Shown piece by piece: positions 1-64,000 of a stretch of DNA of 64,000 nt; the stretch's first letter is position 1; every line of letters starts with the position of its first letter. A program made the translations under genes and the position numbers. The notes beneath the pieces were generated by a model. That model saw only the letters and a list, made by a program, of their open reading frames with translations, did not search any database and was not told the origin of the DNA. Origin of the DNA: Petrosia ficiformis (taxonomy: Eukaryota > Porifera > Demospongiae > Haplosclerida > Petrosiidae); NCBI GenBank assembly GCA_947044365.1, contig OX345636.1:8886001-8950000 (forward strand). Direction: 5' to 3'.

Positions 1-914
1 ACGTATTATTTTTGAGCCGTACAGTAGGATGTGAATTACTTGAGAAATCTTTTAGGCAATTAAATATCATGCTTTTTATGGATTTTGATCCATACCACAA
101 AATATAATATCCTTGATATTTAGTCACATGATTACATGTTAATAGTCATGTCTATAAACTACAAATATAAAATACACACTTTGTCACAAACAATCACTGA
201 ATTTTGCTACCTTAAAATATTACACTATGCAGTCCTATTGTTAGTAAGGTATTGAAATTATGTATCTAAATTAATAATAAAATTATTAGAATACAATTTT
301 CATTGGCTTCTATATGTTAGGTATGTGCAGATTGATACTAAAATACTTGATATATACAGTACTTATAGTTTTCTAACATTATCGATACTCTTTCTTCTGT
401 ATTGGTCATTTATGATACCATATTACATGTACTGTTTTGCTACTGTATATACATAAACTCACATAAAGTTTCACAGTGCTTCCACATATTTAAATGAATT
501 TGTATAAAATTAGATGTTTATCTAACCACATTCATTATGTACTTGTGCATTATCAAGTATCAATATTATACCATTGATACTGATTCCCAAACTACTTAGT
601 ATCGTATGAAAGTGAAAATTATTGGTATCACCCACCACTACTACGTGTACATGTACATGTAACATCATGTGTTTAATAGTATGAATATGTATTATTTAGT
701 CTGATTACAATACATCATGTGAATTAAATATTTTGTGAATTCTTAAGTATTGCAATTGCGTCCACTACATGACTTTACTAGTTAATATTAATAATGAGTA
801 TATAGATATCCTCATTCATAATTATCATCAAGTGACTCACTAGTTAATAAAGTGTATATACATGTAGTTGTCCTCATTTATAATTAATATCATGTGACTC
901 ATTATAAGTATATA
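1..914. other. AT-rich intergenic sequence, no gene seen
   Basis: No open frame with protein-like composition appears on either strand. The stretch holds short A/T runs and scattered ACATGT palindromes. Nothing more specific can be supported. Confidence 0.6.
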
Positions 915-1021
915 TTATCACCCAGATAACGGGAAATGTCACCAGTTTGATACAATACTATTACCATAAATCTGAAGGATGAGTGGCAATACATGTATCA
1001 AATGAGTGATATTTCCCAGTA
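915..1021. mobile_element. Diverged copy of the GGGAAATATTAC-type MITE
   Basis: The left end reads TTATCACCCAGATAACGGGA and the right end contains GATATTTCCCAG. The same order of blocks, including the central GAAGGATGAGTGGCA-like segment, occurs in the better preserved copy at 48,999-49,113. The flank to about 1,165 also resembles 49,440-49,610, so a larger non-autonomous element may be present. Confidence 0.5.
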
Positions 1022-1282
1022 TTCATTGGTGAATTGGTTACTAATACTTCCTGTCATGTGACTTCCAAAGTAATAACCAGCCTTAATCATGTGACTTGTA
1101 GTATAATACAGTAAAATATTATGTGATTTGAATTTCTCATACAAAGCACATTGGAACTTTGTTTCCATGGTAACTTTAATTACTATATGATATATAGTTT
1201 TGATCTCATGACTTCACTAGTTAATAATATGTATATACATGTAGATGTCCTCATTCATAATTATGATCTTGTGACTCATTAT

Positions 1283-2150
1283 AATTACCCTCGCCGCGTA
1301 GCGTAGGCGGAAGGGTACGGTAATCATTTTGTCTGTGTGTCTGTGTGTCTGTGTGTCTGTGTTTTAGCAATTTTTCTGGAAAAATAAAAACATTGACATT
1401 TCAAAAGAGGTACTGGTAGACTTCAAATTATACAAGGAAAAAAAATAACGTAGGAATTCTTCTTAAACCTTTCGGTTATAAAGTTATCACAATGTTTATA
1501 ACTCACGATTACTGTTTCCAGACTTGAGAACACTCGTGGAGGCATCTGGACACATCAAAACATAACTACTCCTGTATCATGACTATCGCTAGCAAAGCAC
1601 TACATAAAAGCAAACAAAATTTGGGTAGTGGTTGCTACAACATCGAGTACTGGCTCCAAGCATTCTCCATTACTTTCAAACTCCGCCTATTTCAATTTCA
1701 AGTCATGTGCTGTGCACGTTACTCGAACGTCAGCAGTTTTGAGGACCTGTCTATGCTGTCTTTGTGGAATATTTCACAAGACGAATTGAGGATCTTTCTT
1801 TCTTCTTTCAGATAATACAGAGACTAAAATGTAAGACTTATAGTATAGACAAGGAAGAGACTAGTATAATCATACTAAGTAATAAGTAGTGACATGTTAG
1901 TTTATATAATTTATATATATATATATATTATATATATATATCTATATCTATTATAATATTATTATAAAAACTAACATGCCAGTACGGTTTTATAACTTAA
2001 TATGTTTTATACACAAACTAAACAATCTGAAGTAAACATTCTCATTATTATATGACCATACAAACGAGCAATGATAATTATAATCTTTTGGCATATTATA
2101 TTTCGAAATTATAGTTTGTATTACCTTGCCACGTAGGCGAGGGTCCCGTC
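1283..2150. repeat. Dispersed repeat with a GCGTAGGCGG-type GC-rich end
   Basis: A GC-rich start (TTACCCTCGCCGCGTAGCG) is followed by a short GTCTGTGT microsatellite. The same start and microsatellite order occurs at 23,797, so this is a repeat family. A further GC-rich block (CACGTAGGCGAGGGTCCCG) at about 2,130 may be the other end. An AT microsatellite lies near 1,912-1,950. No coding frame is convincing, and the 78-residue open frame at 1,579-1,815 has no recognisable domain. Confidence 0.45.
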
Positions 2151-2373
2151 CCGACGGTATTCATTCATGTTATTAATTAGTGTTAATATTATATTTTAAT
2201 CAAACAACTATAAAATAGTACAATGAATAACTAATAAAATTATAATAATAATTATAGATAGTGTTTTTATTAGATGTACAATCACTTTATATAATTATAA
2301 GAAACAACTATAGAATATAATATCATTATAACATTATAAATTATTGAGTAACTATTAAATATAATAGTGTTTA

Positions 2374-2894
2374 TTAGGAATACACAATAGCTTTAGATAC
2401 TACGAAACACAATATATCATTATTAATATATTCAGTGTTATTAGTAATATTATAATATAAATCACTGTGTGATATGAACTGATGATAACCCCATCCATTA
2501 GGAGCTGTGTCTCCTTCCATTACTCTCTTACGATGCTTTATATCAGTACTATCATTGAAGTGAACAGTCTTCTCCACATGTCCCTTATCCTCCCTCCAAT
2601 TAAGTAATCGAATGGTGATATCACACTTGAAGGGCCATGTTAATATATCATCATTTTCGCCCTTCATGAGGTACACATACACAGAAACATGTGTACCTTT
2701 ACCACTACCACTACCATTAGCATCTACTTTTAACTTTAGCTTGTATCCATCAGGTCCAGTATAGAATGGAGTACTCTGCCATGGATCACTAACTCTTTTA
2801 TGTTCAGAGAAGTTATGCATGGATAGTATACATGGAGGGAGGAGATAGGGAGATTCAGATACTGGAGTAGTATACCAACTTGGTACTTCAGGTC
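2374..2894 (-). CDS. MATH (TRAF-C) domain exon, terminal exon with stop
   Basis: The exon opens after a TTTTAG acceptor at 2,895-2,896 and ends in TAA. It encodes about 173 residues of one MATH domain, the ligand- and receptor-binding fold of TRAF proteins. Hallmarks seen are EHKR, GYKLKLKVDANG, GTHVSVYVYLMKGE, WPFKCDITIRLLNWREDKGH and a final strand ending SKAIVYS. The acceptor is phase 1 (a G from the previous exon completes GGA), matching the other MATH exons here. No RING or zf-TRAF exon lies close upstream. The next MATH exon on this strand is at 9,672-10,193 and its donor phase is compatible, so the two could be spliced together across an intron that holds piggyBac. It could also be an orphaned fragment. 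The domain call is strong and the gene model uncertain. Confidence 0.75.
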
Positions 2895-3029
2895 CTAAAA
2901 TTAACAATAAATAATAATAATTAATTGTAAATTATTAATTATTATATAATTATAAGTATTTCATTTCCAGTAACAGACAATGATGATAATGGCAATAGTA
3001 CATGTTGTAATATTATCATGATGTTAATG

Positions 3030-3560
3030 ATATGTATTCATTAGTACATGTTGTACTGAATATACTTATAATAGTGATGATAATGATATGTATTCAATAG
3101 TACATGTTGTACTGAGTATACTTATAATAGTGATGATAATGATATGTATTCAATAGTACATGTTGTACTGAATATACTTATAATTTGATGTTAATGATAT
3201 GTATTCAATAGTACATGTTGTACTGAATATACTTATAATAGTGATGTTAATGATATGTATTCAATAGTACATGTTGTACTGAATATACTTATAATAGTGA
3301 TGATAATGATATGTATTCAATAGTACATGTTGTACTGAATATACTCATAATAGTGATGATAATGATATGTATTCAATAGTACATGTTGTACTGAATATAC
3401 TTATAATAGTGATGTTAATGATATGTATTCAATAGTACATGTTGTACTGAATATACTTATAATAGTGATGTTAATGATCAATAGTACATGTTGTACTGAA
3501 TATACTTATAATAGTGATGATAATGATATGTATTCAATAGTACATGTTGTTTATGGTGTA
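3030..3560. repeat. 56-bp tandem repeat, about nine copies
   Basis: The unit contains GATATGTATTCAATAGTACA and TGTACTGAATATACTTATAA. Copies differ by a few substitutions (GATGATAATG versus GATGTTAATG) and small deletions. The open frame across part of it comes from the repeat. Confidence 0.9.
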
Positions 3561-5692
3561 CTGAATATATTTACAAGTTATATTACATGTTTACAAGACT
3601 CATGTAGTGTTTCTATATTAATATAATATCAAGTATTATCACTAATATAATAATGTAAACATGTTATTATAATGTGATGAGTACTAAACTATAATATATC
3701 ACATTATGATATTTCATGTTCTTTATACTAGGAACTAGATAATTATGATGTACATATCACAAGATGATATAAATATATTATTATATTTTATATCATCTAG
3801 TGTTATATCATGAATGAATCATACTTTTGATATTTTTAGTGTCTGGATATTCATATTTATAATGTAAAGTATGTAATGTATTACCTCATTATATTGATTT
3901 AAGTAACTACTAACTAACAGACTTAGTGTTTATATTATCTGTTCAGTACTATACAAGATAAGAAATATGAACACAATCATCATCTATCATCATTTTATTG
4001 ATTTGACTAGTTCAGTTTATGTGCAGATATAAAATGAATATCCTAACATTAAAAATCCATTCAGATATATAGTAATTAAATGAATATTCAGATAGAATGG
4101 ATATTCATTCCAGTCCTAGTACATAGTCATATAGAATATTAATATCATTATGATAGAAGGACAAAGGTTGGTTGTGTTCAAATACAAATGTTCATCATAG
4201 TGTGGTTGTATTGAATGAGATTATTAACACAAAACATGTGATCCATCCTACAACTGATAGTTGTGTATATTAATAAACACTGAGTGTAGTATAAATATAT
4301 TTCAATCAGTTCAGTGAATAGTGAAGAGTACATTTCACTGAATATAAATGTAATTATACACATGTAATGATAAATCATTCATATTAGTATAGTAACATAT
4401 TATAATCAAAACTAAACCTATTAAATTATATTAATGATTATAATAATTACATAATGTGATGATCATAATCATAACCAGTATTCTTATTATTAAATCACTA
4501 CGTGTCTTGTAATATACTATAGTATAAAACTATTATATATGAAGTTATCACATTATTCATTAGCTAACTGTGAACTACAAGACAATGTATAAACATGACT
4601 ATGAATCTAATTATGATGTAATTATCATTTGTTATCTCTATAGATATCAGTCTCCTGATTTTATCACAAACTTTGGAACATACTTCAAGGAAACACCAAC
4701 TGGTACCTTTGTTCAATATGGCTGCTGTTATCATAGGAGAGTGAACCAACCCAGCAAGAATGTCACAGAATGAGGTGAGTGTTTCGAACATATTAGATAT
4801 ATAATTATATATTATATAAATATTATATAGATAATAATAATTTATACATGTCTATATTATGTATTTCATACCAGAAGCTCATGAAAGGGAATGACTCCCA
4901 CACAAATTATAGTAATTACACAAGTGATGTTTCTTATCATAGAATGCAGTTTATGTTACATGTTTCTATTATAATTCATAACTAGATATCATGTATAATA
5001 AACTATGTCTATAGTGACTACCTGTACATGTGGGATACATGTGTTTTATACCTTTTGTATATATCTATTAGTTAACTTAAGACATGCTAAATTATATCAA
5101 ATCACATTTCAAAGTGTGTATGTATTTATCTTAAGTTCAGTGCAATCATCACTGAGATATGTGTCTCATTATATTTGTATGGAAATCCTATTCATGAGCT
5201 TCTGTGTGTTACTATGCACATCTGTACTTTACAATCAATAGTAACAGGTTAGTTATATCTTGTGTTAGGGATATATGTACATGTAATATAATCATAATCT
5301 ACATCTGTCTTGATCACTGTGTGGTAATGATTCACTATATCTATAGTCCTGGTAACAGGATCAACTTGATCTTAGGATCCAGGCAACAATGAATATACGT
5401 ATTTCTCTTCCAGCAGTGATAATTAAATATGATCATTCCAATCAAACTCATAATTACACCTAAGCTCATAAACGAATCATACATACATGTATGGTTATCT
5501 TGATAGCTAGTCGAGGTGGATTATAACTGAATTCATTTAATAGCAAACATTCCAGTCTTATTGCCTGGAGTGTCGACACAGTGGTTTGGTTTAATTTAAA
5601 TACACTTATATGTATGACATCAGTGTATGGGAAGGGGACTGTGTAATAATACATGTATGTCATATGAACAGATGTTGTATATTGTCAGTATA
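3561..5692. other. AT-rich stretch without a supported gene
   Basis: Only short open frames of biased composition are present. The segment 4,647-4,773 sits between an acceptor-like TCTATAG and a donor-like GAGGTGAGTG and is open on both strands, but no protein family is recognised. I do not call it a gene. Confidence 0.5.
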
Positions 5693-5712
5693 TTTACCCT
5701 TAGCGGTCGAAT

Positions 5713-5814
5713 GTCACGAATCCGTGACAAACTGAATTCATTACGTAATACTGTTGTCACAAAATCGTGACGCGGTAAAATGTAATTAAAAGGCGGCTGT
5801 CACAATAACGTGAC
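5713..5814 (+). promoter_or_regulatory. Three GTCAC-N6-GTGAC palindromes at 43-bp spacing
   Basis: Perfect 16-bp palindromes of form GTCAC-N6-GTGAC lie at 5,713-5,728, 5,756-5,771 and 5,799-5,814. Starts are exactly 43 bp apart, about four helical turns. They fill the space between the left terminal repeat and the transposase start codon. By analogy with the palindromic internal repeats bound by the cysteine-rich domain of piggyBac transposase, they are probably transposase-binding sites and could also repress the gene. Function is inferred. Near the right end only a compact TCACGTGA (8,121-8,128) resembles them. Confidence 0.7.
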
Positions 5815-5906
5815 AAGGTGCAAAAAATTAACTAAAGTTATTGTTGAGTGGTTTTGTGGTTTGTTATACTGTTAATACAAAGAAGATAATAATTGCAATA
5901 TACATA

Positions 5907-7765
5907 ATGGATGCTGAGGAAGTTCTAGAAAGATGGAGTGACTTTGAAACAGATGAAGAGTCTCTTTGGAGTGAAGATGAAGATGAAAGAATTGAAAATG
6001 AGGACGAGAGTATCTGCAGTGAAGAGGAGACAAGTAAATGTAATGATATAGAAAGGGTAATAGAAAATGGGAGTAGTGAACCACAGTCTCTGCATTCCAC
6101 TTGTATTTGGGAGGATATAGAAGGTAGGTTTAAACTTTTTTTGACTAAAATCATAGCTACTGTAGATAATAAATGTAATGTGATAAATATTATTTTTACA
6201 CTAGGCACATACACCCCACCACCATTGCAAATAAAATTCAAGGAAACTCCTGGTCCAACAGCACCACAATCAAACCGTCTTAAACCTATACAGTGCTTTA
6301 ATTTATTTTTCACTTCTGCTATGTGGCAATTCCTTGTCAATAGGACAAATGAGTATGCGACTTTCAAATTACCTCAGTATACAAAACAGTGTTCTCTGTA
6401 TCGTAACTGGAAACCTGTTACAGTTAATGAAATGAAAGCATTTGTAGGAGTGATCCTCAATATGGGGCTGATACAACTGCAGAATATACAAGACTACTGG
6501 CTCACTGATTTCGTTTCAACAATACCTTTCTTTAAACAAATATTTTCACGGGATCGATTTAGGCAAATATTTGGAATGCTACATGTTGGAGACATAGATC
6601 ATGCCACCAAAAAGAATAAAATTAAGCCACTGTTGGATTTACTTCTTCCAATAATAAAACAAAACTATGTTCTTGATCAACAAATATCAGTTGATGAGTC
6701 TATTATTTCATTCAAAGGTAGGGTAAACTTCAAGCAATATTTAAAAGGTAAGCCTAATCCTTGGGGGATTAAGGCTTATGTTCTAGCAGATAGCAAGTCT
6801 GGTTACATGCACAATCTCATTCTTTATTATGGAAAACAGACAGAACTAATAGACCGGCCCGATTTATCACACACAGTAAAAGTAGTTCTAACAATAGTTG
6901 AGTATCTAAAAAACAAAGGATATGACCTTTACACTGATAGATTTTACACCAGCCCAATTTTAGCTGATACCATGGCAGCAATTGGCTTCACTCTAACAGG
7001 AACAGTAATGAGTAATAGAAAGGGATTACCTAAAAGTGTCAAAACAAAAACAAAGGATCGGAAAGGTACCATAAAATCTTATCAAAATGGGAAACAGATG
7101 GTGTTATCATGGACAGACAAAAGAAGAGTTCTTATGCTAAGCACAAAGTACCCAAATACCATTGTAGATGTGCCATCAAGGTAAACATTTAAATAAAATA
7201 AATAAATAAATTCACATGACTCATTGCTCTTTCTACATTACATAGACGACCAAATGAAGCTGCTAAAAAGAAACCTAAAGTTGTTGTGGAATACAATAAG
7301 TACATGTTAGGAGTGGACAAGCTGGATCAGATGGGCAGTTATTACAGTTTCCTACACAAGAGTATTAAATGGTGGCGGAAGGTATTTTTTTGGATTCTTG
7401 AGATGACAGTAGTGAACTCTTACATAATTCACCAACACACACAACGGGAACAACTACAAAAAAGTATTACTCACCTTGCTTTCAGAAGACAGCTTATAGA
7501 GGGTCTTATAGAACCGCATCAGTTGTCTCGTACTCGGGAAACAATACCCATGTCTCCCAGTTTTGAAAGACTCAGGCGAACTCCTCACTATCTAGATAAA
7601 AGGCACAAGCGTAGAGATTGTATGGTATGTAGTGACAGGTCTGAAAATGGTACCCGGCACTTAACATTGTTTGTGTGCAAAACATGTCCTGAAACACCAG
7701 CACTATGCCCAGATGAATGCTTCCAAATATATCACACAAAGAAGCATTATAAAAGCATAAAGTAA
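5907..7765 (+). CDS. piggyBac transposase (DDE_Tnp_1_7), three exons
   Basis: This enzyme cuts and pastes the surrounding element. Exons are 5,907-6,123, 6,205-7,180 and 7,246-7,765, with GT..AG introns of 81 and 65 bp. The first intron is in frame and could be mistaken for coding. The spliced product is about 570 residues, close to the 594 of the founding family member. In order it has an acidic N-terminus (1-50), the PGPT motif (about 88-91), the catalytic core, and a C-terminal Cys/His-rich finger starting CMVC. Catalytic aspartates are expected at about 236 (SVDESI), 317 (YTDRFY) and 422 (GVDKLDQM), and all are present. The start was chosen at the Met before DAEEVLERW, because the upstream in-frame Met lies among the palindromes. 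No stop or frameshift is visible, so it may be functional. Confidence 0.9.
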
Positions 7766-8186
7766 TCTTTAAATGTAAATACTCGTATACAAGGTTTCAT
7801 TTTTATTTACCTGCTTACAATATGTTATAATATAACATTTGCACTATCAAAATACACACTGTAATAATATACATCTCCATTACATCATTCATATGTAACT
7901 ATAAATGCATTATTATTACTATTATTATATATAACAAACTTACCTTGCTCATGACCAGTAGACACGAGAAAACTGTCTAAAATTGATTAGATATCACCTG
8001 CAGATCTCCTTGAATTATTGTCTCTAGTCCAACAACCATTAGAAAGCGTAAAAGCTGCTCAAAAGCAGCAAGATAAAACAACATATCTCTCAAAAAATCA
8101 CCCGTTTTTTACAATGATCTCACGTGAACGGTTAATTATTTTATTAATAGATTAATTTGAAATGGGCGTGGACCGCTAAGGGTTAA

Positions 8187-9671
8187 TACTCTTATCTACA
8201 AGTACATGTAACTTGTGATATTTACTAGTAACATAATTATAAAGTCTATAAAGACACATTAGTTCACTAAATCATATATATACTATATAAACCAGTGTGT
8301 TATGAATGGAAAGATCATTACTATTATATATAACAAGAAATGATTTTCATACATGTAAATATAATACTACTAGTTCATCTATTAGTGTTTCATCTACTAA
8401 TTACTGTAGATTCATTTCATATATATCATCAAATGTGATCAATTCTTATAAAATAGGTACTTTCATTATTCAATTAGTGAAGTAATGTCCTCTCTTTAAA
8501 TGTTTACTATTCTGTTATTATATATAATTGTACTTCAAATTTTGTTAGTTTCCTATATATACAAAATGACAGAATCATGATAGTTTAAGGAGAGGATATT
8601 GAATATCAAAAGTACATATTTAATATCTCATAGTTTGTCACAAACACAAATCTGATTGAGTTACTTTTGTATTCAAGACAGTAGTCAAAAGTTTCCTACA
8701 TTGAAGATAGTAAATAGTGGTATTCATATTCACATTGGTAGTTAGGAATTAGATAAGCTTTTTGGGTTCATTGTTAATTATAAATGAAATGGTAATGTAC
8801 AGACCAGAAGTAGACAAAACAGGAGTAGATAGAACACAACAAGTCAATATCAAGTATAATAGATAATGAGTATGTGTTTAATTAATCACATGATGTATAT
8901 AACAATTATGTGGAAGAAACAAAATGGTTTGTGTAATTTGTGTTGATACAATTTATATTACATAAAGTGTGTGTATTAAATATAAAACAATGAATCATGT
9001 CAAATATGTAAATATCAACTTGTAAATTTCATGTTCTTCTCTTATAATTATAATTATCACTAATTACAATCCAATTATCTGTACATCACTAATTATAATA
9101 TTATAAATCTCTTCCTGATGTTACATGTAATCATAATATTGTCCTGATTCATGTACTCCTGTTTCATCTAATCACATTTCATCTACTAAGTAATTTCCAT
9201 TTATAAATTATATATGAGTCTGGTTGAGTTATTATGTGTACAAGACAGTATCTAGAGACATGTATCTGTATCCCAGCTGATACACAAGGTTTAGAGGATT
9301 AAAGGTTGTGAGATTATTCTGATTATAATTATATTAAAATTAATGATAATACATGAATTACAAGTAGATGAAATGTGAGTAGACAAAACAGGAGTAGATG
9401 AACCTGTTCTAAATAGTAATCATGAGAGGTGACATTATTAGTAAACTTATTATAATATCAGTTACATAACATAATAATAATTGATACAGATAACAGGTGA
9501 TAATGATTACTGATCCAATTATCAATACTTCACTAATTCAATATTATTATCAAACATGTGATGTACTAGTTATGTAATTTTAATAATGTGTGTAATAATA
9601 TCATGTTACTACAAAGGGTCTATATGTATACATGTATGTAATGTTATATAATATACAATATGTTTTATTAC
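8187..9671. other. Non-coding flank, part of a segmental duplication
   Basis: Blocks at 8,270-8,500 closely match 49,785-49,840 and 50,275-50,360 in the same orientation. The block at 9,380-9,600 matches 51,850-52,000. No coding frame is evident. This is duplicated sequence around a MATH exon. Confidence 0.6.
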
Positions 9672-10193
9672 CTGTATGTATGAGAACTTTAGACACTCTG
9701 AAACATAGTGTGTCGTTGTGTAGATATTCTGTGTTGTTATCAGCATTGTAAGGTAGACTTGAGTGTGGGATGAACTTTCCTTGAATCATTGAATTTTGTG
9801 CTGTTTCTCTATCCACTAATTTTGTGCGATCTTCTATTGGTGCATTATAGTGGTCAATGATTGTCTCCACATGTCCTTTATCCTCCCTCCAGTTTAGCAA
9901 TTGAATAGTAATCTCACTATTCAATGGCCACTTCAAATTCTCATCATACTCCCCCTTCATGAGACGTACACCTACATGTACACTTAGGTGTGTTTGTTTA
10001 CCAGAAGCAAAGCCGTTGGCGTCAACACGTAGTTGTAATTTATTTCCATTTGTTGTGGAGTAAAAAGGTACACTATACCACTGGTCACCAACTCTTTTGT
10101 GTTCATTGTAGTTAAACATTGTAATTGTACATGGAGGGAGGTGGTGTGGGGACTGAGTCTCAGGAGGGATATACCAGGTTGGTATATCAGTAC
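9672..10193 (-). CDS. MATH (TRAF-C) domain exon, internal
   Basis: The exon is bounded by an ATAG acceptor and a GTAATA donor, both phase 1, with 522 bp encoding about 174 residues. MATH hallmarks are EHKRVGDQW, NGNKLQLRVDANG, THLSVHVGVRLMKGE and LLNWREDKGHVE. It is most similar to the 52.0 and 58.6 kb copies, which share the preceding IPTWYIPPETQ and LPPCTITMFNYNEHKR segments, so these three are recent paralogues. Unlike the 2.4 and 50.8 kb exons it does not end in a stop; the open frame runs into intron sequence. An upstream RING part was not found within 9 kb, although the TRAF-like gene at 20.0-22.9 kb lies upstream on the same strand with a compatible phase. Confidence 0.75.
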
Positions 10194-10472
10194 CTATGAT
10201 AATAAATATGATTGTTAATACATAAAATTAATTTACATAATTATAATATCTTCATGAGGTATAGTAACTATACTATTATTAGTAATGTGTAAATATATTT
10301 GAATAGTATATCATGAAAAGAAGTGGTCACAATATAACTGATCAGGAATGTATAATTATAATATGTGAGTGTTGTATATAATAGATATGTTTAATATACT
10401 ATACTTTATGTATAGTTTAATAACTAGCATAACAATAATTATTAATATACTAGTTAATTACAATTAACATGT

Positions 10473-10560
10473 ACCTCTGATCTCCACATGTAATATATTG
10501 TTATTAATGGTATGGTGTCATCACAGTATCAATATATTACATGTGTACATGTGGAGGTAT
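10473..10560. repeat. Imperfect hairpin element (first of two)
   Basis: Arms around CTCCACATGTAATATATTG and CAATATATTACATGTG form a hairpin with a loop of roughly 30 bases. Related hairpins occur at 11,082-11,190, 52,842-52,935, 55,465-55,563 and 58,215-58,308. Confidence 0.6.
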
Positions 10561-11081
10561 GCTATATCTGTTTTGTATCATGGACATGAAGTATAAAAGT
10601 TGTGTGTTAATTGTAGAATGTCATGTGACACTACATGTGATATGTCACATGTTGCTTTTTGATATTGTTGTACCTTTGATCTTTACATCTACTACAAACA
10701 ATAGATATATACAATACTACATGTTATAATTATTATAATAATGTTATATGTTATGTGGTGTTGTGTATAATAGATATGTACAATACTACATGTTATAATA
10801 ATTATTATAATAATGTTATATAGTATGTGGTGTTGTTTATAATAGATATATAATATTCTACATGTCATGTATAATTATAATTAAACAATAGTCACATATT
10901 TTACTATTGTAAATATCAACTATTGCTCTACCTAAATTCCAAATTTAGTTAGTTTCCTGTTCAAAATGACTAGTAATGAACATTTAAATGTAAGCATTTG
11001 GCCAAATTATTATTTGACAAATAACTGATTTTCATATCCATGGTCACATATGAGTGTTGTTTGTAATAGTTATATAATACA

Positions 11082-11190
11082 TGTACCTACAAGTGCCACA
11101 TGGAATATATTTTTATTGAGAGTGTGGTCACTGTTGTATCATCACAGTGATAATATATATTCCATGTGTACATGTGGAGGTATGCTATAA
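11082..11190. repeat. Imperfect hairpin element (second of two)
   Basis: Arms around CCACATGGAATATAT and ATATATTCCATGTG flank a loop carrying GTGTGGTCACTG. Sequence before and after (10,920-11,560) recurs inverted at 55,170-55,760, and in part at 57,850-58,245. Confidence 0.6.
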
Positions 11191-11598
11191 CTGTTTTGTA
11201 CAGGTAGCATGGAAATGAAGTGGAAATGTTATTCCTTTCCAGTAGTTATGGAATGGTTTATGGATTCACTCCTTATCTTGTATAGAATAGACCTGTTAAT
11301 TGTAGAATGCTATCTTTCAGTCAACATTTATCATGTGTCACTCACTACAAGTGCTTATGAAACATGATGTTTGTGGTCCTTTAATAATGGTGTATAATTA
11401 TGATTTGAAAATGTTTTGTTATTAATATCAGGTGTTATTAATTGTTTCACATACATCATGTATTTGTACTTCAGTATTCAATTACATGTACACAGTGTAA
11501 CATGTATAATCAGGTTCATGTTTCATGTATATATCCTGACAGGGGTAAGGTTTATATCATACTATTGTAGTATAGTCTATAATTGTTATTTTGACATA

Positions 11599-11780
11599 CA
11601 GTGAAACCTCTCTATTCCAGACACCCTTGGGACAAATAAAAGTATCGTGATTACAGGGGTGTCCTCATTTCTGGGGTGAAATTATATTATAAATCATACA
11701 TGTAGTTTGGGACAGTTTTAACTGTCCTTAATAAAGAGGTGTCCTCATTTCAGGGTGTCCTTAGTAGAGGGGTTTCACTG
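11599..11780. mobile_element. Tc1/mariner-type MITE, CAGTGAAACC ends
   Basis: This 182-bp element starts CAGTGAAACCTCTCTATT, ends GAGGGGTTTCACTG and is flanked by TA on both sides (11,597-11,598 and 11,781-11,782). TA duplication and CAGT termini are typical of Tc1/mariner/pogo derivatives. The interior contains repeated GGTGTCC motifs and no coding frame. Confidence 0.85.
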
Positions 11781-11924
11781 TATTTCATAATTTGGAATTA
11801 TTTCACAAGTTGAAGTGTGTATACAAATTAAACTAACAATAATTATCATACAATGGACGCAATTTACTATTCACTGCACATGTAGCAAGTTTCCATATTA
11901 ACCATATATTTGTAGTAGTGTGTC

Positions 11925-14522
11925 ATCTATTATGTACTAGTGTGTCATCTATTATGTACTTGTGTGTCGTGTACTATGCACTCATTGATACACTGCTACA
12001 TCATGGATGACACACTAGTACATAATAATTATGCTAGTACATATATACTACATACTATACTATTACATGTATGTACTTGTGTGTAGTGTACTATGCACTC
12101 ATAGATACACTGCTACATGATGGATGACACACTAGTACATAATAATTATGCTAGTACATATACAGTACATATCAGATGCAACTTAAGAGACACACGCGTT
12201 CTACACGCAATGTAAACGCGAGCGTCGAAAATTGGTACGCGTTCGTCGTAAATCTACACGCGTTCGTAGTTAAACCCGCACGCGTACGCGTTCACGTGTG
12301 GGTATACACGTACACGTACACGCGTTTATATCGCACGGGTTTAATATGCACGCACGCGCGTGTTTATATAACGCACGCGTTTGTAGCTCCAGTCAAACGC
12401 GTTTGCCAAAAATGCATACACGTTCGCTGAAATTGCGTACGCGTTCGCTAAAATTGCGTACGCGTTCAACACGAGTTTACCTCTTAAGTTGCATCTGATA
12501 TGTACTGTATACTACATACTATACTATTACATGTATGTACTTGTGTGTCGTGTACTGTGCACTCATTGATACACTGCTACATCATGGATGACACACTAGT
12601 ACATAATAATTATGCTAGTACATATATACTACATACTATACTATTACATGTATGTACTAGTGTGTCGTGTACTATGCACTCATTGATACACTGCTACATC
12701 ATGGATGACACACTAGTACATAATAATTATGCTAGTACATATATACTACATACTATACTATTACATGTATGTACTAGTGTGTCGTGTACTATGTACTCAT
12801 TGATACACTGCTACATGTACATCATGGATGACACACTAGTACATAATAATTATGCTAGTACATATATACTATATACTATACTATTACATGTATGTACTAG
12901 TGTGTCGTGTACTATGCACTCATTGATACACTGCTACATCATGGATGACACACTAGTACATAATAATTATGCTAGTACATATATACTACATACTATACTA
13001 TTACATGTATGTACTAGTGTGTCGTGTACTATGCACTCATTGATACACTGCTACATCATGGATGACACACTAGTACATAATAATTATACTAGTACATATA
13101 TACTACATACTATACTATTACATGTATGTACTAGTGTGTCGTGTACTGTGCACTCATTGATACACTGCTACATCATGGATGACACACTAGTACATAATAA
13201 TTATGCTAGTACATATATACTACATACTATACTATTACATGTATGTACTAGTGTGTCGTGTACTATGCACTCATTGATACACTGCTACATGATGGATGAC
13301 ACACTAGTACATAATAATTATGCTAGTACATATATACTATATACTATACTATTACATGTATGTACTAGTGTGTCGTGTACTATGCACTCATTGATACACT
13401 GCTACATCATGGATGACACACTAGTACATAATAATTATGCTAGTACATATATACTACATACTATACTATTACATGTATGTACTAGTGTGTAGTGTACTAT
13501 GCACTCATTGATACACTGCTACATGATGGATGACACACTAGTACATAATAATTATACTAGTACATATATACTACATACTTTACTATTACATGTATGTACT
13601 AGTGTGTAGTGTACTATGCACTCATTGATACACTGCTACATCATGGATCACACACTAGTACATAATAATTATACTAGTACATATATACTACATACTGTAC
13701 TATTACATGTATGTACTAGTGTGTCATGTACTATGCACTCATTGATACACTGCTACATGATGGATGACACACTAGTACATAATAATTATGCTAGTACATA
13801 TATACTACATACTATACTATTACATGTATGTACTAGTGTGTCGTGTACTATACACTCATTGATACACTACTACATGATGGATGACACACTAGTACATAAT
13901 AATTATGCTAGTACATAATTATATACTATATACTATACTATTACATGTATGTACTTGTGTGTCGTGTACTATGCACTCATTGATACACTGCTACATGATG
14001 GATGACACACTAGTACATAATAATTATACTAGTACATATATACTATATACTATACTATTACATGTACATGTATGTACTTGTGTGTCGTGTACTATGCACT
14101 CATTGATACACTGCTACATCATGGATGACACACTAGTACATAATAATTATACTAGTACATATATACTACATACTATACTATTACATGTACATGTATGTAC
14201 TTGTGTGTCGTGTACTATGCACTCATTGATACACTGCTACATCATGGATGACACACTAGTACATAATAATTATACTAGTACATATATACTACATACTTTA
14301 CTATTACATGTATGTACTAGTGTGTAGTGTACTATGCACTCATTGATACACTGCTACATCATGGATGACACACTAGTACATAATAATTATACTAGTACAT
14401 ATATACTACATACTATACTATTACATGTATGTACTTGTGTGTCGTGTACTATGCACTGATTGATACACTGCTACATCATGGATGACACACTAGTACATAA
14501 CAATTATGCTAGTACATACAAC
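11925..14522. repeat. 117-bp satellite array, about 20 units
   Basis: Each unit carries GTACTAGTGTGTC and, after about 40 bases, its inverse GACACACTAGTAC, so each unit can fold into a 13-bp stem. Unit length (117 = 3 x 39) keeps one frame open across many units, which explains the 330-residue and similar open frames. These are not genes. Units differ by scattered substitutions (C/T at the GTGTGTCGTG site, GCTAG/ACTAG) and short ATGTAC insertions. One MITE interrupts the array. Confidence 0.95.
12163..12507. mobile_element. TA-flanked MITE with ACGCGT-rich core, inserted in the satellite
   Basis: Terminal inverted repeats of about 27 bp (CAGTACATATCAGATGCAAC at the left, its inverse at the right) are flanked by a TA duplication. 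Neighbouring satellite units show the uninterrupted site. The roughly 290-bp core is strikingly CpG-rich for this AT-rich window and holds ten ACGCGT hexamers plus many ACGCG and ACACG variants. TA target and CAGT ends suggest a Tc1/mariner derivative. It has no transposase. Confidence 0.85.
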
Positions 14523-15695
14523 ATACAAAATCTTCTATATTTATGTACTGGTATTATAATTGATTATTTAATAAATATGTTTATGATAATATCCAATACT
14601 AAACAAAGGATCAGTACATTGGACCATCTTATCACAAACATGCTATATAATAATATTAGTAGCCATATACATGTATGTGTCATAGCAATTTGCTATAGAC
14701 ACTTGCTACATGTATGTACATTTTGCTACTTCCACACACACAGATCTCTAATAAAGCAACTAGATGCTGTTTTTTGACGCAAATTGCAATATTGAGGATA
14801 CTGATGTCCTAGTAGAAGCTGAAGCTAATCATAATGGAGGGAGGTTAGTACCTATATACATGTATAACAGTAGCCCATGAAAGAATAAACTGTTCAATGA
14901 TATGTAGGAGTGTTTGACATCTGTATTACACACTGTACTAGTTTTTTTTTTATATACACACAAGGGTTTTCATAATTCCCAAAATTTGTTTCAATTGTCA
15001 ACCCATTGTGTCTGATAAATGAAATGTAATTGATAATCAAATATCACAAAACATTCATACATGTCAACCCAACAAGTGTTTAGGAGTACATAATATATTA
15101 AATGTTCACTATTATCAGATATAGAGTATGTTATGATAGGATGATTAGTATATAAAATTATACATTGTCCATGGTTGCCATGGAAACATTGTACTCCCAT
15201 TTTAGTAGCTAATCACATGTACATATTAGTGTTACACCGATAAGATGATATGTAATCGGTATCTGCTGATATTCGCATATCAGCGCTGGATCGGTATCGA
15301 CTTTTAATTATCCGATACATTATTTTTAACCCTTTAAGTCACAAAATTAAATTAAAGTTAATTAATTACCAAAAAATACTGGGCGGGGTTTTTAATAAGT
15401 ACTTCTTTTTACCTTTATACATGTAACTCTCACATTTTGTAAAACTTTGGATTCAAACTTACTTTGTTGGAAAGGTGAGTTGTTAGACAAGCTATGCATG
15501 TAAAATTTAAGTTTCGCTATTAGCAGGAAGAGGGTATGGTGAGCTGTTGAATGCATAGTAGTTCCAAGGCCAACGCCCACATCTATACTCGCTCATGTAA
15601 CTTCCACATTTTAAATGACACAACTATTTAAAAGAAGCTGGTAATTATCATTCATATTTTTAATACTCAATTATTATGTACATGTATTGTATTTG
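14523..15695. other. Non-coding, partly duplicated sequence
   Basis: The 14,941-15,090 block (CAAGGGTTTTCATAATTCCC, then a TTGTCAACCCATTGTGTCTG segment) recurs inverted at 54,850-54,970. The stretch 15,230-15,620 includes a more GC-rich part (TCGGTATCTGCTGATATTCG and GGGCGGGGTTTTT) that is probably another repeat. No gene apart from one weak exon candidate. Confidence 0.5.
14764..14843 (+). CDS. Weak candidate first exon
   Basis: An ATG opens a frame with protein-like composition (FFDANCNIEDTDVLVEAEA) that runs to a GTTAGT donor. No domain is recognised and no following exon was found. The inverted duplicate near 55,050 keeps the donor-side sequence but not the coding-like part. It may be an exon remnant or chance. 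Confidence 0.2.
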
Positions 15696-15865
15696 CAGGG
15701 GTTTGGAAACATTAACCCAACAACCGGACATTTTGACCTATTTTCACCACTATTGTTCTTGACCTGACCTCCATATACTTTGTATGCAGTTTGGTTTCAA
15801 TTTACCAGACATTCACTAAGTTTTTCGGACAATGTCCTGTATAACTGGCTATTTTCACACCACTG
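15696..15865. mobile_element. hAT-type MITE, 8-bp target duplication
   Basis: The 170-bp element has ends CAGGGGTTTGGAAA and ATTTTCACACCACTG (imperfect inverted repeats) between two perfect TGTATTTG copies. The duplicated paralogous regions at 53.7 kb (inverted) and 62.88 kb carry the site without the insert, which proves the boundaries. An 8-bp duplication and CAG termini point to hAT. Confidence 0.9.
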
Positions 15866-16689
15866 TGTATTTGTATTGACCTCTTCATGATGAGATCATG
15901 TAGATATAATCAAAGGTTAATATTAATGTAAATAATGTTACAGACATGCTAAGTGAGCGTTGATTTTGCTGGTTTATCTACTGTTCATGTGCTTAGTTCA
16001 GTTAAGTATTTGAGAAGATAGAAACAGCTAGTTTTGAAGTAATTAGTACAATATGTTGTATATAGTATATTATATATTGGCCCAAACAGTGGTCTGGTGA
16101 AAACAATCCCAACACGAATAGTGGATATATTCACACCATGTTTGTGAACTGATCAAATGTAATTTTTATCAAATGTTTACTATTAGATGTTTTCTATAGT
16201 AAGCTCTGTTTAGAGGTTTAATTGCATTCCTTTGAACATGTCAAAGGGAAATGGCATTGCATAGAGTAGTGCAGCACCTCTCTTCAACTCCTTAGCTAGA
16301 ACCTTGCATTAATCTTCTCAATAGGAGAGATGTATATCTGAACTAACAATTTGAGTTTACATATACAGAGTGTAATGAATGTTATTTCTAAATGAGGCTT
16401 TTAATTTGTGCTCTGAAGTGCCACATTAAGATTGATGATTTTGTATCACATGACATGTCACATGGTTGGCTATAATTTTCATTATACTAGTAATATTTAT
16501 ATTTATAATTCATAAAGCGGTTATATTGTACATGTAAGTTAATGATACACATGTACATGTGTATATGTAGTTGACATGATACATGTATAATATCTTCAGA
16601 CAGCTAAGAATAACTCTACATGATATTATTATCAAAATTTGAATAATTGTTAATAATTTGTTTTATAAGTTATATCAAGTAGTTAGAGA
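15866..16689. other. Non-coding segment shared with 53.5 and 62.9 kb
   Basis: Sequence around GATGAGATCATGTAGATATA and TTTGAGAAGATAGAAACAGC to about 16,045 has related copies at 53,570-53,800 (inverted) and 62,880-63,060. The remainder shows no gene. Confidence 0.55.
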
Positions 16690-17237
16690 CAGACATGGAG
16701 CGAAGCACTTTAGAAAGTGCTCAAGCATAATCTGAAGTATACAATAAAGTGCTTGAAGCTGTGAACTGGTAGTTGAACAGGTGCAAGTGCTTTGAGCACA
16801 AGCTGAAGCACCCTGAAAGTGCTTCAAACATAATTTTAGCACATTTCTAATTAAACCAAGCCAAAAAAGAAGTTTTTAGATTTTTGTTACATGTACATTA
16901 TTTTTATAAACATTTCTTTTGAAAAGTACTGTCTTTAATTTGGCATCATTCAGTCCGAAACAGCTTCTAGCTACGCTATAAAGTCATGGTAATTACACAT
17001 TTTTAAAACTATCGGCCTGATACATGTATATATTTAAAAGTAATTTATAAAACCATTTTGAAGCATTTCTGCTTAACAAGCACTTAATTGTACTTCATAA
17101 GCACTTTTAACAAAAAGTGCTTAAGCATAAGCACAAGCACTTTACCAGAAAAATGATCAAGAGTACCTTCAAGCACTGCAAAAAATGTGATTGAAGCACT
17201 TTTAAGTACAAGCACATTTGTGCTCACTCCATATCTG
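16690..17237. mobile_element. hAT-like MITE with internal AAGCACTTT repeats
   Basis: Imperfect ends CAGACATGGAGCGAAGC and GCTCACTCCATATCTG are flanked by near-identical 8-mers, GTTAGAGA and GTTTGAGA. The subterminal regions are packed with AAGCACTTT/AAAGTGCTT motifs on both sides, as hAT transposase-binding arrays often are. No coding capacity. Confidence 0.65.
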
Positions 17238-17904
17238 GTTTGAGATACATGTAGTCTTGTCTCCACTACCCATACTAAAGATATCTGGTGACTTTAATTG
17301 AATTTCTTGTCATTTGATACTAAAAAGTATCACTGAAAAGATGATGGATCACTACAGAGAATAACTGTATTGTAGCACTTTATTATTTTATTTACAAAAC
17401 TATGCTTTTTATAGACTTGATAAACAAGTAATTTTCTTTAACATTGTTATGACATCACAAATCTGATTGGTTAGCCAGAAATCTGCTCAATAACAAGAAA
17501 CTATACTGAAGTCACCAGTTGACCTTTTACTAATTAAGAGCATGAGCTTTTGGGGATGAGACTATGTTTGAGTAAGGATCTGATGAACTGTGTGATGTTT
17601 TTTGTCTGCTATATAAACTGTAATCTTCATTTCAGTACAATAATAATTGATAAATCACAAATACTTTGGGCTGACCTAGTATTAGCTTTCATGCTATTTT
17701 GTACTAGTCCCTTTCTTTGCATAAATGATTTGTTAATTGTAATGGAGAAGCTCCACCTAAACTACATGTAGTCACACCACTTGAGTTATATCTAGTGATC
17801 TTCTATCAATTTCTTGGTTATGTTGACTCAGTATACAGGGAATCATGCACATCATTCAAATTTAAATTCAAGTACATTTTAAGTTAGCCTGTTTATATGG
17901 GCAT

Positions 17905-18020
17905 ATGAGATGTTTGATTCGGATTTGGACCCTGCCAGCTGGGCTGGAACACAGAGTATCGTGGGTTCGAATCCCACCTGAGGCAACTCTCATTTTTCAT
18001 TTTTCCATTGCCTCAGGTGT
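17905..18020 (+). repeat. tRNA-derived SINE-like element
   Basis: An RNA polymerase III B box (GTGGGTTCGAATCCCAC, core at 17,963-17,974) follows a weak A box (TGCCAGCTGGGC). No acceptor stem for a functional tRNA is formed. Directly downstream CACCTGAGGCAA and TTGCCTCAGGTG make a hairpin, then a CTTT-rich tail. The tail part alone recurs at about 39,465-39,560. Confidence 0.55.
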
Positions 18021-20031
18021 CTTTCTTTCTTTCTTTTTTTCTTTCTACATCTCCTGTAACATCGTGTACAATGTACATTTATGTTGTAATGTCATCAAAA
18101 TATCACATGACTAGATGTGTACATGTACTGTACATATGTTGAAGTTCATCACTAATGACTATATACATGTACTATTCTTTATTGTGACTCAGGCTTGTCT
18201 CAATTAGAGATGTATGTATATGTATGTGTAATAGTATAATGATACCATATAAGGAAATGATATCTCATATAATTATGAACAAGGAAAGGTGTGTCTTAAT
18301 AACTATAAATCTCATCAAACATTGTTTTGTTTTTAATTACGTAATATATAAATGCATTCTTCATATATGTACATGTATTTAAACCACACCCATCAAGAAT
18401 AATAATATTCATGAGCTAAAACGTTTGCACAATCTTTTCAGTGTCTCTGTTCATAGTGATACACTGATACACAGTATATAATGTTGATACTAATAATCAA
18501 TACTCAGTAATGAACACTCTCTTCTTGTATTTTATATAACTTATTTTGTGTGTTTAATAGTATACATGTACATGTACAATATAAAAGAATCAAATCAGAC
18601 TGTTTATTTTCCTTTAAAACTCTTTTGTGTTTGCATGTCCTGATATCAATACTAATATCATATATACTGGTTGCATGGTTAGTACTGCTACTTATTAATC
18701 ACATGTTTTAATTAAGTACATACTACATCCTTTATCAATATTTATACCACACATACATGTTAAACACATGTGTATAATGTACATGTACATGTGCATAATT
18801 GTCACATTGTTTCTATATTACTTGTTAGACACAGGAGTATATCGACAAGATTATGAGTTGTCTGGAGTGTGTATGTACACATGTCCTTTTTCATTGTATA
18901 AGTACATGTATATGTATGTACACATGTCTTTTTACATTATACATGTACATGTACATGTATGTAGACATGCCTTTTTACATTATACGTGTACATGTACATG
19001 TATGTACACATGTACACGTACTTGTACATGTGTTTATACATGTACAGCTATATAAACTTCTGTTGATGTGTATACAAAGACAAAGAATCTTTTCTTTGCT
19101 CTTGCAACTGTTTCTCTAATTATAGTGGAACATAACTACAACTGAAAGCTATATTATTGTAACGCAATTGAACAGAACTTGTTAACCATACTATAAACAA
19201 GATATATTTCTGTACAGGATGATGTAATCAGTATTTACTTATACTTCAATTTGCGAATCCTTCATTTTGTGTGACATAAGAAGTCTTCATGTACTATAGG
19301 TTTGTGGATATAATGTGCTTGTATTGGGACCAGGATAAATATTCACAAAGGTTGTAATATTTCTGCATATATACTGACCTTTGAATGTAAATATTCACAT
19401 TCAAAGGGTATAGCTTTACTAAATGCATATTACATGTACATGTATGTATGTTAACCACACCCCTCAAGTATAATTCATGAACTAAATACTGTACATGTAC
19501 TAGTTCATGCAATTTTAATAATGTGTGTAATAAGTAATAGTTAGAACACACTTTACAGTGATTACGTGTTGAGTTTACATAATGCACAATTCCAAGGCGA
19601 GTGCGTTATGTAAATGAGACATGCTCAAATGCTACATTGAAACACACAATGCACTGTCAAGTGTGTTCTAAGTGATTTATTGATGATCTGGTGAACTATC
19701 ACTGTTGGAAGCAGCTTCATTAGTAGAGGTGAGCAAAATGGGCAATAACTACTTCTTGCACACAAAAGTGTGCAATAAGTGATTTATTGGTCAATCACGT
19801 GACGCATTATCTGCACTTTGATTGGCCACAGGTCACATGATCAGCAAAAATATCATGTAACTACAAAGGGTATATATACTTGGATTACTACAGTGATGAT
19901 TCTGTTGACCAGATAGGAACATAATTTCTGTATTATAATAATTATCTTCACTATTGTTAAGTCTTAATTTGAATATAACAAGTTATAAAACAGTATATAC
20001 TACACTGAGTGTAATGTAACAATTATATTAC
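18021..20031. other. AT-rich sequence with dense ACATGT repeats
   Basis: Tandem ACATGT/TGTACA palindromes cluster at 18,770-19,030 and produce spurious cysteine/tyrosine-rich open frames. A small terminal exon for the adjacent TRAF-like gene could lie at 19,833-19,927 on the minus strand (phase-compatible acceptor, stop TGA), but this is weak. Confidence 0.5.
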
Positions 20032-22918
20032 CTGTTGATAAAGTGATTTTGTGTATTTCAATGCACAAAGTATCATTTCGTAGATATGCACAGTTATTTT
20101 CCTGGTCAAAGTGTAGGTTATCGTGAGATATTAAATGGCAACCCCACCCCGGTGCTCTTTCTCCTTCAATAACTCTTGATCTACATTCAATGTCAATACT
20201 CTCATTGAAGTAAAATATTTTCTCCACATGTTGTTTATCCTCCTTCCAGTTGAGTAGTTGTATAGTGATATCACCTTTGAATGGCCATTGTAGATATTGA
20301 TCATTTTCTCCCTTCATCAGACACACAAACATGGAAACATGTGAGCCTTCATGATCACCATCCCCATTTGCATACACTTCTAACTGCAACTTATAGCCAC
20401 CTTTTCTGGTATAGAATGGTGGACTATAGAATGTATTGTTAAGTTTCTTGTGTTCAGGAAAGTTAACTATGTTTATTATAAATGGTGAAATAGACTTTGT
20501 AGTTTTAGGAGGAGGAGGATACCAAATGGGAACTACAATTCCTATTAATTATGAGAATGAAATGATAATAATTCATTAAAGGAGTTATTAATCATCTAGA
20601 ATGGACATTGTAATGATTAAAATTATGATGTTATCAGTTGTGAAATTCTTATGGATGTTTAATTGCAGCACATCTTACCAACACAATAATATTATCAGTT
20701 AAATGAATTACATATTCCTGAAGGACATTTGTTGGGATTCAGTAATCTGCTATGTCGATAATGGTTATTTATATAGCGGATTTAGCAACAAGTGATATTG
20801 TTCATTTGAAATTATGTACATGTGCATTCAGTACAAGGCCTAGGATGGTCTTGTACTGAATACACATGTGTGTAATTTCAAACTTAACTTATAACTGTTT
20901 ATATTTGTATACATATATTTTCATGCTAAGCAGAGGGAGGTCTTCATACAATGTAATTATATATGTTTTGATATTGAATGTACTAATCCCACCACTTGTT
21001 AAAATCAATAGACAAGTCTATCTTTTTAACAAAGAATCTCATAGTCCTGGTCTAACAGGTGTTCAACACACTAATCTGCAGACTCTCTAATTCTTTGTTT
21101 GCTTGCACAGTGTAAGTACATGTGATCACATTATTGTAGAAGTATGTATTTTGGGAGAGTGTTTTACCTACTCATAACCACTTCAGTGTACTGTATGCGT
21201 GTTTGTATAATACTACACAGATAAAATTCCTTATATGGAAGTTTTTGTAAATATATTTAGACAGTCAGTTTTCCCAGTGTTGGATGCTACATTTGTGAAA
21301 TCAATATTCATAAGCTTCTGATAATACATTAATACTGTACTAATATATTTATTGTTGTTTGATTATTATGAAAATTATACCTCCTGTATCACATGTGATG
21401 ATTGATGAGAAATGATATTTACAAGTGTCAGAAAGGACTACCAAATATTTATTAATTATTGTTGACCACACATAATTATATTCCCACTTCACGACTCTAA
21501 ATGTAAAATAATCAGATTCTATAACTTGCATAGCTGCAGATAAGACATTCATTTTTACTGACAGGTTTAGAGAATATGTGCTAGTTTTGAATTATGCACT
21601 TTAACATTGAGTATGGTTAAAATGTCAGTAAATACAAATATACAATACCTTTCATTCGTGATAACTGTTGTTTCAATTGTAGTATTCTACGAGAATTGTG
21701 TAAATCATTGGTTTGTATTTGTGCTAGTATTTCTTCATGATCTCTAGTTATTTTTTCCTCTAGCTTCCTCAGTTCTCTGAGCTCTTCTTCCATCAGCTGG
21801 TGTAGCTTATCTGCCCTTTCGCACAGCATTTTAATCTCCCTCATCATTACTTCCTTGCCTTCCATAAACTCATTTTCCATTTCTCTTCCATATTTCTCAT
21901 ACGCTTCTTCTAATATCGCTTCACACTCTTCCTCTGTAACATCCTCTAGTAACATCATCAGCTCATCTGGAACTGTCTGGACTATTTCTTTTCTGCTTGC
22001 TTCAACCTTCCCTTGCAGCATATCAATTTCCTCTTGTATTATATTGGTTTCACTAGTTGTCTCCTCCACATATAGACACTCATTAGTAAGGTGTCTCTCT
22101 TGATCACCTAGCTCTCCCACCCATTCACACCCTTTCTCATTGTTTGTACAACGAAGTCTCAATTTCAATAGTTCACCATGTTGTTTTCTATTAAATATGT
22201 TAGCATACTCTTTTGTATTACAAGAGGGACATGACTGTTTATTTGCTCTAGTATGTTCTATACACACCTGAAAATATCAATGATTATTTAATAATTAATA
22301 TTATTAGTTATGATTTGTTTATATAGCAATCATGATTATTTTCATGTTGTACTGAGTATTCTATATGTGACTGAGCAAGTGAAAATCTGTCTTATTTCAA
22401 TTTCAAGTTTTAATGTTCAACTGCTTGTTTTTCAGCCAACTAGTGCCAGAATCTAACTAAATTTTCTATCTAAGAATTTATCTTGGTTGTTGGAAAGTTT
22501 TGTAAGTTTTGCTTATAAGAAAACTGAAAAATAATCAATAATTGAAATAGGACTGTTCTTTGCATGCGCAGCATGGAGCTAACAGCCCTTCATAATGTGT
22601 TTCAATAGCAGAAACAAACAGCACTATAATATTACAATAAGCATGAGGTACATGTATGTCTAGTAATTAAATTATAGTTCTGTAAAATAATAATTGTCGT
22701 TTTGGATTAGTTCACTGGTTAGAATTCTTCATAATAGTGATAATTATACTCACTCGACAAATAGGAGTTCCACAACACACTAATACATGTGATTCTCTAA
22801 CTACTAACAGACACACTGGACAATGAGGTGATTCTGGAGGAAGATCAAGAAAGAGATAATCTTCATATCCACCAGTAGGTAGTGATTCATGAACAGTGAT
22901 ATTAGAAATAGCCATCAT
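20032..22918 (-). CDS. TRAF-like protein: RING, zf-TRAF, coiled coil, MATH
   Basis: This resembles a TNF-receptor-associated factor, a cytoplasmic adaptor and potential ubiquitin ligase. Three exons are seen: 22,754-22,918, 21,649-22,267 and 20,032-20,541, with consensus splice sites and matching phases (0, then 1), giving about 431 residues. Domains in order are a RING (about 31-75, CPVC ... CRVC ... CPSC), a TRAF-type zinc finger (about 92-120, RLRCTNNEKGCEW with HLTNEC), a charged helical coiled coil (about 125-255), and a MATH domain with GYKLQLEVYANG and LLNWKEDKQHVE. In the RING, the position expected to hold the zinc-ligand His reads CCGTPIC, so E3 activity is doubtful. The MATH exon ends at a phase-1 donor rather than a stop, so at least one more exon lies downstream: either a short tail near 19.9 kb or the next MATH exon at 10.2 kb. 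Confidence 0.85.
20807..20880. repeat. 74-bp hairpin
   Basis: Arms of about 31 bp (containing TTCAGTACAAG and CTTGTACTGAA) flank a 12-base loop and lie in the intron between the MATH and coiled-coil exons of the TRAF-like gene. Confidence 0.7.
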
Positions 22919-23199
22919 AGGAAGTGTAGTATACTATGACACACCCAAACTACCTAATCTAGTTATGTATTTCACACTCTACTATTATCTAATCATAAGT
23001 GTACACTCAACATCATGAAAAGATAAACATCATCTTTACTATAATTATATCATTATTAGAAATATGAAATGTAATATTGAAATTAGTATAACACAAACTG
23101 CAATAGATAAATTTACTATCATTGATTTAGTATTATTGAATAATACATTATACACATTATAACAAGATTAAAGCCAGTACAGTGAGCATTTAGTATTCA

Positions 23200-23375
23200 T
23201 TATAATATTATATTATCTTGAAGTTGATTGTAGTCCATCTCTAGGTCAATATCAGATGCTGTATATATAATTATGATAGGGTTATAATAATTATATTTAT
23301 TATGAAAATCATTTTCTTACTTTCAAATGTGTATTGTTGATGATGAATATCTTGAGAAATAATTATCTTGCATAT
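23200..23375 (-). CDS. Candidate 3'-terminal exon pair of an unseen gene
   Basis: Two short segments, 23,321-23,375 and 23,200-23,258, have a TTTCAG acceptor, a GTAAGA donor and a TATACAG acceptor. They join in phase 1 to a frame ending in TAA (tail SDIDLEMDYNQLQ). They would be the last exons of a minus-strand gene upstream of the TRAF-like gene, but no earlier exon was found and no family is recognised. Confidence 0.3.
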
Positions 23376-23796
23376 CTGAAAATTATAAAACCATTTACTA
23401 CAAAGTATAATGAGAATTTATTATAGTACATTATAATTATAATGTATTACAATACCATGGTACATGGGCAATACATAGGGCACAAAAGAAGAGTTAATTA
23501 CTTTACAGTTTACATAAAGGGAATACTTGTCTCCAGTTTCAAGTGTTACAGTAGATAATTCAAGTGTACTAAGTGTTTGTTTTCAGTTTGTCTCCTCCCT
23601 ACATCACTTGTAAAGACTTCCTTTTGTGAACCTTAATTGTATTCCATTGATAAATTTTATAATAACTATGGAGATATTTAGAGTTAGATGATGCTGTGGG
23701 AAATGTTGTCTTGTGCTTCAGCCCTTGACCACATTTCCCACAGATGGTAATCTACCTCTAGTGTGAGATATTCTATACTTACTAATATAAATTATT

Positions 23797-24345
23797 AACC
23801 CGAGAGCGTAGGCGGAGGGTTATAGTAGTTGGTTTGTGTGTGTGTCTGTCTGTCTGTGTGTTATCACGTAATCTTTGCAAATACCTGATGATACTAATTT
23901 GTTGACACATGGTTGACAACGCTATATATCCATAATGGCGACATTTAAAGGATTTGTTCTGAACTCATCTTGTTACAGAGAAATAGCCGTGTAAACTCTC
24001 GTTGATCTGTCGCCATCTTGAAATTTCTTCGTTTTTGCTGATGTCAGCAGAAAACACTGAACCACTAACTTTTGTCTCTTTGATGCTTTGTTTCTTGAGT
24101 TTTGTCTATTGTCCTAACGAGTGTTTATACAGCTATTTGTGAAGTTTTGTCCAGAAATTTGCTAGTTCTCAAGAGATCTGATGGCCATGCTATCCCCATA
24201 ATTTGCATATTCATGTTACTCAGTAAACATGAATTATAAATTATAGTGTTGGTGTGCTCCTGGCTGTTGCAATGTTACTTAGGCAAAGTTGTTCTAAAGC
24301 CATGCTGTTTAGCAGTAGCTAGCGAGGGTTCTGCACTTTAGTGCA
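23797..24345. repeat. Dispersed repeat, same family as 1,283-2,150
   Basis: It begins TAACCCGAGAGCGTAGGCGG then GGTTTGTGTGTGTGTCTG, the layout seen at 1,283, and ends near TAGCGAGGGTTCTGCA. It is probably a non-autonomous element. No coding frame. Confidence 0.5.
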
Positions 24346-25677
24346 TTCATTTATTATAGTACACATCATATATGTAATATTATCATACCTTGAATATAAT
24401 CACATGTTTCCTAATGGAACTTGTAATTTTATTGATCCTTCAACTAATATATCCCATAATTGTAATGAGTGGTAGTATTATCTGTATAATAATTATAATG
24501 ATATCACACTTATTAATATGTCTGGATAAACATGAATATCAGGAGTATCACATGATCAATACTCAATGTCGAGCACCTAGCTTATCACACTATAGTATAT
24601 AAACCTAATAGTAACTGATAGTATAAGATGACTGGTATAATATTTCACACCTCTGAATACCATAGTAAATTAGTAATCTCAGTTTACACTTGTCAGTGTT
24701 TCATTTACTATTAATTATTAACCTTTAGAGGGCTGCACTTGCTGGTGCTTCTACAGCAGATATCTTCACTTTCTGTACCCAAACTTGGCTCTTTTTCCGA
24801 CATGGAGTACTAGTTCTAGCAACTTGATTACCAGGACTCAAAAGTCCCCAAGCATTTCGTAGGACTAATTTAAATGCAGTGTTCTCCCTCTTTAGACTTC
24901 AACTAGGGCATACAAAACAAAAACTGCTGCATGTTAGCACCAGTTACACCATGTCACCAGGTTTTACAAGAGAAATGACTTAGCTACTCACCAAATTGCA
25001 TGGATGGGTTTATTGTGTGTGTGGGGGGGGAGGGGAGAGGAGCGAGGCTTGGAGTTGGTAGTCAAAGGGGCATACCCCACCTTCGAAATTTATGAATGGG
25101 TTACAGGAGCAAAGGGCAACTGAAAAACCATCAACATTATTAGCCATTTTCATGGTCTTATCCCTAACACCAATTACAAACATCTGAAGTGCTTCGTAAT
25201 GCTAGGAACACACTCCAAACTGCATAGAGGTCAAATGCCACATATATGGCCATCAGCCATATGTAAGAACACAAAGTAGACTAACTAATAACACTTTATA
25301 TTACAAAAATACAAACTATGAATACTAAACTAATGAGTATACTGTATAATGTAATGGGTAATTTTAAACACTTCAGTTGGTTACAAGAGTTTCAACGTAA
25401 TTTTATTATCCTCAATGTTGAATTGTTATTCCTGCTAGGTAATATCTACATGTACTGGTATCGATCTATATTGACTAGTACATATACATGTCATGATACA
25501 GCATAGTAATGTTAATATATATAGTATACATGTAGTATTATAGGTACAACCTGTGGTGTATTATTATCATTCTATCTGTGAAAACAACAGATGTTACTTA
25601 CTCATTTCAGTGTAATTAGTATATACATGAATTTGTACTTATAATATCAAATAACATTTGTTGTATTCCACAGAAGA
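24346..25677. other. Non-coding sequence, no gene seen
   Basis: A G-rich run at 25,020-25,055 (GTGTGTGGGGGGGGAGGGGA) stands out locally. Open frames are short and of biased composition. Confidence 0.5.
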
Positions 25678-25739
25678 TAGCAGAATATGGAACGCCAAAC
25701 AGGACAAAAATACCAGTCCCGATTTACAAGTCTAAATAA

Positions 25740-25965
25740 CCAATTTTAGATTTTGAGTAACTGATTGACGATTTTGAGTAACCGTTTGTCTATTATCGAT
25801 TATCGATTATCGATTTTGAGTAACCGATTGTCGATTATTATCGATTATCGATTTTGAGTTTTCGAATCGATTATCGATTTTGAGTTTTCGGAGTTTTCGG
25901 AGTTTTCGATTATCGATTTTCGATTTTCCATTTTGAGTTTTCGATTATCGATTTTGATTTAAAAA
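25740..25965. repeat. Left subterminal CGAT/GAGTAACCG array
   Basis: Short repeats alternate ATTATCGATTATCGATT with TTTTGAGTAACCGA. The mirrored motif set lies inside the right end at about 30,835-31,060. Paired arrays inside both ends suggest transposase-binding sites. Confidence 0.8.
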
Positions 25966-26016
25966 CCGTGAACAGATTATAGAAACCACGTGCGTAAAAA
26001 ACCGTTAACAATTTAA

Positions 26017-27168
26017 ATGGCGGTAACCCAAGAGGATTTGGAGAAGGCTAAAGAAGCGATCCACTTCTTATCATCTCTTTCAGAACAGTCTGTGGCTTGT
26101 CCAAACCAAAGTAGAGAGCCATCAGTCTCAGAAAGCCAACCGTCTACAAGCAGTGGTAGAGGTAAGTAATCATTCCAGCATAAATTATTATTGTATGATA
26201 AAGAGCCAACAATATGAATATTCTAGTACAACTGTGAGCTATCTCCAAGTATATTATACTTGTTATAAAGGGATATGAAACGTTATGACAGTGTACCACA
26301 ATATAATTGTGATTATCATTCAATTTAGGATTCATAAGTACAAGATGTCAGGCTGTATTGGATAATTTAGCTAAAGTTCGATCTAATTTTGGCCAGAACA
26401 ACCAAACAAGAAGTAAACGTTATTCAGAAGTTGGCAAACTCTTTAAGTCATCCAAGAAATTAAAGATGACTACAAGAAAAATCACTCCTTGGACCCATCG
26501 ATTTGTTTGCTTGTCAGACTGCAGTCAGCACTATATACCAACAACAGCTAGTCAGAAAGACACTTTGATGTCTGCTGGTCTTGGGGAGAAAAAGATAGTT
26601 TTTGAAGATGTTGATTGTTCTGCTGAAATTTTCAAAGATACTTTGCTACAAAATTATCCTAAACTGAAAGAAGGAGGCGGATATCATCTCTGTAAATGCA
26701 AATCAAATTCAAGAGAACTTGAGTCACTCTCATCAGCTGTTTTAGTTTCACCAAGGGCACTACAACAATGTGGTGGAAACTCACGAACATATATAAGGCC
26801 ATTGCAAAGAGATCTAGATTTATCTCGTGAAAATGAATCTACTGAGAAGATAGTAAGTGTTGTAGAGAAATTGTGTATTAAAGACTGTACATGTATGTTT
26901 TAGATTACAGAAGTGTGTCTTTCTTGTGGAAAAGATATCCCAATAGATGACTTAGAACTTCATGTTGTAGTTTGCAGAGTTGAAGATAGAAAGTCACCAA
27001 GGTATTAATGTAAAATCAGAGTTTTTAAAAAGATATAATAATTATATAACAACAATCCTTATTGTGAATGTTACTCTCTTTATAATAATTATCATTGCCT
27101 ATGTAAGTACTTTATTACAATTCAAAACAAGTAAGAGAACTACAACATAAAGGCATCATAATCTGAAC

Positions 27169-27207
<39 letters not shown>

Positions 27208-29271
27208 TCATTAGACAGGGCAAGGGCCCTGCACCAGTACAACAATAAGCAATATATAATTATATAGGGCAACAGGCCAACTATAAATTAACACATGGTC
27301 GTTACATAAAACTTGATTCATTACACCTACACTCTATTTTTAATCAAGTTCTGAATTGATTGACATCTCTGATGATGATGATTTACCAAAATATCCTGCT
27401 TTTAGTGTTGATATTGATGATGCTCGATCACCATTTCACTCAAAAAATCAAGAGTAAGTTCATACAAATTATTGTGTCTATCGACTGTTGAGCAGTGAAT
27501 CTTTATTAATCAACAGAAATTTTACACCGTCAAATGGTTACGGTAGCTCTTCTGACTTAATGATCCCGACTCTTTCGAATGATGTTCAGTAGTAAGTAAT
27601 CTATTAAATCACTCCTGTATATAGGCATCAGTGTTTTATTAAAGTCTTGTAGGCATCCTAAATTATAATTTAAGATTTTTAATCCTATACCAATAAATAC
27701 AGCTCTCCGACTCCTCCACCCTATTCACCTGTTGCGCAGTGAGTTTGATATTTACGTGTTTGCTGTTTGTCATACAAATTATTACAGATATCCTGCAGTA
27801 AACATATCACTCAGTGCCATAATTAAAATGATTCAAAAGAAGTTTAATATTGACATGTCTCCAGAATGCGAAAGTAAGTTGATTTTAGAAATCAGAAGGA
27901 CTGATGTCATAGAAGATGCATTAATGCATGCATCAAAAAAGAAGTTTTGTCCTACTAAGACCCTCAAAGTATGTACACAGGTCACCATTACCTATATATT
28001 TACTTATGCTTTGCTTATAATTGGCAGATAATTTTTGTTAGTGAATCAGGAGAAGATACTGGTGGTCTCCGTCGCGAGTTTTTCCGTCTTTTATGTCATG
28101 GTATAACTGAAAATTACTTTATTGGAACAGATTATATTAAAACCTTCCAGCAGAATGTACCAGCATTACAGGTATTAATTTAAATGCAAAATTATTTTAA
28201 GTACACTGCTTCATTATAATAGAGAAACATTTTCAAGTATCTTGGTATATGGACAGCGATGTCCATTACTCAGGATGGTCCTGGGCTCCCTGTACTTATG
28301 CCTGCATTATATGAATACATGATTTCAAGAGATTTGACTTCAGATAGCACTATTAAAAATGATGAAATTCCTGATCTTTATGTCAAGGGATTGATTGAAT
28401 TAGTAAGCTGTATATAGAGTCAGTAAACTATTATCTGAATAATTGCACTTTGCCATTTATATAGATCATATCTGCATCTGATAATAAACAGCTTCAAGCA
28501 ATTTTTTCTGATGAGTTATATAGTAGTTTACTAATTGAAACAGGTTACTGTAAGTCCCTTTTACATATCACTACAGCTGATGCTGAACATGTAGTTGATA
28601 TTTTAAAGAGGTATCACTGCCTTATCAAAGTGAAGGCCCAGATAGACCAATTCATTGATGGTCTTCATTGCCTTGAAATTGATGCAATTATACAGCAATA
28701 TCCAGATAAATTGAAACCTTTATTTGTAGATGATATCTCTAAACGAACTATTACACTAGGTTTGTAAACATGAATTTTGTTAACAACATGCACATCATAC
28801 ATTCTCCATTAATTTTTTCCTAGACTATATTAAATCTTTAGTAGTAGCTCATTTTTCACCAAAAGAGAATCAAGAAAAACGGAAAAAAGAGGAGGCTATG
28901 TACATGTACTTTGTAAACTTCTTGGATGAATGTGAAGGTTATTTTCAGCAACAAATACAATAATCACAAACTTACTATAATATCTTTATACAGAAGGAAC
29001 TACAGATGTTAGTATGGGGGAGATATTGTCGTTTTTCACTGGTTCTGACCGTGAGCCACCATTGGGCTTCCCATATATCCCAACTTTATTATTTGATGAA
29101 AAAAATACATTGGCAACTTCCTCAACATGCTCTCTTACTTTAACCTTACCTGTTCATAAAGATTACAACACTTTTAAAGAAGGCATATTATCTGTTGGTG
29201 GGACCACTTACACATGCCTCCACATGTACAATTTGAAACTCAAAATTTTGTATATAAAACATGAAGTATAA
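26017..29271 (+). CDS. UBZ-HECT ubiquitin ligase-like protein, 12 exons, transposon cargo
   Basis: Exons are 26,017-26,161, 26,329-26,852, 26,904-27,001, 27,349-27,453, 27,517-27,591, 27,703-27,738, 27,788-27,968, 28,028-28,171, 28,223-28,402, 28,465-28,759, 28,824-28,937 and 28,994-29,271. All introns are GT..AG and all phases agree, giving about 724 residues without a stop. Residues 180-199 form C-x2-C-x11-H-x3-C (CLSCGKDIPIDDLELHVVVC), the spacing of ubiquitin-binding UBZ fingers. From about residue 330 the protein reads as a HECT domain: SGEDTGGLRREFFRLL, then GIWTAMSITQDGPGLPVL, and near the C-terminus LATSSTCSLTLTLP with the catalytic Cys at about 678. The layout resembles G2E3-like HECT proteins. 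A ligase acting on ubiquitin is expected; its substrate is unknown. The start is the first Met of a frame opening just inside the left array. Confidence 0.85.
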
Positions 29272-29323
29272 TTTTTTATTATGATTTGTAATAGTCTGAA
29301 TAATAACTGAACCAATACAGTTT

Positions 29324-30781
29324 TCATGGAGTGTTATGGTCTTCAGAAAGACAAGACAAAACATAATGCTTAACATTAATATACTGTTGTATCCAGATGT
29401 GATGATTAGATTGAAGACCCACTAGGTCACTGCTCCCGAGTGTCATCTGAACAATTATGCTGTCAAGATTGGCTAATTGTGTCTGATCAAGTAAAGCTGG
29501 TAGTTCCGGTACGTGAACAGTTTCATCAATATCTCCTGCAATTAGTTCATTCCAATCATTACCATAATCATCGTAATTGACCTAATAAAAAGGGTGTAAT
29601 TTCATTTCAGTTGCATTAGCTGAACTAACCTCTTCATTTGGTGGTTGAATTTCTGATATCCACAACTGTAGTGGTGTTTTATTATGCTCAGTTCGCAAGC
29701 GATGATTACACCATCCATGTCTAAATTGGTCCAAATGAGTCTGGATCTTGGAAAGAAAAACCATATGTAATACATAAAGGTCAACATTGGAATTTGGATT
29801 CAACAGCCCTTCCTCTTCCATTGCATAAAATAAGTAATAGTAACAACTAACGCATCCAGCAAATAAGTCACGCCATAACCGTTCGATTCTTTGGTTATGG
29901 ACACTTCTGCCAGTTATCATGCTTCCACGGCCACTTCCCCTGTGACTGATCATAAAATGTGCTATCAACACATTCTCTCCTCCATGATCACTTCTTACTC
30001 TCGAAGGAATGTTGTAGTTTTCAACACCTTCAAGGAAAGCATCAAAAGCTGTCTCTGCTTTGTTATTTGTAGCAACTTTAAGATACACGACTAATCGGCT
30101 ATATCCATCTATCCCTCCATGAATTACAAATTTCCATCTTATCAATTTGTGATAGCCATCAACATGCCATAAATGATTTGGTCCAGCAACATTATAAACT
30201 CTTCTATGTAGAGCTCTTGTCGATCGGGATTTAGTTCCTTCTGGATCAGCAAAATAAAGTGCTTCTCTGACTCTGCGCCTCTGTACATGAATATTCTGAC
30301 TTCTGAGAAGACCATCTATGCTCTTTTCTCCTAAATTTGGATTTTCATGAGTCCATCTAGTAATCTTTTGGACTAACTCATCATCAGAAATCTGTGAATA
30401 AAAGTCGCTTTTAGTCAATCCAGCCTCCCTTAAACGACGCTGGATTGTTTTTTCTGAACAACAATAAATATCAGCTATGGCAACAGTTGTAAATCCATGC
30501 TGGATGAAAAATGCCACTTGACGGGAAGTGATTATTAACTTTGGTCGTCCAACTTGCCCTCTTACTACAGTTTCAAACATGCCTAATAGTGCATCCCTGA
30601 TCTCTTGTATCATGCCTACAACTTCACGGCCTACAGTAGCCTCCATAAATAAAGCACATTGCAGTAAGTCATCAGCAATTTCTACCAGATTCTGAACATC
30701 AGCATTTTCTCTGGCTATTTCAAGTTTTATGAACAATATTCCATCTGAAATGGTATCCATTTTGATTCCTGTCACGTGCAC
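29324..30781 (-). CDS. DDE/integrase-type transposase, two exons
   Basis: Exons 29,630-30,781 and 29,324-29,581 are joined over a 48-bp GT..AG intron in phase 0, giving about 469 residues. A helix-turn-helix lies at about 83-120 (ADIYCCSEKTIQRRLREAGL). The catalytic core contains D208 (LWHVDGYHKL), D265 (RSDHGGEN) and E300 (HNQRIERLWRD), a DD34E arrangement close to the DD35E of retroviral and IS3-type integrases. The gene converges on the HECT gene, with only 52 bp between stop codons. It probably catalyses movement of the 5.44-kb element. The C-terminal exon (YDDYGNDWNEL..) has no recognised domain. No break is visible. Confidence 0.85.
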
Positions 30782-30796
30782 ATCACGTGCATGTAC

Positions 30797-31080
30797 TAAA
30801 AAAAAAAAAAAAAAAAAAAAGAACTGAAAATTTAAAATCGGTTACTCAAAATCGATAATCGATAATCGACAATCGGTTACTCAAAATCGATGATCGATAA
30901 TCGATAATCGACAATCGGTTACTCAAAATCTAAAATCAATAATCGACAAACGGTTACTCAAAATCGACAACGGTTACTCAAAATCTAAAATCAATAATCG
31001 ATAATCGACAGTCGGTTACTCAAAATCGACAATCGGTTACTCAAAATCTAAAATTGGTTATTTAGACTTGAAAATTGGTT
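30797..31080. repeat. Poly-A run and right subterminal CGAT array
   Basis: An A run (about 24) at 30,797-30,820 is followed by repeated CGGTTACTCAAAATCGATAA motifs, the inverse of the left array. The outermost part duplicates TTGGTTATTTAGACTTG. Confidence 0.8.
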
Positions 31081-31429
31081 ATTTAGACTTGTAAATCGGG
31101 ACTGGTATTTTTGTCCTGTTTGGCGTTCCATAGCAGAATAGTCCAGTTGCATGTAAGAACTATGGAATGCAATAATGAATAATTGCACATGATGTCACAA
31201 TGTGGTTACCAGTAGAAATGTATTGCTTCCTATTAGCTAAAGTGTTCAAATTTAAAATTGTTGCTACGTAGATACTATATGGTATACTCTACATTGTACA
31301 TGTACATGTATATTAGTGAAAAATGGGCTAAACTAGAATCTTCAGTGAACATGCCACTCTTTGTTATGAGACAAAATGACAAGTGGTCCAAGAGATACAG
31401 CAAGTTTTGTCAACGATAACTGGTCACAA

Positions 31430-31605
31430 GTTTTACATACATGTATGTGGAAATACTAGAACAAACAATCCTAATGTGTAATTCTATCGATTTTCCAAGG
31501 AATCTAAAAGGAGAGCCCTAAAAGTGTTTGAGACATCTGAGGAAGACATTAGTCATGTTTGCTCTCAACATTTTCCTGAAGGAGATGTCAACAAGATCAT
31601 TGTGT
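31430..31605 (+). pseudogene. THAP-domain remnant
   Basis: The frame reads CGNTRTNNPNV, a stop, then FYRFSKESKRRAL ... HVCSQHFPEGD. FYRF and CSQHF are signatures of the zinc-binding THAP DNA-binding domain found in P-element and some Harbinger-type transposases. The in-frame TAA at about 31,471 and the lack of following exons mark it as a relic. Confidence 0.6.
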
Positions 31606-32055
31606 GTAAGCATTTTGCATCTTAATGCCTCAACAGAGTAACAACTAGCATAGGGGAGAGACTCTGTGTTTCTCGTAAGGTTGGCAGAGGTTTGCTCCTG
31701 GGATATCATCAGGAGAGAGGGTTACTATATTGCTGTTCATCAGATAGTATCAGTGCTTACATGCAAATGGCTATTATTATGGGATTTATCCATTATTTAT
31801 TATGTTATGTACCTTAGTTACATTAACAATCTACATTATTGCTAGAATGTATATACTTGTAAGCATTACCTACCAAAAAAAGAAATCATTATATAGTCTT
31901 ACGAGGATATTATTAAATATTGTATTGAAACTGATGTAACCAGATAAGGGTTAAAATAACCTTTTAATTTTTACAATGTAGCAACTTTATAAAATGAATT
32001 CTCCACAATATTTCATTCCAGGTTGTGTTTGATAATATTAAAGTGTAATAAATTT

Positions 32056-32188
32056 TGATCAGATGCTTACCTTTAATTACTTGTCATTCTGTCATTTTGT
32101 ATATAAGAATATTAATAATAGATTCATTGACTTCCTGTATAAAATGACAGAATGGGAAATTATTGAAGGTAAGCATTTGATCGAAAGT
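32056..32188. repeat. Inverted-repeat element, about 130 bp
   Basis: GATCAGATGCTTACCTTTAA ... TGTCATTTTGTATA is mirrored by TATAAAATGACAGAATGG ... GGTAAGCATTTGATC. The motif AATGACAGAAT near ATGCTTAC recurs at about 8,560 and, more diverged, 10,960 and 55,660. Probably a MITE. Confidence 0.6.
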
Positions 32189-32595
32189 ATTTTGTGGGAA
32201 AATGTCCCATTTTGAATATTGGATTACAAACATTAACAATAATAATAAATATTTATATAATTTATTATATTAATAATTGTGTATGTCTCTCCTCTAATAA
32301 TAAACACATGAAGTATAATATGTTAATTTATGACCTACACATGTAACTAAATAGACTGTTTTAATATGACTACATTATAATCATAATTAAACTAATCTTA
32401 AGTCCCAAACACTATAATATACACTAAACCTTGAAATCATGCTGTTTCATTTATAATGATTATAAAATATGTCAGGTTGTCATTGCATATTGTATCTGTG
32501 AGAAAACCTCTCAAATATTGAAGCTGTTTTCTTGTGTCTTTGGCCACATCTTACTTCATGAATTCATTTTACATGTATCCTGTAAAGACTTGATC

Positions 32596-33034
32596 CACAT
32601 ATGTGACCATCTATGCGAAAACCAGGCATTGGTGACAAAATTTCAAAATTGATTTTTTGTCTTGCTTGAACAGAGCATTAAATTAGCTGTAGAATGATAT
32701 ATTATACATCCCAATCATGTAAAATATAAAGCTACAGTGACCAAGTTAACCATGGCAGTCACAAATACTTTATTTGGAGAAAAACGCAATTAAATTAATT
32801 TTTTAACCATTAAAATTAATGATTAGCAATTTATTTAGCAGTGGCTAGCAAAGCACAGAAAGGTCTCTAAGACTTGCTAAAGGTATCAGAAGACTGGTAA
32901 AACATTGGTGAAGCTTTTTATGTAATAAAATAGTGATCGCCCAAATAATTCAGAACTGTCTACTTTCGATCATATCTCCAAATTATATTTTGTCACTAAT
33001 GCCTGGTTTTCGCGTAGATGGTCACATATATGTG
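32596..33034. mobile_element. MITE with roughly 50-bp inverted ends
   Basis: The left arm CACATATGTGACCATCTATG continues through GCGAAAACCAGGCATTGGTG, and the right arm is the inverse with few mismatches. The 439-bp body has no coding frame. The target duplication is unclear. Confidence 0.75.
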
Positions 33035-33810
33035 TAATAATAATAGTATATAACATTATTGTATTAATATTCTTCTAAATCAAGATCAATTTTCTCTTCT
33101 CTAGATGAGATCAAAACGTTTACATCACAAAGTAAAAGATGATAATATTAACCTGATATTTGGTTTTATCTTTTGAACAAGACTTCATATTAACTGAACT
33201 GTCTCTATTGTGTACTCTTCAATCACATGCATCTATTCACACAAACATTATATAAGCATTGTTATGTAATAACACATGATAATAATTTAGTGATGGTTGT
33301 ATTGTACATGTACAGCCCAAAACCTCACAGAAAAGTGAGTTGTTCTTTGGGAATGCAGTAATTATAATTACAGGCTTGAGCGTGGTAACACTAAATTAGT
33401 ATGTGCAACTTGTCATATAGTAATCTCACTTGACTGGTGTTTTGATATAGCTATAAACTACAATCACTATACATATATCTGTCTTATGACTAGTGGAAAG
33501 TCAAATAATCCAGGTAGACACTAAACTATTAACATCAATATTTGCTACTGCAAAAGAACAGCAAAAACATTGTAATGCATTACCAGACAAAAAGGAACTA
33601 AATCTATATGATCTGCAAATGTTTTAATTCCTTGTAATCCAGGTTTCTAGCTATCTACAACTATGACAGAAGTTAACAAACACTCATCATCATCACATGT
33701 ACATAATGATATTAATAGATTTCGCTGTTTACATTATTGACATGTAATAATTAACCACTGCAACTATAGCTACAGTGGAACAACTTTATTATATCAATAT
33801 TACCAGTCCA
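33035..33810. other. Intergenic, no gene seen
   Basis: No protein-like frame or clear repeat boundary was found in this stretch. Confidence 0.45.
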
Positions 33811-34041
33811 GGATCATGTGAAATACATGAACCAGCGCTACGTTGAACCCAGGAAATAGGGACGAGCGCGTAGCGCGAGCCCTCCATAAAGGTGGCTAAA
33901 GCTATTAGTTACCGAGCGCAGCGAGGCAATAGGCTTATTATTGTTAGGTTATCATCAGAGCAAGGTTATAAAAGAAAGGGTAACTATTACCATTCCTTCT
34001 TGTAGCTCTAGCAGCGATGGTCCGTGTATTTCACATGATCC
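33811..34041. mobile_element. MITE with 17-bp TIR and 8-bp duplication
   Basis: GGATCATGTGAAATACA at the left and TGTATTTCACATGATCC at the right are perfect inverses. CCAGTCCA flanks both sides (33,803-33,810 and 34,042-34,049). The interior has GC-rich GAGCGCGTAGCGCGAG and CGAGCGCAGCGAGG. The duplication length fits hAT-like elements, but the terminal GG is unusual for that group. Confidence 0.8.
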
Positions 34042-35098
34042 CCAGTCCATTACCATACAAGTGAATGGACACTCCACATCAAACTAATCATATCATAGAT
34101 ATTACTTTTACTACCTGATACCTTGTGTTTCAATTGAAATATCCAGTTAATAGATTAGTTCATTCAGTTTTCTTCTACTGTTCATGTCAGTCATTCTATC
34201 ATGATATCTGATGACTTATAATGGACATTACTCCTGTCTTCCTTGTAATCGTTCAAACACTTTTTTTTGTATTCTCTTCCTTGTGTCGGCTCAAAATCTC
34301 TCGTTTGCTCCCAAATTAGTGTTTCTACTGGTATATACTACCTAACACTAGTCCTGAGTCAATCATACTGCATAACAGTGTCGTTCCCAGACTTCAAATG
34401 ACATGACACACCTAGTCTAGTTTGATGTTTCAGTCCTAATCCAAATCAGAATCAGAATTAGTCTCTCAGATCAGTTTGCATGTGGCCCGTGTTTGAACAA
34501 CTCTAGTAGCTGAGGACAAGTGTGGTGGGTGCGACTGAGAAGATACTATATGACCGAGATAAATAATTATGTAGATCTACTATTGATCCATGCAAGAGTA
34601 TATGGGGGAAATTATAACTGTCTTATTTAGTACAGCTGCAACGAAGTGAGATTTACTGTTCAGTTCATAATGTACATTGTAATGCATCATTTTAGAGTAT
34701 AATATATACAGGGTTTCATTTACAAAATTCATTAAAGGGGGGTGGGTGAAACGTGAATTTGAAAGATTTTGAATGACACCATACAAGGTTATCGTAGTGT
34801 GCTCAAGTTCCAGTGGGAGGGGGAGGATGCAAGAATGCTTGATATATATATAATTATGTATAGACCTTATGTGCAATTGGGGGTGAGGCCTCTTAATTAC
34901 ATAGTTACAAGCATGCGTTGCTATGGCTGCCATTTTGAGTGGAATAAACTGGACACGTGTCATGTACGTACCATGTATTTTGATGAATTTTGGTAATGAA
35001 CTCGAAGTACTATGATGATTTAGATGCAACAGCACAAAGAAGATATTGGCAAAAGTTAAAAAATTGCTGGATTAGCCTCTGATCTTTACTCTTCAAAG

Positions 35099-35287
35099 GA
35101 CTGTGGACTTGGAGAAGAGGAAGAGATGATTGCTTGTGATGACAAAAACTGTTCACTAGTATGGTTTCATTTGGACTGCTTAAAAATTGACAAAATCCCT
35201 GATGGAGATTGGTTTTGCCTGAGTGCATACATAAACACCAGTAATTTATATAAATTTACTTACCTGTTCAAGTATGATACTTATTTA
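35099..35287 (+). pseudogene. PHD-finger ORF remnant of the ISL2EU element
   Basis: The frame reads CGLGEEEEMIACDDKNCSLV then WFHLDCLKIDKIPDGDWFCL, the C-C-C-C-H-C pattern of a PHD finger that normally binds histone tails; the first Cys pair looks incomplete. It opposes the transposase. Upstream coding sequence expected for a second element protein is missing. Confidence 0.55.
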
Positions 35288-35437
35288 TTAACATAATTGC
35301 ATGTATAATTATCATCTCTAATTATAATCAATTCATCTTTTATTCAAAAGCAACAACAGATTCACAGCAATTGCACAAAGCACAACATACAGTAACAATT
35401 TTATCAGTTAAGCTATATTCATTATTGTCAGACATTA

Positions 35438-36831
35438 TCATATTATAGGCAATGTTGATTCTAGCAGGGTATATTTTTGACAAAGCAAAGCAATCACACG
35501 TTCAACATGTATTCTCACCCTAGATAGCCTACGTGCAAAGTCAACATCCATTTGCTCAACTGCTTTTTGCCTCGGGTAAAATGGGGCAATTTGACTTGAG
35601 CACAGTATAATCCAACACTATCCTGTACATTAAATCCACGATCAGCCAACACCTGGTATCCTGGAAGAAGCAAATATAAATACCACACTGTTCAGTAATG
35701 TGTTTGTCTGATACTTGACCACCCCATCCTTTAGAGACAAATGTAATTACACCTTGTGGAGCAATACCAATTAAAAACTTCACGGTATTGTGGTGTTTAT
35801 AATTTGAATATGTTTGTGCTCTAGCTTTTAAGGATTTGGGTCTTTCACAGAAAACCTCAAAGCAGTGATGATAACAAATTAACAACACACTTTATGAAAT
35901 TAGATTGAAAATCCATGGGCATGGTTTTCTGTAACTCTTCTCGTTGTGGCCATTTTATCAGTGGTTTAAGTCTAATAAACATAATGTCAATCCATTTTCT
36001 GAAGTGTTGTGAGGCATTTGATTGGTGTATGCCAAATCTGTAGGCAATATCCTGATCATAAAATGAAAGTCGCAGCTTCATCAAAACAGCAATGTATTCC
36101 CTGAAAGAATGAGTTCTACTTCCATGAGTAGTGATGAAGTTTAAAAGAGCAATTAAAACAGTGAATGAAGGCAAGCCTGTATAGAACTGCACCTTGTTCT
36201 CATCAGACATAAATGCCTCTTTTAACCATTCATCAGCCTGTCGTGTCTGGACACAACTTTCCAATCTAGAACTTGCTGTTTTCATGCATTCCTTCTCTAA
36301 TGCTTCAACATACTCCATTGATGCATCAGTCATGGTTGATAAATGCTTTGTTGTAATTTCATCAGTCTGTGTTCAAACATTCTTACTTCCTGAGTCCAGA
36401 TTAGCTTGATCTCCAGCTGTCACACCTTCGGTCACATCAATTGGTGGACAAGCCCTTTTAGATTCCTTCCTTCTCTCGTATCTCTCTAAATTTACTTGCG
36501 CTTTCCTTTTAAGAGGGCTAACAGTATGCATAAAGATTGTTGGAACATAATCCGGAGAGAGTTTGTCATTACTTTCTTTCCAGTAACAAAGTGGGCACTG
36601 CACAACTAGTCTCGCGTAGCTAGTCCCTCCCCTCTAAACGAGGGAGCAGGAGAGGGGCTGGCTACGCGAGACTACTGCACAACCAGCTGTATTTGTTGGG
36701 TTCCTAGTCTTTCTGTTGAACAGCAGGAATCCACATCATTCAGCGATCTTCATCTCTCGGAAAACGGTAAAACTTAAGCCAAAACCCTTATAATAGCGAT
36801 TGCAACATCCAACAGCACAAGAACTCTTCAT
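35438..36831 (-). pseudogene. Broken THAP/DDE_Tnp_4 transposase (ISL2EU type)
   Basis: The remnant runs from a THAP-like start (CNRYYKGFGLSF) to a typical family end ([14 protein letters not shown] .. STLPII, stop at 35,438-35,440). In between lie a helix-turn-helix (AYRFGIHQSNASQHFRKWID), KPLIKWPQREELQKTMP, and the DDE core ([52 protein letters not shown]). Lesions are stops or frameshifts in the THAP part near 36,725, a 68-bp MITE in it (36,607-36,674), a base missing from the expected catalytic Asp codon near 35,876, and further shifts near 35,670 and 35,540. It is inactive. Confidence 0.85.
36607..36674. mobile_element. 68-bp MITE inserted in the THAP region
   Basis: TAGTCTCGCGTAGC at the left and GCTACGCGAGACTA at the right are perfect 14-bp inverses. 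CTGCACAAC is duplicated on both sides (36,598-36,606 and 36,675-36,683). The interior is also nearly self-complementary (CCCTCCCCTCT / AGGAGAGGGG), so the element is almost one hairpin. A 9-bp duplication suggests a Mutator-like mobiliser. Confidence 0.88.
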
Positions 36832-37379
36832 TTTTATTGATCCTTGACTTCTTTCCACTCAAAATGGACGGGGCTATGAAAACACTGCATAGACGTCACT
36901 CGCATAAGGTCTATAATAATAATTATATATATATATATATAATTATATTTGAAGCTGTAGTTAATGAATAATGTTTGTTTGTCTTCAGGTTTGCTTTTTA
37001 ACTCTTCAGTTAATAAAGAAATACATGTATAATTAGAGGTGAGTAAAGTAGTTGGATATTTCATGACCTGCTGAGGAAACTTCTGTTCATAGTGGCAATG
37101 AACACGGAAGATAAACTGTAAAAACAGTTTTATATACATGTTTTATGCGAGGGACTATGAAAAAAAAAACAGACTTGTGGGTTGAATTTCAATAATCAAA
37201 AAATGATACATGTATTAATTTTTATCTGCATAATGATTAAATTATCTCTAGAATAAAATATCATATATCCCGTTATGGCAAAACATCTAAGTAAACCACA
37301 GGTTTATAAATCAGATATAGCACCCTGTGGTCAGGTGTGAAAACAACGCTTACCTTCTCCAAACTGCCGACAGTCCAGA

Positions 37380-38345
37380 ATGTACTCTACTGTACTGTAC
37401 TATACTCTATTCTACAGTAGAGTAGAGTAAAGTACTGTACAATGAAGTACTACAATGTACATGTACATGTAGAGTACAACAGAGTCTACTGTACTTATGT
37501 ACATATACTTCATTGTACTGTACTCTACATGTACTTCACTGTACTGTACTCTACATGTACTTCATTGTACTGTACTCTACGTGTACTTCACTGTACTGTA
37601 CTCTACATGTACTTCATTGTACTGTACTCTACATGTACTTCATTGTACTGTACTCTACGTGTACTTCATTGTACTGCACTCTACGTGTACTTCATTGCAC
37701 TGTACTCTACGTGTACTTCATTGTACTGTACTCTACGTGTACTTCATTGTACTGTACTCTACATGTACTTCATTGTACTGTACTCTACATGTACTTCATT
37801 GTACTGTACTCTACATGTACTTCATTGCACTGTACTCTACATGTACTTCATTGTACTGTACTCTACATGTACTTCATTATACTGTACTCTACATGTACTT
37901 CATTGTACTGTACTCTACGTGTACTTCACTGTACTGTACTCTACATGTACTTCATTGTACTGTACTCTACATGTACTTCATTGTACTGTACTCTACGTGT
38001 ACTTCATTGTACTGCACTCTACGTGTACTTCATTGCACTGTACTCTACGTGTACTTCATTGTACTGTACTCTACGTGTACGTCATTGTACTGTACTCTAC
38101 ATGTACTTCATTGTACTGTACTCTACATGTACTTCATTGTACTGTACTCTACATGTACATCATTGCACTGTACTCTACATGTACTTCATTGTACTGTACT
38201 CTACATGTACTTCATTATACTGTACTCTACATGTATTTCATTGTACTGTACTCTACATATACTTCATTTTACTGTACTCTACATATACTTCATTGTACTG
38301 TACTCTACATATACTTCATTGTACTGTACTGTGTTTTATTATACT
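37380..38345. repeat. 26-bp minisatellite, about 32 copies
   Basis: The unit is close to TACTTCATTGTACTG followed by TACTCTACATG, with A/G alternation at CTACATG/CTACGTG. All three plus frames stay open for about 300 codons because 26 is not a multiple of three and the unit lacks stops. These frames are not genes. At 37,420-37,490 the motif appears in the opposite orientation. Confidence 0.95.
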
Positions 38346-38769
38346 GTACCTAGTTTCAATTACAGTTGATATTTTCTGTTCTATATTTATTTTCGGTATC
38401 TCCTGGTCCTGTTTGAGAAATTGCAAAAGATGGTAGAAAATCTTCCTGAGATGGCAAAGAAGCTTGTGGATGATATCATAAAGGGATTGGATACAACATT
38501 GAAAGATGAGTTCTCAGAGAATCTATTCATGACCTGAAGTGTTGATGAGATTATGTGGGGATATGAAGACCCTTTTCTAAACTATGTCACAACTTGTTCT
38601 CTCGTTTCCACCTATACCCAAAGATGGAAGATTCAACTTAGAGGTATACGTGTGTTTGTGTTCCTTTGTGAATCTATTTTGTACATGTACATGTACATTC
38701 TCTGCACTGTACATATACATGTATGTATATCCAATGTGGTTATACATGTAGTAGATAATATCAAAATAC

Positions 38770-39040
38770 ATACATGTAGCTACATGTACTTCTGATCAGC
38801 ATATAATCCTATGCACCTACATTGTGCATGATCATACATGTACATGTACTTCTGATCAGCATATAACCCTATGCACCTACATTGTACATGTACATACATA
38901 TACATGTACTTCTGATCAGCATATAACCCTATGCACCTACATTGTACATGATCATACATGTACATGTACTTCTGATCAGCATATAATCCTATGCACCTAC
39001 ATTGTACATGTACATACATGTACATGTACTTCTTACACCA
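38770..39040. repeat. 60-bp tandem repeat, about 4.5 copies
   Basis: The unit contains CTTCTGATCAGCATATAA and CCTATGCACCTACATTGT, then ACATGT palindromes. It lies in the interior of the CD36-like remnant. Confidence 0.9.
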
Positions 39041-40317
39041 TATGAGACTATATAAATATTTCTGACTTCTTTCATGTGTACATGTACATGTACATAGAAG
39101 AAATAACCATCTCTCACAGTACAGTACACACATACATGTACATACAGTAGCCCTCAATAAAATGTTCTCTTTGCGTTGTAGAGTAGTACGTATGTAAATT
39201 GTTTAAAATTGCATAAATTAATGGATTCATAACACACAAATTTATGTATGAATGTAAGGCTGTATATAAAGAGAAGAGAAAAGAGATCAATGGAAGATGT
39301 AGGGGAATGGTTAGTTTGAAAAGGGGTGGAACTTTGGACGCAGCTAATGTAATCAATGCTCTCTTTTTATGATGACAACACTGCACTTACAGTACAATAC
39401 AGTTATGGAATTCATAAACTTGATAATACCACATTTAATTTAGTTTATTGTCATATAACATACATGTACATGTCATTTTTCCATTGGCTCAGGTGTCTTT
39501 CTTTCTTTCTTTCTCTCTTTCTACATCTCCTATAACATCATGTACATGTTACAATTTACATATGTGTAATTACATTAAGTACACTAGCATTTTTGATAAG
39601 CTTACATGTATATGGTGCACCAATGGCCCAAAGAGCTTCTTATTTGGCACTGCACAGTTCTCTCTTTGGGCCAGTGGTGCAGTTAATTATGATCATAATA
39701 TCACTAACTGCATTAAATCTTTGTTAATTGTTTCAAAATGTATTCTCAATGGCACACACACTAACCATTGTTATGTTTCAAGCTGCATTCATGTACTTGT
39801 AACTTACACAACACTGAGTACTTTGAAGTCATTTGAGATAGAATAATAAACATATATACGTACATGTACATGTATGTGTTTATTTTATTGTGTTATACAT
39901 TTAGTTTATACTCAACTGTTCTTATTTCCAGTTGATTGATAAATACTTCATTTTACATGTGAAGTACATACATATTGACTTAATTAGTTGACATGCATGT
40001 ACATGTACATGTAGTGTACATGTAGTTAACAATTACATCTTTACTGCATCTACATGTAATATAATAAATACATTGTGTAGGACTGTATGTACATGTACAT
40101 GTATCTTATATAATAATCACTATTAATCTTCATTGGGCATGTACTCCTAGCTAGCTGTAATAAGGAAGTACTGTATCACATGAGGGAATATGATATTGAT
40201 CAGGATAATCACAATCCTTTGTATATCTGGAATACACTGAAGGATTGTTTCATGCCCTGACTATACTAACTGATCTGTTAGTTGACTGTTTTTAACTGGT
40301 CATTTTAGGCTTAGCAT
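39041..40317. other. Interior of the CD36-like remnant, repeats only
   Basis: ACATGT runs and the tail of the 17.9-kb SINE-like element (39,465-39,560) are present. No exon was identified. Confidence 0.5.
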
Positions 40318-40827
40318 ACAGTTTTTATTGAGTGTTGTGTTCATCTTAGAATCATGCACTGTTTACTACAGACACCATTGGGTGTTGTGTTGATCTTAGA
40401 ATCGTGCACTGTTTACTACAGACACTATTGGGTGTTGTGTTGATCTTAGAATCATGCACTGTTCACTACAGACACTATTGGGTGTTGTGTTGATCTTAGA
40501 ATCATGCACTGTTTACTACAGACACTATTTGGTGTTGTGTTGATCTTAGAATCATGCACTGTTTACTACAGACACTATTGGGTGTTGTGTTGATCTTAGA
40601 ATCATGCACTGTTTACTACAGACACTATTGGGTGTTGTGTTGATCTTAGAATCATGCACTGTTTACTACAGACACTATTGGGTGTTGTGTTGATCTTAGA
40701 ATCATGCACTGTTTACTACAGACACCATTGGGTGTTGTGTTGATCTTAGAATCATGCACTGTTTACTACAGACACTATTGGGTGTTGTGTTGATCTTTGA
40801 ATCATGCACTGTTTACTACAGACACCA
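40318..40827. repeat. 50-bp tandem repeat, about ten copies
   Basis: The unit contains TTGGGTGTTGTGTTGATCTT and AGAATCATGCACTGTTTACT, then ACAGACACTA. Copies are about 96-100% alike by eye, so the expansion is recent. Confidence 0.95.
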
Positions 40828-42141
40828 CATATATATTACATGTACTGTACATGTAAGTCAATATAACTTTCATTTCATAAGAATTCTCAAAACATGGTTA
40901 TTAGGAGATAATGAAGAAAAGTAGTCATGCATGATTTATAAGAAAGTTATGTTTTTCAATCTCCATCTCTTGGCCAAAAGACTTGATTACCATTTTGATA
41001 TCTTAAAAATACATGTAGCTTTTCCTGGATATCAAATATCGTATGTTTTTCCACAAATTGCCAGAATAATGAACATTAAATTATTTGTTGGAAGAAAGTT
41101 CCATTTCTGCAAACTGTATGTACGTATATACGTACATGTATATACATGTCACTGTAGAAATACATGATGATAATTATGTAGTTAATAAAATTCAATTACA
41201 TCTTTACTGCAACTACATGTACATGTATTTTAGTTACATGAATCTGAAACTAACCTTTTTAGTAAGATTCATAACGTTTTCATTGAGAAACTAGACGTAC
41301 TATAACTACATGTACATGTGTAATATGTGCATGTACATATTTACATATGTACATGTACATGTATATGGGAACTGTTTTAGCTTTGCAGAAAAATCATTAT
41401 TATCGTCACTGTATAGCATACATGTACATGTAGATGAAAGGGTATATTGTCTGCTGGTTGGCAGTATGAAAGAAAGCATTGTGTTGTGATAAAATTCTAA
41501 AAACTGATTGGTCAAGTGCAACACAGCTAATGCAAAGATCAGATCCTATCCTCATGTTAGATTGCATCTGACCATGTTGAAGGAAGTATAATGTACTTAG
41601 AGAACAACACAATGATGTGATGTGAACTCGTAAAGAAATGCTTGGCATCATAATTATTGTGAATCAGCCTTTACTGTTAGTAGATCATTATTGATGTCTA
41701 TAATAACATTACTAATAGTTATAAAGATATTTCTAATCATTGTAATTTTCTCATTGTTTTGTGTTCCTGACAGAATTGTACAGGATTCACTAGCCCTAAT
41801 GTATACTGGAAAATATGACTCCAGGGACACAGCTTGGTATCTCATGTGGAATGGATAGTTTTCTATTTCTGGATGGGGTACACCCTATGCTACGATGCTT
41901 AATGGAAGTGAAGCCCTTCTATTTTATCCTGAAATAAAACGTGATGAACATTTGGAAGTTTTTGTTAGTGAAGTGTTTCGATCAGGATATTTCTCTTATT
42001 ATCAAGATGTCACTGAGTATGGTGTTGAAATGTATCAGTTCAGACTTCCACAGGAAGAACTAAAGAAAGCTAATCAAGATCCTGGATTATATATGGATGC
42101 TCCTGAGGGAGTACTGAACCTCACCACTGTGTACCAACTGA

Positions 42142-44151
42142 GTATGTCAACAGTATTGCATTAGAGTATACATGTATACATGTGCATGTATGTCAATAAA
42201 AAGTCACCTTATAGTAACAGTGATTACTGTCTCACTACTGTACATGTATGTGGTGTTCAATTGACAAGTACACAAAACTACTGTAGTACAGAAATGAAAC
42301 TACTGAGTAATTACTGTACTATATGGTGACATTTTAACATGTATACTGCGCATGTATTATAGATGAAGGGGATCTGGTAATAATGAGAGGGTCTGGTGGT
42401 GATATGTGGCATCTACATGTACATGTAAAAACATTTCGGATGTACATGTACACTGTATAGAGTCATAATATATATATATAAATGTGCATGTATTATAGAT
42501 GAAGGGGATCCGGTGATGCATGTTGTACAGGTGCATATGGCAGAAGAATTCAGATCTAAACAAAGTTGTGGAAATAGCCAAACAATTGTCTTGACAAAGA
42601 TGGGTCTGACTACTAAAGATGGTTGAGTTGTATCAGATTCTCCTGCAGTCATAGATGTTAGGAAAGGCTTGAATTTTGCTTCAAAGTTAGCATAAGGACT
42701 GGTGAGTATGTAGACAAATGTGAAACTTCAGTTTTCTTGGTGTTGACAATAAATTTTTCTGTTTTATAAACTGTTCATTTATACAATCAATCACTGAATA
42801 TTTAATTACCGTTTAAACTGAGTTTTAACGAAGATTTAGTATACTACAGAGTGTAGAATGTGCTTACTACAAATACAAAATATAAACTTTTTTTGACTTG
42901 TACTGCACACATTTTTGATGTATATGTACATGTACAATCATTAGGATATACATTTATATGTACATGTACGTACATGTATTATAGAAGAAGGGATGTCTGA
43001 TGATACATGTATGTAACATTGATCTACATGTCGGAAAAATGTTTGAGGGTATTTCCTAGGCTATATACATGTATGTATATTTTGTATGTGGATAAATGTG
43101 TGATGTGTAGTGTTCTCCCCAGAGCAGCAAGGCAGGACAGGACATTCTGCCCTGTTTTAATTCACTAAAATAATATTTTTTTGAATAACAATAAAGATTG
43201 AAATTGTTTTAATAACTATTAGATAATAAATTGTGGGTGTGGTTAATTTATACTCATGCTGTACATAACCAGGATGTTATGATTGAAAGCACAGCTAGTG
43301 CAGTTAATAATACTGTTTGTCTTGAAGCTTCCTTTAGTACTATGTGTACGTGTATATATGTATGTATGTTTGCATGTACATGTATGTGTATGTCTGTATG
43401 TATGTATGTATGTATGTACATACATACATACATACATACATATGTACTTACATATATATGTACATGTATGTACTAGTGTGTATGTGCATAAGACACACAG
43501 GAGTAGCCTCGCAGGAGTGCACCAGAATAAATAAGCTACCCCAATGTGTAATGAAATTATTGAACAAGTTTAGGAGTGTTGTCCAAAAATGCCATCAAAG
43601 ACTAAGATCACTTTGATACTGAGTGAACCCTAACCACAAGGGAACACTAACCCTACCCTAAATGAACCACATAATGATATTCAGGAGAATTTGATGGCAT
43701 TTTTGGACATTAATGAAGTTTAGATGACAAATTATGAATTGGAATGAATATTGTAGTAACTGAATAAAGAAAAAGATTAAATGATTGTTCAACGAATAAA
43801 GAATGTAATTATAATGATGGTAATTGCAAAAATCTATGAGTGATGTTAGTGAGAACGGATTTCACTCTCCATGAATTGCTGTGAGTTTGTCTCCTAGTTT
43901 ATGGTGGTAGTATGTCCAGCAATGGCTTCAATCGAAATGCATACAATGTATGTGTGTGGCCTTTACAATCAATGATAAGATCGGTTGAAATAGAAAGGCT
44001 GTACTTACATGTATCTATTAGCTGTGTTGTTGAATTCTGTAATATTTTACATATTAATTCACTAGATAAGCCATAAACCTTAATTTGGAAATAAAAACAA
44101 CTGAATATAGTGTGTGCTATATAGTTTCATTAAGTTCATTTCTAATTTCAG
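42142..44151. other. Repeat-rich sequence, no supported exon
   Basis: The phrase CATGTATTATAGATGAAGGG recurs at 42,350 and 42,485 and, with change, near 42,975. A TGTA/CATA microsatellite with a central inversion occupies 43,340-43,470. The open frames there come from the microsatellite. Confidence 0.5.
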
Positions 44152-44275
44152 AACTGGATCAAAAGGCAGAATTTTAGACAAAGGCAAAGTGGTAATCCTA
44201 ATCAGTCTAATGTTGAAAAAGCAAACAATGCTAATACATGGCAACAGCATGTAAATGAGTTTGTAAAATCTCATG
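44152..44275 (+). CDS. Isolated candidate exon
   Basis: A TTTCAG acceptor and GTGAGT donor bound 124 bp open in the frame NWIKRQNFRQRQSGNPN .. TWQQHVNEFVKSH. Composition looks like a genuine soluble protein segment. No family is recognised and no partner exons were found in phase. It might be a remnant. Confidence 0.35.
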
Positions 44276-45175
44276 GTGAGTGTAAAGGTCGTTCACGTTC
44301 ACCATAACCTCAGAAAAATGTTTCGTGTATCAGAGAGTACGGTAGTACTCTCTATATAGGGATGGCACGGGAAAAAAATGGCTGCCCATACATTTCAATT
44401 GCAAGTGATGAGCTGAAATCTCTGGTAATATATACAGATAAGTTTTAATACACACATACCTGTTCATATCTAGTGTTTTTATGACTACCAACACCGTCTA
44501 CATGACCAAATACTGTCGTTAAAGTAGAGAACCGGCGAGTGGCAAAACTGGCAAAATCTGCTTCATATTATTATTATTATTTTCCAGACAAATCATTTTT
44601 TTGTTTGTTGAACTATCACAATAATTCTAGCACCATTCCAATCGCATTTATAGTAACATTCTGGTCTTAAGGTAACGAGATGATATCTTACAATACTATG
44701 AAAGAAGACAGTCTCAACAACTACAAAGATTTGATCTCAACTTGGACTCCATTTTCCTAAGTGGAATTTAATTACGCATGCGCATTTGTATACTCGGAAC
44801 ATGGAAGCTGAAAAGGTACGTTGAAGTGCTTGGAATCGTAATAACATTTGTGAGCAAATACATTCTTATAATAATGAATATAATAATTATTTAAGTATTA
44901 AAGCCATTGTATAATAATATTGTATACTATGATAAACATTGAAGTACTGAATGGTTGACACAGTGACTGACACTACTTCTGCAGACAGTGCTGTAAGTGA
45001 AACAGATTATATACTTCTGTAAGTGAAAGAGAATGATAATCAGTACATAAATACAAAAGACTGACCTTCATTGATGAACAAATTTTAATGCATTTATGAT
45101 TGCATGATTTCTAATGATATAAAGTATTTCTGCAATCTACAAGAAATATTCACACAATTAAAAAAACAATGAAAA
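44276..45175. other. Intergenic, possible promoter region
   Basis: ACGCATGCGCATTTG precedes an ATG at 44,801 and a GTACGT donor (MEAEK), a pattern that might be a first exon, but no second exon is convincing. Confidence 0.3.
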
Positions 45176-45480
45176 CAAGAATAATAAAAAACATTTTCAA
45201 TAAAAGTGAAAGAAGATGTAGGGATGTCAAGACCCAAAAAGCATGCAAACAAGGTTGGGAAGCTTACATAGGATCCAAAATTAAAAAACCACTTCCATAT
45301 AACCCTACAGCTGTTTGTATTTTGTTTTATAGAGGTGTAGGTACTTATGTAGGGTTATATGGAAGTGGTTTCTTTAATTTTGGATCCTATGTAAGCTTCC
45401 CAACCTTGTTTGCATGCTTTTTGGGTTTTGACATCCCTACATCTTTCACTTTTATTGAAAATGTTTTTTATTATTCTTTG
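45176..45480. repeat. 305-bp fold-back element
   Basis: Two arms of about 134 bp (45,176-45,309 and 45,348-45,480) are near-perfect inverses around a 38-base centre. The arms contain GATGTAGGGATGTCAAGACC and GCATGCAAACAAGGTTGGGA. A diverged single arm lies at about 49,690-49,790, so it is a dispersed family. Confidence 0.88.
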
Positions 45481-46681
45481 TTAAATTTCAATCCATTGCT
45501 TCATTATTGAGTTACACTATAATCATGTATTAACATTATTACATTATTCTATTCTATATTCCAATCATTCCTAATGAATAATTACTTCAATTGTATGTTT
45601 CTCCAAGCCTTGTATAATAGTCTGGTGACAGTATTTAATAACGAAAATTAGAATCATTGGCAGTGAAGCTAAGGATCTTTGCTAGTTTCTATTTTCCAGT
45701 CATCCTAAATGTGAATTTGGTATATCATACTCTTTAATTGCATGTGTTTCAATTCCTTTTTTTTCACCATATCGTAGACTAATGATATAGCATTAAGAGT
45801 TTAAGCATTATTATTCGTGACTTATATATAATCTGTCTGTCCTTAACCCGATGCTCTTAGGTGCATTACACTTAATAATTACATGATTGAATATAAGGAT
45901 TTTGGTGTTTCCTTTAGTTTCTATTTTCCAATTATCCTTAATTTCACGTTTGTTTAACTCTGTGTCACTCAACTGTTGTCGTTCTCTGTATTGAATGCAA
46001 AGATTTTTCATAGTTTCTAAATCACAGCTAATTGTCTTTGCTAGTTTCTATGCTACATTCATCTCCGTGTTTTCTGTTACTTTTTGTCTAACTTTGCAGA
46101 ATCTATCTAGATTGTACATTTTGTTGGTTAAATGTTGTCTACAATTACATTTTCTGGAATCATCTGTTAATGAGAAGTGTTTGAACGAGCTGCTCTTTCT
46201 GAATATTGGTTACTTTGATGGATTGTTATGTCATTTTGTGATGGAGTACTAAAAGCAAATAAGCTTTATTCATCATGAAATGGTGTGATAGCCCAACAAG
46301 TAACTGAAACATGTTGATTACAACACTTGCAAACATTCTTTCTGGTACAAAAAGATCTTCAAAAATTGATGTAATTAATAGGAAACGTATAATATTGATG
46401 GCTGGATACAAATGAAAAAAACATAATTATAGATAGATGAATGAGCAAATAATTCAGTAGTGTTTGCACACTTATAATGGATGGATTCTTAGAAATTGTA
46501 TCATTATATAAATGGTGCATGTCTTGACATACATCATAAATGTATTCCCATCAATCATACATGTAGTATTCCATTTGAGAAGTGACGATAATCCATTATA
46601 TATTTATTTTCACATCACTATCAAATTTGGTAAAAAATTGGTTAACATTTATGGTAGATCATTCTCAATAATTACTGCACG

Positions 46682-46729
<48 letters not shown>

Positions 46730-47083
46730 GCACTTTGACGCCTAACATCAAAGGTACCGACTGTTCTATATTTTCCATATATATAGCACACTTTTTTTTA
46801 CTACATCCTGTTCTATATTTTCCGGATATTGTTTATAACACTAGAAAACAACGCGCTTACCTCGGGTTTAGTGCAAGAACACTAAGTACTTCATTTTTCT
46901 TCTCCATTGCATCAATCCAAAGTACTATAAACCAGTTAAAGCACTGGGTTTGCTAGTGTTGTCTTGTAAAATGGAAGCCTCATAAAGCACTCAGCTACAC
47001 CTCGTGCTTTATGAGCTTCAGCTTCTCGACCCCACCCCTCATGCTATATTTCCCATACAACACTTGCACCGGTGCTTTAACTA

Positions 47084-47124
<41 letters not shown>

Positions 47125-47728
47125 TATATATATATATATATATATAATATAATTATATATAATGTTTTCAACTCCTCTTGTTCACTGTTTCACAGGGTGA
47201 TGACAGTATGAACAGCAAGGGAATCTAAGGATCCTTTTCAGTTCTTGTAACAAAGCTAATGATCATTACTTGTTTCTATATTACAATCATTCCTAACATG
47301 ATGATCTTTCACGCATACATTATATTCATAATCGGACTCGTGGCAACACTGTATTCCAACTTGTAATATTTCCCGGTATCTGTGCGATAATATAATAAAA
47401 TTATTTTTTCGCCTTTTTGTGAGTAGTATAGAGTTCAAAGATGGAAATAATAAATTCTTCTAGTCACCAAAAAATTCTAAAAATTACACTATTTACAAAA
47501 AGGCGTGGCCGATAGTGATTGCTCAGCTCAGCAGATATAGTTAAATATCGTACAAAGCGCACGGGAAAAAACGTTTACATTTTTATGAGAGGTGCGATCA
47601 ATGTTTATTGATAATAAAAATGGCTGATTGTGTAGATAATCAGTATTTTTGTAGACTTGAGTTCAAAGATGTAGACTTAGACTCACTTAGTTGACTATCG
47701 ACGACGACTGCATTTACTTGGTTTCATC
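45481..47728. other. Intergenic with AT microsatellites and MITE pieces
   Basis: AT runs lie at 46,688-46,725 and 47,088-47,165. The right half of the GGGAAATATTAC MITE (ending TCTGTGCGATAAT) lies at about 47,336-47,393. A region with CGCGCTTACCTCGGG and GCACCGGTGCTTTAAC at 46,850-47,080 is probably another element. No gene seen. Confidence 0.5.
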
Positions 47729-48549
47729 ATGGTATTTGATGTGACTGACTTTGGTAAGTGTGCCTGAAATTTTGCTAATGGACAGGTTTATGATTGGTGG
47801 GGATTAACCCAGGTCTTTGAAACATCGGTGGGCCCATCACCCGTTTCGCCGTCTATGGATTGCTGTTCGTAAATATAATTTTTCCGATCATAGGTGTGTC
47901 CTGCTTTCATTTTTGCAAGCTTATAACTCCAAGACCAAACAAGCGATTGTCATGAAACATGTTACACAAGGATATTACTTAGTATACATTCTTGCTGTCG
48001 TGTAGTAATTCCAGTTGTAGTGGCAGAGAGAGCGCTTTAGAGTCCGAGTATCTGTATTGTCCGCTAATTGACACTTTACTTTTTATAGCTTGGTCAGCAA
48101 AGGGATGTTGAGAGGATAAATGAACAAAACCGTTTGTCCTTACTTTTGGTCATGGGTTAATCCTGTGTTGGCAGTAATTGGTGAGCAAGGTTGAAGTGAG
48201 TGTTAGATTTCTCCCGTAGTTAGAAAAAGTTGCAAATTGCCTGCATTCAAGTCGTAATACTACTTTCACTTCCCATCACACAGCTTATAAAATTCATATA
48301 TAGAACTGTTGTATTGGAAGAGACATATATTTAATATGGAACTTCTTTAAAATTTAAAAATATCGTTTTCATAATTCATTTTATGTGTTCATTATTGGAT
48401 TATTTTTCGTTGTGTATTTATTTTGTATTATTTATTATGTACTTACACTTAATAAACGATTGTTTCGTTTTGTTTTTGTGTTTTATTAGTGTTTATAAAT
48501 GTGAATCCAGCCACACCTGAACCCATGCATGGATTGTTGCAGCCACAGG
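47729..48549 (+). CDS. Candidate first two exons of an unidentified gene
   Basis: An ATG exon at 47,729-47,753 (MVFDVTDF) ends in a GTAAGT donor in phase 1. An acceptor TTATTAG opens 48,490-48,549 in matching phase (VFINVNPATPEPMHGLLQPQ), ending before GTGTGT. The joined frame is open, but the exons are tiny and no domain is recognised. Confidence 0.25.
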
Positions 48550-48654
48550 GTGTGTATTTCTGTTCGATTATGTATTTCTTCGTTTGTGAACAAGATTAGC
48601 CAGTAAAATTATTAATATGGTGAGTTACAACTTTGTACCACTTATCATGACAAT

Positions 48655-48755
48655 GTCTCAAATTCATATTGTTTATAATTATACAAGAGATACTATAATG
48701 TAGAGTCTACATTATAGTATCTCTTGTATAATTATAAACAATATGAATTTGAGAC
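48655..48755. repeat. Perfect 101-bp palindrome
   Basis: Fifty bases on each side of the single central G at 48,705 are exact inverses, from GTCTCAAATTCATATTG to CAATATGAATTTGAGAC. It could extrude as a cruciform, be a very compact fold-back element, or mark an assembly join. Confidence 0.93.
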
Positions 48756-48998
48756 CTGAATCACCTGATCAAAAATATATTTAGGAAATAGCATTGCTAA
48801 ATGAACTGCTAGTAAAAATGTACACTTATATATTGTATTATAAATTTATAATAAGACTACACCATATACACTTATATAAAGTATTATAATAAGACTATAC
48901 CATATACACTTATATATTGTATTATAATAAGACTACACCATATACATTTATATAAAGTATTATAATAAAACTATACCATATACACTTATATATATATA

Positions 48999-49113
48999 TT
49001 ATCGCACAGATACCGGGAAATATTACGAGTTGGATACAGCGTTGCCACGAGTCCGAAGGACGAGTGGCACGCTGTATCCAACGAGTAATATTTCCCGGGT
49101 ATCTGTGCGATAA
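48999..49113. mobile_element. GGGAAATATTAC-type MITE, best copy
   Basis: TTATCGCACAGATACCGGGA at the left is mirrored by CCCGGGTATCTGTGCGATAA at the right. Inverted arms continue through GTTGGATACAGCG. Related pieces lie at 915-1,021 and 47,336-47,393. Confidence 0.8.
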
Positions 49114-50798
49114 TAAATTTATCAAATCATGCTTGTTTTTGCCTATTATTACTTAGCAATACTTTATTATTCAAACTATCATGATAAAGATGGTCATCTT
49201 GAAGCATTTACAAGCTAAATCCCAAACCAGTAGCTATCTCGGGCAACCTCCAACTCGAAAAGAGACTTTCAGCACTGAACATATAAAAACCTCTCTATTT
49301 TCACATTTTATCATACACAAAACTTACCTCATTTAGAATTTTATCACAACTCATGTTTACTAACTTGACCATCGTCAAAACTGAAGAGATTATAGAGTAA
49401 TCTCTTTCTACACAATTTTTACTTAGCAACATGTGACACGCTGTAAAATAAAACATCCGGTCAGGTGATTTTCTGTACAATAAACTTCCGGTCACGCGAG
49501 TCCAGTATACGGTCCAGTACAATACGGTAAAATATTATCATAGTGCGTGATTTGAATGTCTAATTAAAAATGTATGGATTCGTTGTTTCTATGGTAAACA
49601 TTGTTTGATAAATTGTATTATAATAAGACTATACCATATACACTTATATATTGTATTATAATAAGACTACACCATATAATTTTGCTGCTAAGGTACCATC
49701 CCAATCTTGTTCCTGTGCTTTTTTGGTTTTGATATCCCTACATTAATTTTCTTTCATTTTTTTGAAAATGTTTTTTTATTATTCTTGTACTATATAAACC
49801 AGTGTGTTATGAATGGAAAGATTATTACTATTATATCAGGAGCTTATGAGCGCTGCAAAGCGGTGCAAATGAGAGTCAAACTGCAGTACCATCTGTTGTC
49901 GAATCACACTTTCAGCAAAACTCCAAAAGGAGAGGTTTAAGATAAGTGTTTCGAAGTGGGTGGGCAATTATTAGAATGTAGTCCAGAAAACAAAATTAAT
50001 GTCGAACGAATTCGTGCAAAAGAACAGTCAAGCCACAGTCCTAAGCAGATTTTTTGTTTAGTAGAGATGGAATAGCAATCCAAAGAACCAATGGACAGAT
50101 TTCTGGGATGAAACATTTCAAATGGGACACTTCAAACTAACTGGAAGCCTGAAATAGAAGTTCTGCAAGCCAAGAAGAAACTCGAGAAGAAAGCTTGAAT
50201 ACAAGGCGGTTTCAAATCCTTCTCCAGGTAACAAACTAATCATCATGCCATTAGAGATATTGCCTTTGTTGTTTTCTGTAGATTCATATATATCATCAAA
50301 TGTGATCAATTCTTAGAAAATAGGCACTTTCATTATTCAATTAGTGAAGTTATGTAATGTAATTCAGATTAGTAATTAGGAATTATTATTAATTAGGAAT
50401 TAGATATGATTTTCATGTTCATTGTTAAATAAATAAATAATGTAAATACAAACTTTTAAATTTAATTCATGTTCTTCATTCAAATAACTATCAGCAGCAG
50501 TATGTTATCATGGGTGTAAAGTTTGTGTGGTTGCCATAGTTTAGGATCTAGAAACCTGTCTCTGTCTCTCCAATTCATTTCTTTTAAAATTTGTTTCCTT
50601 CTTCATGATCCCTCTATTGTATGTTGTAAATTCTATTTCTATAGTTCACATTAATAATGTTAATAACTTGTTATTAATATTAAATGTACTGATAGAACTA
50701 ACAATGTAATAAACAGAAAATAATGTAATTATTGACAAAAATGTTAAGATATTAACTAAAACACTATTATTATAATTATATAACTATGGTTTATATTA
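49114..50798. other. Non-coding, partly duplicated sequence
   Basis: An isolated fold-back arm lies at 49,690-49,790. Sequence at 49,785-49,840 and 50,275-50,360 matches 8,270-8,500. Between these two pieces about 430 bp (49,845-50,270, with GAGCGCTGCAAAGCGGTGC) is absent from the 8-kb copy and is probably an insertion. No gene seen. Confidence 0.5.
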
Positions 50799-51319
50799 TT
50801 AATGTATAATAATTTTAGATATTACAAAACACAATTTATCACTATTAATATATTCAGTGTTATAATTAGCATTGTATTCTAAATCACTGTGTGATATGAA
50901 GTCAGGTATACCCCAAACGCCAGGTGCTAATATGTTTCCTTGTGTGACTCTTGTACGATATTCTAATGGTGCATTGTAATGGTCGATAGTCTTCTCCACA
51001 TGTCCCTTATCCTCCCTCCAGTTGAGTAGTCGAATGATAATCTCACCACTGAAAGGCCATTTTAGGCTCTCGTCATTTTCATCTTCCATGACCCTCACAC
51101 TAACACCTACATGTGTACCTGTACCAGTACTGTAACCATTAGCGTGCACTTCTAACTGTAACTTGTATCCATCTGGTCTGCTGTAAAACTCTGGACTCTC
51201 CCATATATCAGCTAATCTCTTGTGTTCACTAAAGCTATACATAGTGATAGTACATGGAGGGAGTAGATAAGGGAACTCAGTTACAGGTGTAGGAATATAC
51301 CAACTAGGTACAACTTGAC
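50799..51319 (-). CDS. MATH (TRAF-C) domain exon, terminal
   Basis: A TTACAG acceptor in phase 1 opens a 521-bp exon that ends in TAA after SKIIIH. The MATH domain shows EHKRLADIW, GYKLQLEVHANG, TGTHVGVSVRVMEDENDE and LLNWREDKGHVE. It is closest in layout to the 2.4-kb exon, which also ends with its own stop. The donor of the MATH exon 0.7 kb upstream (52,023-52,538) is phase-compatible, so the two probably form a tandem double-MATH C-terminus. No RING part is visible. Confidence 0.77.
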
Positions 51320-51415
51320 CTGTAATATAATAAATAATTATTTGTAATAATAACTTATACATCATATATGATATGAAGTGTATCCTCTAAAGAAGATATA
51401 TATTATCAGTGACTG

Positions 51416-52958
51416 GATATACTAGACTAACATATAATAATTGCTAATAATAAAGTATACTTCATATCAGATAGCTCATGTATAATATATCATTTGATAG
51501 TTAATCTAACAGTTTATTGATTCCTTTACTTCTATACTTATCGATAATGTAATATGTATAGTTCACTATTACTAGTGTTGTGTATATACTTGTCAGTAAT
51601 GAATAATGTGTATAACAAATAAGAAATTCATACTGTCAATATAATTATACATGTACATCCAGTTATGGTGTTTTATACACTCCTTACTCTATCTAGTATC
51701 CATTATATTCATTCACTATCAATCACATATTCATACAAGAGTACACATGAAATAAACTTCATAGTAAACATAATATCCTTTAACCTTGGCAAGTTCAACA
51801 TACATGTGTGTGCACAATGTATATAAGTGTGGTTACAAGTTAATGTAAATAGGAATAGATGAACCTGTTCTAAATAGTAATCATGAGAGGTGACATTATT
51901 AGTAAACTTATTATAATACCAGTTACATAACATAATAATAATTGATACAGATAACAGGTGATAATGATTACTGATCCAATTATCAATACTTCACTAATAT
52001 AATATACAATATGTTTTATTACCTGTATGTATGATAACTTTAGTCACTCTGAAACAGAGTGTGTCATTTTTTAGATATTCCGTGTTGTTATCAGCATTAT
52101 ACTCTAATTCCTTGTGAGGAATGACTTGAAGTTTAATCCATGAATATATTGCTGCCTTTGCATCTATTACTCTTGTACGATATGCTATTGGTGCATTGTA
52201 GTGGTCAATGATCGTCTCCACATGTCCCTTGTCCTCCCTCCAATTGAGCAGTTCAACTGTAATCTCACTATTCAATGGCCAGTTCAAAGACTCATCATAC
52301 TCCCCCTTCATGAGATGTACACCTACACTTAGGTGTGTATCTTTTCCAGAAGCAAACCCGTTGGCGTCAACATGTAGTTGTAATTTATATCCATTTGTTG
52401 TAGAGTAAAAAGGTACACTAAACCACTCATCACCAACTCTCTTGTGTTCATTGTAGTTGAACATTGTGATTGTACATGGAGGGAGGAGGTGTGTGGACTG
52501 AGTCTCAGGAGGGATATACCAGGTTGGTATATCAGTACCTATGATAATAAATATAATAGTTAATATATGAAATTAGTTATAATATCTTCATGAGGTATAG
52601 TAACTATACTATTATTAGTAATGTGTAAATATATTTGAATAGTATATCATGAAAAGAAGTGGTCACAATATAACTGATCAGGAATGTATAATTATAATAT
52701 GTGAGTGTTGTATATAATAGATATGTTTAATATACTATACTTTATGTATAGTTTAATAACTAACATAACAATAATTATTAATATACTAGTTAATTACAAT
52801 TATAGTATGTGGATATTGTATGTAATTGTTATATCATACATGTACCTCTGATCTCCACATGTAATATATTGTTATTGATGGTATGGTGTCATCACAGTAT
52901 CAATATATTCCATGTGTACATCTGGAGGTATACTATAACTGTTTTGTACATGTAGCAT
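51416..52958 (-). repeat. Left arm of a 1,543-bp inverted duplication
   Basis: Position x here corresponds to 111,150 minus x in 58,192-59,734. No indel occurs, and all parts compared by eye were identical, including 156- and 74-residue frames. Similarity stops abruptly at both borders. The spacer is 5,233 bp. Confidence 0.93.
52023..52538 (-). CDS. MATH (TRAF-C) domain exon, left duplicate
   Basis: The exon is bounded by an ATAG acceptor and GTAATA donor, both phase 1, with 172 residues. Motifs are EHKRVGDEWFSVPFYS, GYKLQLHVDANG, THLSVGVHLMKGE and LLNWREDKGHVE. It is identical to the exon at 58,612-59,127 and a close paralogue of 9,672-10,193. Its donor can splice to the MATH exon at 50,799-51,319. 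Confidence 0.77.
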
Positions 52959-53039
52959 TTTGGATCACTTGCACCTAATCAGTCACATGTAGCAAGTAAT
53001 ATACAAACAAAGTGACACTTATATACATGTACATGTGAC

Positions 53040-53340
53040 TTGTATCAACACTTACATGTATACACTACCAGTACAACATCAATACTAAACACCCATACAT
53101 GTACATGTATATCCAGTGTGTACATGTATTACTATATATAATATTAAACACTACCTGTACAATATCAATACTAAACACCCATACATGTACATGTATATCC
53201 AGTGTGTACATGTATTACTATATATAATATTAAACACTACCTGTACAATATCAATACTAAACACCTATACATGTACATGTATATCCAATCCAGTATGTAC
53301 ATGCACAAGTATTACTATATATGTACATGTACTATTAAAC
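53040..53340. repeat. Tandem repeat of about 86 bp, three copies
   Basis: The unit contains ATATCCAGTGTGTACATGTA and TTAAACACTACCTGTACAAT. The same unit lies inverted at 63,240-63,760. Confidence 0.9.
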
Positions 53341-53394
53341 ACTAGTTTACTTTAGACATAAGGCTAATATCATAAGGTACATGTACATGTGTAT

Positions 53395-53500
53395 TAGAAA
53401 AAATAATAAAATAAAATAAGTCTGCATGGACTATGAATGGGGATTGAACCATGGACCTTCTGGTATCTAGTCAGGCACTTTTACGCCACCAGATACCTTG
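53395..53500 (-). repeat. tRNA-derived SINE-like element
   Basis: On the minus strand an A-box-like TGGCGTAAAAG and a B box GGTTCAATCC (53,441-53,450) are 30-35 bp apart, followed by a TTATTTTATT tail. The plus-strand counterpart at 63.1 kb shares its flanks, so both copies descend from one insertion that was later duplicated. Confidence 0.6.
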
Positions 53501-56279
53501 ATGGCAGAAGAGCATAGCATTGTACTAATTCCAAAACTAGTTTCAAAACCAGCTGTTTCTATCTTCTCAAATATCTAACTGGACTATAAGCTGATGAACA
53601 GTAGACTAACCAGCAGAACCAACCCTCGCTTAGAATGTCTGTAACATCATTTATATTAATATCAATCTTTGATTATATCTACATGATCTCATCATGAAGA
53701 GGTCAATACAAATACAATACATGTACATAATAAATGAGGATTAAAAATATGAATGATAAATACCAGCTTCTTTTAAATAGTTGAGAGGTTATTTAAATGA
53801 TGTCACAATATTTCATACTCTAGGATTTACCAGATATTCTTCATGAAATGAGTGGTAAAAGAAAGCTTGATTCTATTGTATTATGTGAAAACAGAATAGT
53901 TGTAATCATATATACCTAGTATGTTATTCAACTACACTTAGGAACTACCAGACTAAAGGGTTTTATCAACATTATATTACCAGTAGTAGAACACAACAAG
54001 TACATGTAATGGATACTGTTATTATTGTTTTGTATAGTAGTTTACCACTCAAAATATCAGACTCACAGTGTGACACAGTTTACTTTTTATGTATTATCAT
54101 GTAAATGATGTAATCAAATAACCTCTAATAGGATATATTATTCAATTACATGTACTTTATATAATACATGTATATATAGTCACTTCATTATCATATGTAA
54201 TATAATTACATTAGTGGTTAATGTGTTATTGATAAACAGTACATGACTCTTGTAAATTAGAACTTGTAAGTTTATTTAGTACAATGCAAATAACATTATC
54301 TATACTCATATAGACCTATCCACATTATGATACCCTGTTATGTTACATGTACATGTATGTTACAATTACACATTTCATTTGATCCTATTATATCCTGGTA
54401 TGACACGAGTTAATAATAATTATTATTATCATTATACTTCAATTAAAAAGATATGGTATGATGAGGTGTGTGTAAGTGTTAGTTCATAATAGTTAATGAT
54501 TGTTATACTGTAAAAAATGTTGTCTCAACTGTTCAATATACCTATTACTAGTTATAATATGAACAACAATGAATGGACAGGAAAATAATAACAGCAGCTG
54601 TGATTATAATACATTGTATGTAACCATTTACTAGATCATGTGATCCAGTAATAATAAGTAATATATTATACCAGTATTATACTTAATACTTTTCATATCC
54701 TAAAGTTATATCATCATAATGTACATACGTAGGTCTAATTATCAACTTTCTGCGCACCATGTGTAATGATTGATTATTGATTAAACCACACCCACTTGGC
54801 ACATTTTTCAATACTGATAATAGTGACCATTTATATCATAAATTTATTATGTACTCCTAAACACTTGTTGGGTTGACATGTATGAATGTATTGTGATATT
54901 TGATGATCATTTTTCAGACACAATGGGTTGACAATTAAAACATATTTTGAGAATTATGAAAACCCTTGTGTGTATATAACATAACTAGTACAGTGTGTAA
55001 TACAGATGTCAAACACTCCTGCATATCATTGAACAGTTTATTCTTACATGGGCTACTGTTATATATAGGTACTAACCTCCTCCATATGTATGATAGTATG
55101 ACCTACCCCTGTGAGGATATATACATGAAACATGAACCTGATTTTACATGTTACACTGTGTACATGTAATTGAATACTAAAGTACAAATACATGATGTAT
55201 GTGAAACAATTAATAACACCTGATATTAATAACAACACATTTTAAATCCCAATTATACACCCATTATCAAAGGGACACAAATACATGTATCATGTTTCAT
55301 AATCACTTGTAGTGAGTGACACATGATAAATGTTGACAGAAAGATGACATTCTAGTCTATTTACAAGATAAGGAGTGAATCCATAAACCATTACATAACT
55401 ACTGGAAAGGAATAACATTTCCACTTCATTTCCATGCTACATGTACAAAACAGTTATAGTATACCTCCACATGTACACATGGAATATATATTATCACTGT
55501 GATGATACAACAGTGACCACACTCTCAATAAAAATATATTCCATGTGGCACTTGTAGGTACATGTATTATATAACTATTACACACAACACTCATATGTGA
55601 CTTATGGATATGAAAATCAGTTATTTGTCAAATAATAATTTGGTCAAATGCTTACATTTAAATGTTCATTACTAGTCATTTTGAACAGGAAACTAACTAA
55701 ATTTGGAATTAGGTAGAGCAATAGTTGTTATTTACTAAACAAAAATATGTGAGTATTGTTTAATTATAATTATACATGACATGTAGAATATTATAATTAT
55801 ATATATTATAAACAACACCACATACTATATAACATTATTATAATAATTATTATAACATGTAGTATTGTACATATCTATTATAACCAACACCACATACTAT
55901 ATATAACATTATTATAACAAGTGTATAATTAGAGAGAAAAAAAAACATCCCTATGATTGCTTTACAAATTTATAAAAGTATCCCTATGACTGTTTTGTGG
56001 TGTCCAGCATTCAGTAATCATGGCTGACTTTATCAAGCATGAAAGATAACAGCGTATTATAGTTATTATTTTGATTATCTACTCTCCTGACCTTTCAAAG
56101 GACCTTGTAGGGGTATATTTCAGACAGAATAGCTAGCTAGTAGTTCCAGTTTCTACGTAAGCTACTTAGCTAAGGGAGCTTTCTTTCTGCTGGTCTCGAA
56201 TGCGCGTTCTTTTACCACCACACCCATTAATTGACCTAGCCCACAGGAATGACGCAACTTCTTACTGGTCATAATTCTC
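53501..56279. other. Spacer of the inverted duplication, non-coding duplicated blocks
   Basis: The block 53,570-53,800 pairs inverted with 62,820-63,060. Blocks 54,850-54,970 and 55,170-55,760 pair inverted with 14,941-15,090 and 10,920-11,560. The block 55,090-55,480 also recurs directly at 57,850-58,245. A hairpin lies at 55,465-55,563. No gene seen. Confidence 0.6.
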
Positions 56280-57380
56280 GCCAAATCAATAGCACAGGAG
56301 TCAATAGGACCTGTTGGTAAAGTAAGATAATACATGTACATGTACATATACAATGTACATGTAGCAGAGTTTCATTTAGAACGGGGTATTCAATAGCACA
56401 AGAGTCAATAGGACCTGTTAAGATAATAATACATGTACATGTACAATAGGGTTTCATTAGAAGCGGGGTATTCAATAGCACAGGAGTCAATAGGACCTGT
56501 TAAGATAATAATACATGTACATGTACAATAGGGTTTCATTAGAAGGGGCGTATTCAATAGCACAGGAGTCAATAGGACCTGTTGGTAAAGTAAGATAATA
56601 CATGTACATGTACATATACAATGTACATGTAGCAGAGTTTCATTTAGAATGGGGTATTCAATAGCACAAGAGTCAATAGGACCTGTTAAGATAATAATAG
56701 ATGTACATGTACAATAGGGTTTCATTAGAAGGGGGTATTCAATAGCACAGGAGTCAATAGGACCTGTTGGTAAAGTAAGATAATACATGTACACGTACAT
56801 ACATGTATACAATGTACATGTAGCAGAGTTTCATTTAGAAGGGGGTATTCAATATAACAAGAGTCAATAGGACCTGTTAAGATATTAATACATGTACATG
56901 TACAATAGGGTTTCATTAGAAGGGGGGTATTCAATAGCACAGGAGTCAATAGGACCTGTTAAGATATTAATACATGTACATGTACAATAGGGTTTCATTA
57001 GAAGGGGGGTATTCAATAGCACAGGAGTCAATAGGACCTGTTAAGATAATAATACATGTACATGTACATGTACAATAGGGTTTCATTAGAAGGGGCGTAT
57101 TCAATAGCACAGGAGTCAATAGGACCTTTTGGTAAAGTAAGATAATACATGTACACGTACATACATGTATACAATGTACATGTAGCAGAGTTTCATTTAG
57201 AAGGGGGTATTCAATATAACAAGAGTCAATAGGACCTGTTAAGATATTAATACATGTACATGTACAATAGGGTTTCATTAGAAGGGGCGTATTCAATAGC
57301 ACAAGAGTCAATAGGACCTGTTAAGATAATAATACATGTACGTGTACAATAGGGTTTCATTAGAAGGGGCATATTCAACA
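56280..57380. repeat. Tandem array of 82-bp and longer variant units
   Basis: About twelve copies share TTCAATAGCACAGGAGTCAA, TAGGACCTGTTAAGATAAT and GGGTTTCATTAGAAG. A longer variant adds GGTAAAGTAAG and extra ACATGT. Minus-strand open frames across it are repeat artefacts. Confidence 0.93.
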
Positions 57381-57849
57381 GCACATATAATGTTGTATAA
57401 AACACAGATGTAGTAGCTTTATTGGTAAATATGTACATGTGATTAGCTACTAAAATGTAAATACAAGTAACATGTTTCCATAGTAAACATGTATTTATGA
57501 TAACAATGTATTATCTTTTGTTTATGCTATCATAAATCTATCTGACAATATAGATGACATACATGTACCTATATACACGAGATGACACTCTATTAGAAAT
57601 ACATGTATACGGTTCCTATGGAAACTTGCTACATGTGCAGTGAATAGAAAATTGAGTACATTGTATAATAATTGTTAAATTTGTATACACACTTCAACTG
57701 TTGAACTTTTTACTTGTCTTGTGAATTAATTCCAAATTATGATATATGTCATAATAACAATTATAGACTTGTACTTCATGTACATGTAAATAAACACATG
57801 AAATAATATTAGATGTTATTATGATACTATACTACAATAGTATGATATA

Positions 57850-58245
57850 AACCCTACCCCTGTCAGGATATATACATGAAACATGAACCTGATTATACAT
57901 GTTACACTGTGTACATGTAATTGAATACTAAAGTACAAATACATGATGTATGTGAAACAATTAATAACACCTGATATTAATAACAAAACATTTTAAATCC
58001 CAATTATACACCCATTATCAAAGGGACACAAATATCATGTTTCATAATCACTTGTAGTGAGTGACACATGATAAATGTTGACAGAAAGATGACATTCTAC
58101 AATTAACAGGTCTATTCTTTACAAAATAAGGAGTGAATCCATAAACCATTCCATAACTACTGGAAAGGAATAACATTTCCACTTCATTTCCATGCTACAT
58201 GTACAAAACAGTTATAGTATACCTCCAGATGTACACATGGAATAT
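57850..58245. repeat. Direct duplicate of 55,090-55,480
   Basis: Both contain GGATATATACATGAAACATG and CACTTGTAGTGAGTGACACA in the same orientation, with a few small differences. It overlaps the start of the right inverted arm. Confidence 0.85.
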
Positions 58246-59734
58246 ATTGATACTGTGATGACACCATACCATCAATAACAATATATTACATGTGGAGATC
58301 AGAGGTACATGTATGATATAACAATTACATACAATATCCACATACTATAATTGTAATTAACTAGTATATTAATAATTATTGTTATGTTAGTTATTAAACT
58401 ATACATAAAGTATAGTATATTAAACATATCTATTATATACAACACTCACATATTATAATTATACATTCCTGATCAGTTATATTGTGACCACTTCTTTTCA
58501 TGATATACTATTCAAATATATTTACACATTACTAATAATAGTATAGTTACTATACCTCATGAAGATATTATAACTAATTTCATATATTAACTATTATATT
58601 TATTATCATAGGTACTGATATACCAACCTGGTATATCCCTCCTGAGACTCAGTCCACACACCTCCTCCCTCCATGTACAATCACAATGTTCAACTACAAT
58701 GAACACAAGAGAGTTGGTGATGAGTGGTTTAGTGTACCTTTTTACTCTACAACAAATGGATATAAATTACAACTACATGTTGACGCCAACGGGTTTGCTT
58801 CTGGAAAAGATACACACCTAAGTGTAGGTGTACATCTCATGAAGGGGGAGTATGATGAGTCTTTGAACTGGCCATTGAATAGTGAGATTACAGTTGAACT
58901 GCTCAATTGGAGGGAGGACAAGGGACATGTGGAGACGATCATTGACCACTACAATGCACCAATAGCATATCGTACAAGAGTAATAGATGCAAAGGCAGCA
59001 ATATATTCATGGATTAAACTTCAAGTCATTCCTCACAAGGAATTAGAGTATAATGCTGATAACAACACGGAATATCTAAAAAATGACACACTCTGTTTCA
59101 GAGTGACTAAAGTTATCATACATACAGGTAATAAAACATATTGTATATTATATTAGTGAAGTATTGATAATTGGATCAGTAATCATTATCACCTGTTATC
59201 TGTATCAATTATTATTATGTTATGTAACTGGTATTATAATAAGTTTACTAATAATGTCACCTCTCATGATTACTATTTAGAACAGGTTCATCTATTCCTA
59301 TTTACATTAACTTGTAACCACACTTATATACATTGTGCACACACATGTATGTTGAACTTGCCAAGGTTAAAGGATATTATGTTTACTATGAAGTTTATTT
59401 CATGTGTACTCTTGTATGAATATGTGATTGATAGTGAATGAATATAATGGATACTAGATAGAGTAAGGAGTGTATAAAACACCATAACTGGATGTACATG
59501 TATAATTATATTGACAGTATGAATTTCTTATTTGTTATACACATTATTCATTACTGACAAGTATATACACAACACTAGTAATAGTGAACTATACATATTA
59601 CATTATCGATAAGTATAGAAGTAAAGGAATCAATAAACTGTTAGATTAACTATCAAAGGATATATTATACATGAGCTATCTGATATGAAGTATACTTTAT
59701 TATTAGCAATTATTATATGTTAGTCTAGTATATC
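58192..59734 (+). repeat. Right arm of the 1,543-bp inverted duplication
   Basis: This is the mirror of 51,416-52,958. It carries one MATH exon but not the second MATH exon that lies outside the left arm. Confidence 0.93.
58612..59127 (+). CDS. MATH (TRAF-C) domain exon, right duplicate
   Basis: Same protein sequence as the 52,023-52,538 exon, on the opposite strand. No coding partner on the plus strand was found before the window ends, so it may be an orphan copy unless exons lie beyond 64,000 or the arm is an assembly duplicate. Confidence 0.6.
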
Positions 59735-62700
59735 ACACATAATAACATCTTTTTTGATAGTGACAACATGTTTATCATGAGGATTATTTCCCTCTCACTC
59801 TATAACTAGCTTTTTCTCAAATAATTGGATATCAAAATCTATCTTCAGCTTATATTAATCCACATTTACCATTTTCTCATAGCATGTTAACCAATGAGTA
59901 CCAATACACCTCTACCAACATATCTGATAGCTGTATGGCTCTGTGATAAACAGTCTTATAGGTTATGATAATTTGATCACATGACCTTTAAACACTCGCA
60001 TTTCATAATATTTGATATCCAGGGAAATGGATATCACATTTAGTGGGCTTCCTATATGTACAGTGTATATAGAAAATGACAGAAATGTGAGACGATGAGA
60101 GAATTACTAGTCATTAGGGGCAGTATGTTAGTCAGGGCATGATCACTGAACCATAGTGTGTATGTACATAGTGTAATACCATATATACTCCAATTACTAC
60201 ATGCTTGGCTTACATGAAGCTTTTAAACAATCATTATGTTGGTTTTAAAACCTAGTCACATTACAATCCATTAGCAAAACTTTAATACGATGACAACTTG
60301 ATGTTGGTATTATGAATATTAATCCTCTCAATAGGAGAGATGCATATCTGAACTGAATAATTAGAATTTACATAATACAAATTGTAATAGATATAATTTT
60401 ATAAAGCTAGTCTATTATCAGAATAATAACTAAGTAACACTATATAATATTATTATCAGTATTTATAATATAGCTAAGTATTATAATAGTATTTATAATA
60501 ATACTGATATCAGCTTGTGTCTCTCTGGATTAAGATGATGAAGTCTATGCGAAATGTGTAAGTGTATCTTATTATATTAGTCACATTTTATCACATCAGT
60601 TTTACATTATAGTTATGGAATTTGTGTGTGGCCTATTGTTGAAATATAACATGGTGGTGATATGACCGAGTCCACAAGATGATATGAAACATATTGGGTA
60701 AAATAGACTACATATGTACAATCCATAAGTGTTTATAACCTGCATGCCATTACTACATGTGTGATAACTCTATTATCATAGTTAAGAACTTTGTCAGCAT
60801 ACTGGAAGTTATAAATTAGAAACTGATAAATACAGTTTGTATAACAATATTTGGAGGTTTTTAAGCGCATGCTTGGTTTGTAGCACATATTTGCAAATAA
60901 GCACATACTGGTTACTGGTATTTTAGCTGACATTTAAGCGCATGCAGAATATTATTAATAATTAATTTACATTATAATTATTATTAATTAATTTTGTGGG
61001 AGTGATCGCATGTGCGGTACTCCTAGGAAAAGATACACAAAAGTAATAAAGGAAGCAAACATGTTGTTCACAAGCGCCAAGGACACTTTTCTAATATATA
61101 AACATCATGTGCACTAATGTGGGCGTGACTGAGAGTGTGGAAGTGTTGAAGCACATTAAAGACATACTAAAATTTTTATGCATATTTCTTATTGCTTTTG
61201 TCAATAAGCGCATACACTTAAAAACCTGCAAATACAGTAACAACATAGTAACACGATATAAATTGATATTTTAAATTTTTAATCTACATGTATTACATGT
61301 ATTGATTTCATTTCTATATGTTCTGTAATTCAACTGAATGTTATAATATATATACACATGTACTATACAAACACACTATACAAAATACACAAAACTTTTA
61401 TTCAGTTTTCATGAAAATTAGTGTTAGCCTAAGGTCTTAGTCTTAAATTGTGATTATTAAAGTGTGTACATACAATGCATTTTTAGTCAGTGACATGACC
61501 TGACTCTTGCATAGATGAAGGGTTAGGGAAAGTACATATTGTATGTATGTACTAATAAAGTGTACTTATATCACTTTGGGTATGTCTGAAGCATATATAA
61601 TTAGTGTGTGGTTCAGTAGTCTGTTAGTACACTAGTAAACACATTTCTACAATCTACAAAACTGTAATAGTATCTCATATATTAGGTATATCTTCACACA
61701 ATCATTATATCAATAATATATATTATCAGCAAATGTCATATGTACATGTATGTCACTTCCTATGATCAAACGTTTTGCAACAAGACAACTAATGTACAAT
61801 GTACATGTACATGTATATGTACTTCCCTTGTACATAATGATGAGGTCACACACCTGACTACATTGTGACTATATAGTAGAGCATAACCTCACAATTCCAT
61901 AGTCATACCATATACAACATTTTATTTAATATCATTGTTATATCATTAGTGTTATACAAGTACTACACTTAAATATTTTGTAGTTCATTCAACATAACTT
62001 GTTAATCATACTACATACAAGATATATTCCTTTAGGGGATGATGTAATATCCTCTTATACACACTTGTACTTTAATTTTGTGAAAGCCTACTTATGTTAG
62101 ATAGGTATCTTCAGGGTTTGCTTACTCCATTTTTACCTATTCTGGTTTTGCCTACTAGCTAAATAAGTTATTACATTAAGAGCCATTGTCATAGCTCAGT
62201 GCCTCCAACTAGAAATTACTCTTAGTGTTTATAATCTTAAGTATTGTTATGAAACTTTACGTACATGTATTTTCAAAAATAAAAACATGATGAATAACAT
62301 ATATATATACACTCAGTTATTCAGTACAACTGGTCCAGAACAACTGGTTAGTTTAGTTGAAATTTTAGTTTTTTCTCTAGCAGGTACACTGACATTAGTA
62401 TCACTAACTGTAACACTACTAGCTGTAGACTCACTACTATAGGCTTTACTAGATCTGAGCTGCTACTGAAAGACACTCCATGTTTTTAGTCAAAGCACAT
62501 GCACTTTCTGTACTTGTAGTGTGATGTTCTGTGATCCATATTATTATACGTATAATTTCACATAATTAGTGAAAAATCCATGTAATTGGAGGCACTGAAT
62601 GCTAACCTGATTATCTACATGTATATTGTAGTTATAAAAAGAGAGTAATGTTATTAATTTACTCCATTTTTTTGTATTATAATTAGTCTATAACAAATAC

Positions 62701-62819
62701 AATGTAATTGTGTTTATGGATGAAGTGAAATATACTTTATAAAGCCCTAATCATGTGAAATAATAAATCATACAGTGATCTGTACAGGAATACACATCAT
62801 TTAAATAACCTCTATAGCT
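59735..62819. other. Intergenic, no gene seen apart from a probable MITE
   Basis: Short AT-rich frames only. Duplicated fragments include AATCCTCTCAATAGGAGAGATGC near 60,320, resembling about 16,315. Confidence 0.5.
60847..61235. mobile_element. Probable MITE with imperfect inverted ends
   Basis: ATATTTGGAGGTTTTTAAGC at the left is mirrored by CACTTAAAAACCTGCAAATA at the right. AAGCGCAT motifs recur inside both ends. The target duplication is not resolved. Confidence 0.5.
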
Positions 62820-63060
62820 TTTTTTCAACTATTTAAAAGAAGCTGGTATTTATCATTCATATTTTTAATCCTCATTTATTATGTATTTGTATTGACCTCT
62901 TCGTGATGAGATCATGTAGATATAATCAAAGGTTGATATTAATATAAATGATGTTACAGACATGCTAAGTGAGCGTTGGTTCTGCTGGTTAGTCTACTGT
63001 TCATCAGCTTATAATCCAGTTAGGTATTTGAGAAGATAGAAACAGCTGGCTTTGAAGTTA
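62820..63060. repeat. Segment shared with 15.6-16.0 and 53.6-53.8 kb
   Basis: It contains the un-interrupted TGTATTTG site (62,882-62,889) that carries the hAT MITE at 15.7 kb. Confidence 0.8.
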
Positions 63061-63099
63061 GCTTTGGAATTAGTACAATCCTATGGTCTTCTGCCATCA

Positions 63100-63200
63100 A
63101 GGAATCTGGTGGCTCAGATAGTAAAAGTGCCTGACTAGATACCAGAGGTCCACGGTTCAATCCCCATTCATAGTCCATGCAGACTTATATTATTTTTTTC
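63100..63200 (+). repeat. tRNA-derived SINE-like element
   Basis: A box TGGCTCAGATAG (63,110-63,121) and B box GGTTCAATCC (63,154-63,163) are spaced as in tRNA genes. The rest does not form a cloverleaf that I can defend. Confidence 0.6.
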
Positions 63201-63239
63201 TAATACACATGTACTTGTACCTTATGAAATTAGCCTTAT

Positions 63240-63760
63240 GTCTAAAGTAGACTAGTGTTTAATAGTACATGTACATGTATATAGTAATACTTGTGCATGC
63301 ACACACTGGATATACATGTACATGTATAGGTGTTTAGTATTGATATTATACAGGTAGTGTTAAATATTATAATTATATATTATACATGTACACACTGGAT
63401 ATACATGTACATGTATAGTTGTTTAGTATTTATATTGTACAGGTAGTGTTAAATATTATAATTATATATTATACATGCACACACTGGATATACATGTACA
63501 TGTATAGGTGTTTAGTATTGATATTGTACAGGTAGTGTTAAATATTATAATTATATATTATACATGTACACACTGGATATACATGTACATGTATAGGTGT
63601 TTAGTATTTATATTGTACAGGTAGTGTTAAATATTATAATTATATATTATACATGTACACACTGGATATACATGTACATGTATAGGTGTTTAGTATTTAT
63701 ATTGTACAGGTAGTGTTAAATATTATAATTATATATTATACATGTACACACTGGATATAC
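63240..63760. repeat. 89-bp tandem repeat, about five copies
   Basis: The unit contains ACACTGGATATACATGTACA and GTGTTTAGTATTTATATTGT. It is the inverse of the array at 53,040-53,340, with an expanded copy number. Confidence 0.92.
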
Positions 63761-63761
63761 A

Positions 63762-64000
63762 TTATTAGTAATGTGTAAATATATTTGAATAGTATATCAT
63801 GAAAAGAAGTGGTCACAATATAACTGATCAGGAATGTATAATTATAATATGTGAGTGTTGTATATAATAGATATGTTTAATATACTATACTTTTATGTAT
63901 AGTTTAATAACTAGCATAACAATAATTATTAATATACTAGTTAATTACAATTATAGTATGTGGATATTGTATGTAATTGTTATATCATACATGTACCTCT
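63762..64000. repeat. Third copy of the MATH-flanking block, cut by the window edge
   Basis: From ATTATTAGTAATGTGTAAAT onward it follows 52,608-52,850 and 10,275-10,460 almost base for base. The MATH-exon side is replaced by the tandem array, so this copy is truncated or rearranged. Confidence 0.85.

Follow-up and report, generated by a model that had tools for sequence, protein, structure and literature searches.

The window, a 64,000-nucleotide stretch of Petrosia ficiformis DNA (contig OX345636.1, positions 8,886,001 to 8,950,000), very probably holds an IS3EU/GingerRoot cut-and-paste transposon in which an oppositely oriented HECT-type ligase is a long-standing second gene. In the mechanism that we propose, the transposase would cut at the TATGG..CCATA ends and integrate the element with a 6-bp stagger, and ligase from the same or another copy would work in trans, tagging a host protein. 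The element and its boundaries are as follows.

25680–25685, no strand: target-site duplication GCAGAA, left, 6 bp
25686–31132, no strand: IS3EU/GingerRoot-type DNA transposon, 5447 bp, TA..TA termini
25686–25747, + strand: left terminal inverted repeat, 62 bp, 100% identical to the right end
25748–25960, + strand: left subterminal array of TCGATTATCGATTTTGAG-like repeats
30826–31070, − strand: right subterminal repeat array
31071–31132, − strand: right terminal inverted repeat, 62 bp, perfect match to the left end
31133–31138, no strand: target-site duplication GCAGAA, right, 6 bp

The matched inverted ends and flanking direct repeat reported in the preliminary description were both recovered, as a perfect 62-bp terminal inverted repeat and a 6-bp GCAGAA duplication; the span it gave, 25688–31130, did cover an element but fell 2 bp short at each end. 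The element reads TATGG..CCATA at its ends, as does a sister copy, B, which has GTTTTC on either side. A 10-bp duplication (TAGCAGAATA) was considered and rejected in favour of 6 bp because copies B and L013 place the TA inside the element. The TCGATTATCGATTTTGAG-like repeats of the left array are possibly transposase binding sites. The flank in which the element sits is itself repetitive, and all four uninterrupted copies of this flank repeat that were fetched align through the joined flanks (192–199 bp, 91–96% identity, one gap opening each), with the unfilled site visible in the printed stretch of three of them. A chance structure was rejected on the perfect 62-bp ends, the duplications and these empty sites.

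The transposase gene is encoded on the strand opposite to the HECT gene in two exons (462 aa), and its frame is open.

29630–30760, − strand: transposase exon 1 (ATG at 30760; D201, D258, E293)
29324–29581, − strand: transposase exon 2 with stop

The protein matches Pfam rva_4 (PF24764, E=1.3e-83), and 34 residues separate D258 from E293, in agreement with the DD34E class proposed for it earlier; D201, D258 and E293 are invariant in 10 aligned rows. We infer that the element belongs to IS3EU/GingerRoot, an equation of rva_4 with IS3EU that rests on ends and duplications, not on Repbase comparison. TATGG..CCATA termini were found in the window copy, B, L013, L015 and L016; TA starts also occur at L019, L020, L022, L023, L026, L027 and L031, which are no independent test because the finder sought TA ends only. 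Perfect 6-bp duplications flank the window copy, B and eight further HECT-bearing loci from six other lineages (L013, L019, L020, L022, L023, L026, L027 and L031), and those of L015 and L016 match at 5 of 6 bases. Copy C has no target-site duplication, and no perfect pair was found at L010, L011, L012, L014, L021, L024, L025, L030, L032–L035, L036 or L037, some of which were fetched with short flanks.

Convergent with the transposase gene is a HECT gene of 12 predicted exons (2175 nt, 724 aa), in which all introns are GT..AG and all phases close, so that the two convergent, closed genes first described in this element stand.

26017–26161, + strand: HECT exon 1 (start codon); N-terminus similar in protein P0134
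26329–26852, + strand: HECT exon 2
26490–26801, + strand: predicted ubiquitin-like beta-grasp domain, residues 103–206
26904–27001, + strand: HECT exon 3
26913–26972, + strand: CCHC motif, residues 228–247; also in L032, L026 and L027; no Pfam match
27098–27331, no strand: unrelated repeat in HECT intron 3, with separate genome matches for query 1411–1644 (query start 25688)
27349–27453, + strand: HECT exon 4
27517–27591, + strand: HECT exon 5
27703–27738, + strand: HECT exon 6
27788–27968, + strand: HECT exon 7
28028–28171, + strand: HECT exon 8; 5' intron (389/phase 0) common to L032
28223–28402, + strand: HECT exon 9; 5' intron 437/0 in 4/7 lineages
28465–28759, + strand: HECT exon 10; 5' intron 497/0 in 7/7 lineages
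28824–28937, + strand: HECT exon 11; 5' intron 595/1 in 3/7 lineages
28994–29271, + strand: HECT exon 12 with stop; 5' intron 633/1 in 7/7 lineages; past 29181 out of original context
29128–29130, + strand: codon of catalytic Cys678
29181–29182, + strand: deletion junction; 395 bp found in sister copy B are missing here, and the HECT C-terminus is replaced

From its N-terminus, the element ligase is thus predicted to have a ubiquitin-like fold, then a CCHC motif, then HECT. The HECT domain is matched by Pfam PF00632 (E=2.7e-12; its 47.4 bits clear the curated cut-off of 23.9), and the catalytic Cys is present at 678. Of the UBZ-HECT protein that had been proposed, the HECT domain and its Cys therefore hold, and the UBZ reads as a CCHC motif: the window protein has a C-x2-C..H-x3-C motif and no Pfam UBZ match over the cut-off. 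This CCHC motif recurs in all four models that cover the region (B, L032, L026 and L027, the last two near-identical), with one extra residue before the last Cys in L032. Vertebrate and coral G2E3-like proteins may have the N-terminal domain in common with it.

Pairing of the two genes extends across the genome. Of the 51 best transposase rows, 41 have a match on the opposite strand within 6 kb, to HECT in 32 rows and HECT-like in 9, and 42 have one if strand is disregarded (31 convergent, 10 divergent and one same-strand, the last being the gene of neighbouring copy C); a first count had found HECT within 6 kb in 36/51, against 0.3 expected. The 51 rows include near-identical copies and are therefore not 51 independent events. 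Of the nine positives in the distant HECT-like group, four are the L036 gene and near copies of it; Pfam sees no HECT in these, and hhalign matches L036 itself to HECT (probability 92.6%). The other five match HECT only weakly and match L036 as well. No HECT match was found within 6 kb in 9/51 rows, one of which, L037, has another convergent ORF. Both genes stand between identical ends with different perfect 6-bp duplications in the window copy (GCAGAA) and B (GTTTTC), and L026 and L027, 98.9% identical to one another, also have different duplications. The HECT gene thus lies inside the element and accompanies it at different insertion sites, and several copies carrying the same two genes between the same ends, as the preliminary description envisaged, are represented by copy B and by many divergent lineages of the superfamily.

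Across these lineages the ligase is an old gene. Element HECT proteins are 25–49% identical between lineages and transposases 39–61%, the catalytic Cys is retained in all 10 aligned element HECTs, and intron positions 497/0 and 633/1 are common to all seven independent HECT models. Distances between transposases correlate with those between HECTs (Mantel r 0.69, 0/20000 permutations). In many superfamily lineages of Petrosia ficiformis the ligase has long been the second gene; the same second gene in so many distant elements looks like a long-standing working part, not an accidental passenger. Transposons capture host exons, and this general habit, together with the damaged HECT end of the window copy and the broken copies C and D, could suggest instead a recent capture from the host by one element, leaving the ligase as a hitch-hiking passenger or pseudogene. 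We reject this reading as highly improbable because the introns are shared and the ligase is widespread: intron positions and catalytic residues are common to lineages that differ this deeply in HECT, the ligase stands beside 41/51 best transposase rows, and in a DNA search the long HECT matches were all in element copies, the others being short pieces and the intron repeat. Because the gene keeps its introns, it was presumably not a processed copy. The earlier reading as element-encoded cargo, not a captured pseudogene, is accordingly upheld by the second copy, the many lineages, the shared introns and the correlated divergence.

The window copy itself is damaged. It had been called complete, yet its last 15 HECT residues have been replaced via the 395-bp deletion, and its C-terminus is the product of that event. 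Phe at position −4 of the HECT C-terminal tail is important; it is absent from the window copy and present in B, and a C-terminal F-G is found in 9/9 element HECT rows that reach the end, so that this feature is one of the element family and not of the window copy. Both genes are intact in none of the four close copies studied (the window copy, B, C and D): B has a normal HECT end and a frameshifted transposase, and C and D are broken. Copy C keeps only its right end, the left being altered; the right end of D was observed; and L012, an older copy, has decayed. Purifying selection on the HECT frame, which the preliminary description tied to cargo, is indicated between L026 and L027 (dN/dS 0.17, from 4 differences) and between L023 and L033 (0.24, from 11 differences), but is not evident between the closest copies of the window family, where window–B HECTs differ by 2 synonymous and 2 nonsynonymous substitutions and window–C by 5 and 11, C's HECT being broken. 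Between lineages, HECT dN is 0.49–0.75 and dS 2.0–2.8 or saturated.

Three kinds of target can be proposed for the ligase. The most likely option, which we hold as a real if tentative possibility, is counter-silencing, in which the target would be a host protein that silences or restricts the element. Alternatively, the ligase might ubiquitinate the transposase, limiting its overproduction or disassembling the complex after integration. That the two proteins occur together and diverge together would fit such direct partners; however, the sequences carry no sign of contact, the transposase and HECT trees disagree on B, L013, L024, L025 and L032, and the greater divergence of HECT than of the transposase is more like conflict with a changing host target. 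We regard self-regulation as rather unlikely, and less likely than anti-silencing. A third option, that the ligase modifies repair or chromatin factors where the element excises and inserts, with the CCHC reading ubiquitin at breaks and HECT adding more, would draw on the CCHC spacing found in all four covering models, which we take to resemble the UBZ4 of RAD18-type proteins. This is a motif reading only, no profile supporting UBZ in the window protein and the Ephydatia relative giving C2HC-type zinc fingers only below the Pfam cut-off (E 0.07 and 0.08), and we regard this option as unlikely, again behind anti-silencing.

Many eukaryotic DNA transposons manage with a transposase alone. That a ligase has been retained while lineages diverged so deeply, its introns and catalytic residues still shared, suggests that adding ubiquitin is part of this superfamily's life in Petrosia ficiformis. 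Under the counter-silencing reading, the element ligase is a defined enzyme from which to search for the host protein that holds these elements in check. Related proteins in other sponges follow the domain order of the element ligase, in Ephydatia fully and in Dysidea in part. Proteins P0003 (transposase) and P0134 (HECT N-terminus), derive from records that are both 369,215 bases long, which is suggestive at most. Scans of viral contigs returned no relative, whether the query was the HECT alignment, the alignment of transposases or P0134; a scan of genome contigs placed transposase relatives on two short contigs (3.4 and 3.7 kb) from the bin of a sponge symbiont, neither with a HECT match better than E 0.2, so that these contigs speak neither for nor against the pairing. 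A real possibility, on a more speculative footing, is that animal IS3EU/GingerRoot elements carry, as an ancestral core component, a three-part ligase (ubiquitin-like domain, zinc motif, HECT) directed against host control; numerous HECT genes restricted to particular animal lineages, and orphan exons of ubiquitin-like sequence, would then belong to transposons or descend from them. A caution also applies to annotation, as some annotated animal HECT genes may be transposon genes.

Among known HECT E3 ligases, PDB profile matches of the element HECT include Rsp5, AREL1, Tom1 and E6AP, with which it has the HECT domain, catalytic Cys and C-terminal GFG in common; it differs in being transposon-borne and in its predicted N-terminal ubiquitin-like domain and CCHC. 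No HECT subfamily was assigned because several match at similar scores. A search of PMC literature, which does not include Repbase Reports, found no description of HECT in IS3EU in the text available. IS3EU/GingerRoot elements have TA..TA termini, 6-bp target duplications and a DDE integrase-like transposase (PMC10045372), as does the window element, which adds a HECT ligase gene; that paper uses 'ubiquitin' 0 times. Fungal TET+ IS3EU elements share with it their 6-bp duplications, ends (TAYGG..CCRTA) and extra enzyme genes, including an alpha-kinase oriented opposite to the transposase (PMC12730594), but their cargo is a TET/JBP dioxygenase and alpha-kinase where the sponge element has a HECT ligase, and 'hect' and 'ubiquitin' each occur 0 times in that source. 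The sponge ligase thus parallels both TET/JBP in fungal IS3EU and the VTD or OTU deubiquitinases borne by Helitrons (PMC9741609), which are rolling-circle elements whose enzymes remove ubiquitin, whereas the predicted ligase of the window element adds it.

The IS3EU/GingerRoot-type DNA transposon in the window carries a transposase gene and an oppositely oriented HECT ubiquitin-ligase gene, and was compared with copies B, C and D, its close relatives in the same genome (G000). The features that define its structure are (window positions unless a contig is named):

25686-31132, transposon, 5447 bp
30760-29630 and 29581-29324, minus strand, two-exon transposase gene, 462 residues
25586-25685 and 31139-31232, repeat family within which the element is inserted
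G000:C1:28766834-28772594 (locus L009, 2035-7795), sister copy B

The outermost 62 bases of the element form a perfect inverted repeat, directly inside which are subterminal repeat arrays (TCGATTATCGATTTTGAG-like), and GCAGAA stands at both flanks. Copy B has the same TATGG..CCATA termini but is flanked by GTTTTC, which places TA inside the element and makes the duplication 6 bp long. The left portion of the surrounding repeat has 12 other matches on contig C1; in an empty-site check, all four that were fetched align across the joined flanks (192-199 bp, 91-96% identity), with the unfilled site visible in the printed stretch for three. Inspection by eye suggests a THAP-like coding fragment beyond the right end of the element (about 31420-31600). 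The window transposase matches its profile (PF24764, rva_4) with E=1.3e-83, and D201, D258 and E293 are invariant in a ten-sequence alignment. The ligase gene, on the plus strand, has twelve exons with GT..AG borders (2175 nt, 724 residues, no inner stop), and its product scores 47.4 bits against the HECT profile PF00632 (cut-off 23.9). The exon 1-2 join is supported because the N-terminal similarity to the predicted protein P0134, which comes from another source, runs on through it at 44% identity. Within intron 3, the stretch 27098-27331 is an unrelated repeat that includes a TA run and is matched separately elsewhere in the genome. The preliminary description was thus right about the matched inverted ends, the flanking direct repeat, the two opposite-strand genes whose frames close and the HECT identity of the second; further copies with both genes between the same ends, which it had proposed to seek, are represented by copy B.

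Its claim of a complete transposon fails: the window copy is not complete. Copies B, C and D have extra DNA after the HECT residues ..DYNTFKE; 395 bp that B retains are missing from the window copy at 29181/29182, where each breakpoint has AGAA, and the window HECT protein has consequently lost the last 15 residues (KLILSFKGHDGFGVI) and gained 29 others. The lost tail includes the C-terminal Phe at -4, which is needed for ligase activity. Copy B keeps the normal tail and carries a 1-bp insertion in its transposase; copy C has a transposase stop, HECT indels and an altered left end; copy D is rearranged, with about 90 bp of the transposase N-terminal coding region missing and the 5' part of HECT unmatched at its locus; and in L012, an older copy, both genes have decayed. 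Given this damage, both genes have to be judged from the superfamily.

A PF24764 search of the genome gave 139 matches, and association was counted for this one superfamily over the best 51 (E 4.7e-44 or better), which are not independent (eight, for example, share 240.5 bits as copies of one family); among the 88 weaker matches, which were set aside, are fragments and further pieces of one and the same locus. The HECT matches were drawn from PF00632 (95) and from searches with the window (40 of 80 matches) and L019 (48 of 109) HECT proteins, where most of the omitted ones repeat a locus already entered. In the first count, a HECT match lay within 6 kb of 36/51 transposase loci, whereas the genome fraction within 6 kb of any such match predicts 0.3. 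Further HECT and HECT-like matches raised this to 42/51 (31 convergent, 10 divergent, 1 same strand), or properly 41/51, because copy C, a neighbour, accounts for the same-strand match with its own HECT gene. These 41 comprise 32 plain HECT and nine distant HECT-like cases, namely the L036 gene, near copies of it adjoining three further transposase loci, and five weak matches (E 4e-9 to 3e-4 with the L019 query) that the L036 gene also matches. A Pfam search of the L036 gene found nothing, and hhalign aligned it to the HECT profile of the elements (92.6%, 148 columns). The remaining nine loci have no HECT match within 6 kb; at one, C2:9627128, a match lies just beyond, at C2:9633971, and the IS3EU-type locus L037, with no HECT match, has another convergent frame.

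L036, 2-1681, plus strand, HECT-like gene of strongly diverged sequence, in convergent orientation to a PF24764 transposase
L037, 3650-3982 and 4169-5065, minus strand, other convergent open frame

In this genome, the ligase belongs to the superfamily as a regular second gene. Separately, the N-terminal domain of the element HECT has a solo counterpart at L038 (C16:1261500-1264000), apparently disrupted into separate frames; the genome match list shows no PF24764 hit near it.

Besides the window element and B, eight HECT-bearing elements have TA ends and perfect 6-bp duplications:

L013, GTCATC
L019, TACGTC
L020, ATTGTT (3410 bp, shorter than relatives)
L022, TCTGTC
L023, AGTTTC
L026, GCCTAG
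L027, GTTATT
L031, TAAAGT

No perfect pair was found at L010-L012, L014, L021, L024, L025, L030 or L032-L037; for some of these the flanks fetched were short. Together with the counts at transposase loci, these different duplications bear out the reading of the ligase as element cargo. Over 5.1 kb L026 and L027 share 98.9% identity, with different target duplications, so their family has probably moved recently; both genes in both copies are modelled free of frameshift or stop. In these two and related copies on C1, C5 and C13 the genes are divergent (head to head), whereas most other families are convergent. Two 185-bp gene-less, MITE-like elements with similar ends, L015 (C3:8173177-8173361) and L016 (C3:7815386-7815570), agree at 5/6 flanking bases.

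The association is also old. Ten lineages in which both genes could be usably modelled were picked from the loci fetched; in L013, L022, L024 and L025 one or both genes were modelled with frameshift steps. Identity among the ten is 25-49% for HECT (360 columns) and 39-61% for the transposase (355 columns), and the distance matrix of one protein correlates with that of the other (r=0.69; 0/20000 permutations). Both trees group L019, L022 and L023, and likewise L026 and L031; B, L013, L024, L025 and L032 are placed differently. The HECT Cys is retained in 10/10 sequences and the terminal F-G in all nine reaching the end. All seven independent models free of frameshifts (B, L032, L026, L019, L023, L013, L031) have introns at positions 497 (phase 0) and 633 (phase 1), and 437/0 is present in four, 595/1 in three and 389/0 in two; such agreement in position and phase would otherwise be hard to obtain across this divergence, although it leans on the GT/AG choice of the spliced aligner. 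On few differences, HECT dN/dS is 0.17 for L026-L027 (2.5 synonymous, 1.5 nonsynonymous) and 0.24 for L023-L033 (6.0 and 5.0), while the L026-L027 transposases give 0.95 on 12 differences; between lineages (HECT dN 0.49-0.75) the ratio is only bounded below one, because dS is 2.0-2.8 or beyond estimate. In the window's own family the differences are too few to reveal constraint or involve broken genes: 2 synonymous and 2 nonsynonymous separate the window copy from B, and 5 and 11 respectively separate it from C.

This is therefore a mobile element, present at different insertion sites, whose HECT gene is associated with its transposase and long conserved. The DDE transposase would cut and join the TATGG..CCATA ends with a 6-bp stagger, and the ligase would work in trans on a host protein. 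That it instead serves transposase turnover seems to us rather unlikely, and a target in repair or chromatin slightly less likely again.

Our literature search, over titles and the opening lines of abstracts in a PMC library without Repbase Reports, returned no account of a HECT ligase as the regular second gene of this superfamily, and no paper in that library contains both HECT and IS3EU; given that scope, a database note may exist. The IS3EU/GingerRoot superfamily itself, and the carriage of enzyme cargo within it, are already known.
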